Assembly: GCF_003946885.1 (NCBI RefSeq)
Contig: NZ_RWKQ01000008.1
Location: 1 to 60,997, forward strand
From: Specibacter cremeus
GTDB lineage: Bacteria > Actinomycetota > Actinomycetes > Actinomycetales > Micrococcaceae
Direction of reading: 5' to 3'
Length of the DNA stretch: 60,997 nt
The number at the start of each line of letters is the position of its first letter. Within the stretch, counting starts at the first letter, position 1. A program made the translations under genes and the position numbers. The notes beneath the pieces are model-generated. The model was not told the origin of the DNA. It made no database searches and was given only the letters and a program-made list of their open reading frames with translations. This document shows, in pieces, positions 1-60,997 of the stretch.

Positions 1-187
1 GTTACGACACCACGCCCGCGATCCAGACCGGGCCCTCACATGCCTGCTGACCTGCTGACACGCGACTTTTCCGGGACCCTGGATCTGGGGCACAGGTCTT
101 GTTCGTCACATCGTGGGCCCGGGCCCGGCGGCCCCCGGGTGCCGCGCCGGTAGACTTGGGACCGGCTTCCGCGGCGAAAGGGCACAC

Positions 188-1345
188 ATGGACGGCGATC
201 CCCGGCACGGCCACACCGATTTCACCGCCTTTGATTTCACGGCCCTCCGCCGCCACCCCGACGTCGAGGCGGCCAACCTGTTCGCCCACGACGCCACCGA
301 CGAGCTGCTGCTCGCCGAGCTGGCCGGCGCGGACGACGGCGGGCCGCTGGCGATCGTCGGCGACCGGTACGGTGCGCTGACCCTCGCCGCCGCCCACGCC
401 GCACCCGGCCGGGACATCCGCGTGCACCAGGACGGCCGCGTCGCCGAGCTGGCACTGGCCGCCAACGCCGGCCGGCTGGGCCTGGCCGGCACGTACCGGT
501 CGCTGCCGCTGGGCGCCGACCTGCTGTCCGGGGCTGGAACCGTGCTGTGGCAGCTGCCGCGCGGCCTGGACGAGCTCGACGAGGTCGCCGCGTTGCTGGC
601 CGCCCACGCCGACCCCGGCGTCCGGGTCATCGCCGGTGGGCGCGTGAAGCACATGACCCCGGCCATGAACACGATGCTCGGCCGCTACTTCGAGGACGTC
701 GGTGCCACCCGGGCATGGCGGAAGTCCCGCGCGCTGAAGGCGGGCCGGCCGCTCAGGCCCGCACCGCCGTCGGACTTCCCCCGCCGCGAATACCAGGCGG
801 ACCTGGGCCTGTGGCTGTGCGCGCACGGCGGCACGTTCGCCGGCACCCGGCTCGACATCGGCACCCGCTTCCTGCTGCAGTTCGCCGACCAGATGCGTCC
901 CGAGGCGGTCAGCGCCATCGACCTGGGCTGCGGGAACGGGGCCGTCGCCGCCGCGCTGGCCGCCGCCCGGCCCGGCCTGCACGTGACGGCCACGGACCAG
1001 TCGGCACAGGCGGTCGCCTCGGCCCGCGCGACCGCGGCCGCGAACGGCCTGGCGGACCGTGTCACCGCCGTCCAGGACGACGCGTTGAGCGGATTCCCGG
1101 CCGGCAGCGCCGACCTCGTCGTCCTCAACCCGCCGTTCCACGTCGGGGCCACCGTGCATGCCGGCATCGCGCTGAAACTCTTCGACGCGGCGGCCCGCGT
1201 GCTGACGCCCGGCGGCGAACTGTGGACCGTGTACAACAGCCACCTCGACTATCGCCGGCAACTCGACGAGCGGGTCGGACCCACCTGGGTGAAGGGCGGC
1301 AACAACAAGTTCACCGTGGCCGTATCCGTAAAGACCCAACGCTGA
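188..1345 (+). CDS. Class I SAM-dependent methyltransferase, RsmC/RlmG-like
   Basis: The 385-residue protein is likely an rRNA guanine-N2 methyltransferase. The C-terminal half carries the SAM-binding motif DLGCGNG (about residues 245-251) and the NPPF motif (about 314-317) typical of base-modifying N-methyltransferases. The N-terminal half resembles the degenerate duplicated domain of RsmC/RlmG proteins. I chose the ATG at 188 because the methyltransferase-like sequence begins there; an in-frame upstream start at 113 would add a Pro/Gly/Arg-rich stretch of no family character. The gene is monocistronic and ends directly at a dispersed inverted repeat. The family call is firm; 16S versus 23S rRNA as target cannot be read from the sequence. 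Confidence 0.82.
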   Translation: MDGDPRHGHTDFTAFDFTALRRHPDVEAANLFAHDATDELLLAELAGADDGGPLAIVGDRYGALTLAAAHAAPGRDIRVHQDGRVAELALAANAGRLGLAGTYRSLPLGADLLSGAGTVLWQLPRGLDELDEVAALLAAHADPGVRVIAGGRVKHMTPAMNTMLGRYFEDVGATRAWRKSRALKAGRPLRPAPPSDFPRREYQADLGLWLCAHGGTFAGTRLDIGTRFLLQFADQMRPEAVSAIDLGCGNGAVAAALAAARPGLHVTATDQSAQAVASARATAAANGLADRVTAVQDDALSGFPAGSADLVVLNPPFHVGATVHAGIALKLFDAAARVLTPGGELWTVYNSHLDYRRQLDERVGPTWVKGGNNKFTVAVSVKTQR

Positions 1346-1440
1346 CCCGGTGGTCGGGCCCGTCGAAACCTGGGTCTCGACAAGCTCGACCACCGGTGGT
1401 TGAGCCTGTCGAAACCCGGATCTCGACGGGTTCGATCAGC
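1346..1440. repeat. Dispersed inverted repeat cluster 1 (GAGCCTGTCGA family)
   Basis: Two hairpin-forming units lie between two convergent genes. The first pairs GGTGGTCG near 1350 with CGACCACC near 1393; the second begins GGTGGTTGAGCCTGTCGAAA near 1395. The second unit runs into the stop codon of the phosphotransferase on the minus strand. Related units occur near 17250, 27050 and 52460. Confidence 0.85.
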
Positions 1441-2352
1441 GGTCCCCGAGCAGCTGGGCCACGGCGTGCCGCCCGACGGCGTACATGGCCGGGTTGTCGT
1501 CGGAGTGGGCCAGCATGGCCGTGGCGAGGTTCACCGCCCAGCCCTGCGCGCGCAGCCACAGGGCGTCGTCGCCACGGCCGGCGGCATCCACGGACGCCCG
1601 GAATACGGCTCGCCCCGACGGCCCGAACGTCAGCCACGCCGTGGCCAGGTCGGTGGCCGGATCGCCACGGCACAGGTCGCCGAAATCGACGACGGCGGTC
1701 AACGCGCCGCCGGCGCACAGCATGTTCCCGGGGTGCAGGTCCCCGTGCAGCCACATGGCCGGGCCGCGGAACACCGGGGCGGCCAACGCCCGCTCCCACA
1801 AGCGGGCCAGGCCGTCCGCCACGTCCCGGCCGCCGATGTCCGAGCCGATGTCCGTGCCGGACCCCGCGTGAGCCGGGCACGCACGGCGGCGTCGCGGGCG
1901 GCCAGCGGGGTGCCGCGCACCGGATTGCGTGGCGCATCCGGCGGGGCCGGGCGATGGACGGCCGTGACGAAACCGGCCAGGTCCGGGGCCATGGCGTCCC
2001 GGTCCGCCGGCGGCACCGTGGTGACCGGTTCGCCGTCGTGCCAGCCGACGATGGCAAACGGCCACGGGAACTCCGGCGACGGCGCCCCGCGGCGCACGAT
2101 CCGGGGCACCCCCACCGGGCAGTCGGCGGTGATCCCGGCCAGCCAGCGCAGCTCGTGCAGCATGAGTTCGGCGGCGACGGCACGCCGGGGGAGCCGGACG
2201 GCCAGGTCGTCGCCGAGCCGGAACATGGCGTTGTCCCACCCGTTGCCGGCCGGCACCAACGCCAGCCCGGCCAGGTCCGGATGCTGGGCGTGCAACAGCC
2301 GCCGGACCAGCGCCCCTGACACGGCGAACTCGGCTGCGGGCATGTTCGGCAT
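1436..2352 (-). pseudogene. Aminoglycoside phosphotransferase (APH)-family protein, frameshifted
   Basis: Two halves of an APH/choline-kinase-fold phosphotransferase lie in different frames. The N-terminal half starts at the ATG at 2352 (MPNMPAAEFAVSG) and includes the nucleotide-binding N-lobe with GNGWDNAMFRLG and AVRLPRR. It reads cleanly to ARLTRG near 1865. The catalytic C-lobe is in another frame and has WLHGDLHPGNML (catalytic Asp) and VVDFGDLCRGDPATDLA (metal-binding Asp). A single-base indel in about 1853-1880 would reconnect them. The original length would be about 304 residues. A sequencing error cannot be excluded. The gene is divergent from the ROK regulator. Its natural substrate is unknown; the family covers many small-molecule kinases besides antibiotic resistance enzymes. 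Confidence 0.75.
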
Positions 2353-2489
2353 GGGCAGGGTAGCCTTTCAGGTGGGGCGCCAAGGCACCCAGCATAAGCC
2401 ACCCGGGGGCGGCAGAGGCGGTGGCATCGGAACACGGATCCGCGGCAATGTTGACGCGCAATGTGACAAGCACTGTGACAAGGAGATTG

Positions 2490-3740
2490 ATGAAGGTGCC
2501 CCCTGACCCGCCATCACTGCGCCGCCGCGGCACCAACCTGCCCAAGATGGGCGATTTCAACACCTCGGTGGTGGTCGACGCCATCCGCCGCTCCGCCGAG
2601 GGGCTGAGCCGGGTCGAGCTGGCCGCCGCCACCGGCCTGGCCGCGCAGACCGTATCCAACATCTGCCGCCGCCTGCTGGACCAGGATCTCGTCGTCGAGG
2701 CCGGCAAGGAAACCAACGGGCCGGGCAAGCCGCGCACCATGCTGCGCATCAACCCGCGCGGCCTGTACGCCGTCGGGCTGCACATCGACCCGGCCGTGAC
2801 GTCCTATGCCGTGGTCGACGCCGTCGGCACCGTGCTGGCCGCCCGCAAGCATGCCAGCGAGTTCGACGACGGCCCCGAGGCTGCGGTGGCGCGCATGGGC
2901 CGGCGCATCCTCGACCTCGTCAAGGACTCCGGCGTCGACGCGACCCGCGTCATCGGCGTCGGCGCGGCCACCCCGGGGCCCGTCGATGTGTCGTCGGGCA
3001 CTGTCGTGGCGCCGCCGCACATGCCGGGCTGGTGGAGCGTGCCGCTGCGCGACATCCTGGCCCGGGAGACCGGCCTGCCGGTCGTGATGGACAAGGACGT
3101 GACCGCCGCGGCCGTCGCCGAACTGTGGACCTCGGGGGCCGGGCGTGCCGGCAGCTTCGTCTACCTGTACATCGGCACCGGCATCGGCGCCGGCCTGGTG
3201 CTCAACAACGAGGTGGCGCGGGGTTCCTCCGGCAATGCCGGCGAGATCGGGCACATCATCACGGACCCCGACGGCCCGGAGTGCGATTGTGGCCGGCGCG
3301 GCTGCGTCAAGGTCACCTGCATGCCCGAAACGATCGTGTCCGAGGCCCTCGACGCCGGCGTCGAGGTGGTGTGGCCCGGCGCGACGCTGCAGCAGGGCCT
3401 GGCGGCCCTTGTGGCCGCGGCGGACGACGGCGACTCCCGGGCCGTGGCCGTGCTGGAACGGTCCGCCTGGCGCATGGCGGGCGCAGCGTCCGTGCTGACG
3501 AACCTGCTGGATGTGGACCGGGTCGTGTTCGGCGGCCCGTTCTGGAAGGTCCTCTCCGTTCCCTACCTGCGGGTGATCCCCGGGCTGCTGGAGCGGCTGA
3601 GCGTCACGGCCAGCGTCCGCTCGCTGACCGTCTCGGGCGCCGTCGTGGGCCCGGGCCGGGAGGCGTTCGGCGCGGCCTGCCTCATCATGGAACACACGCT
3701 CTCACCCAACGCCGACCACTTGCTGCTCGAGGCCAGGTAG
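2490..3740 (+). CDS. ROK-family transcriptional regulator
   Basis: This 416-residue protein has an N-terminal winged helix (RRSAEGLSRVELAAATGLAA, recognition segment QTVSNICRRLLDQDLV) followed by a ROK sugar-kinase-like domain. Visible ROK features are GVGAATPGPVD, the phosphate-loop GTGIGAGLVLN and the zinc motif CDCGRRGC around residue 265. It probably represses sugar or amino-sugar genes and responds to a sugar effector, as XylR, NagC and Mlc do. The ATG at 2490 is preceded by AAGGAG at 2480-2485, which fixes the start. No sugar transport gene is adjacent, so its regulon must lie elsewhere. The family call is firm; the ligand is unknown. Confidence 0.9.
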   Translation: MKVPPDPPSLRRRGTNLPKMGDFNTSVVVDAIRRSAEGLSRVELAAATGLAAQTVSNICRRLLDQDLVVEAGKETNGPGKPRTMLRINPRGLYAVGLHIDPAVTSYAVVDAVGTVLAARKHASEFDDGPEAAVARMGRRILDLVKDSGVDATRVIGVGAATPGPVDVSSGTVVAPPHMPGWWSVPLRDILARETGLPVVMDKDVTAAAVAELWTSGAGRAGSFVYLYIGTGIGAGLVLNNEVARGSSGNAGEIGHIITDPDGPECDCGRRGCVKVTCMPETIVSEALDAGVEVVWPGATLQQGLAALVAAADDGDSRAVAVLERSAWRMAGAASVLTNLLDVDRVVFGGPFWKVLSVPYLRVIPGLLERLSVTASVRSLTVSGAVVGPGREAFGAACLIMEHTLSPNADHLLLEAR

Positions 3741-3742
3741 CG

Positions 3743-3940
3743 TCAGTCGACGTCCTCGACGACCGTCCCGAACGGGATGGTGTCGTCGATGCGGGCCTGC
3801 AACCCATGGGCGTGGTCCACGACGCGCACGCCGTGTTTCCGGTCCGCGCTGGACTGCAGCAGGATTGGGCGCAACGCCATCTGGTCGTCCTCGTTCCGGC
3901 CGGCGAGGTACGCGACATATGATTCTGGTAGCTGGCTCAT
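3743..3940 (-). CDS. Small hypothetical protein (65 aa)
   Basis: A 65-residue acidic soluble protein beginning MSQLPESYVAYLAGRNEDD and ending in GTVVEDVD. There is no signal peptide, membrane segment or cysteine. Its stop is 2 bp from the stop of the convergent ROK gene. I took the ATG at 3940 because upstream in-frame residues are Pro/Gly/Arg-rich and look non-coding. I do not recognise the family. The length and plain composition are compatible with a real small gene, but only comparison would prove it. Confidence 0.5.
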   Translation of the reverse strand: MSQLPESYVAYLAGRNEDDQMALRPILLQSSADRKHGVRVVDHAHGLQARIDDTIPFGTVVEDVD

Positions 3941-4127
3941 GGGCCCAGCGTAAACCAGGGGTGACCCCGCCGAAAAGGGGTTCCGGGGCGCCCTCGGCGA
4001 CCCGCCGCCGCGCGGAATATTCGGCGCACCGCCCGCCGCTTGCCTGGGCATCGGTCATTGTGACGCAACTTTTGCGTAATCGGCCGTCTTAATTCGCCAT
4101 CGCATTGCGCCCGGGGCGGCACCCTGC

Positions 4128-4341
4128 GTAGTGTGGCATTCACGTTCTCCAGCAACGTGTGTCAGCGATCCCCGGCCTCGGGGATGTGGGTGCCCCCATG
4201 TGGGCCTGACATTTGCCGGCAGGACGCCATCGGCACCAACCCGCGATGGCGCTTGCCCATTCCCGAACAGCGTCCGGCGCCGCCCGCACTTCGTCTAGAA
4301 GTAGTGCGCAGGCTCCGGCGACCACTTCGCAAGGACCGCAA
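4128..4341 (+). promoter_or_regulatory. Structured 5' leader of metF (candidate cis-regulatory RNA)
   Basis: The 401-bp gap before metF holds a dense set of inverted repeats near its right end. They are the hairpin CACGTT/AACGTG (4141-4159), an outer helix TGTCAG (4160-4165)/CTGACA (4206-4211) enclosing ATCCCC/GGGGAT (4168-4185) and TGGG/CCCA (4187-4198), then an 8-bp stem CGCCATCG/CGATGGCG (4225-4251) and GCACTTC/GAAGTAGTGC (about 4287-4308). The ribosome site AAGGA is at 4331. The outer helix with two inner hairpins forms a three-way junction. The architecture suggests a riboswitch or attenuator for methionine synthesis, but I could not match it to cobalamin, SAM-I, SAM-IV, SAH or THF consensus sequences. 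I see nothing else in 3941-4127 except a weak CCCC/GGGG hairpin near 3964-3979. Confidence 0.4.
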
Positions 4342-5340
4342 ATGTCACCACCAAGCCTCATCGAGTCACCGCCGAAACACCTGACCCAGGCGCCCACGGC
4401 CCTGTCCTACGAGCTGTTCCCGCCGCGCAACGCGCACGCCGCCGAGTCGCTGTGGGCCACCATCCGCGAACTGGAGCAAACCAACCCCGACTATGTCTCC
4501 GTCACCTACGGGGCCAGCGGCAGCAACCGGGACACGGCCGTCGGGCTGCTCCACCGGCTGCTCGAGGAGACCACGCTGCGCCCGCTGGCGCACCTGACCT
4601 GCGTCGGCAACACGGCGGAGGAACTCTCCGGCATCATCACCGAGCTGCTCGACCACGGCGTGCGCGGCATCCTGGCGCTGCGCGGGGACCTGCCGAACGA
4701 CCCGGTGGAAGCACACCCGCCCGGTGCGCTGACGTACGCCCAGGACCTGGTCGAGTTGATCCGGCGCGTCGAACAACGTCGCTCCGCCCTGCTGTGTGCC
4801 GGGCGGGTGGCGATCGGCGTCGCGGCCTACCCGGCCAGGCACCCGGAGTCGCCGTCGGTGGAGCACGACGTCGAGGTGCTGCTGGCCAAGCAGCGCTCGG
4901 GCGCCGACTTCGCCATCACGCAGGTGTTCTTCCACGCCGACCAGTACCGGGACCTGGTGGTCCGGGCCCGCCGCGCGGGGGTAAGCATCCCCATCATCCC
5001 GGGGGTCATGCCGCTGACCAGCGTGCGCCGGCTGCGGCGGTTGAGCACACTGACCGGCGTGGCCCCGGCGCCGGAACTGCTGGCGGCGCTCGGCCGGGCG
5101 GACGACGACGGCGAGTCCCGCCGGATCGGCGTGCGCGCCACCGTGGACCTGGCCAACGCGGCGCTCGAGGCCGGGGCGCCCGGCATCCATTTGTACACGT
5201 TCAACGAACACGCCGCCGCCCTGGACGTGCTCGACAAACTCCAGCTGCTACGTCCGGAACGGCCCACCCGCCGCCCCGGTCCATCTGGTTCGGCCGCCGC
5301 CTCGGCGCCCGTCGCCGCCCCGCAGCTGATAAAGGCCTGA
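4342..5340 (+). CDS. metF: Methylenetetrahydrofolate reductase
   Basis: This 332-residue protein reduces 5,10-methylene-THF to 5-methyl-THF, the methyl donor for the MetE encoded next. It is a single TIM-barrel MetF: LSYELFPPRN at the start (normally SFEFFPP), VSVTYGASGS, HLTCVG, the flavin-site stretch ILALRGDLPND, FAITQVFFHADQYRDLV, IPIIPGVMPLTS and the C-terminal GIHLYTFN. The ATG at 4342 has AAGGA 7 bp upstream. It lies 55 bp before metE and is presumably cotranscribed with it. The C-terminal tail (RPTRRPGPSGSAAASAPVAAP) is a low-complexity extension beyond the barrel. Confidence 0.95.
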   Translation: MSPPSLIESPPKHLTQAPTALSYELFPPRNAHAAESLWATIRELEQTNPDYVSVTYGASGSNRDTAVGLLHRLLEETTLRPLAHLTCVGNTAEELSGIITELLDHGVRGILALRGDLPNDPVEAHPPGALTYAQDLVELIRRVEQRRSALLCAGRVAIGVAAYPARHPESPSVEHDVEVLLAKQRSGADFAITQVFFHADQYRDLVVRARRAGVSIPIIPGVMPLTSVRRLRRLSTLTGVAPAPELLAALGRADDDGESRRIGVRATVDLANAALEAGAPGIHLYTFNEHAAALDVLDKLQLLRPERPTRRPGPSGSAAASAPVAAPQLIKA

Positions 5341-5410
5341 AACCACCGCCTGAAACCACTGTTTTCGCTTTCAACCCATCGTAAGGACGTTTCCCATGAC
5401 CACTGTTTTC
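5335..5410 (+). repeat. Short direct repeats across the metF-metE junction
   Basis: GCCTGAAACCAC occurs at 5335-5346 and 5348-5359, one base apart. ACCACTGTTTTC occurs at 5355-5366 and again at 5399-5410, where it encodes residues 2-5 of MetE. The pattern looks like small local duplications at the operon junction. Confidence 0.75.
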
Positions 5411-7714
5411 CCCTCCGCCTCCCTGCTCGGCTACCCGCGCATCGGACGTCGCCGCGAACTGAAGAAGGCCGTCGAGGCGTACTGGGCCGGCAGGATCGAC
5501 GCCGCCGCCCTCGACGCGGCCGCCAAGGAGATCCAACTGGGCACCGCACGCCGCCTGGTCGAACTGGGCCTGCGCGGGGCCGCGGCCGTGCCCGGCACGT
5601 TCTCCTACTACGACCAGGTCCTTGACGCCGCCGCGCACGTCGGCGCCGTCCCGGCCCGCTTCGGCAACCTGCTGGATGCGGACGGGCGGCTCGACCTGGA
5701 CGGCTACTTTACGCTGGCCCGCGGCAACGCCGACCAGCAGCCGCTGGAGATGACCAAGTGGTTCGACTCCAACTACCACTACCTGGTGCCGGAAATCGGC
5801 CCGGAGACGACCTTCGCCCTGACCTCCACCCGCGTCGTGGAGGAATTCGAGTACGCGCTGGCCAACGGCATCGAGACCCGCCCGTACCTGGTGGGCCCGG
5901 TGACGTTCCTGCTGCTGAGCAAGGCCTCCGACGACGCCCCGGCCGGGTACAGCCCGCTGTCCCGGCTCGAGGACATCCTGCCCGTCTACGTCGAACTGCT
6001 CGGCAGGCTGGCCGCCGCCGGCGCCTCGTGGGTCCAGCTCGATGAGCCGGCCCTTGTCGTCGACCAGGACGTGCCGGTCGCCGGGATCCAGGCCGCCGTG
6101 GCCCGCGCCTACGAGGTCCTCACCGCGGCCACTGCCCGCCCGGCCATCCTCGTCAGCACCCCCTACGGGGCCCTGACCGAGCTGCTGCCGACACTGGCCG
6201 CCAGCAACATCGAGGCGCTGCACCTGGACGTGTTCAAGGGTGCCGTCCCCGCCGCGGACCAGCTGGCGTTGCTCGCCGGCAAGACCGTCGTCGCAGGCGC
6301 CGTGGACGGCCACAACATCTGGCGCAACGACCTGGCCGCGGCGGCCGCCACGCTCGACACGCTCAAGGCCGCCGGCCTCACCGTGGCCGTGTCCACGTCC
6401 ACGTCGACCCAGCACGTCCCGCACGACGTGGCCGAGGAGACCCAGCTGCCCGCACAGCTGCGCAGCTGGCTGGCGTTCGCCGACCAGAAGGCCGTCGAGG
6501 TGGTGACGCTCGCCGCCCACCTGGCCGACCCGGCGTCGTCCGCGACCGCCATCGCCGAGGCGAGCGCCGTCATCGCCTCCCGCGCCACCGCCGCCGGCGT
6601 GCGGCGCCCCGAGGTGCGCGCCCGGCTGGCCGCGCTGACCGGCGCCGACTTCGCCCGGTCCGCGTACACCGTGCGCGAGGCCGCCCAGGAGCGGGCCCTC
6701 GCCCTGCCCGCGCTGCCGACCACGACCATCGGGTCCTTCCCGCAGACCGCCGAGATCCGTGGTGCCCGCGCCCGCGCCACCAAGGGCGAGCTGAGCGCCG
6801 AGCAGTACACGGCGCTCATGCACGACGAGATCAAGCGCGTCGTCGAGCTGCAGGAGGAGCTCGGCTTCGACGTGCTGGTGCACGGCGAGCCGGAGCGCAA
6901 CGACATGGTGCAGTACTTCGCCGAGAACTTGGAGGGCTTCGACGTCACCGTCCACGGCTGGGTCCAGTCCTACGGCAGCCGGTGCACGCGCCCGTCCATC
7001 CTGTGGGGCGACGTCACCCGCGAGGCGCCCATCACGGTGGCCTGGGCCGAATACGCCCAGTCGCTGACCGCCAAGCCCATGAAGGGCATGCTCACGGGAC
7101 CCGTGACGATCCTGGCCTGGTCGTTCGTCCGTGACGACCAGCCGCTGGGGGACACCGCCAACCAGGTGGCCTTGGCCCTGCGCGACGAGATCGCTGATCT
7201 CGAGGCCGCCGGCATCAAGATCATCCAGGTCGACGAGCCGGCGCTGCGCGAACTGCTGCCGTTGCGCAGGGCCGACCAGCCCGCGTACCTGGACTGGTCC
7301 GTGAAGTCGTTCCGGCTGGCCACGGCCGGCGCCGCCGACGCCACCCAGGTCCACACGCACCTGTGCTACTCCGAGTTCGGCGTCATCATCGACGCGATCG
7401 ACGGCCTGGATGCGGACGTGACCTCGATCGAGGCCGCCCGCTCCCGCATGGAGGTCGTCAACGACCTGGAGGCGCACGGCTTCGGCCGCGGCGTCGGCCC
7501 GGGCGTGTACGACATCCACAGCCCGCGCGTGCCCGGTGCGGCCGAGGTCACCGAGCTGCTGGACACGGCCGTCAAGCACGTCCCGGCCCGCCAGCTGTGG
7601 GTCAACCCGGACTGCGGCCTGAAGACGCGCGGCTACGCCGAGACCGAGGAGTCGCTGCGCAACCTGGTCGACGCCGCCCGCGCGGTCCGCGCCCAGCTCG
7701 GCGCGGGCGTCTAG
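5396..7714 (+). CDS. metE: Cobalamin-independent methionine synthase
   Basis: This 772-residue protein transfers the methyl group of 5-methyl-THF-polyglutamate to homocysteine without B12. Length and the double-barrel layout are normal. The N-terminal barrel starts LGYPRIGRRRELKKAVE. The C-terminal catalytic barrel starts at LPTTTIGSFPQTAEIR and carries zinc ligands in VHTHLCYSEF and PDCGLKTRG. The ATG at 5396 has AAGGACG upstream. It follows metF in the same operon, giving a two-step methyl branch for methionine. A long perfect hairpin follows the stop. Confidence 0.97.
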   Translation: MTTVFPSASLLGYPRIGRRRELKKAVEAYWAGRIDAAALDAAAKEIQLGTARRLVELGLRGAAAVPGTFSYYDQVLDAAAHVGAVPARFGNLLDADGRLDLDGYFTLARGNADQQPLEMTKWFDSNYHYLVPEIGPETTFALTSTRVVEEFEYALANGIETRPYLVGPVTFLLLSKASDDAPAGYSPLSRLEDILPVYVELLGRLAAAGASWVQLDEPALVVDQDVPVAGIQAAVARAYEVLTAATARPAILVSTPYGALTELLPTLAASNIEALHLDVFKGAVPAADQLALLAGKTVVAGAVDGHNIWRNDLAAAAATLDTLKAAGLTVAVSTSTSTQHVPHDVAEETQLPAQLRSWLAFADQKAVEVVTLAAHLADPASSATAIAEASAVIASRATAAGVRRPEVRARLAALTGADFARSAYTVREAAQERALALPALPTTTIGSFPQTAEIRGARARATKGELSAEQYTALMHDEIKRVVELQEELGFDVLVHGEPERNDMVQYFAENLEGFDVTVHGWVQSYGSRCTRPSILWGDVTREAPITVAWAEYAQSLTAKPMKGMLTGPVTILAWSFVRDDQPLGDTANQVALALRDEIADLEAAGIKIIQVDEPALRELLPLRRADQPAYLDWSVKSFRLATAGAADATQVHTHLCYSEFGVIIDAIDGLDADVTSIEAARSRMEVVNDLEAHGFGRGVGPGVYDIHSPRVPGAAEVTELLDTAVKHVPARQLWVNPDCGLKTRGYAETEESLRNLVDAARAVRAQLGAGV

Positions 7715-7737
7715 CAGCCCTTCCGCGCAGGATATGG

Positions 7738-7778
7738 CCCGTAGGTTGCGCAGCAGGCCCTGCTGCGCAACCTACGGG
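7738..7778 (+). terminator. 18-bp perfect hairpin after metE
   Basis: CCCGTAGGTTGCGCAGCA (7738-7755) pairs perfectly with TGCTGCGCAACCTACGGG (7761-7778) across a 5-base loop. It lies 23 bp after the metE stop and 47 bp before the next start. There is no T-run, which is common for actinobacterial terminators. Confidence 0.65.
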
Positions 7779-7825
7779 GCCCGTCGCCGCGCAAAACGGT
7801 CGGGTGGGCGGAGTACATTGAACGC

Positions 7826-9229
7826 ATGATCGAGCAGGACGTCGCGGCCGCCCGGGCCGTGTACAAATCGGGCCGGACCCGGCCGACGGAATGGCGCAAG
7901 ACGCAGCTGCGGGCCATGCAACGGATGCTGGTCGAGCACCGGGACGACTTCGCCGCGGCACTGGCCGAGGACCTGGGCAAGCACCCGACCGAATCGTGGC
8001 TGACCGAGCTGGGCTTTCTCACCGCGGAGATCGCGCACACGCTCAAGCACCTGGGCGGGTGGGTGGAAGCACGGGAGACGTCCGTGCCGGTGGCGCTGCA
8101 GCCAGCCCAGGCCAGGGTCCTGCTGGAGCCGCTCGGCGTCGTGCTGGTCATCGCGCCGTGGAACTACCCGATCCAACTGCTGCTGGCACCGGCCATCGGC
8201 GCGCTCGCGGCCGGCAACACCGTCGTGGCCAAGCCCAGTGAACTGGCGCCGGCCAGCTCCGCCGCGCTGGCCCGCTGGGTGCCCGACTACCTGCCCGAGG
8301 CGGTCACGATCGTCGAGGGCGGCATCCCGGAGACCACGACCCTGCTTGAACAGAAATTCGACCACATCTGCTACACCGGCAACGGCCGCGTGGGGCGCAT
8401 TGTCATGGCCGCCGCCGCCAGGCACCTCACGCCCGTGACGCTGGAACTGGGCGGGAAATCGCCGGTGTTCGTCGATGACAGCGTGGATTTGCGCATAGCG
8501 GCGAAGCGCATCGCCTGGGGCAAGTTCATGAATGCGGGGCAGACGTGCGTGGCGCCGGACTATGTGCTGGGCAGCCGGGACGTGCTGGACCGGTTGGCGG
8601 TGGAGCTGCCCCGGGCCATTCGCGACCTGTATGGCAGCGATCCGCAGCGGAGCCCCGAATACGGGCGCATGATCAACGCCGGCGCCTTCGACCGGGTCAC
8701 CGGGCTGCTTGCCGCGGACCGGGCCGCGGGCGCCGCCGTCGTGGCCGGCGGGCGCAGCGACGCGGCGGACCGCTACATCGCCCCGACCGTCGTGCGAGCC
8801 ACCGCGGAGTCCGCCCTCATGCAGGAGGAGATCTTCGGGCCGGTGCTGCCGCTGGTCCAAGTCGACTCGGCCGCGGCCGCCGTCTTATTCATCAACGAGC
8901 GGGACAAGCCGTTGTCCCTGTATGTGTTCAGCCACAACCATCACGTGCGCCAGATGTTCACGCACCAGACGTCATCGGGCGCGCTCGCGTTTGGGGTCCC
9001 GGTCGCCCACATGCTGGTGCCCGGACTGCCGTTCGGCGGCGTGGGGGAGAGCGGAATGGGCGGCTACCACGCCAAGTACTCCATCCAGGCGTTCTCGCAC
9101 CGCAAGGCCGTCCTGGACAAGCCGCTGGCCCCGGACACCATGGCGGTCATCTACCCGCCGTTCAACGCTGTGAAGAACCAGCTGATCAAGCGCGTCGTCG
9201 TCCCGGCGGGCCGCGTCCGCCATCGCTGA
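7826..9229 (+). CDS. Class 3 aldehyde dehydrogenase
   Basis: This 467-residue NAD(P)+-dependent aldehyde dehydrogenase of the ALDH3 type probably oxidises medium-chain or aromatic aldehydes to acids. The coenzyme-binding region has VLVIAPWNYPIQ and AKPSELAP. The catalytic Glu is in ELGGKSPVFV (Glu207) and the nucleophile is Cys241 in AGQTCVAPDY. EEIFGPVLP and LPFGGVGESGMG complete the family signature. Substrate cannot be assigned. The C-terminal segment (AVIYPPFNAVKNQLIKRVVVP) is slightly hydrophobic, as in membrane-associated ALDH3 members. It is a single gene, convergent with the arsenic cluster's minus-strand arm. Confidence 0.9.
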   Translation: MIEQDVAAARAVYKSGRTRPTEWRKTQLRAMQRMLVEHRDDFAAALAEDLGKHPTESWLTELGFLTAEIAHTLKHLGGWVEARETSVPVALQPAQARVLLEPLGVVLVIAPWNYPIQLLLAPAIGALAAGNTVVAKPSELAPASSAALARWVPDYLPEAVTIVEGGIPETTTLLEQKFDHICYTGNGRVGRIVMAAAARHLTPVTLELGGKSPVFVDDSVDLRIAAKRIAWGKFMNAGQTCVAPDYVLGSRDVLDRLAVELPRAIRDLYGSDPQRSPEYGRMINAGAFDRVTGLLAADRAAGAAVVAGGRSDAADRYIAPTVVRATAESALMQEEIFGPVLPLVQVDSAAAAVLFINERDKPLSLYVFSHNHHVRQMFTHQTSSGALAFGVPVAHMLVPGLPFGGVGESGMGGYHAKYSIQAFSHRKAVLDKPLAPDTMAVIYPPFNAVKNQLIKRVVVPAGRVRHR

Positions 9230-9237
9230 CTCGGTGG

Positions 9238-9522
9238 TCACAACCGTTGTTCGACCAGGACCGTGTCCCTCCATGTGCCGGCATGGGGCCCGTAGGCCAT
9301 GAGGCCGATGCCCTGGCCGGTCGTTGCCGCCACCCAACCCTGCACCACACCCCGGACATCGGCGGCGACGAGGCTCAGCCCCGGGATCCTGGATGCAAAG
9401 AAGTCCGCCATCATCGGCGGAGCCTCGGCGAAGGTGGCGTTGCCGCCGGCGATGCCGGCCGCGTAGATGCGCTCGACGGCCGGCCAGTCGCCGGTCGCCA
9501 TGGCACGGACGACGGCGGTCAC
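9238..9522 (-). pseudogene. Internally deleted ArsN1-like GNAT acetyltransferase
   Basis: This 94-residue frame joins the N-terminus of an ArsN1/phosphinothricin-type acetyltransferase (VRAMATGDWPAVERIYAAGI, GNATFAEAPP, FASRIPGLSLVAADVRG) directly to its C-terminus (MAYGPHAGTWRDTVLVEQ). The family is about 165 residues long. The middle 70-85 residues, including the acetyl-CoA loop (R-x-x-G-x-G/A), are missing. The reading frame is preserved across the junction (near WVAATTGQGIG). Intact ArsN1 acetylates arsinothricin and is usually found in ars clusters, as here. The GTG start overlaps the arsR stop (GTGA), so translation was coupled. Without the acetyl-CoA site it cannot be an active acetyltransferase. 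Confidence 0.75.
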
Positions 9523-9881
9523 AGTGCGGTGAGGATGCTCGCGGCGGACTCCAGTGCGCCGGGGACCAGCGAGTAGTACGCCCAGGTGCCGCGCTTTTCC
9601 CTGGTCAGGAGGCCGGCGTCGACCAGGATCTTGAGGTGGTGGGAGACGGTGGGCTGACCCAGGTCCAAGGGCGCGGTGAGGTCGCAGACACAGGCCTCGC
9701 CGCCGTCGCCCGCCTTGACGATCGATAGCAACCGCAGCCGGTTGGGGTCGGCGAGCGCCTTGAGGATGTGGGCCTTGCGGTGGGCATCCTCGGCGGTGAT
9801 CGTTGGTCGGGTTGCCGGAGGGCAGCAGGAATCATCCGGGGTTGCCGCCCGAGTTGTGGCCAGGGCCGGTGTGCTGCTCAT
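9519..9881 (-). CDS. arsR: ArsR-family arsenic-responsive repressor
   Basis: This winged-helix repressor of about 120 residues is likely released from DNA by As(III)/Sb(III). It shows KALADPNRLRLLSIVK, the metal-site segment EACVCDL (two Cys, as in the classic ELCVCDL) and the recognition helix QPTVSHHLKILVDAGLL. An extra Cys pair, DDSCCPP, lies in the N-terminal extension. The ATG at 9881 (MSSTPALATT) is my choice; an ATG at 9890 is equally open. It is divergent from acr3, with dyad symmetries between them, and its stop overlaps the arsN1-like remnant. Confidence 0.9.
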   Translation of the reverse strand: MSSTPALATTRAATPDDSCCPPATRPTITAEDAHRKAHILKALADPNRLRLLSIVKAGDGGEACVCDLTAPLDLGQPTVSHHLKILVDAGLLTREKRGTWAYYSLVPGALESAASILTAL

Positions 9882-9900
9882 GCCATCCATTCTGCCGCAT

Positions 9901-9958
9901 AGATTGACAACCGTCGATCTTTGGATCCATACTCTATCCATCGACAATCATCAATCTT
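9901..9958. promoter_or_regulatory. Candidate ArsR operators between arsR and acr3
   Basis: Two imperfect dyads occupy the divergent promoter region. One is AGATTGACAACCGTCGATCT at about 9901-9920, with AGAT-GAC/GTC-ATCT symmetry. The other is ATCGACAATCATCAAT at about 9940-9956. Both carry the AT-rich half-sites typical of ArsR boxes. The arrangement suggests repression of both arms by one regulator. Confidence 0.5.
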
Positions 9959-9972
9959 TGGTAAGGACTGCC

Positions 9973-11079
9973 GTGAGTATCCAAACCGCCGCTCCCACCG
10001 ACTCGGGGGAGGGCGCCGTCGTCGGCAGGCTCTCCACCCTGGACCGGTTCCTGCCCGTCTGGATCATCGCCGCCATGGCCGTCGGCCTGCTGCTCGGACG
10101 CTTCGTTCCCGGCCTGGACACCGCACTGGATGCGGTGAAGATCGGTTCCGTTTCGCTGCCCATCGCCGTCGGCCTGCTGGTGATGATGTACCCGGTGCTG
10201 GCCAAGGTCCGCTACAACGAGGCCGGGCGCGTGCTCGGGGATCGCAGGCTCCTCATCACCTCGCTGGTGCTGAACTGGTTCCTTGCTCCGGCCCTCATGT
10301 TTGCCCTCGCCTGGGTCTTCATCCCCGAGCTGCCCGAGTACCGCACCGGCCTGATCATCGTCGGACTGGCCCGCTGCATCGCCATGGTGATGATCTGGAA
10401 CGACCTGGCCTGCGGGGACCGTGAGGCCGCCGCCGTCCTGGTCTTCATCAACTCCGTCTTCCAGGTCATCGCGTTCGGCGCCCTGGGCTGGTTCTACCTG
10501 CAGATCCTGCCCGCCTGGCTGGGACTGCCCACCACGAGCGCCGAGTTCTCCTTCTGGGCCATCACCGCCAGCGTGCTGGTCTTCCTGGGCATCCCGCTGC
10601 TGGCCGGCTTCCTCACCCGCACCCTCGGCGAAAAGGCCAAGGGCAGGGACTGGTACGAGGATAAATTCCTGCCGAAGCTCGGGCCGTGGGCGCTGTACGG
10701 CCTGCTCTTCACCATCGTCGTCCTCTTCGCCCTCCAGGGCGGGACCATCACCTCCCGGCCGCTGGATGTGGTGCGCATTGCGCTGCCATTGTTGGTGTAC
10801 TTCATCGTGGTTTTCGGTACCGGCATGGTGATCGGCCGTGCCCTGGGCCTGGGCTACGCGAAAACCACCACACTGGCGTTCACCGCAGCCGGCAACAACT
10901 TCGAACTCGCCATCGCCGTCGCGATCGGCACGTTCGGGGTCACCTCCGGCCAGGCGCTGGCCGGAGTCGTGGGGCCCCTGATTGAGGTCCCGGCCCTGGT
11001 CGCACTGGTTTATGCAGCCCTCTGGGCTCGCACCCGCTTCTTCAGCCACCAACCGCCCCACAGGAGCCTGAACCCATGA
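9973..11079 (+). CDS. acr3: Arsenite efflux permease, ACR3 family
   Basis: This 368-residue membrane protein exports arsenite. It has about ten hydrophobic segments, and the conserved Cys segment GLARCIAMVMIWNDLACGD contains the thiolate thought to bind As(III). The late motif FTAAGNNFELAIAVAIGTFG is also typical. The GTG at 9973 is supported by TAAGGA at 9962-9967 and by the usual ACR3 length; the open frame upstream crosses arsR and is not coding. It overlaps arsC by 4 bp (ATGA), so the two are translationally coupled: reduction of arsenate feeds efflux of arsenite. Confidence 0.95.
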   Translation: MSIQTAAPTDSGEGAVVGRLSTLDRFLPVWIIAAMAVGLLLGRFVPGLDTALDAVKIGSVSLPIAVGLLVMMYPVLAKVRYNEAGRVLGDRRLLITSLVLNWFLAPALMFALAWVFIPELPEYRTGLIIVGLARCIAMVMIWNDLACGDREAAAVLVFINSVFQVIAFGALGWFYLQILPAWLGLPTTSAEFSFWAITASVLVFLGIPLLAGFLTRTLGEKAKGRDWYEDKFLPKLGPWALYGLLFTIVVLFALQGGTITSRPLDVVRIALPLLVYFIVVFGTGMVIGRALGLGYAKTTTLAFTAAGNNFELAIAVAIGTFGVTSGQALAGVVGPLIEVPALVALVYAALWARTRFFSHQPPHRSLNP

Positions 11080-11498
11080 GCGCCACCGACACCCCGAAGA
11101 AGCCGTCCGTCCTGTTCGTCTGCGTCCACAACGCCGGCCGGTCCCAGATGGCCGCCGCCTACCTCACCGCACTTTCCAACGGGGCGATCGAGGTCCGCTC
11201 CGCCGGCTCCGAGCCCGCCGACTCGGCCAATCCCGCCGCCGTGGCCGCGATGGCCGAAGAGGGCATCGACATGTCCGCCGAGATTCCGAAGGTCCTCACT
11301 ATTGACGCCGTGAAGGAGTCCGACGTCGTCATCACCATGGGCTGCGGGGACACCTGCCCGATCTTCCGGGGCAAGCGCTACGAGGACTGGGACCTCGAAG
11401 ACCCCGCCGGGCAGGGCGTCGACTCCGTCCGCCCGATCCGCGACCAGATCAAGACCCGGATCCAGGCGCTGATCTCCGAACTCCTTCCTGCCGGGTAG
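11076..11498 (+). CDS. arsC: Arsenate reductase, low-molecular-weight phosphatase fold
   Basis: This 140-residue LMW-PTP-fold enzyme reduces As(V) to As(III). The active-site loop is CVHNAGRS (Cys16-Arg22), and VITMGCGDTCPIF carries two further Cys. In mycothiol-producing actinobacteria related enzymes use either thioredoxin (Cys triad) or mycothiol/mycoredoxin. The retained Cys pair in GCGDTC favours the triad (thioredoxin) type, but this is an inference; a mycoredoxin gene also lies in this window at 28863. It is coupled to acr3. Confidence 0.92.
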   Translation: MSATDTPKKPSVLFVCVHNAGRSQMAAAYLTALSNGAIEVRSAGSEPADSANPAAVAAMAEEGIDMSAEIPKVLTIDAVKESDVVITMGCGDTCPIFRGKRYEDWDLEDPAGQGVDSVRPIRDQIKTRIQALISELLPAG

Positions 11499-11554
11499 AA
11501 CGGATTCCCGACATGCCCGGCCCACCACAGCCAAAGAGATGAAAGCCAGTGACC

Positions 11555-12931
11555 ATGACAGAAACCCGTGACCTTCCCGTCATCGTGATCGGCGCGGGCC
11601 CCATCGGCCTCGCCGCTGCCGCCCACCTGCTCGAAAACGGTCTCACGCCCCTGGTCCTGGAAGCCGGGGACGCCGTCGGCTCCGCCATCCGCGCCTGGGG
11701 CCACACCAAACTCTTCTCCCCGTGGCGCTACGACATCGACGCCGCCGCGCAACGCCTGCTCGAGGCCACCGGATGGGAACCGCCCAGGCCGACCGCCCTG
11801 CCCACCGGCAACGAGCTCGTGGCCGACTACCTGGAGCCGCTGGCGGCCACGGCCCGGCTCGCCCCCGTCATTCGCACCCGGACCACCGTGGTCGCCGTCA
11901 GCCGCCGGGGCCTGGACAAAACCCACTCCAAGAACCGGGACGAGACACCCTTCCTCGTCCGGGTCGAGTCCGCCGACGGGTCCGTCACGGACCTTCCGGC
12001 CCGCGCCGTCATCGACGCCTCCGGCACCTGGCACACCCCCAACCCGCTGGGCCAGGCCGGCCTGCCGGCCCCGGGCGAGCAGGCCGCCGGGCCCCGCATC
12101 ACCGCCCCGCTGCCCGACGTCACCGGACGCGACCGGGGCCGCTTCGCCGGCCGCCACGTACTGGTCGTCGGCGCCGGGCACTCGGCCGCCAACACCCTCC
12201 TCGCCCTGGGCGAGCTGGCTGCCGGGGAACCGGGCACCCGGATCGGCTGGGCCGTCCGCAGCGCCACCGTCGCCGGCCTCTACGGTGGGGGAGACCTCGA
12301 CGGGCTGCCCGCCCGCGGCATGCTCGTCACCCGGCTGCGCAAACTCGTCGAGACCGGCACCATCGACCTGCACACCTCCTTCACCATCACAGGCTTCACC
12401 AATGCCGGTGACGGGCTGGTCGTGCACGGCGTCACCCCTGCCGGGCCCCTCGACCTGGGCGTGGACGTGGTGGTCCCGGCCACCGGATTCCGCCCCGACC
12501 TGGACATCCTCAAGGAACTCCGGCTCGACCTGGACCCGGGCGTCGAGGCACCGCGTGCGCTCGGACCCCTGATCGACCCGGAATTCCACTCCTGCGGCAC
12601 CGTCCCGGCCCACGGGGCCACGCTGCTGGCCCACCCGGAGAAGGACTTCTACGTTGCCGGCATGAAGTCCTACGGCCGGGCACCGACCTTCCTGCTCGCC
12701 ACCGGGTACGAGCAGGTCCGCTCCATCGCCGCGGCCCTGGCCGGCAACCAGGTCGCCGCCGACCAAGTCCAGCTGGACCTGCCCGAGACCGGCGTCTGCT
12801 CCGCCGACCTCGGCACCAGCTGCGACACCACCCCGGCCACCGAGTCTTCGTCATGCTGCGCGGCGCCCGAGCCCGTCCTGGTCGGCATCCCCACCGGGCT
12901 GGCCCACGGCCGGTCCGGCGACGGCTCCTGA
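11555..12931 (+). CDS. ArsO-like flavin-dependent oxidoreductase with a Cys-rich tail
   Basis: A 458-residue two-dinucleotide-fold flavoprotein: FAD site GAGPIG (residues 13-18), flavin monooxygenase-like HTKLFSPW, NAD(P)H site VVGAGHSA (about 206) and a late VVPATGFRPD. Such genes, variously named ArsO or ArsT, commonly end actinobacterial ars operons. Activity is unproven; oxidation of organoarsenicals or thiol/disulfide chemistry has been proposed. The C-terminal tail carries four Cys (415, 423, 434, 435) in CSADLGTSC and SSCCAAP, a possible As(III)- or metal-binding site. The ATG at 11555 was preferred; a GTG at 11549 is also open. Confidence 0.78.
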   Translation: MTETRDLPVIVIGAGPIGLAAAAHLLENGLTPLVLEAGDAVGSAIRAWGHTKLFSPWRYDIDAAAQRLLEATGWEPPRPTALPTGNELVADYLEPLAATARLAPVIRTRTTVVAVSRRGLDKTHSKNRDETPFLVRVESADGSVTDLPARAVIDASGTWHTPNPLGQAGLPAPGEQAAGPRITAPLPDVTGRDRGRFAGRHVLVVGAGHSAANTLLALGELAAGEPGTRIGWAVRSATVAGLYGGGDLDGLPARGMLVTRLRKLVETGTIDLHTSFTITGFTNAGDGLVVHGVTPAGPLDLGVDVVVPATGFRPDLDILKELRLDLDPGVEAPRALGPLIDPEFHSCGTVPAHGATLLAHPEKDFYVAGMKSYGRAPTFLLATGYEQVRSIAAALAGNQVAADQVQLDLPETGVCSADLGTSCDTTPATESSSCCAAPEPVLVGIPTGLAHGRSGDGS

Positions 12932-12942
12932 GGAGTGAAATG

Positions 12943-12977
12943 GCCGGGACGTTCGCCTTGGCATCGACAGTCCCGGC
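12943..12977. terminator. Bidirectional terminator between arsO-like gene and LysR gene
   Basis: GCCGGGAC (12943-12950) and GTCCCGGC (12970-12977) form an 8-bp GC stem between two convergent genes. Confidence 0.5.
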
Positions 12978-12987
12978 TCCGACGTCG

Positions 12988-13920
12988 CTAGAGCGCCGGG
13001 ACCTTTGCCAGGTCGCGCAGGATCGCGGCGAGCCGGTCCACGAACACCTCGACGCGGGCCGTGTGCGCGTCGTCCTGTTTGTCGTTGAGCAGCAGCGCGA
13101 AGATGTTGCGGGCCAGCCGGATCTCCGGCACATCCAGCACCACGACGCCGTCCGGCCGGGCCTGCAACGCCAGCTCCGGCACCAGCGCCGCGCCGAGCCC
13201 CACGGAGGCCAGTTGCAAGCTGGCGTTGAAGTCGTCGCTGTACACCGCCACGCGCGGATGCAGGTTGCAGCTGGCGAACAGGCGCTCGATGACGGTCGCG
13301 TCACTGGTGCCCGGGTGGTGCATGATCCACGGCATGTCGGACAATTGCGCGGCGGAGACCTCGGCGCCGGCCCGGATGCCCCACGACGCGGGCAGCACCA
13401 CGCGGAAGTTGTCGTCGCCCATCCATTGCCGGTTGACCGTGTGCGGCCAGGCGATGCCGCTCTGGCCCACCTGGTACACGAGCGCCACGTCAAGCTCCCC
13501 GCCCGTGCGCAGCCCGGCGATGGTCTGCGCCGGCTCCGCCACGGACACGCGCAGCCGGATGCCCAGGTCCGGCCAGTCCCGGCCGCGCAGCAGCCGCGGC
13601 AGCACATACGTGGCCAGGGACGGGAAGATGCCCAGCCGCAGCTCCGCCCCGGCGTCCTGCTTGGTGCGCGAGGTGGCGGCCAGCAGCGCGTCGATGTCGG
13701 TGAGCACCTTCGTGGCGTGCCGGGTCATGACCAGGGCGGCGTCGGTGGGCAGCACGCTGCGGGCGGACCGTTGGAACAGCACGACGCCGGCATCGCGTTC
13801 CAGCGCGGACATCTGCTGGGAGACGGCCGACGCCGTGTAGCCGAGCCTGGTTGCCGCTGCCGCGAACGAGCCGTGCCGGACGACCTCCTGCAGGGTGCGC
13901 AGGTGGATGGGATTGATCAC
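12988..13920 (-). CDS. LysR-family transcriptional regulator
   Basis: A 310-residue LysR protein. The N-terminal winged helix reads INPIHLRTLQEVVRHGSFAAA and YTASAVSQQMSALERDAGV; the effector domain follows from ELRLGIFPSLATYVLP. I chose the GTG at 13920 because AGGAAGG lies 6-7 bp upstream and the helix begins at once. An ATG at 13953 would add MAPARRTRKAT. It is divergent from nrdH and convergent with the ars operon, with no obvious local target. The family is certain, the ligand unknown. Confidence 0.9.
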   Translation of the reverse strand: MINPIHLRTLQEVVRHGSFAAAATRLGYTASAVSQQMSALERDAGVVLFQRSARSVLPTDAALVMTRHATKVLTDIDALLAATSRTKQDAGAELRLGIFPSLATYVLPRLLRGRDWPDLGIRLRVSVAEPAQTIAGLRTGGELDVALVYQVGQSGIAWPHTVNRQWMGDDNFRVVLPASWGIRAGAEVSAAQLSDMPWIMHHPGTSDATVIERLFASCNLHPRVAVYSDDFNASLQLASVGLGAALVPELALQARPDGVVVLDVPEIRLARNIFALLLNDKQDDAHTARVEVFVDRLAAILRDLAKVPAL

Positions 13921-14117
13921 GGTGGCCTTCCTGGTCCGTCGGGCGGGTGCCATCTGCAAGCATAGGCGCGACACGCCGGGAGGTGACGACACGCCGTCGC
14001 TCTTCTGTGGTTTAAGCGGTCCACAGCTTGTGGACAGCGGGGGTGAAAAGGCCGGATTCCCGCCGAACTTTCGAGTGCCAGCCTGTGGATGACCGGTGCA
14101 TAGAATGACACTGCTGT

Positions 14118-14167
14118 AATACATCATCTTGGGGTACTTCCCGGCGACTCGCACAACATGTAGTATT
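14118..14167 (+). promoter_or_regulatory. Candidate paired NrdR boxes upstream of nrdHIEF
   Basis: The 410-bp gap between the LysR gene and nrdH holds two NrdR-like 16-mers. Box 2 (about 14151-14167) contains CACAACATGTAGTA, the reverse complement of a good CACTACATxTTGTG match. Box 1 (about 14118-14134, ATACATCATCTTGGGG) is weaker. Their centres are 32 bp apart, matching the three-turn spacing typical of NrdR sites. NrdR represses ribonucleotide reductase operons; its gene is not in this window. The rest of the gap shows no gene. Confidence 0.5.
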
Positions 14168-14330
14168 GAGTTAAGAATTGAGCCGGACGGGAACCGGGTC
14201 GCCGCAAGGCCATCCGGGACTATATCCGACGGCGCAGACGGGCCGTGTTCGACACGCCGAAGGCGACGCCAGCAGGCAGTTCACAGCAGGTAGTCCATAT
14301 AGCAGGTATTTCACAAAGGGGAAAATGATC

Positions 14331-14573
14331 ATGACCGTCACGGTGTACACGAAGCCGGCGTGCGTGCAGTGCAATGCCACCTACCGGGCCCTGGACAAGC
14401 GGGGGATCACGTACCAGAGCGTGGACATCACCGCCGACCCGGAGGCGCTGGAGCGCGTGCGCGGCCTCGGCTACCAGCAGGCGCCGGTCGTCATCACCGA
14501 CGCCGACCACTGGTCCGGGTTCCGTCCGGACAAGATCGCCGAGCTGGCCGCCGCCGTCTCCTCCGTGGCGTAG
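14331..14573 (+). CDS. nrdH: NrdH-redoxin
   Basis: This 80-residue glutaredoxin-like protein is reduced by thioredoxin reductase and supplies electrons to the class Ib ribonucleotide reductase encoded downstream. The redox motif is CVQC (Cys11, Cys14) in TVYTKPACVQCNATYR. The family's C-terminal pattern WSGFRPDKI is present. The start at 14331 follows AAAGGGGAAA at the usual distance; an ATG two codons earlier is nearer to it. It is the first gene of nrdH-nrdI-nrdE-nrdF. Confidence 0.96.
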   Translation: MTVTVYTKPACVQCNATYRALDKRGITYQSVDITADPEALERVRGLGYQQAPVVITDADHWSGFRPDKIAELAAAVSSVA

Positions 14574-14610
14574 GGGCCACATCCGTTCGACCGACATCGA
14601 GGTGGACACG

Positions 14611-15105
14611 ATGTTAAGTCCAACACCGTCCAGTTCGGCACCGTCCTGGGCGGGTCCAGGACCCGCCGCGCAGCAGCGGCAGCTTACCGACAGTTCGTTG
14701 ATCTACTTCTCCTCGGTCTCCGGGTACACGAAGCGGTTCACCGAAAAGCTGGGGCTGGACTGTGCCAGGATCCCGTTGCTGGCGCATGAGCCGGCACTGT
14801 CCGCCACCCGGCCCTACGTGCTGCTGCTGCCGACGTACGGTGGCGAAAAGGGCGAACGGTCCATCCCGCCGCAGGTGATCCGCTTCCTCAATGACGAACG
14901 AAACCGCAGCCTGCTGCGCGGGGTCATCGGTGCCGGCAACACCAATTTCGGGACGGCGTACTGCCTGGCGGCACGCAAGATCGCCGCCAAGTGCAACGTC
15001 CCGCTTCTCTACCGTTTTGAACTCATGGGCACGCCGGACGACGTGGCCCGCGTACGCGAAGGATTGGAACTCTTTTGGACATCACAGCCGCAGCGCCGGA
15101 AGTAA
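14611..15105 (+). CDS. nrdI: Flavodoxin-like NrdI
   Basis: This 164-residue FMN protein delivers oxidant to assemble the dimanganese-tyrosyl radical cofactor of NrdF. It shows [39 protein letters not shown] and [10 protein letters not shown]. The first 30 residues (Ser/Pro/Ala-rich) precede the conserved fold, so the true start could be further in. The 3' end overlaps the nrdE start by 31 bp, which suggests coupled translation. Confidence 0.93.
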
Positions 15106-17243
15106 AGCAGGACGCCAAGGCCCTTCCCGCAGCCTGGGCGGGCCTTGGCTACCACGAGTTGAACGCCATGCTCAACCTGTACGGGCAGAACGGGGAGATC
15201 CAGTTCGGCGCCGACCGGGCCGCGGCACGCCAGTACTTCCTGGAGCACGTGAACAACAACACGGTGTTCTTCCACGACCTGGAGGAGAAGCTCGACTACC
15301 TGGTGAAGAACCAGTACTACGAGCGTGAGACGCTCGACCAGTACACGATGAACTTCATCCGGGACCTGTTCAACCACGCGTACAAGAAGAAGTTCCGCTT
15401 CGAGACGTTCCTGGGCGCGTTCAAGTTCTACACGTCCTACACGCTCAAGACGTTCGACGGCAAGCGCTTCCTGGAACGTTACGAGGACCGCGTGTGCATG
15501 GTCGCCCTGCACCTGGCCCGCGGCGACGAGTCGCTGGCCACAAAGCTGGTCGACGAGATCATCGAGGGCCGCTTCCAGCCGGCCACCCCGACGTTCCTGA
15601 ACGCCGGCAAGGCCCAGCGCGGCGAGCTGGTCTCCTGCTTCCTGCTGCGCATCGAGGACAACATGGAGTCGATAGCCCGCGGCATCAACTCCGCCCTGCA
15701 GCTGTCCAAGCGCGGCGGCGGCGTGGCGCTGTCGCTGACGAACATCCGCGAGCACGGCGCGCCGATCAAGCAGATCGAGAACCAGTCCTCCGGCGTCATC
15801 CCGGTCATGAAGCTCCTCGAGGACAGCTTCTCCTACGCGAACCAGCTCGGGGCCCGCCAGGGCGCGGGGGCGGTGTACCTGCACGCCCACCACCCGGACA
15901 TCTACCGGTTCCTGGACACGAAGCGCGAGAACGCGGACGAGAAGATCCGCATCAAGACGCTGTCGCTGGGCGTGGTGATCCCGGACATCACGTTCGAGCT
16001 GGCCAAGCGCAACGAGGACATGTACCTGTTCTCCCCGTATGACGTCGAACGCGTCTACGGCATCCCGTTCTCCGACGTCTCGGTCACCGAGAAGTACTAC
16101 GAGATGGTCGACGACGCCCGGATCAAGAAGACGAAGATCAACGCCCGCGAGTTCTTCCAGACGCTGGCCGAGATCCAGTTCGAGTCCGGCTACCCGTACA
16201 TCATGTTCGAGGACACGGTGAACCGGGCCAACCCGATCGCCGGCAAGATCACCATGAGCAACCTGTGCTCGGAGATCCTGCAGGTCTCCACCCCGTCCGT
16301 GTACACCGAGGACCTGGGTTACGAGGTGGTCGGCAAGGACATCTCCTGCAACCTGGGCTCGCTGAACATCGCCAAGACGATGGACTCGCCGGACTTCGGC
16401 AACACCATCGAGACGTCCATCCGTGCGCTGACGGCCGTGTCGGACATGTCGTTCATCAACTCGGTGCCGTCGATCGCGCAGGGCAATAGCCAGTCGCACG
16501 CGATCGGCTTGGGCCAGATGAACCTGCACGGCTACCTGGCCCGTGAGCGCGTCCACTACGGCTCCGAGGAGGGCCTGGACTTCACGAACATCTACTTTTA
16601 CACGGTGCTGTTCCACTGCCTGCGCGCCTCCAACAAGCTGGCCATGGAGACGGGCAGCGCGTTCGCCGGGTTCGCGGACTCGAAGTACGCCTCCGGCGAG
16701 TTCTTCGACAAGTACACCGAGCAGGAGTGGGTGCCGGCGACGGAGCGGGTGGCCGAGCTGTTCGACGGCATCCACATCCCGACGCAGGATGACTGGCGCG
16801 AGCTGAAGGCGTCCGTCATGGCGCACGGCATCTACAACCAGAACCTGCAGGCCGTCCCGCCCACGGGCTCGATCAGCTACATCAACAACTCGACGTCCTC
16901 GATCCACCCGGTGGCCTCGAAGATCGAGATCCGCAAGGAGGGCAAGCTGGGCCGCGTGTACTACCCGGCGCCGTACCTGACGAACGACAACCTGGAGTAC
17001 TACCAGGACGCGTACGAGCTCGGCTACGAGAAGATCATCGACACGTACGCCGCCGCCACCCAGCACGTGGACCAGGGCCTGTCGCTGACGCTGTTCTTCA
17101 AGGACACGGCCACCACGCGCGACATCAACAAGGCGCAGATCTACGCCTGGCGCAAGGGCATCAAGACCATCTACTACATCCGTCTCCGCCAGCTCGCGCT
17201 GGAAGGAACCGAGGTGGAAAATTGTGTCTCATGTGCGCTATGA
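15075..17243 (+). CDS. nrdE: Class Ib ribonucleotide reductase, alpha subunit
   Basis: This 722-residue large subunit reduces ribonucleoside diphosphates to deoxynucleotides. Visible parts are [20 protein letters not shown] (substrate-site Cys), NLCSEIL, the radical-transfer region and the C-terminal redox tail CVSCAL. The short N-terminus lacks the ATP-cone activity site, as expected for class Ib. The start is a TTG at 15075 inside nrdI, with GAAGGA at 15058-15063; the methionine-free N-terminus leaves no better choice. The stop is followed at once by a dispersed repeat that separates it from nrdF. Confidence 0.96.
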
Positions 17244-17300
17244 CGCCCGGCGGTCGAGCCTGTCGAGACCTGGGTTTCGACAAGCTCAACCACCGCACTC
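17244..17300 (+). repeat. Dispersed inverted repeat cluster 2 (GAGCCTGTCGA family)
   Basis: One hairpin unit, GGCGGTCGAGCCTGTCGAGA pairing with TTTCGACAAGCTCAACCACC, begins directly after the nrdE stop inside the nrdE-nrdF spacer. An extra half-copy, CTCAACCACCGC, follows at about 17298. Confidence 0.85.
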
Positions 17301-17320
17301 AACCACCGCAAAACTGAAGG

Positions 17321-17351
17321 GTACGACGGCGGACGCGTGCCGCCGTCGTAC
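17321..17351 (+). terminator. Hairpin between nrdE and nrdF
   Basis: GTACGACGGCGG (17321-17332) pairs perfectly with CCGCCGTCGTAC (17340-17351) over a 7-base loop. The same arm sequence forms the terminator-like hairpin after pdxS at 52566. It lies within the nrd operon, so it may be an attenuator or processing site rather than a full terminator. Confidence 0.55.
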
Positions 17352-17384
17352 ACCGGCCTTAAGATTGTCTTGAGTTTTGATTGA

Positions 17385-18371
<987 letters not shown>

Positions 18372-18382
18372 GCGGACGGCCC

Positions 18383-18400
18383 CCAGCCGGTTGGGGCTGG
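18383..18400. terminator. Candidate terminator after nrdF
   Basis: CCAGCC (18383-18388) and GGCTGG (18395-18400) form a short GC stem within a C/G-rich tract, between the convergent nrdF and rnz. Confidence 0.4.
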
Positions 18401-18459
18401 CCCCTGGGTGGAAGATTGTCTTCGCCGCACGGCGTGCATGACGGGCACGCCCCGCGGGC

Positions 18460-19350
18460 TCAGATGCCGGTCCGACGCTTGGGGAACGGGATCCGGTCCA
18501 GGTCATTCGCGGTCAGCACCGAGGCTCCGCCGGCGCGGCTCCGGGCCTGGGCGGCCAGCGCAGAGACGTCGGCGTAACGCGACGAGAAGTGCGTGAGGAC
18601 CACCGTGCGGACGCCGCCCACGGCGGCAAGCCGTCCTGCCTGCCCGGCAGTGAGGTGCAGAAACCGTGCGGCGAGGGCGGCGTCGTCGTCGGCGAAGGTG
18701 CACTCGGCGACCAGCAGGTCGGCGCCATCGGCCAGTTCGTCGGCTCCGGGGCACGGCGCCGTGTCCATGACCAAGGCGAATCGCTGCCCGGGCCGGCGCA
18801 CGCTCACCTCCGCCAGCGCTATGCCGCGCAGGCTCCCCTGCCGTTGCATCCTGCCAGCGTCGGGACCCGTGATGCCAGCGGCGGCGAGCCGGTCCGGCAG
18901 AAGGGTGCGGCCGTCCGGTTCAACGAGCCGATAGCCGTATGTCTCCACCCGGTGGCGCAGCGGCCGGACCTCGAAGCCCGGCGCGATGTCCCCGGCCCCA
19001 GCGTGTGGATGCAGCCGCAGGTCGAGGCCGGGCGGCGCCAACGACACGAGCGCCCGCACCACCTCAGCGCCGGAGGCGGGATAGTGCACATGGACCGGGT
19101 GCTCGACGCCGTCGAGGACCATGCGCGACAGGACCCCGGGCAATCCGAGGCAGTGGTCGCCGTGGACATGGGTGAGGCAGATGCGCGTGATCCGGGTGGA
19201 CGAGACGCCGGCGTACGTCATCTGCCGCTGGGTGCCCTCGCCGGGGTCGAAGAGCAAGCCTTGGCCGTCCCACCGCAGCAGGTATCCGTTCTGGTTGCGG
19301 GTGCGCGTCGGAACCTGGGAGGCGGTGCCGAGGATGACGAGTTCACGCAT
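18460..19350 (-). CDS. rnz: Ribonuclease Z
   Basis: This 296-residue metallo-beta-lactamase-fold endonuclease trims tRNA 3' ends. The zinc motif HVHGDH (His61-His66) follows the N-terminal LGTASQVPTRTRNQNGYLLR; MDTAPCPGADELADGADLLVAE and VLTHFSSRYAD supply the later metal ligands. Length fits the short form. The ATG at 19350 lies 18 bp after the stop of the upstream methyltransferase gene, so the two are probably cotranscribed. Confidence 0.93.
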   Translation of the reverse strand: MRELVILGTASQVPTRTRNQNGYLLRWDGQGLLFDPGEGTQRQMTYAGVSSTRITRICLTHVHGDHCLGLPGVLSRMVLDGVEHPVHVHYPASGAEVVRALVSLAPPGLDLRLHPHAGAGDIAPGFEVRPLRHRVETYGYRLVEPDGRTLLPDRLAAAGITGPDAGRMQRQGSLRGIALAEVSVRRPGQRFALVMDTAPCPGADELADGADLLVAECTFADDDAALAARFLHLTAGQAGRLAAVGGVRTVVLTHFSSRYADVSALAAQARSRAGGASVLTANDLDRIPFPKRRTGI

Positions 19351-19368
19351 GCCAAACCCGAGGGCTTC

Positions 19369-19965
19369 TCATTGTCTGCGCCCGAGCACGGCGACCAGGA
19401 AGTCCGACGACGGCGACCAGGGCCGCAGGTCCCACGTGGCGAACCTGCTTTGGATGGCCAGGCCCGCCGCCTCGGCGTCGGCGAAGAACTCGTCGAAGCC
19501 GTAGCCGCGGCCCGCGCCGAAGCCGACGACCGCACGGCCGCCCGGCGCCAGGTGCGCCCTGAATCCGGCCAGCACGCGTCCCGCCGTCCCCGGGGCAAGG
19601 AATGTCATGACATTGCCGGCGCACACGATCAGGTTGAATTCTTTCCCCGGCAAATCGAGCTCCGTGAGGTCGGCAACGTGCCACTCGACGTCGGGGTGGT
19701 CCCGCTTCGCCGCCGCTATCAGTTCCTCGTCGAGGTCCACGCCGATGACCCGGTGTCCGCGTCGGGCCAGTTCCCCGCCGACACGGCCGGGTCCGCAGCC
19801 GGCGTCCAGGATCCGGGCCGCTCGGGGCGCCATCGCGTCGGCCAGCCGGGCCTCGCCGTGCAGGTCGGCGCCCTCGGCGCGCATGGCCTCGAAGCGGGCG
19901 ATGTACCACGCCGAATGCCCGGGGTTCTCCCGTCGGCGGGCCGCCCAGAGGTTCTCGCTGCTCAT
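19369..19965 (-). CDS. Class I SAM-dependent methyltransferase
   Basis: A 198-residue small methyltransferase. The SAM motif ILDAGCGPGRVGGELARRGH is at about residues 52-71 and is followed by VIGVDLDEELI, the acidic loop WHVADLTELDL and NLIVCAGNVMTF. It has the methyltransferase-11/25 fold with no added domain. The substrate is unknown. It is upstream of rnz in a likely two-gene unit. Confidence 0.85.
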   Translation of the reverse strand: MSSENLWAARRRENPGHSAWYIARFEAMRAEGADLHGEARLADAMAPRAARILDAGCGPGRVGGELARRGHRVIGVDLDEELIAAAKRDHPDVEWHVADLTELDLPGKEFNLIVCAGNVMTFLAPGTAGRVLAGFRAHLAPGGRAVVGFGAGRGYGFDEFFADAEAAGLAIQSRFATWDLRPWSPSSDFLVAVLGRRQ

Positions 19966-20087
19966 GTGCCAAGGCTACCGCCGGATGAGGTCCGGCCGGC
20001 TCCGCTGCCAGCCGTGCGTTCATTCTTCGCCAACTGCGTGTGCACGCCTTCCGCACCCGCGGTTAGCGAAGAATCGACGCGAGGGGC

Positions 20088-21728
20088 CTACCCGAGCCCC
20101 AGCAACTCCACGGACGTCGCCCGCATGTCCATCTTGCGCACCTTGCCGGTGACGGTCATGGGAAACTCGTGCACCACCAGCACGTAGCGCGGGATCTTGT
20201 GCCGGGACAGGTTTCCCTCACAGAACGCCGCCACGGCGGCCTGGTCCAGCGGTGCGGCTCCCGGGCGCAGCTTGATCCACGCGCACAGTTCCTCGCCGTA
20301 CTTCGGATCGGGCACGCCGATCACCTGCACGTCGGCGATGTCCGGATGCTTGTACAGGAACTCCTCGATCTCGCGCGGGTACAGGTTTTCCCCGCCACGG
20401 ATCACCATGTCCTTGATCCGGCCCACGATGTTCACGTACCCGTCGTCGTACATGACCGCCAGATCGCCCGTGTGCATCCAGCGGGCCGCATCAATGGCCG
20501 CGGCGGTCTTCTCCGCATCGTCCCAGTAGCCCAGCATCACCGAGTAGCCGCGTGTGCAGAACTCGCCTGGCGTTCCGCGCGGCACCGTCAGCCCGGTCGC
20601 CGGGTCGACGATCTTCACCTCCAGGTGCGGATGCACCCGCCCGACGGTCTCGGTGCGGTGCGCCACGTCGTCGTCCGTGTGCGTTTGCATCGACACCGGC
20701 GACGTCTCCGTCATGCCGTACGCGATCGACACCTGCCCCATGTGCATCTCCGTCATGCACCGCTTCATCACCTCCACCGGGCACGGCGAGCCGGCCATGA
20801 TGCCGGTGCGCAGCGTTGACAGGTCGTAGGAGCCGAAGTCCGGCAGGTTCTGCTCGGCGATGAACATGGTCGGCACCCCATAGAGCGCCGTGCACCGTTC
20901 GTCCTGCACGGCGCGCAGCGTCAGCGCCGGGTCGAACGACGGCGCCGGGATCACGATGGCCGCCCCGTGCGACGTCGCGCCCAGATTGCCCATGACCATG
21001 CCGAAGCAGTGGTAGAACGGCACCGGCACGCACAGCCGGTCCGCTTCCGTGAAGGCGATCGTCTCGGTGACGAAGAACCCGTTGTTGAGGATGTTGTGGT
21101 GGCTGAGCGTGGCGCCCTTGGGGTAGCCGGTGGTGCCGGAGGTGTACTGGATGTTGATGGGGTCGTCGGCGCCCAGTTGCGCCATGGCACGCACGACGGC
21201 GTCGGCCGGCCCGGTCGCGCCGCCCGCCACGAGCGCGTCCCAGGAGCCCGTCCCGATGTACACGATGGCGGCAAGCTCCGGGCACTCGGGCGCCACGGAA
21301 GCCAGCATCCCCGCATAGTCGGTGCCCTTGAATTCCGGCAGCGCCACGATCAGGCGCATGCCCGACTGCTGCACGGCATACTTGAGCTCGTGGGCGCGGT
21401 AGGACGGGTTGACGTTGACCAGGATGGCGCCGATCTTCGCCGTTGCGTACTGGATCAGCACCCATTCGGGCACGTTCGGCGCCCAGATGCCCACCCGGTC
21501 GCCCTTGGCGACGCCGGCGGCGAGCAGCCCGCGGGCCAGCTCATCGACGTCCGTCTCCAGTTGCGTGTAGGTCCAGCGCCGGCCGGTTGCGCAGTCCACC
21601 AACGCCTCCCGGTCCGGATACGTGGCCGCGATGCGGGCGAGGTTCCCGCCGATCGTCTCGCCCAGCAGCGGGATGGTGGACGTGCCTGACGTGTAGGACG
21701 GGAGCGGGTCCATGGCAACATTGCTCAT
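20088..21728 (-). CDS. AMP-forming acyl-CoA synthetase
   Basis: This 546-residue ANL-superfamily enzyme activates a carboxylic acid, probably a medium or long fatty acid, to its CoA thioester. Motifs: the P-loop [61 protein letters not shown] and the catalytic Lys in GKVRKMDM. The overall pattern resembles FadD3/AcsF-type medium-chain synthetases. The ATG at 21728 (MSNVAM) gives the standard length. A flavin monooxygenase lies just upstream on the same strand. Confidence 0.92.
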
Positions 21729-21772
21729 GCGTCCGATGCTAACGCCGGCGCGGGCGGATCCGGCAGTATCCG

Positions 21773-22978
21773 TCACAGCTTTTCCGGCCGGAACCCCCGT
21801 CCCACGAGGCGGGCGAGCACCGGCCGGAGCAGTGGCAACGCCATGCCGACGGCCCGTTTCTGCCAGGGCGTGAGGGGTTGGTCCGTTCCCTGGAGGCCGT
21901 TGTCGAGCGCGGCGTGCACGCGCAGCTGAAGCGGTTGCATGAGCCGGACCGGACGTTCCCGGCGATTTTGTATCCGGGCCAGGAGGGGATCGGTGTCCGC
22001 GCCCATGCGCAGCGGCTGGGCGAGCAGCCGGGCCGCCGCCACCGCATCCTGGACCGCATAGTTGACACCGACACCGAACACGGGCGACATGGCATGGGCG
22101 GCGTCGCCGATGCACAACAGGCCCGGGACCCACCATTGGTGGAGCCGGTTCACCTGGATGGACAGCAACTTGACCTGCTCCCAGTCGGCCAGCGCCGGGA
22201 CCACCGGCGCCAGGAACGGCGCACTGCGGCAGACGCGGGTGCGGAAGGCCGGCAGCCCGGCGTCCCGGATGGCGGCAAACGCCCCCTTCGGGATCAGGAC
22301 CCCCATCTGGAAGTACCCGGGGCGCGGAATGGTGATGACCAGCGTGCCGCCGCCCACGTAGCCGAGCGTGTCCGGCGGTGGATGGGGCGGGGCGGGCAGC
22401 CGGAACCACAGGACGTCCGCCGGTACGCCGTAATCGCGCGGGACCAGGCCGACGCTGGCCCGAACGGCGGATGCCCGGCCGTCCGCGGCAATGGTCAACG
22501 GCGCGTGGATGGCCAAGTCCCCGTCCGGCCCCGTCGCATGCACCCCGGCGATCCGGGTCCCATCGCGCAGGACGCCGTCCGCCTCCGTGTCCATCAACAG
22601 CCGGAACCCGGGTTGCAGGGCGGCTTCCTCGGCCAGCAGGGTGAGGAAGTCCCACTGCGGCATGAGGGCGATGTGCCGGTTGGGACCGCGCAGCGTGGAG
22701 AAGTTCACCGGGGTCAGCCGCGTGCCGTTGATGACGACGTCCAAGGTGGTGATCCGGCTGTGCGGGATCGCCTCGAACCTGGCGCGCAGCCCCAGGCTGT
22801 CGATGAGATCCAGGGTGGACGGATGGATGGTGTCGCCGCGGAAGTCGCGGAAGAAGTCCGCATGCTTTTCCAGCACGACGACGTCGACCCCGGCCCGCGC
22901 GAGCAGCAGGCCCAGCATCGTGCCGGCCGGGCCGCCGCCGGCGATGCAGCATTGGGTGTCAATGGATGTATGCGTCAT
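21773..22978 (-). CDS. FAD-dependent monooxygenase (PHBH fold)
   Basis: A 401-residue aromatic-ring or quinone-type hydroxylase. The FAD Rossmann motif [17 protein letters not shown] is at about residues 14-30, [14 protein letters not shown] follows, and the second FAD motif is [18 protein letters not shown]. The late region resembles UbiH/PHBH-family oxidases. The substrate is unknown. Stop and start of this gene and the downstream acyl-CoA synthetase are 44 bp apart, so a shared transcript is likely. The start is the ATG at 22978. Confidence 0.88.
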
Positions 22979-23198
22979 TTCAGCCGCCTCCCGGACCCAG
23001 TCACCACGCCGGTCCTGCCACGAGCGTACTCCCCAGGGGTGGCCGGCGAGGCGAGAATCACGCGGGCCTGATTCGCCGCCCGGGACTGGACACGATACGC
23101 TCGTGCTGTATTAGCAAAGGCTTTCCTTGCCAATTTCGTTCGACGGGAGATCGGTTCGTGCGCCACGCCATCGGCCTTCCCCGCCGGGAACCGCGCCC

Positions 23199-23711
23199 AT
23201 GATGGAGGGGATCGCGTCGCTGCCCTTCGCGTGGGCGTTCGGCGCCCTGTTCGTCATCGTCATGTGCCGCTCCAACGCCACGTACTGGCTGGGCCGGGGC
23301 GTGGCCGCCGGTGGTCGCAAGACCCGGCTGCAACGCCACCTGGACTCCGCGTCCGTGCTGGGCGCCGAACGCGCGCTGGCCCGTTGGGGCGCGCCGGCCG
23401 TCGCCGCCAGCTTTCTCACCATCGGGTTCCAGACGGCCATGAACGCCGCCGCCGGGCTCGGCCGCATGCCGCTGCGCCGCTACGTGCCGGCCACCGTCGT
23501 CGGCTCCGTCGCCTGGGCGTTCATCTACGCGACCATCGGGCTGGCCGCCTTCGACGCCGCCATCGGTGCCGCGGCAGGCTCGCCCGCGGCGATCATCGCG
23601 CTCGTGGCGATCGCCGTCGTCGTGCTCGGCGCCATCTGGTGCCTGCTGTACCGCCGCTCACGAATCCGAGCCTGCCGGCCGGAGTCGGGGGCAGACATGC
23701 CGGGCCGGTAA
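23199..23711 (+). CDS. DedA/VTT-domain membrane protein
   Basis: A 170-residue integral membrane protein with three or four hydrophobic segments (FAWAFGALFVIVM, APAVAASFLTIGFQTAMNAA, VVGSVAWAFIYATIGLAAF, AIIALVAIAVVVLGAIWCLL). The FLTIGFQTAMNAAAGLGRMP segment matches the family's re-entrant loop region. DedA proteins act in lipid or osmotic homeostasis. I chose the ATG at 23199 because upstream residues are Arg/Pro-rich; an ATG at 23202 follows immediately. Confidence 0.7.
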   Translation: MMEGIASLPFAWAFGALFVIVMCRSNATYWLGRGVAAGGRKTRLQRHLDSASVLGAERALARWGAPAVAASFLTIGFQTAMNAAAGLGRMPLRRYVPATVVGSVAWAFIYATIGLAAFDAAIGAAAGSPAAIIALVAIAVVVLGAIWCLLYRRSRIRACRPESGADMPGR

Positions 23712-23720
23712 AGTCGAACC

Positions 23721-24527
23721 ATGCACGAAACCTCCACCAGCACCGGTTCCTACTACAAGCGGTTGGGCGACGGGCGCTACTGGTCCACCGTCCACGCCCA
23801 GGGCGCCTGGAACCCGCACGAACAGCACATGGCCCCCGTGACGGGCCTGATGGTGCGGGAGCTGGAGGCGTTCGCGCCGCGAGACGGCATGCGCCTGGCG
23901 CAGCTCGGCTTTGACATCCTTGGCCTGATCCCGGACGGCGAGTTCACCATCGACGTGAGCATGTTGCGGCCGGGCCGGACGATTGAATTGCTGCAGGCGG
24001 AACTCACGGCCGGGGGCCGCGTGGCGGTCCGGGCCACGGCCTGGCGACTGCAGACCTCCGACACCGCGGCCGTCGCGGCCTGCGAGGACGAGGTAATGCC
24101 GCCGCTCTCGGAGGCGGACGACTGGGACGGCCTGGGCCAGTGGCCCGGCGGGTTCATCGAGTCGCTCCAGGCCAAGGTGCTCCCGGAGCATCGGCCGGGG
24201 CGCGGCGCGGTATGGGTGCACAGCCCGTTTGAGATGGTCGACGGCGAGCCCACGTCCGCGCTGGTCCGTCTCCTTGGGCTGGTGGACAGCGCCAACGGCG
24301 TGTCCTCGCGCGTGCCGCCGGGGCTCGGCAGCTACATGTTCCCGAACGTGGACCTGTCCATCCACCTGTACCGGGAGCCCGAGGGGGAGTGGCTTGGCCT
24401 GCAGACCCGCGTCACGTTTGCCGGCGACGGGGTGGGGCTGACGTCCGCCGTGTTGCACGATGAGCGCGGTCCCTTTGGCCGGTCCGAACAGATTCTCACC
24501 GTGCGCCGACTCCCGGACGCCCCGTGA
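23721..24527 (+). CDS. Thioesterase-family (hot-dog fold) protein
   Basis: A 268-residue protein resembling the acyl-CoA thioesterases with two hot-dog domains. The N-terminal part has GRYWSTVHAQGAWNPHEQHM and MLRPGRTIELLQAELTAGGR, and the C-terminal part VDSANGVSSRVPPG and YMFPNVDLSIHLYREPEG. The substrate is unknown. It overlaps the next gene by 4 bp (GTGA), so they are coupled. Confidence 0.75.
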   Translation: MHETSTSTGSYYKRLGDGRYWSTVHAQGAWNPHEQHMAPVTGLMVRELEAFAPRDGMRLAQLGFDILGLIPDGEFTIDVSMLRPGRTIELLQAELTAGGRVAVRATAWRLQTSDTAAVAACEDEVMPPLSEADDWDGLGQWPGGFIESLQAKVLPEHRPGRGAVWVHSPFEMVDGEPTSALVRLLGLVDSANGVSSRVPPGLGSYMFPNVDLSIHLYREPEGEWLGLQTRVTFAGDGVGLTSAVLHDERGPFGRSEQILTVRRLPDAP

Positions 24528-25291
24528 CGGGTGCCGGGCGTCCGTTCATGGCGCCACGGCTGATGGTTCACGGCCAGGACACTTCGCTTGGCACCTCGCC
24601 GAGCGCCGAGGCGGACCTGAACCGTGCCCTGGAACTCCTGGCCGAGGTCAAGTCCGGGGCCACGCCGCCGATGCTGCGCCTGTACCGCCCCCTGCCGACC
24701 GTGGCGTTCGGCCAACGGGACGCCAACCTGCCCGGCTTCGAGGCGGCGTGCGCGGCGGCGGAGGCCCACGGGTTCGCCCCGGTCGTGCGCCGCGCCGGCG
24801 GCCGGGCGGCCGCATACCACCGGGGCTGCCTGGTGGTGGACCACATCCAGCGGCAGCCCGACGCCATCGTGGACGCCAAGGCGCGGTTCGGGTTCTTTGC
24901 CGACCTGTTCACGACGGCGCTGCGGTCCCTCGGCGTGGACGCCCGGGTGGGGGAGATCCCCGGTGAATACTGCCCCGGCGAGTACAGCGTCCACGGCATC
25001 GGCGCCGGACTGTCCTTGAAGCTCGTGGGCACGGCGCAGCGCGTGGTGTCCGGGGCCTGGCTGTTCAGCACGGTCATTGTGGTGGCGGATTCCGCGCCGA
25101 TCCGGTCCGTGCTGGTCGATTGCTACCGCGCGCTGGGCCTGGACTGGGACCCGGCGACGGCCGGCGCTGTGGACGACCTGGTTCCCGGCCTGGGCGTGGA
25201 CACCGTCGAGGCCGCCGTGCTCGAGGCGTACCGCCCGTTCACCGAGCTGGTTCACACGCGTCCTTTCGAATCCCAACTAGGGCGCACTTAA
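24524..25291 (+). CDS. Lipoate-protein ligase A-like protein
   Basis: A 255-residue biotin/lipoate ligase-fold protein. It shows the family's substrate loop as VVRRAGGRAAAYHRGCLVVD (usually RRxGGGAVYHxxG), the lysine region LSLKLVGTAQRVVSGAWLFS and MLRLYRPLPTVAFGQRD near the N-terminus. It lacks the small C-terminal LplA domain. It may transfer lipoate or octanoate, or another acyl group, between carriers. The changed glycine loop leaves some doubt about activity. It starts with GTG inside the thioesterase stop codon. Confidence 0.75.
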   Translation: MTGAGRPFMAPRLMVHGQDTSLGTSPSAEADLNRALELLAEVKSGATPPMLRLYRPLPTVAFGQRDANLPGFEAACAAAEAHGFAPVVRRAGGRAAAYHRGCLVVDHIQRQPDAIVDAKARFGFFADLFTTALRSLGVDARVGEIPGEYCPGEYSVHGIGAGLSLKLVGTAQRVVSGAWLFSTVIVVADSAPIRSVLVDCYRALGLDWDPATAGAVDDLVPGLGVDTVEAAVLEAYRPFTELVHTRPFESQLGRT

Positions 25292-25328
25292 GCACCATTT
25301 CGTGCCGATTTACGTGCTTAACTGCGCC
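25281..25328 (+). terminator. Hairpin terminator over the lipoate ligase stop codon
   Basis: GGCGCACTTAAGCAC (25281-25295) pairs with GTGCTTAACTGCGCC (25314-25328), with 14 of 15 pairs complementary. The stop codon at 25289 lies inside the 5' arm. Confidence 0.7.
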
Positions 25329-25429
25329 GTAGATGGCCTGATCGGCTTACTAGAGCTGGAATTACCTTCTAAAAAGATCCGTTGAATGTGACTCTTGTCA
25401 CCGAAGTTGTAATCGAATACACTGGGATC

Positions 25430-27007
25430 ATGGACACGGAGCAGGCCGCTCCCGACCACGCGGGGGCACAAACCACTCGTGGATCCACCGGAGGAACCGT
25501 CCGCCGGCTGATCAGCCAGGCCACCACCCTCATCGCCACCGTCGGCGTTGACGATGTGAGCCCGGAGGCGTTGCACCTGGGCCGGATGGGGGATGCCGAC
25601 GCCGTCCGCTTCGCCCGGGACATCGAATCCCTGGCCCGGCTGCTGGCGGCGCTGCAGGTGCAGGCCGCCGCCGAACTGGCCGACCGGGTCGCGGCCGGCC
25701 GGTTCGAATCGGCCGGCGCCCCCACCACGGCGCTCTTCCTGGCCGACGCGCTGCGCATCTCCACCCGCGACGCCGCGGCACGGCTGAGCCTGGGCGAGGC
25801 GGTCCTGGCGCACACCGATCCGTACTCGTTCGACCGGACCCCCGCGCCCCGACCAATCCTGGCCGAGGCGTTCCTGACCGGAACCCTGGGGCGGGATGTG
25901 GCGGCGGTGATCGTCCGGCACACCCATGCTGCCCAGACCGTGGTCGGCACCCTCAAGCCCTCCGGCACCGACGGCGACCAGCAGGCCGTGACCGAGGAAG
26001 ACGTCACACGCCTCGAGAGTGTGCTCACGCACGTGGGGGGCCGGGAGCGGCCCGAGGTCGTCGACCAATGCGGCCGCCGCGCCCTGGCCCATCTCGACCC
26101 CGACGGCGACCAGCCGGGCGACGGGGAACTGCGAGACAAGGAAGGCCTACACTTTGGCCGCCCCCGTCGCGGCATGATCTCCATCAGCGGACACCTCACC
26201 GTCACCGATTACGAACAACTCATGGCGTCCATCGGCCACGCCACCAGCCCCCGTCGCACCGGCGATTCCGGGAAAGCCGGCGCCGGCCCCGTCAACCCAG
26301 AGGACTCCGGCAACCCAGACGGCCCCGGCAACGAATCCACCGCCGCCGACGGTGCTGATGATCCCGGGTGCGGCCTGTTTGACGCCGTCCAGCCCGAAAC
26401 CGGGCAGGCGGCAAACAATCCGATCCTGCGGGACGAACGGACCCGGGCGCAAAAACTGCTGCACGAGATGATGGACTGCGTACGCCTGGCCGCCGCCACC
26501 GACACCCTCCCGGACAACGGCGGGCTGCGCCCCCAGATCCACGTCACAGTGACCCTCGAGGCCCTGAAAACGGGCCTCGGCACCGCCCACGTGCCCTTTG
26601 CCGGGGAAATGCCGGCCAGCCAGATCCGGCACCTGGCCTGCGACGCGGACATCATCCCGATCGTCATGAACTCCAAGGGCGCCGTGCTGGACGAGGGCCG
26701 CCGCCAGCGCCTGGTCACCCCGGCGATCCGCCGCGCCCTGGTCGCCCGCGACCACGGTTGCGCATTCCCCGGCTGCCCCCGGCCGCCACAATGGACCGAG
26801 GCCCACCACATCGTCCCCTGGTCCGAGGGCGGACCCACGTCCGTGGCCAATTGCGTGATCCTGTGTGGTTGGCATCACCACCTGCTCCACCGCACCGACT
26901 GGGAGGTGGACATGGTCGACGGCATCCCCTGGTTCACCCCGCCGCCGGCCCGCGACCCCCTCCGGCACCGCATCCGCAACCTCTACTGGAACCCGCCGGA
27001 CCCCTGA
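25430..27007 (+). CDS. DUF222 / HNH endonuclease domain protein
   Basis: A 525-residue protein of a family that is highly multiplied in actinobacteria. The N-terminal DUF222 region includes LAALQVQAAAELADRVAAGR. The HNH nuclease is near the C-terminus: GCAFPGCPRPPQWTEAHHIV, then NCVILCGWHHHLLH, giving the two CxxC-type zinc pairs and the H-N-H residues. The central acidic, Gly/Pro-rich linker (about residues 285-320) is low complexity. Cellular role is undefined. The ATG at 25430 was chosen; a start at 25382 is open but upstream of the conserved region. Repeat cluster 3 follows the stop. Confidence 0.85.
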   Translation: MDTEQAAPDHAGAQTTRGSTGGTVRRLISQATTLIATVGVDDVSPEALHLGRMGDADAVRFARDIESLARLLAALQVQAAAELADRVAAGRFESAGAPTTALFLADALRISTRDAAARLSLGEAVLAHTDPYSFDRTPAPRPILAEAFLTGTLGRDVAAVIVRHTHAAQTVVGTLKPSGTDGDQQAVTEEDVTRLESVLTHVGGRERPEVVDQCGRRALAHLDPDGDQPGDGELRDKEGLHFGRPRRGMISISGHLTVTDYEQLMASIGHATSPRRTGDSGKAGAGPVNPEDSGNPDGPGNESTAADGADDPGCGLFDAVQPETGQAANNPILRDERTRAQKLLHEMMDCVRLAAATDTLPDNGGLRPQIHVTVTLEALKTGLGTAHVPFAGEMPASQIRHLACDADIIPIVMNSKGAVLDEGRRQRLVTPAIRRALVARDHGCAFPGCPRPPQWTEAHHIVPWSEGGPTSVANCVILCGWHHHLLHRTDWEVDMVDGIPWFTPPPARDPLRHRIRNLYWNPPDP

Positions 27008-27039
27008 GCTGCCGCACATACGTATCTGGCGAGCCCGAC

Positions 27040-27110
27040 CCCCGGGTGGTTTCGACAGGCTCAACCACCGGGTGGTTTCGACAGGCTCAACCCCCGGGGA
27101 TGCCCGCGGT
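27040..27110. repeat. Dispersed inverted repeat cluster 3 (GAGCCTGTCGA family)
   Basis: Two tandem copies of GGTGGTTTCGACAGGCTCAA lie between convergent genes at about 27050-27105. The second copy overlaps the 3' end of the MBL-fold gene, whose stop codon (27087-27089) is inside the repeat. Confidence 0.85.
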
Positions 27111-27701
27111 CTCGGCTCCAATCGTCGTCGAGTCACCGTGGCCGGTGCGCACCACGGTGTCCGGCGGCAGGGTCAGCAACCGGGAGCGGATGGACGCCAG
27201 GATCGTCGGCTTGTCGCTGTAGGAGCGTCCCGTGGCACCTGGCCCGCCTTGGAACAGGGTGTCGCCCGTGAACACTGTCCCCTCGGATTCCAGGTAAAAG
27301 CACGTGGACCCGGGGGAGTGGCCCGGCGTGTGCAGGGCCGTCAGGACGGCACCGCCGGCGCTGAACGTGTCGCCGTCGCGGATCTCACCGTCGGGGGCGG
27401 CATCCGGGTACACGGCATCCCACAGCATCCTGTCGGCCGGGTTGAGCAGGATCGGGGCGCCGGTCGCCTGGGCCACGGCACGGGCGGCGCGGATGTGGTC
27501 GTCGTGGGCGTGCGTGAGCAGCACGGCCACGACGGACCTCCCGGCCACACCGTCGACGATCGCGTCGGCATCGTGCGGTGCGTCGATGACCAGGCATTCG
27601 GTGTCGTCGCCCACGATCCACACGTTGTTGTCGACGTCCCATGTGCCGCCGTCGAGCGAGAACGTCCCGGACGTGACGAGCCGGTCGATGCGCGCGCTCA
27701 T
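27087..27701 (-). CDS. MBL-fold hydrolase of the mycothiol formaldehyde pathway
   Basis: A 204-residue metallo-beta-lactamase-fold hydrolase of the glyoxalase II type. Zinc ligands are in THAHDDH (His64-His69), [10 protein letters not shown] and [10 protein letters not shown]. It overlaps the S-(hydroxymethyl)mycothiol dehydrogenase gene by 4 bp, so it most likely hydrolyses the S-formylmycothiol that enzyme produces, giving formate and mycothiol. That role is inferred from gene pairing. The last few residues (GIPGG) and the stop come from a dispersed repeat, so the C-terminus is probably altered compared with relatives. Confidence 0.85.
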
Positions 27702-28786
27702 GCCAGCTCCACCACGGAGCGCAGCACGGTGCCCTGGTGCATCTTCTCGAACGCGGCTTCGATGTCGTCGATCCCGATGCGCTCACTGACGAACGCGTCC
27801 AGATCGAGCCGGCCCTGCTTGTACAGGTCGATCAGCATGGGGAAGTCGCGCGAGGGCAGGCAGTCGCCGTACCAGGACGACTTCAACGCCCCGCCGCGGC
27901 CGAACACGTCCAGCAGCGGCAGCTCAAGCGTCATCTCCGGTGTCGGCACGCCGACCAGCACCACGGTGCCGGCCAGGTCGCGCGCGTAGAACGCCTGCTT
28001 GTAGGTTTCCGGACGGCCGACGGCGTCAATCACCACATCTGCGCCGAACCCGTTGGTGAGGGCCCGCACCGCCTCGACCGGGTCCTCGCTGGCGGAGTTC
28101 ACCACATGGGTGGCACCGAAGTGCTTGACCCGGTCCAGCTTGCGGTCATCGAGGTCGACGGCGACGATCGTCGTCGCGCCGGCCAGGGCGGCGCCGGCCA
28201 CGGCCGCCGACCCCACGCCGCCACAGCCGATCACGGCGACCGAGTCGCCCCGGGACACGCCGCCGGTGTTGATGGCGGCCCCCAACCCTGCCATGACGCC
28301 ACAGCCGAGCAGGCCGGCGGCGGCGGGGTCGACGTCGTCGTCGATTTTGGTGCACTGCCCGGCGGCGACGAGAGTCTTGTCCGCAAACGCGCCGATTCCC
28401 AGCGCGGGCGACAGCACCGTGCCGTCCTCCAGCGTCATCTTCTGCGTCGCATTGAACGTGTTGAAGCAGTACTGCGGCCGCCCCTTCGCGCAGGCCCGGC
28501 AGGTGCCGCAGACGGCACGCCAGTTCAGCACCACGCGGTCGCCCACGGCCACGTTCGTGACATCGGGGCCGACGGCGCTGACCACACCGGTGGCCTCATG
28601 ACCGAGCAGGAACGGGAAGTCGTCGGAGATGCCACCGAGCTTGTAGTGCAGGTCCGTGTGGCACACGCCGCTGGTGAGCACATCCACCAGAGCCTCGCCG
28701 GGACCGGGATCCGGGACCAGGATTGTCTCAACCGTGACAGGCGCGCCCTTTGACCGGACGACGGCGCCGCGAACCTTGTGCACCAT
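27698..28786 (-). CDS. mscR: S-(hydroxymethyl)mycothiol dehydrogenase
   Basis: This 362-residue zinc alcohol dehydrogenase (class III-like) oxidises the adduct of formaldehyde and mycothiol, and may also act on S-nitrosomycothiol. Catalytic zinc ligands are Cys42 (GVCHTDLH) and His63 (GHEATG); the structural zinc site is Cys93, 96, 99 and 107 ([15 protein letters not shown]). The NAD site is [16 protein letters not shown]. The sequence is typical of the mycothiol-dependent formaldehyde dehydrogenases of actinobacteria. It is first in a coupled pair with the MBL hydrolase. Confidence 0.93.
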
Positions 28787-28862
28787 GTGGCTTGCTCCTT
28801 TGCGTGTGGCTGATAGCTATCTCGTGTCTATCACGTGCGGCCGGAGCGGCCGATTCGGTCCG

Positions 28863-29120
28863 CTAGACGGACAGTTTTTCCTTGACGTCGTTCAGCGACG
28901 GGTTGGTGGCCGCGGAACCGTCGGGGAAGATCACGGTGGGGACGGTCTGGTTGCCGCCGTTGAGCCGCTCGACGAGTTCGGCCGTACCGGGAACATCCTC
29001 GATGTTGATCTCCGTGTAACCGATGCCCTGCGAGTCCAGCTGCGTCTTCAGCCGGCGGCAGTAGCCGCACCAGGAGGTCGAAAACATGGTGATGGTGCCG
29101 GCTTCGGGGGTGTAGTCCAC
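28863..29120 (-). CDS. mrx1: Mycoredoxin 1
   Basis: This 85-residue glutaredoxin-fold protein reduces mycothiol mixed disulfides. The motif is SWCGYC (Cys18, Cys21), followed by TEINIEDVPG, QTVPTVIFPDGS and the C-terminal NPSLNDVKEKL. The start is a GTG at 29120 with AAGGAG 9 bp upstream. It lies next to two mycothiol-using enzymes but has its own 77-bp upstream spacing, so it may be transcribed alone. Confidence 0.93.
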   Translation of the reverse strand: MDYTPEAGTITMFSTSWCGYCRRLKTQLDSQGIGYTEINIEDVPGTAELVERLNGGNQTVPTVIFPDGSAATNPSLNDVKEKLSV

Positions 29121-29245
29121 GTCGGGATGCTCCTTGAATCAAGAATGGGGTACCCGGGTAACGCTATCGGCCCGGGGCGGTATTCCCGTCACGGGCGCCG
29201 GCACCCTCTGGCGAACCGGTGCCGGAGGGTGCCACCATGGAGTCC

Positions 29246-29986
29246 ATGTGTGGACGTTACGTGATGGCCCGTGCCGTGGGTGACCTGGTCGCCGAACTGG
29301 AGGCGGAGGCCGATGCGAACCTGGAACTGCGCGCATCCTGGAATGTGGCACCCACCAGCGACGTGCCGATCGTGCTGGAGCGGCTGGTCGAGGGTGCCGT
29401 GCACCGGCAGGTCCATGTGGCCAAGTGGGGGCTGGTGCCGTCCTGGGCCAAGGACCCGGCCGTCGGCGTGCGCGCGTTCAACGCCCGCAGTGAGACGGTG
29501 GCCGAGAAGCCGACGTTCCGTGCGGCGTTGAAGGCCCGGCGGTGCGCCGTGCCCGTGGAGGGCTACTACGAGTGGAAGAAGTCCCCGGACGGGAAATCGA
29601 AGCAACCGTACTTCGTGCACCGCAAGGACGGGAAACTGATCACGTTCGCGGGCCTGTACGAGTGGTGGAAGGACCCGTCCAAGGAGGACGACGCCGACGA
29701 CCGGTGGCTGCTTTCCTGCACCATCCTGACGACCGTGTCACCGGACGCCGGGGCGGAGGGTGTGCTCGGCGAGCTGGCCGGGCTGCATGACAGGCTGCCG
29801 GTGCCGCTGGAGAAGGACTCGCTGGCCGCCTGGCTGGAGCCGGAGGGCGGGGATCCGCGCCAGTTGCTGGACCTGGTCCTGGCCGGCGCCCATGACGTGG
29901 CCGCCACCTGGCAGCTGGATCCCGTGGGTGCGGATGTGGGCAATGTGCGCAACAACTCCCCGGAGCTCACAGTGCCGGTGGGGTAG
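29246..29986 (+). CDS. SRAP-domain protein (YedK/HMCES type)
   Basis: A 246-residue SOS response-associated peptidase-type protein that crosslinks to abasic sites in single-stranded DNA. I chose the ATG at 29246 because the conserved MCGRYVMA begins there; removal of Met exposes the catalytic Cys2. Other active-site parts are FNARSET (Asn), VEGYYEWKK (Glu) and GLHDRLPVPL (His). It is divergent from the mycoredoxin gene with about 125 bp between. No SOS box was recognised in that gap. Confidence 0.92.
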   Translation: MCGRYVMARAVGDLVAELEAEADANLELRASWNVAPTSDVPIVLERLVEGAVHRQVHVAKWGLVPSWAKDPAVGVRAFNARSETVAEKPTFRAALKARRCAVPVEGYYEWKKSPDGKSKQPYFVHRKDGKLITFAGLYEWWKDPSKEDDADDRWLLSCTILTTVSPDAGAEGVLGELAGLHDRLPVPLEKDSLAAWLEPEGGDPRQLLDLVLAGAHDVAATWQLDPVGADVGNVRNNSPELTVPVG

Positions 29987-30006
29987 CCGCATCGATGCGG
30001 CGCACG

Positions 30007-30774
30007 TCATTTCCTGGCGCGGGGCAATTCCACGGCGTCGGTCAATTGCGCGGCGGCCGACCGCAGTGCCAGGGAGGCCCGATGGGCCCAGGCGTTGCTG
30101 CTGCACCGGGTTTCCGGCCCGGCCACGGTGAGCGAGCAAATGATCTCGCCGCCGGCGAAGACCGGGCGGGCGATCGCAACGGCGCCCGGGTTGAGTTCGC
30201 CGTGTGAGATTGCCTGCCCTTCCTGGCGGATCCGCCCGAGCTGCTGGGCCAGGTCCGCCCTGGACAGGGTCTTGTCCGTGTAGCGGGCCAACCTGTCACC
30301 CAATACTTTCGCGATGACCTGTTCCGGGGCGTGGGCCAGGAGCACGCGTTGGCCGGCGCCGGCATGCAGGGGCAGCAACTGGTTGATCTGGAAGGAAAAC
30401 CGCAGCGGATGGGGTGAGACCACCTGTCGTAGGCAAATGGCGTTCAGTCCTGAGCGAACGGTCAGGACCGCGGTTTCCGCAGTGCCCTCGACAATGGATT
30501 CGAGCACCGTGACGCCAAGTTCAGCCAGCTTGGTGTGCGTGAGGTGCTGGCCGGACATTTCAAGCAGCCGCCAGCCTGGGGTGTACGAGCCGTGGTGTTC
30601 CTCGATCAAGGACAGGCGGCGAAGACTCTTGGCATAGCGGTAAACGGTGCTGGCCGGAACATCCACGTCCTCGGCGATTTCGGAGATCGTCATCTCGCCC
30701 CGGGACGCAATGCACATCAAGATGGCAAGGCCGCGCTCGAACGAGGTACGCGGTTCCGGCAAGCTGCTTGTCAT
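30007..30774 (-). CDS. IclR-family transcriptional regulator
   Basis: A 255-residue IclR protein: N-terminal winged helix (FERGLAILMCIASRGEMTIS, VPASTVYRYAKSLRRLSLIE) and a C-terminal effector domain (LLPLHAGAGQRVLLAHAPE, NPGAVAIARPVFAGGE). It is divergent from the transport/catabolic operon at 31052-36090 and very likely regulates it. The ATG at 30774 was chosen over a GTG two codons upstream. The effector is presumably the imported compound or its keto-acid product, which is an inference. Confidence 0.9.
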   Translation of the reverse strand: MTSSLPEPRTSFERGLAILMCIASRGEMTISEIAEDVDVPASTVYRYAKSLRRLSLIEEHHGSYTPGWRLLEMSGQHLTHTKLAELGVTVLESIVEGTAETAVLTVRSGLNAICLRQVVSPHPLRFSFQINQLLPLHAGAGQRVLLAHAPEQVIAKVLGDRLARYTDKTLSRADLAQQLGRIRQEGQAISHGELNPGAVAIARPVFAGGEIICSLTVAGPETRCSSNAWAHRASLALRSAAAQLTDAVELPRARK

Positions 30775-30803
30775 TCCCACAGGCTAAGGGACACGGACGC
30801 GAT

Positions 30804-30900
30804 TCTCACAGCTTGAACGGGTGAGGTCCCTGCCCGGAGGGGGACGGATGGCGCAGTGTGACGGCCATTCCAACGGCACGTCATTCTCACACGGTGAAAA
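30804..30900. promoter_or_regulatory. Candidate IclR operator sites
   Basis: The 277-bp divergent region contains a dyad ATTCTCACACGGTGAAAA (30883-30900, TTxTCAC/GTGAxAA symmetry). A second inverted pair, TCTCAC (30804-30809) with GTGAGG (30821-30826), lies closer to the regulator start. The shared TCTCAC half-site suggests two binding sites for the same regulator. No further gene is seen here. Confidence 0.45.
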
Positions 30901-31051
30901 AACCGTGTTGCCGGACCGCGGGGTGCTTCCTAGGCTCGTGAGGGATCACGGAGCTGTGACCCTCACCACATTGGGGTGCTGGTGGCATGGGCAGCACCGA
31001 AATCGAAGCAGCATCCGCCCGAGAACGTAGTTGCCCCTGAATGGAGACCTC

Positions 31052-31954
31052 ATGTCACCGACCGTACGCAGCAAAAAAGCCGGCATCACCGCAGCCCTGG
31101 TGTTGCTTCCCCTGGCGCTCACGCTCTCGGGTTGCGGTGGGGGATCCGCCGCCAGCGAAAGCCCCACGGCCAACAGCGCCGCGCCGTTGCACAGCATGCT
31201 CCCGCAGAGCATCCAGTCCAGCGGCACGTTGAACATCGCCAGCAACGTCGAGTACCCGCCGTTCGAAACCTTTGACACCGACGGCACCACGGTCATCGGC
31301 ATCGACCGTGAGATCGCCGACGCCCTGGAAAAGAAGCTCGGCGTCACCATCAAGTTCAACAACATCTCCTTCGACGCCATCATCCCGGGGCTCGCGTCCA
31401 AGCGCTACGACATGGCCATGTCCGCCATGTCCGACACGCTGGAGCGCCAAAAGCAGGTCGACTTCGTTGACTATTTCACGGCGGGCGCCGGCATCCTGCG
31501 GACCGTCGAGAACCCCAAACATGCCGCCACGCTGGATGACCTGTGCGGCCTGAAGGTCGGCATCGTGAAAGGGACCACGGAGACCGAGGACGCCGACGCC
31601 CAGACCAAGAAGTGCCTGGCGGCGGGCAAGCCGGCCCTCGATGCCACCATTTTTCCCGGCCAGAACCAGACAATCCTTGCCCTGAATACCGGGCGCGTGG
31701 ACGTGGTGCTGCTGGACTCCACCTCGGGGTCGGCCGTGGCCAAGGATTCCGGCGGCAAGCTGGAAATGCTCAAGCCCTACCAGGCCGGGCCGTTCGGCAT
31801 CGTGTTCCCCAAGGGCAGCACGGAACTGCAAAAGGCCGTCCAGAAGGGCATGGAGGAAATCGCGGCTGACAAGACCTATGGAAAGATCCTGGTGAAGTAC
31901 GGCCAGGACCAGGGCGCCGTCACCGAATTCCCGATCAATGGCGGGAAGCAATGA
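31052..31954 (+). CDS. ABC transporter substrate-binding lipoprotein, amino-acid type
   Basis: A 300-residue periplasmic-type binding protein (SBP_bac_3 family) for polar amino acids or related acids. The signal sequence ends in LTLSGCGG with the lipid-modified Cys at residue 28. The binding domain has VEYPPFETFDTDG, GIDREIADALEKKLGV and KRYDMAMSAMSDTLERQKQV. The ATG at 31052 follows GGAGACC. It overlaps the permease gene by 4 bp. The ligand is not known; linkage to an aminotransferase and a 2-hydroxyacid dehydrogenase suggests an amino acid or its 2-hydroxy analogue. Confidence 0.9.
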   Translation: MSPTVRSKKAGITAALVLLPLALTLSGCGGGSAASESPTANSAAPLHSMLPQSIQSSGTLNIASNVEYPPFETFDTDGTTVIGIDREIADALEKKLGVTIKFNNISFDAIIPGLASKRYDMAMSAMSDTLERQKQVDFVDYFTAGAGILRTVENPKHAATLDDLCGLKVGIVKGTTETEDADAQTKKCLAAGKPALDATIFPGQNQTILALNTGRVDVVLLDSTSGSAVAKDSGGKLEMLKPYQAGPFGIVFPKGSTELQKAVQKGMEEIAADKTYGKILVKYGQDQGAVTEFPINGGKQ

Positions 31955-32864
31955 GCGGGGTCTTGACTGACCAACAGGCCGCGCCGGCCGTCGTCGTGCC
32001 GTCGCGGCACACCGGCCGGTGGATCACCGCTGGGGCGGTGCTCCTCATCGTCGCCCTCCTGCTGTACTCCATGGCCACGAACACCCGCTTCGAGTGGCAT
32101 GTGGTGGGGAAGTACCTCTTCGCCAAACCCATCCTGATGGGCGTGCTGAACACGATGATCCTCACCGTGCTCGCCATGGTCATCGGCATCCTCCTGGGCA
32201 TCGTCATCGCGGTGGGCCGGCTCTCGGACAACCTGATCGTGTCCAAGGCCGCGTGGTTCTATGCCTGGTTCTTCCGCGGCACGCCGCTGCTGGTGCAATT
32301 GCTGTTCTGGTTCTTCCTCTCGGCGCTGGTCCCGCGGATCGCACTGGGCGTGCCGTTCGGCCCCGAGCTGTTTTCCCTTGACACCAACGCACTCATCACG
32401 CCGTTCATGGCCGCCATGCTGGGGCTTGGGCTGAACGAGGCGGCCTACATGAGCGAGATCGTGCGCTCCGGCATCTCCTCGGTGACGCCCGGGCAGACCG
32501 AGGCGGCGAAGTCGATCGGCATGACCCGGCTGCAAACCATGCGCCGGGTGGTGTTGCCGCAGGCCATGCGCATCATCATCCCGCCCACCGGCAATGAGAC
32601 GATCGGCATGCTCAAGCAGACGTCGCTGGTGCTGGTCATCGGCTACTCGGAGCTGCTGACGTCGGCGTCCCTGATCTACGCCCGGACGTACCAGACCATT
32701 CCGTTGCTGATCGTCGCGGCCATCTGGTACCTGTTCATCACCGCGCTGCTGTCCATCGCCCAATACTTCCTGGAAAAGCGCTACGGCCGCGGCTTCAGCC
32801 CACTGAGCGCCATTCGCACCGACAAGGCCGAACCGGCCACCCCTGCCGTTACGGAGATCCGACC

Positions 32865-32868
<4 letters not shown>
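31951..32868 (+). CDS. Amino-acid-type ABC transporter permease
   Basis: A 305-residue HisM/GlnP-type permease with five or more membrane segments. The family's conserved loop is [20 protein letters not shown] and is followed by [17 protein letters not shown], which contacts the ATPase. [16 protein letters not shown] is also typical. It overlaps the genes on both sides by 4 bp, so the importer is one coupled unit with presumably a homodimeric permease. Confidence 0.94.
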
Positions 32869-33628
<760 letters not shown>

Positions 33629-33629
<1 letters not shown>

Positions 33630-34999
33630 TGGCGTTGGATACGGCACCGGCCGTCAAGGAATTGCGGCAGATTTTGGGGGCGAAGGTTCACACGGGTGTC
33701 CCCGCCCGCACCGCGCGGGCACATGACCGCTCCCACCATGTGTGGTCGCTGCCCGACGCCGTGGTGTCGTGTGCCTCCACGGAGGACGTCTCGCGCGCTT
33801 TGGCCGTGTGTTTCCGCCATGGCGTGCCCGTGGTCCCCATCGGGGCGGGCACGGGCCTGGAAGGCGGGGCCAACAGCTCCACCGGGAACGTGTGCATCGA
33901 CCTTTCCCCCATGACCGAAATCCTTCACCTGGGCGTCCAAGACTTGGACGCGACCGTCCAGGCCGGCGTCATGAAGAGCGCCCTGAACGCCGCGGCCGCC
34001 CCGCACGGGCTCTGTTTCCCGGCCGGTCCCGGCGTCGACGCCAGCGTCGGCGGCATGGCCTCGACCCGGGCCAGCGGCACCAACGCGGTCGCCTACGGCA
34101 CCATGCGCGGCAACGTCCTGGGGCTGACCGTGGTGTTGGCCGACGGGACCGTGGTCACCACCGGCGGACTGGCCCGGAAGTCTTCCGCCGGCTACGACTT
34201 GACGGCGTTGTTTGTGGGGTCCGAGGGGACGTTGGGCATCATCACCGAGGTCAGCGTCCGCCTGTACGGCATCCCGGAGACGACGGCGACGGCGGTGGTG
34301 CCGTTCCCGACGCTGGGCGCGGCCGTGTCGTCGGTGTCGGCGGCCATCGCCGCCGGCGTGCCGCTGTCCAGGATCGAACTGCTTGACGATGTCATGGTCG
34401 GCGCCATGAACAGCTACTCCGGACTGTCCCTTAAGGAGGCCCCGACGCTGCTGGTCGAGTTCGAGGGAGGACCGGCGGCCGTCAGTGAGAACGTAAGCCG
34501 GTTTGAGGCGATCGCATCCAGCCGGGGTGCGCTGAGCTACGAGTTTGCCGCCGACCCTCTGCGGCGGGATGCGCTCTGGCAGGCACGTCACGACGCCCTC
34601 CCGGCAGCGGCGGCGTTGCGCCCGGGCGCCAGCACGTGGTCAACGGACGTCTGCGTGCCCATTTCCAGGCTGGCCGACTGCATCGAGGAGACGCAGGCGG
34701 ACATCGCCGCCTCCGACGTGCTCGCCCCCATTGCCGGCCACGTGGGCGACGGCAATTTCCACCTGGCGTTCGTGCTGGACCCGGCCGTCCCGGCGGTGCT
34801 GGAGGTCGCACAGGCAGTGAACGAGCGCCTGGTCCGGCGTGCTGTCGCCATGGGCGGCACGTGCACCGGCGAACACGGCGTCGGAATCGGCAAGACCTCC
34901 GCATTGCGCCTTGAGCACGGCGAAGGAGTCCGAGTCATGGAAACGATCAAGGCAGCCCTGGACCCAAAGAACCTGATGAACCCCGGGAAGGTGCTATGA
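33629..34999 (+). CDS. FAD-linked 2-hydroxyacid dehydrogenase (GlcD/D-lactate type)
   Basis: A 456-residue VAO-superfamily flavoenzyme. The FAD-binding domain has VPIGAGTGLEGGANSSTGNV, GLCFPAGPGVDASVGGMAST and GLARKSSAGYDLTALFVGSEG; the C-terminal substrate domain has GHVGDGNFHLAF and GTCTGEHGVGIGK. Family members oxidise D-2-hydroxyacids (D-lactate, glycolate, D-2-hydroxyglutarate) to keto acids. It sits between an importer and an aminotransferase, so a keto acid passed to the aminotransferase is the likely product. Substrate identity is inferred only. It overlaps the next gene by 4 bp. Confidence 0.9.
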
Positions 35000-36090
35000 A
35001 CTCCGGAAGCCGCCCTGAGCCGCGGAAGGTGATCGCGGCATTGCCGCAGTACTCCAGCGCTGCGGGAACCAGCCGGGTGACATGGCGGGCATCCTCCAAT
35101 GAGTCCGTCCTCCCGCCGTCGCCCCGCGTCGTTGAGGCCATCGCCCGGGCGGGCGCGACCGCGCACCTCTACCCGTCGCTCCTCGGTGACGCCCTTGTCG
35201 CCGACATCGCGGAACGATTGCAGGTCACCGCACGCCAGGTGGTGGTAGGCGGCGGTTCCCTTGCCCTCTTGCAACAGACCTTGTCGACGTATACCGGTCA
35301 CGGGACGGAGGTGATCTTTGGGTGGCGAAGCTACGAGGCCTACCCGATCCTGGTGGGTGTTGCCGGTTCCGACGCCGTGCCTGTCCCGTTGGGCGCCGAC
35401 GGCACCCATGACCTGGCGGCGATGCTGGCGGCGGTAACACCCTCGACGAAAGCCATCATCCTGTGCAATCCCAACAATCCCACGGGCACGGAGGTCGGGA
35501 GGGAACAGGTGGAGCTGTTCCTCCAGCGCGTACCGCCCACGGTCCTGGTCCTGTTGGACGAGGCATATCAGGAATTCGCGACAACGTCACTGGACGGGGT
35601 CGGGCTGCTGGACGCCTATCCGAATCTCGCCGTGTTCCGCACCTTCTCCAAGGCCTATGGGCTGGCCGGCCTGCGGGCCGGGTACATGGTCACCTCCGAG
35701 GAGATTGCCGACTTCGTCAGGGTGGCATCGCCTCCCTTCGGCCTCAGCACGGTGGCGGAGGCGGCGGCGCAGGAAGCCGGGGCGGACGCTGACTACAGCG
35801 CGCGCGTGCTCCGGCTCGTGGCGGAGGGCCGCGACCGCCTCCGTGCCGGGCTAGCGGAACGCGGATTCCCGACACCTGTCAGTGGAGGCAACTTCGTCTG
35901 GATCCCGTTGCCGCACGGCGCCCGTGAGCTTGAAGTCGGTTGCATCGCCCGGGGCGTCTCCGTTCGGGCCTTCGACGGCGAAGGGGTCCGTGCGACCGTG
36001 GGTGAACGTGCCGCAGAGGACGCCGTGCTCGCCGCCGTCGATGACCTGATGGCGACTGTCGCGTCGTCGCCGGGCAAGACCCTCACGTAG
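34996..36090 (+). CDS. HisC-like PLP-dependent aminotransferase
   Basis: A 364-residue class I/II aminotransferase most like the histidinol-phosphate/aromatic group. It has WRASSNESVLPPSP, CNPNNPTGTEV, LLDEAYQEF and the PLP-lysine region FSKAYGLAGLRAGYMV. The conserved Arg near the C-terminus (GVRATVG) binds the substrate carboxylate. It ends the importer operon and converges on the hut operon with a 25-bp gap. True histidine biosynthesis genes are absent here, so a catabolic or salvage role with an aromatic or imidazole keto acid is likely (inference). Confidence 0.88.
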   Translation: MNSGSRPEPRKVIAALPQYSSAAGTSRVTWRASSNESVLPPSPRVVEAIARAGATAHLYPSLLGDALVADIAERLQVTARQVVVGGGSLALLQQTLSTYTGHGTEVIFGWRSYEAYPILVGVAGSDAVPVPLGADGTHDLAAMLAAVTPSTKAIILCNPNNPTGTEVGREQVELFLQRVPPTVLVLLDEAYQEFATTSLDGVGLLDAYPNLAVFRTFSKAYGLAGLRAGYMVTSEEIADFVRVASPPFGLSTVAEAAAQEAGADADYSARVLRLVAEGRDRLRAGLAERGFPTPVSGGNFVWIPLPHGARELEVGCIARGVSVRAFDGEGVRATVGERAAEDAVLAAVDDLMATVASSPGKTLT

Positions 36091-36115
36091 GGTTCGCCAA
36101 CCGGGTTACGCCGGG

Positions 36116-37327
36116 CTACTCGGTGGTCCGGGTCAGGTGCGCCAGCACATCGGCCAGGGCGACGGCCCCGGCGTCCGCATCCGCGGTTTCGATCTGCTCC
36201 TGCGGCGCGTGGGAGACGCCGGTCGGGTTCCGGACGAAGAGCATGGCGGTGGGGATGCGCGCGGCCAGCACGCCGGCGTCGTGCCCGGCCCCCGATTCCA
36301 GGACGGGGACGGCGCCGAGCACCGTGCGCAACTCGGCGGTCAGCCCCTCATTGAAGCGCACCGTGGGGCTGAGGGATTCCTCGGTGAGGGTGACGGTGCA
36401 GCCCTCCGCCGCCGCAATGAGGCCGGCGGCGGCGTACAGCTCCTCGACGATCGACGCCGTCACCGCGTCCTGCCGGTGGCGTACGTCCACCCAGAGGTCC
36501 ACCTGGGAGGCGATGACGTTCGTGCCGCCGGGGATGGGGGAGAGGCGCCCGACGGTACCGCGCGCGCCGGGCCGGCCGGCCGCGATCCTGCGGACGGCCA
36601 CCACGGCCTGGGCGGCCGCGACCATGGGGTCGGCGCGGTCGGCCATCAGCGTGGTGCCCGCATGGTTGCCTTGGCCGCGGAACGTCAGCTTCCACCGGCC
36701 ATGGCCCAGGATGGAGCCGGCGACGGCCACCGGGGCGCCCAGATCCACCTGGCCGCGGCCCTGCTCGATGTGCAACTCCACGAACTGGCGGATCCCGGCC
36801 AGGCGGTCCCCGTCCTCGCCCAGATGTTCCGGGGCGATGCCGTTGGCCCGGTAGACGTCGGCGAGCGTGTTGCCGTCCGCGTCCGTGAGGGTGCGGGCCT
36901 TGTCGGGGTCAATGGATCCCGCCATGAGCCGGGACCCGATGCACGCCACGCCGAAGCGCGACCCCTCCTCTTCCGGGAACACGGCCACGGCCAGCGGGCG
37001 GCCGGGCCGCTGCCCGCGCCGGCGCATAAGGTCGATGGCCGAGAGCGCGCTGGCCACGCCGAGCGGGCCGTCGAAGGCGCCACCGCCGGGGACCGAGTCC
37101 AGGTGGCTGCCGGTGACGACGGCGTCCGGTCCCGGCTGCCCCCACCAGGCCCACAGGATGCCGTTCCGATCCGTTTCGACGAGGAGCCCGCGCTGTTCGG
37201 CGGCGGCAACAAACCATTCGCGCAGCTCGTTTTCCGCCGTCGAGTGCACCGGCCGGCTGTAGCCGCCCCTCCGGCCGTCCCGGCCGACGTCGGCAATCTG
37301 GCCGAGCAAGGCCATCGGCTGTTCCAC
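36116..37327 (-). CDS. M20-family amidohydrolase (allantoate/N-carbamoyl type) in the hut operon
   Basis: A 403-residue zinc amidohydrolase. Metal ligands appear in VTGSHLDSVPGGGAFDGPLG, FPEEEGSRFG, FVELHIEQGRG and the late GVSHAPQE; GNHAGTTLM belongs to the dimerisation/substrate lid. The family cleaves N-carbamoyl, allantoate or N-formyl amides. It is last in hutH-hutU-hutI-hutF, where a HutG N-formylglutamate deformylase would be expected, so it probably releases formate from N-formylglutamate (inference from position). The start is the GTG at 37327 with GAGGA upstream; an ATG four codons later lacks a ribosome site. Confidence 0.85.
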   Translation of the reverse strand: MEQPMALLGQIADVGRDGRRGGYSRPVHSTAENELREWFVAAAEQRGLLVETDRNGILWAWWGQPGPDAVVTGSHLDSVPGGGAFDGPLGVASALSAIDLMRRRGQRPGRPLAVAVFPEEEGSRFGVACIGSRLMAGSIDPDKARTLTDADGNTLADVYRANGIAPEHLGEDGDRLAGIRQFVELHIEQGRGQVDLGAPVAVAGSILGHGRWKLTFRGQGNHAGTTLMADRADPMVAAAQAVVAVRRIAAGRPGARGTVGRLSPIPGGTNVIASQVDLWVDVRHRQDAVTASIVEELYAAAGLIAAAEGCTVTLTEESLSPTVRFNEGLTAELRTVLGAVPVLESGAGHDAGVLAARIPTAMLFVRNPTGVSHAPQEQIETADADAGAVALADVLAHLTRTTE

Positions 37328-37362
37328 TGGTCCTCGTTCCTTTGCGGGCTCCCGGTGCGTCG

Positions 37363-38706
37363 TCAAAGGGAGCCGATGATCTTGGTGATGGCCTTGTCCA
37401 GGTCGCGTCCGGTGTTGGGCACCCGCAGGTTCTTGCCGTCGTCGACAACGACGACGCCGCCGCGCACCACGGTGCGAACGTCGGCCCCGGTGGCGGCGAA
37501 GATGACGTGCGGGAGGGTCTCCCCGGTGGTGGCGCCGGCGGTGCGCGGCGACTCGAGGTCGATGACCGTGAAGTCGGCCAACTTCCCCGGGGCGATGCTG
37601 CCCGCATCCCAGCCCAGCGACCGGGCGCCGCCTGAGGTCAGTGACTCGGCGATCTGCGCGACGCCCACGTGCCCGCGGCGGCCGCTGACCAGGCGGTGGT
37701 CGAGCTCGATCGCCCGGCCCTCCTCCAGGAGGTCGATCATCATGTGCGCGTCGCTGCCAACGCAGAGTCCGGCACCCGCCGCCAGCAGCGCACCGGCGGG
37801 CCCGACGCCGTCGGCCAGGTCGCGTTCGGTAGTGCAGCACATGCAGATGTTGGTGCCCGTGGATCCGTACGCCGCGATGTCCGCATCGCTCAGGTGGGTT
37901 GCGTGGACGGCCGTCATGTCGGCGCCCAGCACGCCGGCCTCGTGCAGCAGCTTGGTCGGCGTGACGCCGTACACGTCCAGGCTCTCCTGGTTCTCGGCCG
38001 GCTGCTCGGAGACGTGGGCGTGCAACGGCATGCCGTTGGCCCGCGCAAAGTCGGCGACCGGTGCCAGCGCCAGGCGTGGTACGGCGCGGACGCTGTGGAT
38101 GGCCGCGCCGGATCGGAACGTGGCCGTGTCGTGCAGCTGCCCCACCCGGGCGGCCCACTGTTCCCAGGACCCGTCGCTGAACCGCTTCTGCACCCCGGAG
38201 ACCTCCCGGCCGTCGACGCCGCCTTGCAGGTACAGGGTGTCGAGCAGGGTGATCCGCAGCCCGGCGTCCTCGGCGGCCCGGACAACGGTCTCGCCCATGA
38301 TGTTGGGGGTGGCGTAGGGGCGCCCGTCGGGGTCGTGGTGGACGTAGAAGAACTCACCGACGCTCGTCACGCCGGCGAGCGACATCTCGGCGTACGTGGC
38401 CAGCGCCAGCTCGTACAGCGAGTCCGGGTTCAGTGTGCCGGCCACGGAGTACATCAGGTCCCGCCACGACCAGAAACTGTCCACCCCCTGCTGGCCCCTC
38501 CCGCGGATGGCGCGGTGGAACACGTGCGAATGGGCGTTCGCGAAGCCCGGCATGGTCAGGCCCACGAGCCTGCGGGCCCCATCCGGGCAGTCGGCGTTGG
38601 CCGTCACCGCGGTGACTTTATCGCCGTCGACCGTTATCAGGACATTGGCGGTGACGGTATCGCCGCCTAGCCACGCGTACTCGCAGAAGAATGAACTAGT
38701 CAACAC
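37363..38706 (-). CDS. hutF: Formimidoylglutamate deiminase
   Basis: A 447-residue amidohydrolase-superfamily enzyme that converts N-formimino-L-glutamate to N-formyl-L-glutamate and ammonia. The metal motif is FANAHSHVFHRAIRGR; LHAHVSEQPAENQ, AVHATHLSDADI and LCVGSDAHMMIDLLEEGR follow in order, all typical of HutF. The GTG at 38706 is preceded by AAAGGAG and overlaps hutI by 11 bp. Its presence shows the five-step hut route through formylglutamate. Confidence 0.93.
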   Translation of the reverse strand: MLTSSFFCEYAWLGGDTVTANVLITVDGDKVTAVTANADCPDGARRLVGLTMPGFANAHSHVFHRAIRGRGQQGVDSFWSWRDLMYSVAGTLNPDSLYELALATYAEMSLAGVTSVGEFFYVHHDPDGRPYATPNIMGETVVRAAEDAGLRITLLDTLYLQGGVDGREVSGVQKRFSDGSWEQWAARVGQLHDTATFRSGAAIHSVRAVPRLALAPVADFARANGMPLHAHVSEQPAENQESLDVYGVTPTKLLHEAGVLGADMTAVHATHLSDADIAAYGSTGTNICMCCTTERDLADGVGPAGALLAAGAGLCVGSDAHMMIDLLEEGRAIELDHRLVSGRRGHVGVAQIAESLTSGGARSLGWDAGSIAPGKLADFTVIDLESPRTAGATTGETLPHVIFAATGADVRTVVRGGVVVVDDGKNLRVPNTGRDLDKAITKIIGSL

Positions 38707-39922
38707 CGGCTCCTTTGACGACGGCCCCGTCGATGATGATGGTCTCGGTTGAATTGCGCCCGATCCGGTACGCAAGGTGTTCGTGCGAGGGGACGTCCAG
38801 CACCTGGAGGTCCGCCGCCATGCCGGGCGCGAGCGAGCCGATCGTGCCGGCCAGGCCGAGTGCGCACGCGCCGCCGTACGTGGCGGCCCGCAGGGCCTGG
38901 GCGATGCTCATGCCGCCCGTGCGGCAGCCCATGGCCACCGCCAGGTGCATGCTCGTGGTCCAGCACCCCGGACAGACATCGGTGGCGAGGGCTACCTCCA
39001 TACCGGCATCGTACAGGCGTCGCGGGTCCAGCGGTGCCGGGTGCCTGACGGCGAATTCCAGGCACGGCATGTAGACCCCGGTCACCCCGGCGTCCGCCAG
39101 GGCCCGCAATTCGCCGTCGGTGGTGAAATTGAGGTGGTCGGCGCTGACGGCTCCGACGTCCACGGCGAGGGCGGCCGCCCCGGTGTGGCTGTAGGCGTCC
39201 AGATGGATCTTGGGCCGCAGACCGTGCCGGGCGCCCGCCTCGAGGATGCGCCGGGACTGGTCCGGCGTGAAATAGCCGGCATCGCAGTAGACGTCGTTGA
39301 ACGCGGCCCCTTGGGCCGCGACGTCCGGGAGCTGCGCCACGATGTCCTCGGTCCAGTCCTGCGGGTCCCGTTGCGGGTCAATGGCGTGCGCGCCCAGGTA
39401 GGTGGAGACGATCCGGGCCGGCAACTGTTCTTCGAGCCGGGCGTTCACCTCCAGCAGGCGCGCCTCGGCGGCGATGGACAGGCCGTAGCCGGTCTTGCTT
39501 TCCAGGGTGGTGGTGCCGGAATCGATCATTTCCCTGATGCGGTCGGCGGCCGCCTCGACCAGGTCTTCGACCGTTTGGGACCGGGTGTCCGCCATGGTGC
39601 CGAGGATGCCGACCGAGACGCCCGCCGGCGGGGCCTGGCCGGCGGCCACGGCCGCGTACTCACATGCCCGGTCGCCGCCGAAGACCACGTGGGTGTGGCT
39701 GTCCACGAACCCCGGCATCACCACCTTGCCGCGGGCGTCGATTTCCCGGCGGCCGCGGTAGCCGCTGACATCGCCGACGGCGGTGATGGTCCCGCCGTCG
39801 ACGGCGACCCCGCCGCCGGGGATGCGCCCGATCAGGTCGGGCGCGTCCCCGGCGCAGGTGAGCAGTTCCGCGGCGTCGGTGATCAGCAGGTCAACGAGTT
39901 GCGTTCCGCCCGTTGCGGTCAT
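38696..39922 (-). CDS. hutI: Imidazolonepropionase
   Basis: A 408-residue amidohydrolase that opens 4-imidazolone-5-propanoate to N-formiminoglutamate. Metal and substrate motifs: VMPGFVDSHTHVVFGGDR, the family's STTLESKTGYGL (as TTLESKTGYGLS), HLDAYSHTGAA and VALATDVCPGCWTTSMHLA. The ATG at 39922 is one base after the hutU stop. Length is normal. Confidence 0.96.
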   Translation of the reverse strand: MTATGGTQLVDLLITDAAELLTCAGDAPDLIGRIPGGGVAVDGGTITAVGDVSGYRGRREIDARGKVVMPGFVDSHTHVVFGGDRACEYAAVAAGQAPPAGVSVGILGTMADTRSQTVEDLVEAAADRIREMIDSGTTTLESKTGYGLSIAAEARLLEVNARLEEQLPARIVSTYLGAHAIDPQRDPQDWTEDIVAQLPDVAAQGAAFNDVYCDAGYFTPDQSRRILEAGARHGLRPKIHLDAYSHTGAAALAVDVGAVSADHLNFTTDGELRALADAGVTGVYMPCLEFAVRHPAPLDPRRLYDAGMEVALATDVCPGCWTTSMHLAVAMGCRTGGMSIAQALRAATYGGACALGLAGTIGSLAPGMAADLQVLDVPSHEHLAYRIGRNSTETIIIDGAVVKGAGVD

Positions 39923-39923
39923 C

Positions 39924-41717
39924 TCAGGCCTGGTCCGGGCCGAAGGTTGCCGTCGGCGTCCACCACAACGGGATCGTGACACCCTCCGCCGGTCCCACGG
40001 TGTTGGCGACTTCCTTGGCCCGGGCGTAGCCGGACTGGGCGTGCCGGACCACGCCGATGCCGCTGTCCACGGTCAGGCAGGCCTTGAGCCGGTACGCGGC
40101 CGTGTCGGTGCCGTCGGCGATCATGGTGACGCCGGTGTGCACCGAGTCGCCCATGGCGTAGTTCGCCTGGATGGCGATCAGGTCGGACATCCCCGAGGCG
40201 TTGAGCAGCCCGTTCAGGTACGGCCAGTCGGAGATCAGGTCGGAACCGTCGGGCATGTTCTCCGACTCGAACGTCGGGTTGATGATGGAGCCGGAGTCCA
40301 GGTTGTCGCGGGAGAACGCCACGGTTCCCTTGACCTCGCCGCGCTTGATCAACTCGTTGACGGCCAGGCCGAACTTCTTGCGTTGGCCGAACCCGAGGTA
40401 GCAGACGCGCGCCGGCAGCCCCTCGATCGGGATGTGCTTGCGGGCCAGGGTGATCCAGCGGGTGACGATGTCATCGTCCGGGAACAGCTCCAGGGCCAGG
40501 TCGTCAAGGCGGGCCAGGTCCAACGGGTCCCCGGAGGTGCACGTCCAGCGGAACGGGCCGCGGCCCTCCAGGAACAGCGGGCGCAGGTAGGCGGAGACAA
40601 AGCCGGGGATCTTCAACGCGTCCGCGAAACCGTGGAGCTGGCATTCGCGGCGGATCTGGTTGCCGTACTCGAACGTGGGCACGCCGTTGTCGAAGAACCG
40701 GTTCATCGCGGTGAGCTGGCGGACCATGGCCGTGCGGGAGATCTCGAAGTAGGCATCCCGGTCGCGCTTGCGGAATTCCTCGGCCTCCAGCACCGTGTAG
40801 CCGATGGGCACGTAGGCCAGCGGGTCGTGGGCCGGGGTCATCTCGGTGACCACGTCCGGACGAATGTCATGCTCCAGGCAGTACTCGAAGAGTTCGGTCG
40901 CGTTGGCCACCACGGCGATGCCCAGGGGCTTGTTGGCGGCGGCGGCCTCCTGCGCCAGTTCGATGGCGTGCGGGATGGAATCGGCCAGGACGTCGGCGTA
41001 ACCCACCTCGAGGCGGTGCTTGATGATGCGTTCGTCGACGTCGGCGCAGATGGCCACCCCGCCGAGCATGGTCATGGCGCGGGGCTGGTTGCCGCCCATG
41101 CCGCCCATGCCCGCGCAGAGCAGGATCTTGCCGACCCAGCTGCCGTCCAGGTGGATGTCGGCGACGGAGCGCAGCGTCTCGAACGTTCCCTGGATGACGC
41201 CCTGGGTGCCGATGTACTCCCACGGCGAGGCGGTGTACTGGGCGAAGATGGTCAGGTTCTTGTCCTGGAGCTCGTAGAACGTCTTCCAGTCGGGCCGGAC
41301 AAAGTTCGTGGTGGCCATGACCACGCGGGGGGCCAGCTCATGCGTGTCGAACACGGCGACCGGCATGCCGGACTGCACCACCAGGGTCTGGTCATCCTCC
41401 AGGGTCTTCAGCGAGTCGACGATCGCGTAGTAGGACTCCCAGTTCCGGGCGGCCTTGCCGATGCCGCCATAGACCACCAGGTTTTCGACGTGCTCGGAGA
41501 GCTCCATGTTGTTCTCCAGCATGCGCAGGATGGTTTCCTGCTTCCAGCCCTTGCAGCGCAGCGTGTCCCCGCGCTGGGCCTTGACCTCGTACAGGATCTC
41601 CGGTTTTTCCGCGGGCAACTCGCCAAAGGCGACGCCGGTGGCGTTGCCGCCCGGGTGCCGGGTGGTGATCGTCGCGGCCGGTACGGCCGGTACAGTCGTT
41701 TCGGTGGTCGGTGACAT
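39924..41717 (-). CDS. hutU: Urocanate hydratase (urocanase)
   Basis: A 597-residue NAD+-dependent hydratase producing imidazolone propionate from urocanate. Typical segments are YVLYGG-like VVYGGIGKAARNWESY, FAQYTASPWEYIGTQGVIQG, CAGMGGMGGNQPRAMTML, NGVPTFEYGNQIRREC and FRWTCTSGDP (active-site Cys region). It is slightly longer than the usual 550-560 residues because of a Thr/Pro/Ala-rich N-terminus. The ATG at 41717 has AAGGAG upstream. It lies 11 bp after hutH. Confidence 0.97.
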   Translation of the reverse strand: MSPTTETTVPAVPAATITTRHPGGNATGVAFGELPAEKPEILYEVKAQRGDTLRCKGWKQETILRMLENNMELSEHVENLVVYGGIGKAARNWESYYAIVDSLKTLEDDQTLVVQSGMPVAVFDTHELAPRVVMATTNFVRPDWKTFYELQDKNLTIFAQYTASPWEYIGTQGVIQGTFETLRSVADIHLDGSWVGKILLCAGMGGMGGNQPRAMTMLGGVAICADVDERIIKHRLEVGYADVLADSIPHAIELAQEAAAANKPLGIAVVANATELFEYCLEHDIRPDVVTEMTPAHDPLAYVPIGYTVLEAEEFRKRDRDAYFEISRTAMVRQLTAMNRFFDNGVPTFEYGNQIRRECQLHGFADALKIPGFVSAYLRPLFLEGRGPFRWTCTSGDPLDLARLDDLALELFPDDDIVTRWITLARKHIPIEGLPARVCYLGFGQRKKFGLAVNELIKRGEVKGTVAFSRDNLDSGSIINPTFESENMPDGSDLISDWPYLNGLLNASGMSDLIAIQANYAMGDSVHTGVTMIADGTDTAAYRLKACLTVDSGIGVVRHAQSGYARAKEVANTVGPAEGVTIPLWWTPTATFGPDQA

Positions 41718-41728
41718 GGGGGTGCTCC

Positions 41729-43369
41729 TTAGTTGTTGATGTTGCGGACGGCGTCGACGACGGCGCCGCTGTGCACCAGCTCGACGGCGGCGCGAACGCG
41801 GGGGTAGAGGACGGTGTCTTCGGTGATGTGGTTGATGAGCCGGCCGTCCGCGGACCGGTGCGTGCGGACGAGGTCGAGGACGGCGCGGCTGCTGGCGGAC
41901 AGGGCGTCGACGCCCTTGCCGGCCGCCTTGAGCCGCAGTTCCAACGCCTGGGCGGCCATGAGCAGTTCGATGCCGATGACGTTCTCGATGTTGGACACGA
42001 TTTGCCGGGCATGGCGTCCGGCGTTGTTGGCCATGGAGACGTGGTCTTCCTGGTTGGCGCAGGTGGGGATGGAATCCACGCTGTCCGGATGCGCCAGCGT
42101 CTTGCAATCGGACACCAGGGCGGCCGCCAGGTACTGCGGGAGCATGTAGCCGCAGTCCATGCCGACCTTCTCACTGGCGATGAGCATGTCCGGCAATCCG
42201 CGGTTCAGTGTTCCGTCGTCGAGCCTGAACAGCCGGCGCTCGGCGATGCTGCCGATCTCCGTCACTGCAATGGAGAGGAAATCCGAGGCGAAGCCGACGT
42301 ACTCGGCGTGGAAATTGCCGCCCGATACGGCCTTCAGGGACCGGGATGGGGGCAGGTCCGGGAAAATCAGCGGGTTGTCGGTGGCGGCGTTGATTTCGGT
42401 CTCGACAATGCCCCGGACGAACTTCAACGTGTCCTTGACGGGCCCCAGGACCTGCGGGGTGCAGCGCAGCGAATAGGCGTCCTGCGGAGGCTGGCGGACC
42501 GGATCCCGCTCCTCACTGCCGTCGATGAATTCGCTGCCGGCCAGCAATTCGCGGATTCGGGCGGCGACCTCGATCTGTCCGGCATGGCCGCGGGCCTCGT
42601 GGATCTGCGGGATGAACGCGTCGCCGAACCCGGCCAGGGCCTCGATGGACATGGCGGCCGTGATCTGGGCCGTCTCCAGGAGGTTTTCGGCGTCGGCCAA
42701 CGCCAGCGCCGCCTGGGCCGCCGAAAACGAGGTGCCGTTGGTCAGGGCCAGGCCTTCCTTGGGGCCCAGCACAATCCGTTCGATGCCGGCGGCCTCCATG
42801 GCGGTGATGCCATCGACGAGGCGCCCGTCCAGGTACGCCTCGCCGCTGTCCAGTGCCACATCCTCGCCGGCCGGCCGTGTCATCACGATGGCCAGGTGGG
42901 CGAGCGGGATGAGATCCCCGCTGGCGCCGAGCGAGCCATATTCGGGGACGGCCGGGAAGACCCCCGCATCCAGCATGGCCAGCAAGGTTTCCGGGACAAT
43001 TTGGCGAACCGCGGAGTACCCCCGGGTGAGGCTGGCGGCACGCACCAGCATCGAGCCGCGCACCACTTCCTCATCGAGGTGCCGGCCCACACCGCTGGCG
43101 TTGGAGAGGATGAGCCGGCGGGAGAGCTCCGAGGCGTCCTCGACCTGGTCGAACGCCCGCCGCCCCGCCAACGAACCGAACCCGGTGTTGATGCTGTAGA
43201 TGGCGGGGACGTCCACGCCGACGCGCATGTCATTCATGATCGCCGAAACCCAGTGCTCGCTGGCCTTCATGGCCTCGAGTGCGTCCGCGGAAATGGACAC
43301 GGATTGGCGGCCGCGCACCACCGACAGGAAATCTTCAATCGTCAGGCGTGCATTTCCAATTTCAATCAC
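41729..43369 (-). CDS. hutH: Histidine ammonia-lyase
   Basis: A 546-residue MIO-type lyase converting histidine to urocanate and ammonia. The cofactor forms from Ala149-Ser150-Gly151 in YGSLGASGDLIPLAHL; SINTGFGSLA, GLALTNGTSF and SFSAAQAAL-type segments complete the family. The GTG at 43369 is fixed by AGGAGG just upstream. It opens the hut operon. It is somewhat longer than the common 510 residues, mainly through insertions in the C-terminal half. Confidence 0.96.
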   Translation of the reverse strand: MIEIGNARLTIEDFLSVVRGRQSVSISADALEAMKASEHWVSAIMNDMRVGVDVPAIYSINTGFGSLAGRRAFDQVEDASELSRRLILSNASGVGRHLDEEVVRGSMLVRAASLTRGYSAVRQIVPETLLAMLDAGVFPAVPEYGSLGASGDLIPLAHLAIVMTRPAGEDVALDSGEAYLDGRLVDGITAMEAAGIERIVLGPKEGLALTNGTSFSAAQAALALADAENLLETAQITAAMSIEALAGFGDAFIPQIHEARGHAGQIEVAARIRELLAGSEFIDGSEERDPVRQPPQDAYSLRCTPQVLGPVKDTLKFVRGIVETEINAATDNPLIFPDLPPSRSLKAVSGGNFHAEYVGFASDFLSIAVTEIGSIAERRLFRLDDGTLNRGLPDMLIASEKVGMDCGYMLPQYLAAALVSDCKTLAHPDSVDSIPTCANQEDHVSMANNAGRHARQIVSNIENVIGIELLMAAQALELRLKAAGKGVDALSASSRAVLDLVRTHRSADGRLINHITEDTVLYPRVRAAVELVHSGAVVDAVRNINN

Positions 43370-43396
43370 CGTATGGCCTCCTAGTTGATGCCTGCA

Positions 43397-43424
43397 ACGC
43401 TAGTCACGTTTGACATCAGGGCAA
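43397..43424 (-). promoter_or_regulatory. Candidate hutH promoter
   Basis: On the minus strand TTGCCC (43424-43419), a 16-bp spacer and TAGCGT (43402-43397) form a plausible -35/-10 pair about 30 bp before the hutH start. The remaining upstream region to 43629 shows no gene and no clear operator. Confidence 0.3.
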
Positions 43425-43629
43425 GCCATGGTTCTCACCAGTCGATAATGCTTGTTCGGCGTAGATTGTCCAGTTGGCTGCGGCAGGGCGGGCGATGGAT
43501 CATCGTTTTCTCGCAGGCCGATAAGTGGATGCGCCGGGCGTCACTGTGTGGGGCACGATTGCGCGCCGGCGCACGACAGAAATCCCCGGGCCGGGTTTGG
43601 GCGCCGGGGAGTTGTCGTTGTGCGTTGCG

Positions 43630-44136
43630 CTAGCCCTCTTCGTCCTCGGCGGACCAGCGGCGGAAATCCAGCGACAGGTACAGGGCCAGCGCGGCAGAGT
43701 TGTCCTCTTTCACTCGCAGCGCCACATCCGGTTGGCCGGCGTTGAACAGTGTGTCCATGGTGGCCAGCACCAAGTCCTCGGCAAGCCCGCGGCGGCGGAA
43801 CTCCCGGTCGGTGAACAGCTCGAAGATGAACGGCGCGTCGGGCGCGTCGGCGTCGAGGGCGCGTTCCACGACGAGGATGGCGGCCACGATGTTGCCGTTG
43901 TCGTCGAGCGCCACATGCGAGGCTTCCGGCAGGAACTTGCCATATTTGCCCTCCATGTGCTCGCGCAGGTCGGCGATGGCCGCGTCCAGGTTGTCCCCGG
44001 CGATCCCGGGATCGTAGGCGGTGAAGTACAGCTCGCCGAGCCGGGTGAGATCCGTCTCCGTAACCGTGCGGGATGCCGTCTTGAGCTCCCGCTCCAGCGG
44101 TCCTGTCCTGGCAATGAGGGTGACCATGTCAGTCAT
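43630..44136 (-). CDS. GNAT-family N-acetyltransferase
   Basis: A 168-residue GNAT protein. The acetyl-CoA loop is FTDREFRRRGLAEDLVLATM; the C-terminal ALRVKEDNSAALALYLSLDF is the usual strand-helix. The N-terminal helices (LTRLGELYFTAYDPGIAGDN, REHMEGKYGKFLPEASHVAL) suggest a small-molecule or aminoacyl substrate, but none can be assigned. The ATG at 44136 has AAGGAGCG upstream. It is a single gene upstream of hutH on the same strand. Confidence 0.8.
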   Translation of the reverse strand: MTDMVTLIARTGPLERELKTASRTVTETDLTRLGELYFTAYDPGIAGDNLDAAIADLREHMEGKYGKFLPEASHVALDDNGNIVAAILVVERALDADAPDAPFIFELFTDREFRRRGLAEDLVLATMDTLFNAGQPDVALRVKEDNSAALALYLSLDFRRWSAEDEEG

Positions 44137-44592
44137 GGAGCGCTCCTTCTATTGATCGAGGTTGCGGCGGCACAGTGTCGCTGGTGGCGATAGGGCCATG
44201 TTAGACGCGATTCACGCTACCAGCCACGGGGGACTGGGACGGACGGGCGCGGCCCCGGCGGGGCCCGTTGGCTGCGGGTGCGCCGTTGTTCGACGGCGCG
44301 GTGGGCTCTGGTTGAACGGCCATGCCCGTTCATCGGCGCAAGACCTTCCAACAGCATGATCGTCCGCCTCGGCCCTCGGCCCTCGGCCCATATCGCGATG
44401 GACCGTCTCAGGGGACGCCATTTGCGTCCTATCTCGGCACCGTGGGCGCGGGACTACAGACGGGGTTCCGATTTCGAGAACTGGGACGCGAAGTTGATCC
44501 AAGTCCAGGGTTGCTCATCAGTCGATTATTTGTGGTTTTGGCGGGTGGTGGTCTATAGGCTGGGAGTGAGCCTGAAGAGGAGGGTGTTCACG
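44137..44592. other. 456-bp gap without a recognisable gene
   Basis: No open frame here has a recognisable family. Just before the antitoxin gene TATAGG at about 44555 could be a -10 element, followed by the ribosome site GAGGAGG. The composition is like the flanks. Confidence 0.5.
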
Positions 44593-44976
44593 ATGAGCAT
44601 TGCATCGATTGTCGGTTCGGCGCACGCCAAGACCGCGCGGCTGGACATTCGGGAGATCGTCAGACGCTTGAACAGTGCCCTGGGGGCGACGCTTGTCGCG
44701 GCGTTGGCGGGCAGCAAGGACCGGAAGATCAGCTACGGCTGGGCGAAGCAGGACGGTCCGGAACCCAATGTTGCCGCCGTAAAACGTTTGCAGTTCGCCT
44801 ACGCGCAGTGGGATCTGGTTTCCTCTGTGGAGGGGGAGCACGTGGCCCGGATGTGGTTCATCGGTGCCAATCCATGGCTGGACCAGGATTCCCCGATCGA
44901 CGCGATCAGGGAGGACAGGTACAAGGAGACGGCGCATGCGGCCGCGGAGATGATTGACGACGGTTTCGCCGGGTGA
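44593..44976 (+). CDS. Xre/MbcA-ParS-like antitoxin of a RES system
   Basis: A 127-residue antitoxin. The N-terminal half is a Xre-like helical domain (LDIREIVRRLNSALGATLVA, GSKDRKISYGWAKQDGPEPN). The C-terminal toxin-binding domain contains MWFIGANPWLDQDSPIDAIR. Such antitoxins neutralise RES toxins and autoregulate. The ATG at 44593 has GAGGAGG upstream. The gene overlaps its toxin by 4 bp (GTGA), which is the usual coupling. Confidence 0.85.
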   Translation: MSIASIVGSAHAKTARLDIREIVRRLNSALGATLVAALAGSKDRKISYGWAKQDGPEPNVAAVKRLQFAYAQWDLVSSVEGEHVARMWFIGANPWLDQDSPIDAIREDRYKETAHAAAEMIDDGFAG

Positions 44977-45749
44977 TACGTATCTGTTCAAGGACCGGGC
45001 TGGCGCTGGTCGAGGGCCCGGTGACTGCCTACCGGGTCGCGAAGGAATCGTACGGCCCGCTCGGGCCTCAGGAGCGCGGGGCCTTCGACGATGACAGATC
45101 GGGGTGGTATCGCTTTGACACGCCCGGACGGACGATCTACGCGGCGGAGGATGCGCGCACGGCGTTTCTGGAGGCGTTGTCTTGGGCGCGGATGACGACA
45201 CGACATGCCGCTTACTTGTCCAAGACCGCGAAGTTCTTCGGTGTCGACATCAAAACCGTGCGTGCCGAGGTCGAGGATGACTGGCAGCGTAACGGGAACA
45301 TGGCGCCGGGCCGGATCCCGGCGAACTGGCGTGACGGCCGTCTGCTCTACACGCTGGACTTCGGCGCCGGCGCGTGGGTGGACGTCACCCACGGCGACAC
45401 GATCGCGGTGCTCACTGGCGTTCTTGACCGGGAACTGTACCAGCTGGACGTGACGGAATCGCTGACCCTGGCCGAGATCACCGGTGGTCGGCGTGAGGTG
45501 ACGACACTCCTGGCGATGTGGATCAGAGAACAACTCCTGGACGACGGCTCGTACCCGCTGGGGATCCGCTTCCTCTCCAAACACGACGCGGTGGGGCAGG
45601 AGCGCGGGTCCTGTTTTGCGTTCTGGTTGCGACAGGCCGACGTCGGGTTGGGGAACGATCCCGTGACGGTGCGCGACGCCGCGCCAATCGGCCACAATGA
45701 TCCCGCGTACCGGTTTGCACTGGATCGGCACGGGATTCAGTCACGGTAG
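44973..45749 (+). CDS. RES-domain toxin (NAD+-consuming type)
   Basis: A 258-residue RES protein. The family's Arg, Glu and Ser appear as Arg21 (TAYRVAKES), Glu67 (RTAFLEALS, preceded by RTIYAAEDA) and Ser202 (RFLSKHD). Characterised RES toxins such as MbcT degrade NAD+ by phosphorolysis or hydrolysis and stop growth unless the Xre antitoxin is bound. It is longer than the 180-230 residues of most RES toxins, with an insertion around residues 90-150. It lies in a decayed region next to hut. Confidence 0.83.
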   Translation: MIRICSRTGLALVEGPVTAYRVAKESYGPLGPQERGAFDDDRSGWYRFDTPGRTIYAAEDARTAFLEALSWARMTTRHAAYLSKTAKFFGVDIKTVRAEVEDDWQRNGNMAPGRIPANWRDGRLLYTLDFGAGAWVDVTHGDTIAVLTGVLDRELYQLDVTESLTLAEITGGRREVTTLLAMWIREQLLDDGSYPLGIRFLSKHDAVGQERGSCFAFWLRQADVGLGNDPVTVRDAAPIGHNDPAYRFALDRHGIQSR

Positions 45750-46144
45750 GCGGCTGGCTCACTTCAGATTGTCTCCGCGCCTTCTTGATCCGGGGACTCA
45801 GCGTTGGGTCTTGGTCAAGAGACCGAGGTGCCCGTTCTCCCGGTCAAAGCGATGGCCGCGCGGCCGAGCGCAAGGCGGTGCCGTCGTCGTCCATTATCGG
45901 AGAAGACGGCGAGCAGGGTCGCGGTGCGGAACCTAGAAGCCGAGCCGCAGGAACAGCAGTGTTGCGAGGCAGACTCGGTTGCGCACTCCCATGAGTGGAT
46001 CGACCGCCTTGTATTTGTCGGGGACGTAGGGGGTGCTGGCTACGGCGGCGAAGAGCGTGACGCGGAACGGGCCGGCCCGGCGCGGGGCGGTGAGGAAGGG
46101 TAGCCGGATCGCAGCCAGGATCCACAGCGTCGGCGCCGGCACCA
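45750..46144. other. 395-bp gap with a possible membrane-protein remnant
   Basis: No convincing gene. On the minus strand a 72-codon frame at 45933-46151 reads ALVPAPTLWILAAIRLPFL, then AAVASTPYVPDKYKAVDPLM. It has one hydrophobic segment and recalls actinobacterial multi-pass membrane proteins. It may be a truncated fragment. I do not assign it. Confidence 0.3.
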
Positions 46145-47360
46145 GTGCCATCAGCCGAAGACGTCCGGAAGCTCAGCGGCCGATTCCAGGTCGTTGTCGA
46201 AGCTGGCGCCGTCCCGTTCGACGACGAGCCCGCGTTCGAGCTGATCCGCAGTACCCACACGCTGGGCTGCTTCCAGCTCGAATCGCCCGGGCAGCGCGAA
46301 CTGGTCGGCAAGATGGCCCCGCGCGAGTTCACCGACCTCATCATCGACATCTCGCTGTTCCGCCCGGGGCCGATGAAGTCCAACATGGTCAAGCCGTTCC
46401 TGGAGAACCGGCACGGCTTCGCCCCCGCCGCCTACCCGCACCCGGACCTGGTCCCGGCGCTCGCCGAGACGCACGGGGTGACGGTGTTCCATGAGCAGGT
46501 GCTGCGCACGTTCTCGACCATGACCGGCTGCACGCTGTCTCGGGCCGACGAATTCCGCCGGGCCCTGGGTAATCCGGACGTCGAGCCGCACGTGGAGACA
46601 TACTTCCGGGAGCATGCGGGGAAGAAGGAGTACGCCCCAGACGTCGTCGTGCAAGGCGCACGGGGCTGCGTTCGCCGTCCCCACCTACCAGTCGGCCTGG
46701 CTGAAGACGCACCACCCGGCCGAATTCCTGGCCGGGCTGTGGGAGCACGACCCGGACATGTACCCGCGCCGGCTGCTCGTGGCCGAGGCGCGGCGCCTGG
46801 GCATTCGGTTGAGCCTGGCCGGCATCTACGGGCTCTCCGGCACCGAACTGAAGCGGATCGTGGCCGGCCAGCCCTACGATTCGCTGGCGGGCCTGCGCAC
46901 CCGGGCCAAGGTGTCCCGGCCCGTCCTCAAGCGGTTGGCCCAGCTCGGCGCCTTGGACCGGCGGGCCCGGCAGGCGCAACGCGCGGGCGGCGGCACGGCG
47001 CCCACGACGGCGGACCGGTTGCTGGGGCTGCGCAACAACACCGAGGTGCTGGTGGCCGGGGTGCGGGTGGCCACCCAGACCCCGCCCATGCGCGGCGGCC
47101 GGCGCGTGGTGTTCATCAGCGTCGACGACGGCACCGGCTGCGTGGACGCCACGTTCTTCCACGAGGCGCAGGAACGCTCCGGCCCCCTGCTGTTCGGCAC
47201 CGGGATGCTGCTGATCCGCGGGCTGACCCGGCGCACCGGGCCGCGCGGCATCAGCCTGCAGGCGTTGGAGGCCTGGGACCTGGCGGACACCGGTTCGCTG
47301 CCGGAGGCCGGGCCGGATTCCAGCGTGCCAGCCCCTACGGGGCGACCTCGTACCGGCTGA
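46145..47360 (+). pseudogene. dnaE2: Decayed error-prone DNA polymerase III alpha (DnaE2)
   Basis: Remnants of the C-terminal part of DnaE2, the SOS translesion polymerase of about 1,050-1,100 residues. A first piece from about 46217 matches the palm-thumb region (FELIRSTHTLGCFQLESPGQ, SLFRPGPMKSNMVKPFL, VFHEQVLRTFSTMTGC). After about 46640 the match continues in another frame with CKAHGAAFAVPTYQSAWLKT and MYPRRLLVAEARRLG. It then jumps over missing segments to IRLSLAGIYGLSGTELKRIV, VSRPVLKRLAQLGALD and the OB-domain region (NNTEVLVAGVRVATQTPP). The PHP domain and the catalytic aspartates are absent. Several deletions plus a frameshift rule out function. The 3' end overlaps the convergent AhpD-like gene by 26 bp. 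Confidence 0.85.
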
Positions 47361-47787
47361 GCACCGCGACCCGGTTGAACGCGTTGATCACGGTGGCCAG
47401 CCACGCCACCGCGGAGAATTCCGCGGCGGACAACGCGTCGCCCAGCCGGGCGTATTGCTCGTCCTCCACCCGGGTGGAGCCGACCGCGGTCGCCCATTCG
47501 GCCAGTTCCAGCGCCGCCCGTTCCTTGTCGCTGAAGTACCCGCTCTCGCGCCACGCCGGGAGCACCGCCAGCCGGTCCGGGGTTTCGCCGTGCCGAAGCG
47601 CATCGCGCACGTGCATGCGCAGGCAGAACGCGCAGCCGTTGAGCTGCGAGGCCCGGATCTTCACCAGCTCGACGAGCAGGATGTCGATGCCGGCCGCCAC
47701 AGCCGAGGCCGTGGCGGCCTTGTTGAGTTCCAGCAGTGCCTGGTAGGCGGCCGGATCCTGGGTGCTGATGTTCACGTGATCGTCCAT
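47335..47787 (-). CDS. AhpD-like carboxymuconolactone decarboxylase-family protein
   Basis: A 150-residue alkylhydroperoxidase-type protein. The redox motif is NGCAFCLRMHVRDALRHGE (CxxC with a following His), and ERAALELAEWATAV precedes the C-terminal helix VAWLATVINAFNRVAVLSR. Members reduce peroxides using thiols. The ATG at 47787 (MDDHVN) gives the normal length. It is convergent with the dnaE2 remnant and looks intact. Confidence 0.87.
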   Translation of the reverse strand: MDDHVNISTQDPAAYQALLELNKAATASAVAAGIDILLVELVKIRASQLNGCAFCLRMHVRDALRHGETPDRLAVLPAWRESGYFSDKERAALELAEWATAVGSTRVEDEQYARLGDALSAAEFSAVAWLATVINAFNRVAVLSRYEVAP

Positions 47788-47835
47788 GAGCCCGATCCTA
47801 GCGGCGCCACACGCCAGGCTCAGGACTGCACCGTC

Positions 47836-48024
47836 ATGCGCCGCGGCCTGATGGCGGAGGGCCGAACCAACAGCGGCATTGCGCAGCGCCTGTTTCTCAC
47901 CCTGCGCACCGTCGAGACCCATGTCGGCAACATCCTGGCCAAGCTGGACCTGCCCACCGCTGACGCCGACCATCGTCGCGTCCTGGCCGTCATCGCCTAC
48001 CTGGAGGCGATCGCGAAAGCGTAG
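47836..48024 (+). pseudogene. Truncated LuxR/NarL-type regulator (C-terminal helix-turn-helix only)
   Basis: A 62-codon frame that carries only the LuxR-type DNA-binding end: RGLMAEGRTNSGIAQRLFLT, LRTVETHVGNILAKLDLP, HRRVLAVIAYL. The receiver or sensor domain expected in a protein of about 210 residues is missing, and the upstream sequence runs into the AhpD-like promoter. An ATG at 47836 could in principle express the stub, but a remnant is more likely. Confidence 0.7.
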
Positions 48025-48169
48025 CGGCAGCCGGGCAGGTGTCCGATCCGACGGCGCCGAACGCGGTGGTTTAGGGGCACCGCGCCCGGTCCGTTAAGCT
48101 GGTGCGTGGCTGGCTGTGGTCACTGTATGCCGCAAGTCATGAAGCCGGACAACGAAATGAGGAACCCAC

Positions 48170-50173
48170 GTGCTGGAGCAGATCACCTTAACCATCGACG
48201 GAGCGCAACATGAGGTGACTGCCGGGACGACCGGGGCCGAGTTGTTCTTCGACGACCGGCAGGTCGTGGTCATGCGTGTCGACGGGGTCCTGCGGGATCT
48301 GGACCGGCCGCTCGAGTCCGGCACCGTGGTCGAGTCCGTCGCGATCGACTCCCCGGACGGGCTGAATGTGCTGCGGCACTCCACGGCCCACGTCATGGCC
48401 CAGGCCGTCCAGGCGCTGCGTCCCGACGCCAAGCTGGGCATCGGCCCCTACATCACCGACGGCTTCTACTTCGACTTCGACGTCGCCGAGCCGTTCACGC
48501 CCGAGGACCTGAAGACCCTCGAGAAGATGATGCAGAAGATCGTCAACCAGAACCAGAGGTTCGTCCGCCGCGTCGTGACCGAGCACGAGGCACGCACGGC
48601 CATGGCGCATGAACCCTACAAGCTGATCCTGCTGGACAAGTCGGCGAACGCCGACGAGGCCGGCGAGGGCGTGAACGTCGAGGTCGGCGCCGGCGAGATC
48701 ACGATCTACGACAACGTGGAGCGCAAGAGCGGGGACACGATCTGGTGCGACCTGTGCCGCGGACCGCACCTGCCCAACACGAAGCTGATCTCCAACGCGT
48801 TCGCGCTGACCCGCTCGGCGGCCGCCTACTGGCTCGGCAGCGAAAAGAACAAGCAGCTGCAGCGCATCTACGGCACGGCCTGGCCCACCAAGGATGCGCT
48901 GAAGGCCTACCAGGAGCGCGTCGCCGAGGCCGAACGCCGCGACCACCGCAAGCTGGGCGCGGAACTGGACCTGTTCTCCTTCCCCGACGAGCTGGGCTCC
49001 GGCCTGCCGGTGTTCCACCCCAAGGGCGGCATCATCCGCAAGGCCATGGAGGACTACTCGCGCCAGCGCCACACCGAGGCCGGCTACGACTTCGTGTATA
49101 CCCCGCATATCACCAAGGGCCACCTGTACGAGGTGTCCGGCCACCTGGACTGGTACCGCGACGGCATGTTCCCGCCCATGCACGTCGATGCCGAACTCAA
49201 TGAGGACGGCACCGTGCGCAAACCCGGCCAGGACTACTACCTGAAGCCGATGAACTGCCCCATGCACACGCTGATCTACCGCTCGCGCGGCCGGTCCTAC
49301 CGCGAACTGCCGCTGCGCCTGTTCGAGTTCGGGTCCGTGTACCGCTACGAGAAGTCCGGCGTGGTGCACGGGCTGACGCGCGTGCGCGGCATGACCCAGG
49401 ATGACGCGCACATCTACTGCACCCGGGAGCAGATGAAGGATGAGCTGACCAGCACGCTGAACTTCGTGCTGGGGCTGCTCAAGGACTATGGCCTGGACGA
49501 TTTCTACCTGGAACTGTCCACGAAGGACCCGGAGAAGTACGTCGGCTCCGACGAGGTGTGGGAGGAGTCCACCCGCACGCTGGAGGAGGTCGGACAGGCC
49601 TCCGGGCTGGAGCTGCTCCCGGATCCGGGTGGCGCGGCGTTCTACGGCCCGAAGATCTCCGTCCAGGCGAAGGATGCGCTGGGACGCACGTGGCAGATGT
49701 CGACCATCCAGCTGGACTTCAACACCCCGGAGCGCTTCGAGATCGAATACCAGGGCGCCGACGGCACCCGCCGGCGCCCGGTCATGATCCACCGCGCCCT
49801 GTTCGGCTCGGTGGAGCGGTTCATGGGCGTGCTGACCGAGCACTACGCCGGCGCGTTCCCGGCCTGGCTGGCCCCCGTCCAGGTGGTCGGCATCCCGGTG
49901 GCCGAGGCGTTCAACGACTACATGTTCGACGTCGTCGACAAGCTCAAGGCGCAGGGCATCCGGGCCGAGGTGGACATCTCCAGCGACAGGTTCCCCAAGA
50001 AGATCCGCACGGCCAGCAAGGAAAAGGTCCCGTTCGTGCTGATCGCCGGCGGCGAGGACGCCGAGGCCGGGGCGGTGTCGTTCCGGTTCCGCGATGGCAG
50101 CCAGGACAACGGCGTGCCCGTCGATACGGCCGTGGCCCGGATCGTGGAGGCCGTGCGAACCCGCGCCCGTTAG
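48170..50173 (+). CDS. thrS: Threonyl-tRNA synthetase
   Basis: A 667-residue class II synthetase. Domains in order: TGS ([17 protein letters not shown]), editing domain with [20 protein letters not shown] and the [11 protein letters not shown] motif, catalytic core with [20 protein letters not shown] and [14 protein letters not shown], and the anticodon-binding domain from [17 protein letters not shown]. The GTG at 48170 has TGAGGA upstream. I saw no T-box before it. It heads thrS-HIT-pgsA. Confidence 0.97.
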
Positions 50174-50217
50174 GTCCGGCGGCCGGAACAAGGACAGTGG
50201 TACAGGAAGGTGCACGC

Positions 50218-50808
50218 GTGAGTGAACAGGGGACGACGGCGACGGCCGGGTCCGATGGTCGGGCGGAGGTCACGGCGACGGACGACTTCGTGCTGGCCGG
50301 GGTGCCCGACGCGTTCGCGCGGCTGTGGACGCCGCACCGGATGGCCTACGTCAAGGGTGGCCAGGTGCAGGTCACGGGCGAGGACGACTGCCCGTTCTGC
50401 GCCGGCCCGTCCCGGTCCGACGAGGAATCCCTCATCGTGTACCGCGGCGAGCTGGTCTACGTCGTGCTGAACCTGTACCCGTACAACCCCGGCCACCTGC
50501 TCGTGTGCCCGTACCGTCACATTCCGGACTACACGGACCTGACGGTGGCGGAGACGACGGAATTCGCCGCCCTGACCCAGCAGGCCATGCGGGTGCTCCG
50601 GAAGGTGTCGAACCCGTCCGGCTTCAACCTGGGCATGAACCAGGGCGTGACGGGCGGGGCCGGCATCGCCGCGCACCTGCACCAGCACATCGTGCCGCGG
50701 TGGGGTGGGGACGGGAACTTCCTGCCCATCATCGCCGGCACGAAGGCCATCACGCAGACGCTGGGCGAGGTGCGCGAGCAGGTCGCCGCCGCCTGGATGC
50801 TGGTCTAG
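50218..50808 (+). CDS. HIT-family phosphorylase/hydrolase
   Basis: A 196-residue histidine-triad protein. The triad is HLHQHIVPRW, with DCPFCAG and VVLNLYPYNPGHLLVCPYRH upstream. By gene order (thrS-HIT-pgsA) it corresponds to the mycobacterial Rv2613c-type AP4A phosphorylase. CxxC in DCPFC may be one half of a zinc site. The GTG at 50218 has AGGAAGG upstream. It lies 44 bp after thrS. Confidence 0.93.
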   Translation: MSEQGTTATAGSDGRAEVTATDDFVLAGVPDAFARLWTPHRMAYVKGGQVQVTGEDDCPFCAGPSRSDEESLIVYRGELVYVVLNLYPYNPGHLLVCPYRHIPDYTDLTVAETTEFAALTQQAMRVLRKVSNPSGFNLGMNQGVTGGAGIAAHLHQHIVPRWGGDGNFLPIIAGTKAITQTLGEVREQVAAAWMLV

Positions 50809-50815
50809 GACAGCC

Positions 50816-51442
50816 ATGCTGAACAAATACGCGCGGAAGCTGTTCGCCAGCATCTTCACCCCCGTGGCCGCCTGGTTGACCCGGGTCGGGGTGACCCCGG
50901 ACGCCGTGACCATCATCGGCACCCTCGGCGTGGCGGCCGGTGCGCTGGTCTTCTACCCGCTGGGCCAGCTGTTCTGGGGCACGGTGGTCATCACGGTGTT
51001 CGTGTTCTCCGACATCATCGACGGGCTGATGGCGCGCATGCAGAACCGGTCGGGCACGTGGGGGGCGTTCCTGGACTCCACGCTGGACCGGGTGGGTGAC
51101 AGTGCCGTCTTCGCCGGCCTGGTCATCTGGTTCTTCCTGGGCGGGGCGAACACGTTCATCGCCGTCACGGCGCTCGTCTGCCTGGTGCTCGGCTCGATCG
51201 TCTCGTATGCCAAGGCGCGTGCCGAGGGGCTGGGCATGACCGCGAACGTGGGCATCGCCGAACGTTCCGACCGGCTCGTGGTCGTCCTGGTGGCGACCGG
51301 GCTGGTCGGCCTGGGGATACCGGAAGCCGTGCTCGCCGTCGTGCTGGTGCTGTTGGCCGCCGCGAGCCTCGTCACGGTATTCCAGCGCATCGTCACCGTG
51401 CGCCGGCAGGCGCTCGGCGACGACGTGTCGCCCGGGACGTAG
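50816..51442 (+). CDS. pgsA: Phosphatidylinositol phosphate synthase (CDP-alcohol phosphatidyltransferase)
   Basis: A 208-residue membrane enzyme that joins CDP-diacylglycerol to inositol-1-phosphate, the first step to phosphatidylinositol. The catalytic motif reads DIIDGLMARMQNRSGTWGAF followed by LDSTLD (D-x2-DG-x2-AR-x8-G-x3-D-x3-D). About six membrane segments follow. The order thrS-HIT-pgsA is the reason for PIP rather than PG. It lies 7 bp after the HIT gene. Confidence 0.9.
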   Translation: MLNKYARKLFASIFTPVAAWLTRVGVTPDAVTIIGTLGVAAGALVFYPLGQLFWGTVVITVFVFSDIIDGLMARMQNRSGTWGAFLDSTLDRVGDSAVFAGLVIWFFLGGANTFIAVTALVCLVLGSIVSYAKARAEGLGMTANVGIAERSDRLVVVLVATGLVGLGIPEAVLAVVLVLLAAASLVTVFQRIVTVRRQALGDDVSPGT

Positions 51443-51454
51443 CGCGGGCGGGGA

Positions 51455-51530
51455 TAGTATTGAAACACCGTCGGCCGGCGAGGTCCGCGCGGTCTTGTAT
51501 TAGCACGTCTTGTATCAGCACGTTGTGTCA
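51455..51530 (+). promoter_or_regulatory. pdxS promoter region with tandem 15-bp repeats
   Basis: A -10-like TAGTAT is at 51455-51460. Downstream lie two near-identical 15-mers, GTCTTGTATTAGCAC (51492-51506) and GTCTTGTATCAGCAC (51507-51521), followed by a partial third copy GTTGTGTCA. They end 28 bp before the pdxS start. Direct repeats of this kind could be sites for a PdxR (MocR-type) regulator, but no such gene is in the window. Confidence 0.5.
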
Positions 51531-51557
51531 ATCCGAATCGTCCCAAGAGGGGTCTTT

Positions 51558-52460
51558 GTGTCTACACCTGATGTAACGCCGGTAACCGGCAGCAGCCGTG
51601 TCAAGCGGGGCATGGCCGAAATGCTCAAGGGCGGCGTCATTATGGACGTCGTCAACGTCGAGCAGGCCAGGATCGCCGAGGACGCCGGCGCCGTGGCCGT
51701 GATGGCCCTCGAGCGTGTCCCGGCGGACATCCGCGCCCAGGGCGGCGTGTCGCGCATGTCCGATCCGGACATGATCGACGCGATCGTCGCGGCCGTGTCC
51801 ATCCCGGTCATGGCCAAGGCGCGGATCGGCCACTTCGTCGAGGCGCAGGTGCTCCAGTCCCTGGGCGTGGACTACATCGACGAGTCCGAGGTGCTGACCC
51901 CCGCCGACTACGCCCACCACATCGACAAGTGGAACTTCACGGTCCCGTTCGTCTGCGGTGCCACGAACCTGGGCGAGGCGCTGCGCCGCATCAACGAGGG
52001 CGCGGCGATGATCCGGTCCAAGGGCGAGGCCGGCACCGGCGACGTCTCCAACGCCACGGGCCACATGCGCCAGATCCGCGCCGAGATCGCGCGCCTGTCC
52101 TCGCTGCCCGAGGACGAGCTGTACGTGGCCGCCAAGGAGTTGCAGGCGCCGTACGAGCTCGTCAAGGAGATCGCGGCCACCGGCAAGCTGCCCGTGGTGC
52201 TGTTCACCGCCGGCGGCATCGCCACCCCGGCCGACGCGGCCATGATGATGCAGCTGGGCGCGGACGGCGTGTTCGTCGGCTCGGGCATCTTCAAGTCCGG
52301 CAACCCGGCCCAGCGCGCGGCCGCGGTGGTGAAGGCCACCACGTTCTACGACGACCCGAAGGTCGTCGCGGACGTCTCCCGCGGCCTGGGCGAGGCCATG
52401 GTCGGCATCAATGTCGCCGACATCCCGGAGCCGCACCGCCTCGCCGAGCGCGGCTGGTGA
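51558..52460 (+). CDS. pdxS: Pyridoxal 5'-phosphate synthase, PdxS subunit
   Basis: A 300-residue TIM-barrel synthase making PLP from ribose 5-phosphate, glyceraldehyde 3-phosphate and ammonia. It shows [46 protein letters not shown] (catalytic Lys) and [19 protein letters not shown]. Ammonia comes from PdxT, encoded 4.5 kb away at 56966. The GTG at 51558 has AAGAGGGG upstream. Repeat cluster 4 begins at its stop codon. Confidence 0.97.
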
Positions 52461-52555
52461 TTTCGACGGGCTCAATCACCGGCTGAGACGGGCTCAATCA
52501 CCGGCTGACGAGCCTGTCGAGACCCGGTGGTCGAGCCTGTCGAGACCCAGGTCTT
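52458..52555. repeat. Dispersed inverted repeat cluster 4 (GAGCCTGTCGA family)
   Basis: Four half-units in mixed orientation: TGATTTCGACGGGCTCAATC, GAGACGGGCTCAATCACCGG, GACGAGCCTGTCGAGACCCG and GGTCGAGCCTGTCGAGACCC. The first overlaps the pdxS stop codon. Confidence 0.85.
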
Positions 52556-52565
52556 GGCCGGGCCC

Positions 52566-52622
52566 GTACGACGGCGGCACCCGCCGCGCGCCTGAAGCGC
52601 GCCGTGGGTGCCGCCGTCGTAC
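52566..52622. terminator. Long hairpin after pdxS
   Basis: GTACGACGGCGGCACCC (52566-52582) pairs with GGGTGCCGCCGTCGTAC (52606-52622). An inner GCGCGC/GCGCGC stem fills the loop, and TTTAA follows. It lies between convergent pdxS and the CDF gene and can serve both. Confidence 0.75.
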
Positions 52623-52648
52623 TTTAACCGTCGGTCGTGGGCCGCGGC

Positions 52649-53659
52649 CTACCGGGTGACGGCCTGCATGGTCAGGTCGTCCAGTTTCGGCAGTGCGTGG
52701 CGGAGCCGGTGCTCGGCCTCGTGCACGGTCTGTTCCGCGGCGGCCAGCGTCGCGTCCGCCACGACCAGGACGGCGGCGCCTTGGAGCCGGTGGCCCACCC
52801 AGCGCAGCTGCAGCCTGTTGACGCCCACGATGCCGGGGGAGTGCTCCAGGGCGTGCTCGGCCCGGGCGACGAGGTCGGGCTCGATGCCGTCCATCAGGCG
52901 CCGGCCGATGCTGCGCACCGTGCCCCACAGCAGCACGATGATCGCTGCCGAGATCAGCAGCCCGACGACCGGGTCGGCCAGGGGGAAGCCGAGCATGACA
53001 CCGCCGGCCCCGAGCACGACGGCCAGCGACGTGAAGCCGTCGATGCGCGCGTGCACGCCGTCGGCGACGAGCGCGGCGGAGCCGATCTGCCGGCCCACCC
53101 GGATCCGGTACACGGCCACGGCCTCGTTCCCGGCGAACCCGATCAGCCCGGCCGCCACGACCCACCACAGGTTGTGCAGCGGCTGCGGGTGGAAGAACCG
53201 GTCCACGGACTGCCAGGCGGCGACGACGGCCGAGAGCGCCACGACGGCGACGATGAACAGGCCGGCCAGGTCCTCGGCCCGGCCGTAGCCGAACGTGTAG
53301 CGGCGGGTTGCCGCGCGGCGGCCCAGGACGAACGCGATCCACAACGGCACGGCGGTGAGGGCGTCGGAGAAGTTGTGGATGGTGTCCGCCAGCAGGGCCA
53401 CCGAGCCGCTGATCAGCACGACCAGGAACTGCAGCACCGTGGTGCCCAGCAGCAGGAACAGGCTGATCTTCAACGCCCGCACGCCCCGGGTGCTGGCCTC
53501 CAGCGCGTCGTCGATGGAATCCGCGGAGTCGTGCGTGTGCGGGGCGAACAGCTCGTACAACTTGCCCTTGAACCCGGTGTGGTGGGTGTGGGAATGCCCG
53601 GCGTGGTCGTGGTCATGGTCATGTGGGTGGGCGTGGGTGTCCTGCCGGGTGGCGCTCAT
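52649..53659 (-). CDS. Cation diffusion facilitator (Zn/Cd/Co exporter)
   Basis: A 336-residue CDF transporter with six membrane segments. The N-terminus is His/Asp-rich (HAHPHDHDHDHAGHSHTHH). The first metal site is VALLADTIHNFSDAL (HxxxD) and the second is VADGVHARIDGFTS (DxxxHxxxD). A cytoplasmic C-terminal domain follows. It overlaps its ArsR-type regulator by 4 bp, forming a metal-sensing efflux pair. Confidence 0.92.
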   Translation of the reverse strand: MSATRQDTHAHPHDHDHDHAGHSHTHHTGFKGKLYELFAPHTHDSADSIDDALEASTRGVRALKISLFLLLGTTVLQFLVVLISGSVALLADTIHNFSDALTAVPLWIAFVLGRRAATRRYTFGYGRAEDLAGLFIVAVVALSAVVAAWQSVDRFFHPQPLHNLWWVVAAGLIGFAGNEAVAVYRIRVGRQIGSAALVADGVHARIDGFTSLAVVLGAGGVMLGFPLADPVVGLLISAAIIVLLWGTVRSIGRRLMDGIEPDLVARAEHALEHSPGIVGVNRLQLRWVGHRLQGAAVLVVADATLAAAEQTVHEAEHRLRHALPKLDDLTMQAVTR

Positions 53660-54048
53660 GCGGATTCCCGTTCGGACCGATCGTGGGCTGCCCCATCGTG
53701 GACAGCCCGATGGTGCGCGGGCAGCCCGCCGAGCGCGTGCTCGGCCTGGTAGATGGCGTCGGCGACGAGCTGCCGGGCGTGTTCGTTTTCCAGCCGGTAC
53801 AGCACCTTCGTGCCGTCCTGCCGGGTCGAGACCATGCGGGCCAGACGCATCTTGGCCAAGTGCTGCGACACGGCGGCCGGCGATTTTCCGACGACGTCCG
53901 CCAACGCCCCCACGGCCATTTCGCCGTCACGGAGGGCCAGGATGATCCGCACGCGGGTGGCGTCGGCCAGCATGGCGAACACCTCCACGGCGAGCTCCAC
54001 GTACTGGCTGTCGGCCGTCAGGCCGCAAGTCTTCTTATCTGCATGCAT
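53656..54048 (-). CDS. ArsR/SmtB-family metal-responsive repressor
   Basis: A 130-residue winged-helix regulator: MLADATRVRIILALRDGEMA and the recognition helix SPAAVSQHLAKMRLARM. Residues for a C-terminal metal site are present (ADAIYQAEH, PAHHRAVHDGAAHD). CGL near the N-terminus has a single Cys, so a Zn/Co/Ni or Cd sensor is more likely than arsenic. It is cotranscribed with the CDF exporter it presumably controls. A perfect dyad overlaps its own start codon. Confidence 0.9.
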   Translation of the reverse strand: MHADKKTCGLTADSQYVELAVEVFAMLADATRVRIILALRDGEMAVGALADVVGKSPAAVSQHLAKMRLARMVSTRQDGTKVLYRLENEHARQLVADAIYQAEHALGGLPAHHRAVHDGAAHDRSERESA

Positions 54049-54056
54049 ACGCAGAT
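54037..54056. promoter_or_regulatory. Operator-like dyad over the ArsR-type start codon
   Basis: ATCTGC (54037-54042) and GCAGAT (54051-54056) are a perfect inverted repeat around ATGCATAC. The start codon at 54048-54046 lies in the centre. It may bind the repressor or, as RNA, hide the start. Confidence 0.5.
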
Positions 54057-54089
54057 ACTCTCATTAATGCCGGGGGAACAAAAATCGAA

Positions 54090-54149
54090 CGCGCCCGTTG
54101 TGGTCTTGCGCGCCTGAAATATCGGGGGCGCAAGACCACAGCGGGCGCG
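54090..54149 (-). terminator. 22-bp hairpin terminator after the asnB fusion
   Basis: CGCGCCCGTTGTGGTCTTGC (from 54090) pairs with GCAAGACCACAGCGGGCGCG (to 54149), with one mismatch over 22 positions. It separates the asnB fusion gene from the ArsR-type gene on the same strand. Confidence 0.75.
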
Positions 54150-54166
54150 GGACCGGCCAGGTACGG

Positions 54167-56851
54167 TTACTTTTGGGTGAACACCATCGACATCGGCGTG
54201 GTCTCGGTGGTCTGTCCCTGCGGGTTGTCGCGGAAGATGCCCTCAACGACGTCCTTGACCAGGGCCGTGTCATGGCCCAGCACGACGACGCCCAGGTCGT
54301 TGGCGTCCATGATGGCCGTCCCGGCAAAGGTGGCCGCATGCTCGGCCGGCACCGTTTGGCGGACCAGCGCGCTCAACCGGGCGGCCACGCCGTCGGGGTC
54401 CTTGGGCGCGTACTTCACCGAATGCGTGGACGTGCCCACCTGGTAGCCGGCGGCGCCGTCGATCGCGTTGATGTTATGGCCCACCACCTCGTAGAACACG
54501 CCAGACTTGCCCTGCAGCTTGCCGATCACGCTGCGCGCGGCCGCATAGCAGATGCGCGGCAGGCCGACCTCGTCGATGGCCAGCTGCATGGACCACGGGC
54601 TGGCCAGCCCGATGCCGCCCGGGTTGCGGGTGACGAACCGGCTCAACAGGCGGGCCGATCGGCTGACTTTGATGTCCCACACCGGGATGGATCGGCCCTG
54701 CGTCATGGCCACGATCTTCTCCGACACGAACAGGTACCAGGGGGTGCCGGCCGTGGCTTTGACATGCCCGTCGCCGGCCGCCGGGAGACCGTCGAAGAAG
54801 CGCTGCACATAGGTCATGACCGTCGGGTCGAAGTCGGTCTCCTTGTAGAACACCTCGGTGCGCAGCGGGTACCGGCGGTAAGTGAGGCCGTTCGCCGGGA
54901 CGGTGATGTCCAGGTTCTTCTCGGCGTTCGGGACGTAGTCGCTCTTGCCCTCGATGCCGGCCTTGGTCTCCGGCTCGTCAAAGAACTCGCGCAGCCACAG
55001 CTCGGTGTTCAGCAGGCGCCAAAACACCATGGTGGAGCCGCCACTCTTGCCGCTGAGGTACTCCTCGAACGCATAGATGACCGCATCCTGGTCCCAGTAC
55101 GGGCGGTGCTCGAACGACGACGAGAGGAAAATCTCGTAGATCTTCTCCTTCATGAGCGTGAACCACTCGGCCTCCGGCGTCGTGAAGCCGATCTTGTTGC
55201 GCCGGTTGCTGACCATCTCCGGCAGCAGGCCGCGGGTGGCGTCGCGCAGGATCCGCTTGTTCCAGCCGCCCTTGATGATGGACTCGTCGTCGAGGCTGAA
55301 CAGGTACTTCACGACCTCCTTGTCCAGGAACGGCACGCGCCCCTCCAGGGAGAACCGCATGGTGTTCTTGTCCTCGTACCGCAGCACGGCCGGCAGCGAC
55401 TTGTGGAACAGGTCGTCGATCAGGCGCAGCTTCAGGTTGTCCGGGATGTTCGTGAACTTCTCGCCCTTGAACTTCGCCGTGAAGTCCTTGTTGAGCAGCC
55501 CCGCGATGCCGACCTCCTTCTTCAGGGTCAGCATCGACTTCAGCCGGAAGCGGCCCAGCCGGTACAGGATGTCGGCGCTCGAGGCCATCTCCCTGGCCAA
55601 CTTGGCGTTCTCGCCGCGCGCCTTCAGCTGGCGCAGGTAGGCAAAGTAGTACGGGATGTAGCCGGCCATCATCTCGTCGGCGCCCTGGCCGTCCAGGAGC
55701 ACCGTCACATGCTTGGACGCCTCCTGCATGACCCGGTACTGGGCATACGGGCCGGAAGAGATGATGGGCTCCTCCTGGGTGCGCACGAAGTCCTCCAGGT
55801 CCTCGGCGAACTCGTGCGCCTTGGGCAGGATCTTGTGGCTGGTGACGTTGCCGCGGCACGTGGCCAGCACGGCGTCGGCGTACTTCTCCTCGTCATTGAT
55901 GGAGTTGGGGAAGATGGCCGAGAACGTCTGCTGGGAACCGCCGAGCGAATCGGTCGCGTCCGCCTTCTCCTGCATGAGCTTGTTGATGGTGACGACGACG
56001 GCGGACGAGTCCAGGCCGCCGGACAGGGCCGTGCCGACGGGCACGTCGGACTGCAGTCGCAGCCGCACGCCCTCGGTGAAACGGTCCCGGTACTCGTCGA
56101 TGACGGCCTGCGAGTATGGCGTCTCGGCCGTGGCCAGCTCCGCCAGTTCTTCCTTGAACCGGGTGAACGGGCTGATGGTGACCGTGCCGGCCGGGCCTTC
56201 CGCCGTGTCGACGGTGTTCAGGACCAGTTTCTCGCCGGGCATCAGCTTGTAGATGCCGTCGAAGAACGTCTCCGCCTCCTCGTCGTGGATGCGGAACTGC
56301 AGGTAGCGGTACAGGATCCGCTCGTTGACCTTCTTCTCCAGTTTCCCGGCGGCCAGCAGCGGCTTGATCTCGGAGCCGAACAGGAGCGTGGGCGCCTCGG
56401 CCGTGCCCGCGGTGGCGTAGTACAGCGGCTTGATGCCGAAGTGGTCACGGGCCAGCACCAGCCGGTTGTTCCGCTTGTCAAGGATCGCGAAACCGAACAT
56501 GCCGTTGAAGCGGTCGAACGCCGCGTCGCCCCATTCCTCGTACGACTGCAGCACCACTTCCGTGTCGGACACGGTGGAAAACGTCCGGCCCAGGGCCTCC
56601 AGCTCGGTGCGCAGGTCCCGGTAGTTGTAGACCTCGCCGTTGTACACCAGGATCGTCTGCCCGTCGGCGCTGATCATCGGCTCGTGCCCGCCGGCCCGGT
56701 CGATGATGGACAGCCTGCGGTGCGCCAGCCCCACGTTGCCGTCCGCGTGGATTCCGTCGCCGTCGGGCCCACGGTGCACGATGCACGCATTCATGTCCCG
56801 CAACAGGGCTTCGTCTTCCCCGTACCCGTAATATCCGGCGATTCCGCACAT
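54167..56851 (-). CDS. asnB: Asparagine synthetase (AsnB) fused to a coenzyme F420-0:glutamate ligase-like (CofE) domain
   Basis: One uninterrupted 894-residue frame. Residues 1 to about 625 are a complete AsnB: Cys2 glutaminase (MCGIAGYYGYGEDEALLRDM, VYNGEVYNYRDLR, FAILDKRNNRLVLARDHFG) and the synthetase domain with the pyrophosphate loop TALSGGLDSSAVVV, then VLLDGQGADEMMAGY and RVPFLDKEVVKYLFS. After a linker, about residues 660-894 match the standalone F420-0:gamma-glutamyl ligase-like family: LFVSEKIVAMTQGRSIPV, RFVTRNPGGIGLASPWSMQL, YEVVGHNINAIDG, MDANDLGVVVLG and IFRDNPQGQTTETTP. Plain AsnB is 610-660 residues. Both halves look intact. The added domain suggests a second amide-forming or regulatory activity; the true substrate is unknown. 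The ATG at 56851 exposes Cys2. The gene is on the opposite strand between pdxS and pdxT. Confidence 0.85.
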   Translation of the reverse strand: MCGIAGYYGYGEDEALLRDMNACIVHRGPDGDGIHADGNVGLAHRRLSIIDRAGGHEPMISADGQTILVYNGEVYNYRDLRTELEALGRTFSTVSDTEVVLQSYEEWGDAAFDRFNGMFGFAILDKRNNRLVLARDHFGIKPLYYATAGTAEAPTLLFGSEIKPLLAAGKLEKKVNERILYRYLQFRIHDEEAETFFDGIYKLMPGEKLVLNTVDTAEGPAGTVTISPFTRFKEELAELATAETPYSQAVIDEYRDRFTEGVRLRLQSDVPVGTALSGGLDSSAVVVTINKLMQEKADATDSLGGSQQTFSAIFPNSINDEEKYADAVLATCRGNVTSHKILPKAHEFAEDLEDFVRTQEEPIISSGPYAQYRVMQEASKHVTVLLDGQGADEMMAGYIPYYFAYLRQLKARGENAKLAREMASSADILYRLGRFRLKSMLTLKKEVGIAGLLNKDFTAKFKGEKFTNIPDNLKLRLIDDLFHKSLPAVLRYEDKNTMRFSLEGRVPFLDKEVVKYLFSLDDESIIKGGWNKRILRDATRGLLPEMVSNRRNKIGFTTPEAEWFTLMKEKIYEIFLSSSFEHRPYWDQDAVIYAFEEYLSGKSGGSTMVFWRLLNTELWLREFFDEPETKAGIEGKSDYVPNAEKNLDITVPANGLTYRRYPLRTEVFYKETDFDPTVMTYVQRFFDGLPAAGDGHVKATAGTPWYLFVSEKIVAMTQGRSIPVWDIKVSRSARLLSRFVTRNPGGIGLASPWSMQLAIDEVGLPRICYAAARSVIGKLQGKSGVFYEVVGHNINAIDGAAGYQVGTSTHSVKYAPKDPDGVAARLSALVRQTVPAEHAATFAGTAIMDANDLGVVVLGHDTALVKDVVEGIFRDNPQGQTTETTPMSMVFTQK

Positions 56852-56951
56852 ACTGCCGTTCCTCATCTGTAGTTCGTCAGTCCACCGACAATCCTACGGG
56901 GTGGGTCCGGCACCCCCACGCACCGACGCCGTTTTGCGCAGTGGCGCCCAC

Positions 56952-56966
56952 TATGATGAATGCTTG
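56952..56966 (+). promoter_or_regulatory. Promoter of pdxT, probably leaderless
   Basis: TATGAT at 56952-56957 is a near-consensus -10 box. Its expected start site falls at about 56964-56966, at the GTG of pdxT, and there is no ribosome-binding site. A leaderless transcript, common in actinobacteria, fits. Confidence 0.5.
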
Positions 56967-57658
56967 TGACTTCGCAGACCCCCAACACCCCGTCCGTCTC
57001 CCGCCGCCCGCTCGTGGGCATCCTGGCGTTGCAGGGCGACGTGCGCGAGCACGCCCGCTCGATGGAGGAGGCGGGGGCGCGGGTGACGACCGTGCGCCGC
57101 CCGGGCGAGCTGGCCGCCGTCGACGGCCTCATCATCCCCGGCGGGGAGTCGACCACCATCGACAAGCTGACCCGCATCTTCGGCCTGGCCGAACCGCTCA
57201 GGGAGCGCATCGCGGCCGGCCTGCCCGTGTACGGCAGCTGCGCCGGCATGATCCTGCTGGCCGACGACATCGCCGACCCGGCCCTCGACCTGGCCGGCAA
57301 CCCGCAGCAGACGCTCGGCGGGTTGGACATCACCGTCCGCCGCAACGCCTTCGGCCGGCAGGTCGACTCGTTCGAGACCGAGCTCGCGTTCACCGGCCTC
57401 GCGCCGGCCGGGACCCCGGAAACGCCCGTGCACGCCGTGTTCATCCGGGCCCCGTGGGTGGAGCGCGTCGGCGAATCCGTGCGGGTCTTGGCATCCGTCG
57501 AACTGCCCGGCGACCCGCGGGCCGATAGAATTGGCGCAGAAGTCCATGCGGTGGCCGTTCGTTCCCAGCACCTGCTGGCGACCTCCTTCCATCCGGAAAT
57601 GACCGGGGAGCGCCGCATCCACGACCTGTTTATCCGAATGATTAGAGGGGAAGCGTAA
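56966..57658 (+). CDS. pdxT: Pyridoxal 5'-phosphate synthase, glutaminase subunit PdxT
   Basis: A 230-residue class I glutaminase supplying ammonia to PdxS. It has [30 protein letters not shown], the nucleophile Cys in [13 protein letters not shown] and the His/Glu dyad in [15 protein letters not shown]. The GTG at 56966 was chosen because a -10 box just upstream predicts a leaderless start; an ATG at 56960 is the alternative. It is 2 bp from yebC. Normally pdxT directly follows pdxS; here 4.5 kb separate them. Confidence 0.94.
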
Positions 57659-57660
57659 CC

Positions 57661-58416
57661 ATGTCAGGCCACTCCAAATGGGCAACCACGAAGCACAAGA
57701 AGGCCGTCATCGATGCGCGCCGGGCCAAGTCGTTCGCCAAACTGATCAAGAACATCGAGGTCGCCGCCCGCATCGGCGGTGCCGACCTGTCCGGCAACCC
57801 GGGCCTTGAACTGGCCGTGTCCAAGGCCAAGAAGACGTCCGTGCCCAACGACAACATCGACCGCGCCATCAAGCGCGGCGCCGGGCTCACCGGCGAGGTC
57901 GTCGACTACACGGAGATCATCTACGAGGCGCGCGGCCCGCAGGGTTCGGCGCTGCTGATCGAGTGCCTGACGGACAACAAGAACCGTGCCGCCTCCGAGG
58001 TGCGCCTGGCCGTGACCCGCAATGGCGGCACGATCGCCGACCCCGGCTCGGTCAGCTACCTGTTCTCCCGCAAGGGCGTTGTGGCGCTGCCGAAGAAGGA
58101 ACTGACGGAGGACGACGTCCTCATGGCCGTGCTCGACGCCGGTGCGGACGAGGTGCGCGAGTCCGGTGACAACTTCGAGGTCCACTCGGAACCGGCCGAC
58201 CTGCGCGCCGTCGTGGCCGGGCTGGAGGAGGCGGGCATCGAGTACGAGACCGACGAGGTCGAGTTCGTCCCGTCCATGCAGGTGGAACTCGACATCGACG
58301 CCGCCCGCAAGTTCATGCGCCTGTACGACGCGCTCGAGGACCTGGACGACGTCCAGAACGTGTACTCGAACGCGGACCTGTCCGCCGAGGTCATGGCCGC
58401 CCTCGAGGAGGACTAG
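57661..58416 (+). CDS. yebC: YebC/PmpR-family protein
   Basis: A 251-residue member of the YebC family of ribosome-associated or DNA-binding regulators. It has the diagnostic start [60 protein letters not shown] and [19 protein letters not shown]. Conserved order yebC-ruvC. The ATG at 57661 follows AGGGGAAG. Its strong SD-like GAGGAGGA at the 3' end serves ruvC. Confidence 0.95.
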
Positions 58417-58419
58417 GCC

Positions 58420-59001
58420 CTGCGCGTTCTCGGAGTCGACCCCGGGCTGACCCGGTGCGGGCTGGGCGTCGTCGACGTGGCCGCCAACCGGACGGCCACC
58501 TTGGTGGGCGTCGGCGTCGTCGGCAGCACGCCGGAGCAGGCCCTGGATGCGCGTCTGCTCGTCGTCGCCGAGGCGATCGACGCGTGGCTGGACGCCTACG
58601 CGCCGGACGTTCTCGCCGTCGAACGCGTGTTTTCGCAGACCAACCTGAGCACCGTCATGGGCGTCGCCCAGGTCTCCGGCATCGTGATCGTGGCCGCCGC
58701 CCGGCGCGGCATCCCGGTGGCGCTGCACACCCCGTCGGAGGTGAAGGCGGCCGTGACCGGCAGCGGCCGGGCCGACAAGGCGGCCGTCGCGGCCATGGTC
58801 ACCCGCATCCTGCGGCTGGACGCCCCGCCGAAACCGGCGGACGCCGCCGACGCGCTGGCACTGGCCATCACGCACGCGTGGCGCAGCGGCTCGGCCGTTG
58901 CCGCCGGCGCGGCGGGAACGACGGCGGCGCAACAGCTGTGGCGCGAGGCCGAGGCGAAGGCGAAACGCAACAAGGAGAAGCCGCGGCAGACCTGGCGGTA
59001 G
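58420..59001 (+). CDS. ruvC: Holliday junction resolvase RuvC, apparent CTG start
   Basis: A 193-residue endonuclease that resolves Holliday junctions with RuvAB. The conserved N-terminus (M)[18 protein letters not shown] is encoded from a CTG at 58420. There is no ATG, GTG or TTG before the GTG for residue 20, and the yebC stop closes the frame just upstream. Starting later would lose the catalytic Asp7. A GAGGAGGA ribosome site 7 bp before the CTG supports initiation there. Other catalytic residues are in [11 protein letters not shown] (Glu) and [15 protein letters not shown] (two Asp). A one-base change from ATG is the simplest history. Confidence 0.9.
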
Positions 59002-59086
59002 CGTGGCGGTTCGCCCCATTGTCGGACGGGTATGCTATTCGTAGATATATTCGGATTGTTCGCAGGAGAGCGGTGTAGGAGAGACC

Positions 59087-59701
59087 ATGATCAGCTTTGT
59101 TCGCGGCCCGGTGGCCCAGGTGACGCTGTCCGCGGCCGTCATCGACGTCAACGGCGTGGGCATGCTGGTGCACGCGGCGCCCAAGACGCTCGGTACGCTG
59201 CAGGTCGGCGAGGAGGCGCAGCTGACCACGTCGATGATCGTGCGGGAGGACTCCCTGACGCTGTTCGGGTTCGCCGACCTCGACGAACGCACGGTGTTCG
59301 ACATCCTGCTGGGCGTCAGCGGCGTCGGGCCCCGGCTTGCGCTGGCCATCTTGGCCGTGCACGACCCCGAGACCATCCGGGTGGCCGTCACGGCCGGTGA
59401 CGGCAAGGTGCTGACCAAGGTTCCGGGCATCGGGCCGAAGGTGGCCGCGCGGATCGTGCTCGAGCTGGCCGGCAAGCTGGCGCCGACCGGGGCCGCCGTG
59501 CCCGCCGCCGCGACCGCCGCCGTCGACGCCGTCTGGAAACCGCAGGTCGTCGCCGCCATGACGAGCCTGGGCTGGAGCGAGAAGGACGCCGTGAAGAGCA
59601 TCGACGCCGCCATGGCCGCCGACCCCGGGCTGGGGGAGCGCGGCAACGTCGCCGAGGTGCTGCGGGCCACGTTGCGCTGGCTCGGCCAGGGGGCGCGGTA
59701 G
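59087..59701 (+). CDS. ruvA: Holliday junction DNA helicase subunit RuvA
   Basis: A 204-residue junction-binding protein. Domain I has FVRGPVAQVTLSAAVIDVNG and the acidic-pin region; domain II has two helix-hairpin-helix motifs (LLGVSGVGPRLALAILA and KVPGIGPKVAARIVLEL). A linker leads to the C-terminal RuvB-binding domain AAMTSLGWSEKDAVKSIDAA. The ATG at 59087 follows GTAGGAGAG. TATGCT at 59031 may be its own -10 box. It lies 3 bp from ruvB. Confidence 0.96.
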   Translation: MISFVRGPVAQVTLSAAVIDVNGVGMLVHAAPKTLGTLQVGEEAQLTTSMIVREDSLTLFGFADLDERTVFDILLGVSGVGPRLALAILAVHDPETIRVAVTAGDGKVLTKVPGIGPKVAARIVLELAGKLAPTGAAVPAAATAAVDAVWKPQVVAAMTSLGWSEKDAVKSIDAAMAADPGLGERGNVAEVLRATLRWLGQGAR

Positions 59702-59704
59702 ACC

Positions 59705-60784
59705 GTGGCCGATCCCCAGCTGCCCGGCCGCATCCACGCCGCCTCCTCCGAACTGGTCGCCCCGGCCGGCGAACCGGAGGAACGGGCGCTCGAGGCCGCG
59801 CTGCGGCCGAAGAACCTCGATGACTTCGTCGGGCAGGAACGCGTCCGCAAACAGCTCTCGCTGGTGCTGGCCGCCTCCCGCATCCGTGGGCGCAGCGCCG
59901 ACCACGTGCTCATGTCCGGTCCTCCGGGCCTAGGCAAGACGACGCTGGCCATGATCATCGCCGCCGAGATGAACGCGCCGCTGCGCATCAGCTCCGGCCC
60001 GGCGATCCAGCACGCGGGCGACCTGGCCGCCATCCTGTCCTCGCTGTCCGAGGGCGAGGTGCTGTTCCTCGACGAGATCCACCGCATGTCCCGCCCGGCC
60101 GAGGAAATGCTGTACATGGCCATGGAGGACTTCCGTGTCGACATCATCGTCGGCAAGGGTGCCGGGGCCACGGCCATCCCGCTCGAATTGCCGCCGTTCA
60201 CGCTCGTCGGCGCCACGACCCGTGCCGGGCTGCTGCCCGGGCCGTTGCGCGACAGGTTCGGCTTCACCGGGCACCTGGAGTTCTACTCGGTGGCCGAGCT
60301 CGAACTCGTGCTGCGCCGCTCCGCCGGCATGCTCGACCTGCGCCTGACCAGCGCCGGCTTTTCGGAGATCGCCGGACGCTCCCGCGGCACGCCGCGCATC
60401 GCCAACCGGCTGCTGCGGCGCGTGCGCGACTGGGCCCTGGTGCACGCCGTCGACACCATCGATGCACGCACGGCGTCGGCCGCCCTGGACATGTACGAGG
60501 TCGACGTCCGCGGGCTGGACCGGCTCGACCGCGCTGTGCTGGAGGCCCTCGTGAACAAGTTCAACGGCGGGCCGGTGGGGCTCTCGACGCTGGCCATCGC
60601 CGTCGGCGAGGAGTCCGAGACGGTCGAGACCGTCGCCGAGCCGTTCCTCGTCCGGGAGGGATTGCTGGGCCGCACGCCACGCGGCCGCATCGCCATGCCG
60701 GCGGCGTGGGAGCATCTGGGGCTTCGGATGCCCGGCAACGCGGTGGCCGCCGCCATGCTGCCGTTCGACGACGAAAGCCAGTAA
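59705..60784 (+). CDS. ruvB: Holliday junction DNA helicase RuvB
   Basis: A 359-residue AAA+ motor for branch migration. Walker [12 protein letters not shown], Walker [11 protein letters not shown], sensor 1 [20 protein letters not shown], and the arginine finger segment, then the winged helix [20 protein letters not shown]. The N-terminal [14 protein letters not shown] is typical. The GTG at 59705 gives the conserved start. A promoter for yajC follows. Confidence 0.97.
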
Positions 60785-60810
60785 ACGGACCTCGCTGACC
60801 GTCCTGTTCA

Positions 60811-60838
60811 TTGTTTGTTCAGGATTAGCCCTTAGACT
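60811..60838 (+). promoter_or_regulatory. Candidate yajC promoter
   Basis: TTGTTT (60811-60816), a 16-bp spacer and TAGACT (60833-60838) form a plausible -35/-10 pair about 70 bp before the yajC start. Confidence 0.45.
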
Positions 60839-60908
60839 GGTATGAGTTCCGGCACCATGTCACCGTCCGGGCGCCCAATTCCAGACGTATCAGAACGGAA
60901 CCTTGACT

Positions 60909-60997
60909 GTGTCCCCTAGTAGCATCCAAGCGGCGGCCCAACAGGCCGCCGGCGGCTTCGACCCGATGACCCTGATCCTTTTCGCGCTCTTCGCCGT
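60909..60997 (+). CDS. yajC: Preprotein translocase subunit YajC (partial)
   Basis: The first 29 codons of YajC, cut by the window edge. The N-terminus (SPSSIQAAAQQAAGGFDP) leads into the hydrophobic segment MTLILFALFAV, the single membrane anchor of this SecDF-YajC accessory protein. The GTG at 60909 is the start. The position after ruvB is the usual one in actinobacteria. Confidence 0.8.
   Translation, partial: MSPSSIQAAAQQAAGGFDPMTLILFALFA

Follow-up and report, generated by a model that had tools for sequence, protein, structure and literature searches.

The window analysed here is the whole stretch of 60,997 nucleotides from Specibacter cremeus (contig NZ_RWKQ01000008.1, positions 1 to 60,997). 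On its minus strand lies a gene in which an AsnB-type sequence is followed in the same frame by a domain resembling CofE, the F420-0:gamma-glutamyl ligase (Table 1). The translation runs through 894 residues with no internal stop; Met1 of MCGIAG starts at 56851 and the stop codon ends at 54167. A second in-frame ATG is found 15 bases upstream of 56851, at 56866. The downstream ATG appears the likelier start, because Cys2 should come directly after the first Met. An earlier note on this DNA had placed the gene between pdxS and pdxT. The position is correct, but the genes of a CDF transporter and an ArsR-type regulator separate pdxS from the fusion gene. The neighbours of the fusion gene vary from family to family, and its neighbourhoods were uninformative until they were set beside MurT loci.

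Table 1. Features of the fusion gene and its flanks (positions in the window)
Feature	Position	Strand	Remark
AsnB/CofE-like fusion gene	54167..56851	-	894 residues + stop
MCGIAG codons	56834-56851	-	catalytic Cys = residue 2
Glutaminase domain, residues 29-167	56351..56767	-	PF13522/PF13537 stretches
Asn_synthase domain PF00733, residues 253-621	54989..56095	-	domain scan
PP-loop SGGLDSS, residues 277-283	56003..56023	-	sequence motif
EEPIISSGPY, residues 360-369	55745..55774	-	aligned near the TIRAS stretch of E. coli AsnB
CofE-like domain, residues 633-894 as cut here	54170..54955	-	profile match and predicted fold
SEKIVAMTQGR, residues 710-720	54692..54724	-	conserved motif
AIDGAA, residues 796-801	54449..54466	-	Asp = D166 of the CofE-like domain, invariant in A1 and A2
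MDANDLG, residues 848-854	54290..54310	-	first Asp = D217 of the CofE-like domain, invariant
DNPQGQ, residues 875-880	54212..54229	-	conserved motif
pdxS	51510-52460	+	flanks the fusion on one side
pdxT	56960-57658	+	flanks the fusion on the other side

Judged by its motifs and profile score, the N-terminal part is a complete glutamine-dependent AsnB with domains up to residue 621, as the earlier note had recognised. It reaches 410.9 bits with TIGR01536 (asparagine synthase, glutamine-hydrolysing; cut-off 267.1) and has both Cys2 and the PP-loop. In the HMMER alignment the Arg of the E. coli AsnB stretch TIRAS has no counterpart in the fusion protein; we take this Arg to be an Asp-binding residue. 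Excerpts of PMC8554201 give the aspartate-binding residues as 'D and R' only. The AsnB half of the fusion is the only TIGR01536 match above cut-off in the S. cremeus genome, and a profile search of the same genome returned no AsnS above cut-off. Because of the latter, Asn-tRNA is probably made by transamidation in this organism.

The C-terminal part had been assigned to the CofE family from its motifs. When residues 633-894 alone were compared with PF01996, a match was found (E 4.9e-4), but its 20.1 bits lie under the curated cut-off of 25; the scan of the full-length protein gave no PF01996 match at E 1e-3, and NCBIfam contained no match to the domain at E <= 1. Related domains were collected in an 18-row alignment (A1) and a broader profile (A2). 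At E <= 0.1 every one of the 18 A1 members matches PF01996 (2.8e-15 for the best), and so do 16 of the 17 in A2 at E <= 0.01; two relatives, L146 (46.8) and L204 (47.8), exceed the cut-off. TIGR01916 matched three of the 18 A1 members at E <= 1, the domain from the window not being among them.

A structure model of the domain built from A1 had a mean pLDDT of 83.6. With this model, Foldseek returned CofE of A. fulgidus at ranks 1 to 5 (E 7.5e-6 to 1.0e-4), followed by E 1.4 at rank 6. VIA-align gave Z scores of 13.9 (2phn), 13.7 and 13.3 for CofE, the next being 4.0, with 18% identity across the aligned fold. By these comparisons of the model, the C-terminal part of the fusion has the CofE fold, so that the earlier assignment is borne out and two amide-forming activities, AsnB and a CofE-like ligase, are predicted in one chain. 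At the sequence level the A1 profile found no CofE chain among the PDB sequences at E <= 10, and its match to a type III pantothenate kinase (43 residues, E 0.0098) was taken as chance. The A2 profile reached CofE chains at E 9e-4, and in its alignment D217, the first Asp of MDANDxG, falls opposite the Asp within the ITDTN stretch of the A. fulgidus enzyme. Both D166 and D217 are invariant across A1 and A2; their counterparts in CofE are presumably metal ligands, although no residue is named in excerpts of PMC10861534. The domain would share with CofE the expected chemistry as well, i. e. formation of an acyl-phosphate which is then attacked by the amine of an amino acid (described for CofE in excerpts of PMC10861534). 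It differs from CofE in its low identity, its score under the Pfam cut-off and its fusion to AsnB, and in a genome distribution that is tied to the absence of MurT. No other PF01996 gene exists in the S. cremeus genome, PF01996 being the only F420 marker sought genome-wide; this agrees with the earlier remark that no F420 gene lies near the fusion in the window, and a role in F420 metabolism seems unlikely.

Both halves are encoded in one frame in 46/46 GTDB loci (L031-L076), and MCGI and SGGLDSS are kept in all of them. The fusion is thus real, and an assembly error as its source is excluded by the same frame in these 46 other assemblies. By their record titles 45 of the loci come from Micrococcaceae, either from genera (Arthrobacter, Sinomonas, Paenarthrobacter, Pseudarthrobacter, Psychromicrobium, Tersicoccus, Acaricomes) or from MAGs of the family, whereas L035 is titled Sporosarcina. 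A survey of 148 genomes of the family yielded 37 carriers of the CofE-like domain; 35 of these, and no other genome, also have the AsnB half (E <= 1e-150). The two remaining carriers belong to genus g15. Their proteins have 509-519 residues, in which, by reading, the CofE-like domain is kept and AsnB is reduced to a tail. One of the g15 genomes, G124, is in our understanding that of Micrococcus luteus. Among 297 genomes of the order the domain profile matched 37, comprising five of the window's family, 23 with fused forms in families f11 and f17, and nine with stand-alone forms in family f19. At class level 16/394 genomes were matched; among them are G596, whose fused frame has 890 residues, and four f38 genomes with weak relatives. 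Two Patescibacteria records contain relatives that stand alone, with 31% identity. Spread on plasmids was rejected because plasmids gave no match at E 1e-5, and a defence role because no PADLOC model was matched at E 1e-5.

Outside the window's family the two halves have fared differently. In six of the eight f11 loci neither Cys motif nor PP-loop pattern is left, but the motifs of the CofE-like domain are retained. Among the 23 fused f11/f17 genomes nine have no PP-loop pattern in any frame, and in a further genome of this set, G418, the pattern is present but in another frame; DANDxG and DNPxGQ are found in 23/23 and SEK..A..QGR in 22/23. On a tree of the CofE-like domain with 49 rows, five changes are required to account for the dead or lost state of AsnB; for the group with a dead fused AsnB the starred branches imply a minimum of three. 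From these sequences the AsnB half is dispensable, since its motifs were lost repeatedly while the CofE-like part stayed. For the same reason amidation looks like an optional, later step. The earlier note had proposed that the fusion channels an amidated or aspartyl product into a second ligation, and this proposal finds no support in the present data.

A pointer to the substrate comes from the distribution of MurT. In PMC3266927 (in excerpt), amidation of the D-Glu alpha-carboxyl of lipid-bound peptidoglycan precursors is ascribed to MurT/GatD. The MurT_C profile PF08353 was run as a proxy for MurT on the same genomes as the profile of the CofE-like domain. In the family (n=148) 37 genomes had the CofE-like domain, 58 had PF08353, 53 had neither and none had both. 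In the order (n=297) the corresponding numbers were 37, 99 (98 above cut-off), 161 and none. The union of both samples contains 69 genomes with the CofE-like domain and 141 with PF08353 and again no overlap. Under independent draws an overlap of 14.5 (family) and 12.3 (order) would be expected; the hypergeometric probabilities of observing none are 2.4e-10 and 8.7e-8, values which ignore kinship and come from two overlapping samples. Shared descent by itself hardly accounts for this, since species of both kinds occur in each of five genera (carriers/MurT genomes: g26 5/2, g42 13/4, g95 1/1, g59 8/3, g52 1/2). PF08353 was also absent from the S. cremeus genome and from ten genomes queried in addition, of which two had been counted in the family sample before (G596, the four f38 genomes, those of loci L077, L078 and L074 (S. 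atrocyanea), and the two g15 carriers); the fusion protein itself matched neither MurT_C nor GATase_3 at E 1e-3. Carriers with an eroded or missing AsnB (g15, f19 and the AsnB-dead f11/f17 genomes) are without MurT as well, and it is therefore likely the CofE-like part that substitutes for MurT. MurT loss is common, as the 53/148 and 161/297 genomes with neither system show, and may account for some of the exclusion. One g15 genome, G014, is a counter-case with neither the CofE-like domain nor MurT, and in f19 the MurT matches are weak, one of seven (G368) lying under the cut-off.

Fourteen MurT loci were retrieved, two of them (L202, L203) from f17, and those of f19, g42, g95 and g26 were compared with the loci of carriers. 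In f19 the CofE-like gene follows rpoD in all six carriers retrieved, overlapping it by 4 bases in four of them, and murT-gatD follows rpoD in 5/5 MurT genomes retrieved. In g42, either the fusion or murT-gatD lies between dapA with RNase J and, opposite them, further common genes; this place is shared by three of the five carriers (L154, L155, L159) and all four MurT loci (L192-L195), the carriers L160 and L161 having the fusion elsewhere. The carrier L156 and the MurT locus L196 of g95 have two gene clusters in common with no clean exchange, and in the window's own family the murT-gatD genes of g26 (L190, L191) lie away from the pdxT locus. Together, the exclusion of MurT and the exchange in place, observed in two families other than that of the window, suggest that the alpha-carboxyl of peptidoglycan D-Glu is the target, which is absent from the earlier note. 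Its alternative of a free glutamyl or aspartyl conjugate is likewise unsupported. The two systems would then have in common the predicted target, the pairing of a ligase with a glutaminase and, in f19 and part of g42, the chromosomal place, whereas they have no Pfam domain in common (Mur ligase and GATase_3 versus AsnB and PF01996).

It is very improbable, in our estimate, that the CofE-like part acts at another carboxyl of the wall precursor and makes MurT/GatD superfluous only indirectly. The target carboxyl is a predicted one, and many genomes have neither system, both of which leave room for such a role; against it speak the shared chromosomal site at which the two systems replace each other in f19 and g42 and the glycine on D-Glu in M. 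luteus (PMC8269130, PMC11534333, in excerpt).

Since the pairing of ligase and glutaminase repeats the layout of MurT/GatD, the fusion could also be a new D-isoglutamine synthase, in which activation of the D-Glu alpha-carboxyl falls to the CofE-like half, AsnB only gives ammonia and the product is that of MurT/GatD. The exclusion and exchange data would be explained equally. Yet the PP-loop, which should be superfluous if only ammonia is made, is kept in 46/46 loci (L031-L076), and the CofE-like part is retained in carriers without a working AsnB. Moreover, the GatD that is replaced in f19 has no catalytic Cys: this residue is kept in 9/9 loci outside f19, and Gly stands in its place in 5/5 f19 loci. 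As excerpts of PMC8269130 and PMC11534333 have it, the D-Glu of M. luteus bears Gly and not an amide. We thus regard a D-isoglutamine synthase as unlikely. With its catalytic Cys gone, the GatD of f19 should not enable the pair to draw ammonia from glutamine, and the simplest alternative is that MurT with this GatD couples an amino acid.

A third possibility is that the two halves make separate small molecules, AsnB asparagine and the CofE-like part a glutamyl or other conjugate (folate, osmolyte, cofactor), with no link to peptidoglycan. The score of the AsnB half, the sole asparagine synthase match above cut-off in the genome, would agree with this, and in Chlamydia a CofE homologue, FolC2 (CT611), replaces FolC (PMC1971073, in excerpt), a precedent for a non-F420 substrate. 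However, folC is present in S. cremeus (353.3 bits, cut-off 162.65), so that the fusion, unlike FolC2, is no stand-in for a missing folC and a folate role is unlikely. Also the probable transamidation route to Asn-tRNA argues against separate products, which furthermore leave the MurT exclusion and the exchange in place unexplained. We consider this reading quite doubtful.

The best explanation, and in our judgement a fairly probable one, is that the CofE-like half attaches an amino acid to D-Glu, glycine being the most likely one, and that the AsnB half amidates the product. The CofE-like half would activate the alpha-carboxyl of D-Glu in peptidoglycan with a nucleoside triphosphate, and the activated carboxyl would be coupled to the amino group of the amino acid. 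The AsnB half would then amidate the new terminal carboxyl with ammonia derived from glutamine to give D-Glu(Gly-NH2). Where AsnB is eroded or missing, the substituent would keep its free carboxyl, for which the D-Glu(Gly) of M. luteus is an example. The choice of D-Glu as substrate and of glycine as nucleophile, the succession of the steps and the amidation of the added residue by AsnB are all what we infer. A nucleophile other than glycine is possible, CofE itself adding glutamate.

Coupling of an amino acid is suggested by the f19 pairs with a Cys-less GatD, whose place the CofE-like gene takes, and glycine in particular by M. luteus. In the g15 genome that we take for that of M. luteus, the CofE-like part persists without the AsnB core. 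A 1970 study reportedly detected glycine amide in the murein of a species then called Arthrobacter athrocyaneus and today Sinomonas atrocyanea. This species carries an intact fusion (L074, L075). If the report is right, a working AsnB would go with amidated glycine and a lost AsnB with free glycine. M. luteus peptidoglycan carries glycine on D-Glu according to excerpts of PMC11534333 and PMC8269130. Our literature search returned no paper on glycine amide together with Arthrobacter and no murein study of Sinomonas, and PMC10394333 was without wall terms.

The AsnB half may be classed as a putative wall amidotransferase, though as the only TIGR01536 match above cut-off in the genome it may still make asparagine. 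AsnB-type enzymes amidate mDAP of wall precursors in several bacteria; in the excerpts of PMC8554201 and PMC4632607 these enzymes (AsnB/LtsA) are described for the epsilon-carboxyl of mDAP and not as fusions. Like them, the fused half is of the AsnB type. Sinomonas, a fusion carrier, has A3alpha peptidoglycan (PMC6617354, in excerpt). The fusion combines known kinds of parts in a predicted new function. As the earlier note had supposed, no description of an AsnB-CofE fusion turned up in the literature search (most subscription journals outside its scope), nor did a gene for the glycine step or a CofE homologue in peptidoglycan. A3alpha peptidoglycan is of the Lys type.

The glycine-adding step has been studied since the 1960s; going by its title in the reference list of PMC4632607, a paper by Katz et al. 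dealt in 1967 with the incorporation of glycine into Micrococcus peptidoglycan. We know of no gene for this addition, and the CofE-like domain provides a specific candidate. In the wider reading, towards which we lean by a little on balance, a CofE-fold ligase would be the enzyme that adds glycine to D-Glu in Micrococcus and its relatives, swapped several times with MurT/GatD in actinobacteria, and in the window's lineage the fused AsnB would cap the glycine as an amide. If so, a cell-wall substrate would join the repertoire of the CofE fold, some 'F420 ligase' annotations in genomes without F420 would be explained, and the f19 pairs of MurT and a dead GatD would likewise ligate amino acids. 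The genera whose species carry either the CofE-like domain or MurT offer a natural experiment.

In family f19 of the order sample, all five fetched loci in which gatD follows rpoD and murT (L197-L201) encode a divergent MurT together with a GatD whose catalytic Cys is replaced by Gly; in three of the five the His of GatD is also replaced, by Gln. Possibly, this is a MurT pair converted to an amino-acid ligase. Alanine-racemase-like genes of f19 adjoin murT-gatD or lie close to the CofE-like gene (see the table). Their enzymes might supply the wall with a D-amino acid.

Among the more remote relatives, MurT had no match in the two Patescibacteria genomes carrying stand-alone CofE-like genes, and it was absent from all four f38 genomes searched. 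The f38 loci (L176-L181, L205-L208), from a genus with 6-8 Mb genomes, encode distant CofE-like proteins, with three matches in one genome (G546). By reading, a release-factor-like gene lies downstream of both Patescibacteria genes.

Location of features discussed
Feature	Locus	Positions	Strand	Remark
CDF cation transporter and ArsR/SmtB-type regulator genes	window	52649-54048	minus	between pdxS and fusion gene
Alanine-racemase-like gene	L197	8216-9954		f19; by reading
Alanine-racemase-like gene	L147	11779-12831		f19; by reading
Alanine-racemase-like gene	L164	5540-7251		f19; by reading
Stand-alone domain relative	L077	7983-8684		Patescibacteria record
Stand-alone domain relative	L078	2-679		Patescibacteria record

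In genome G418 the AsnB part and the CofE-like part lie in two overlapping frames (L159, 6937-9722). Relatives with an intact fusion were found, and the split, seen in this single genome, is a frameshift or sequencing error. The fusion also occurs in a record titled Sporosarcina beigongshangi (L035), with 86% identity to that of the window; probably the title or the sample is wrong. In the window itself, the transporter and regulator genes overlap at their ends by a few bases.
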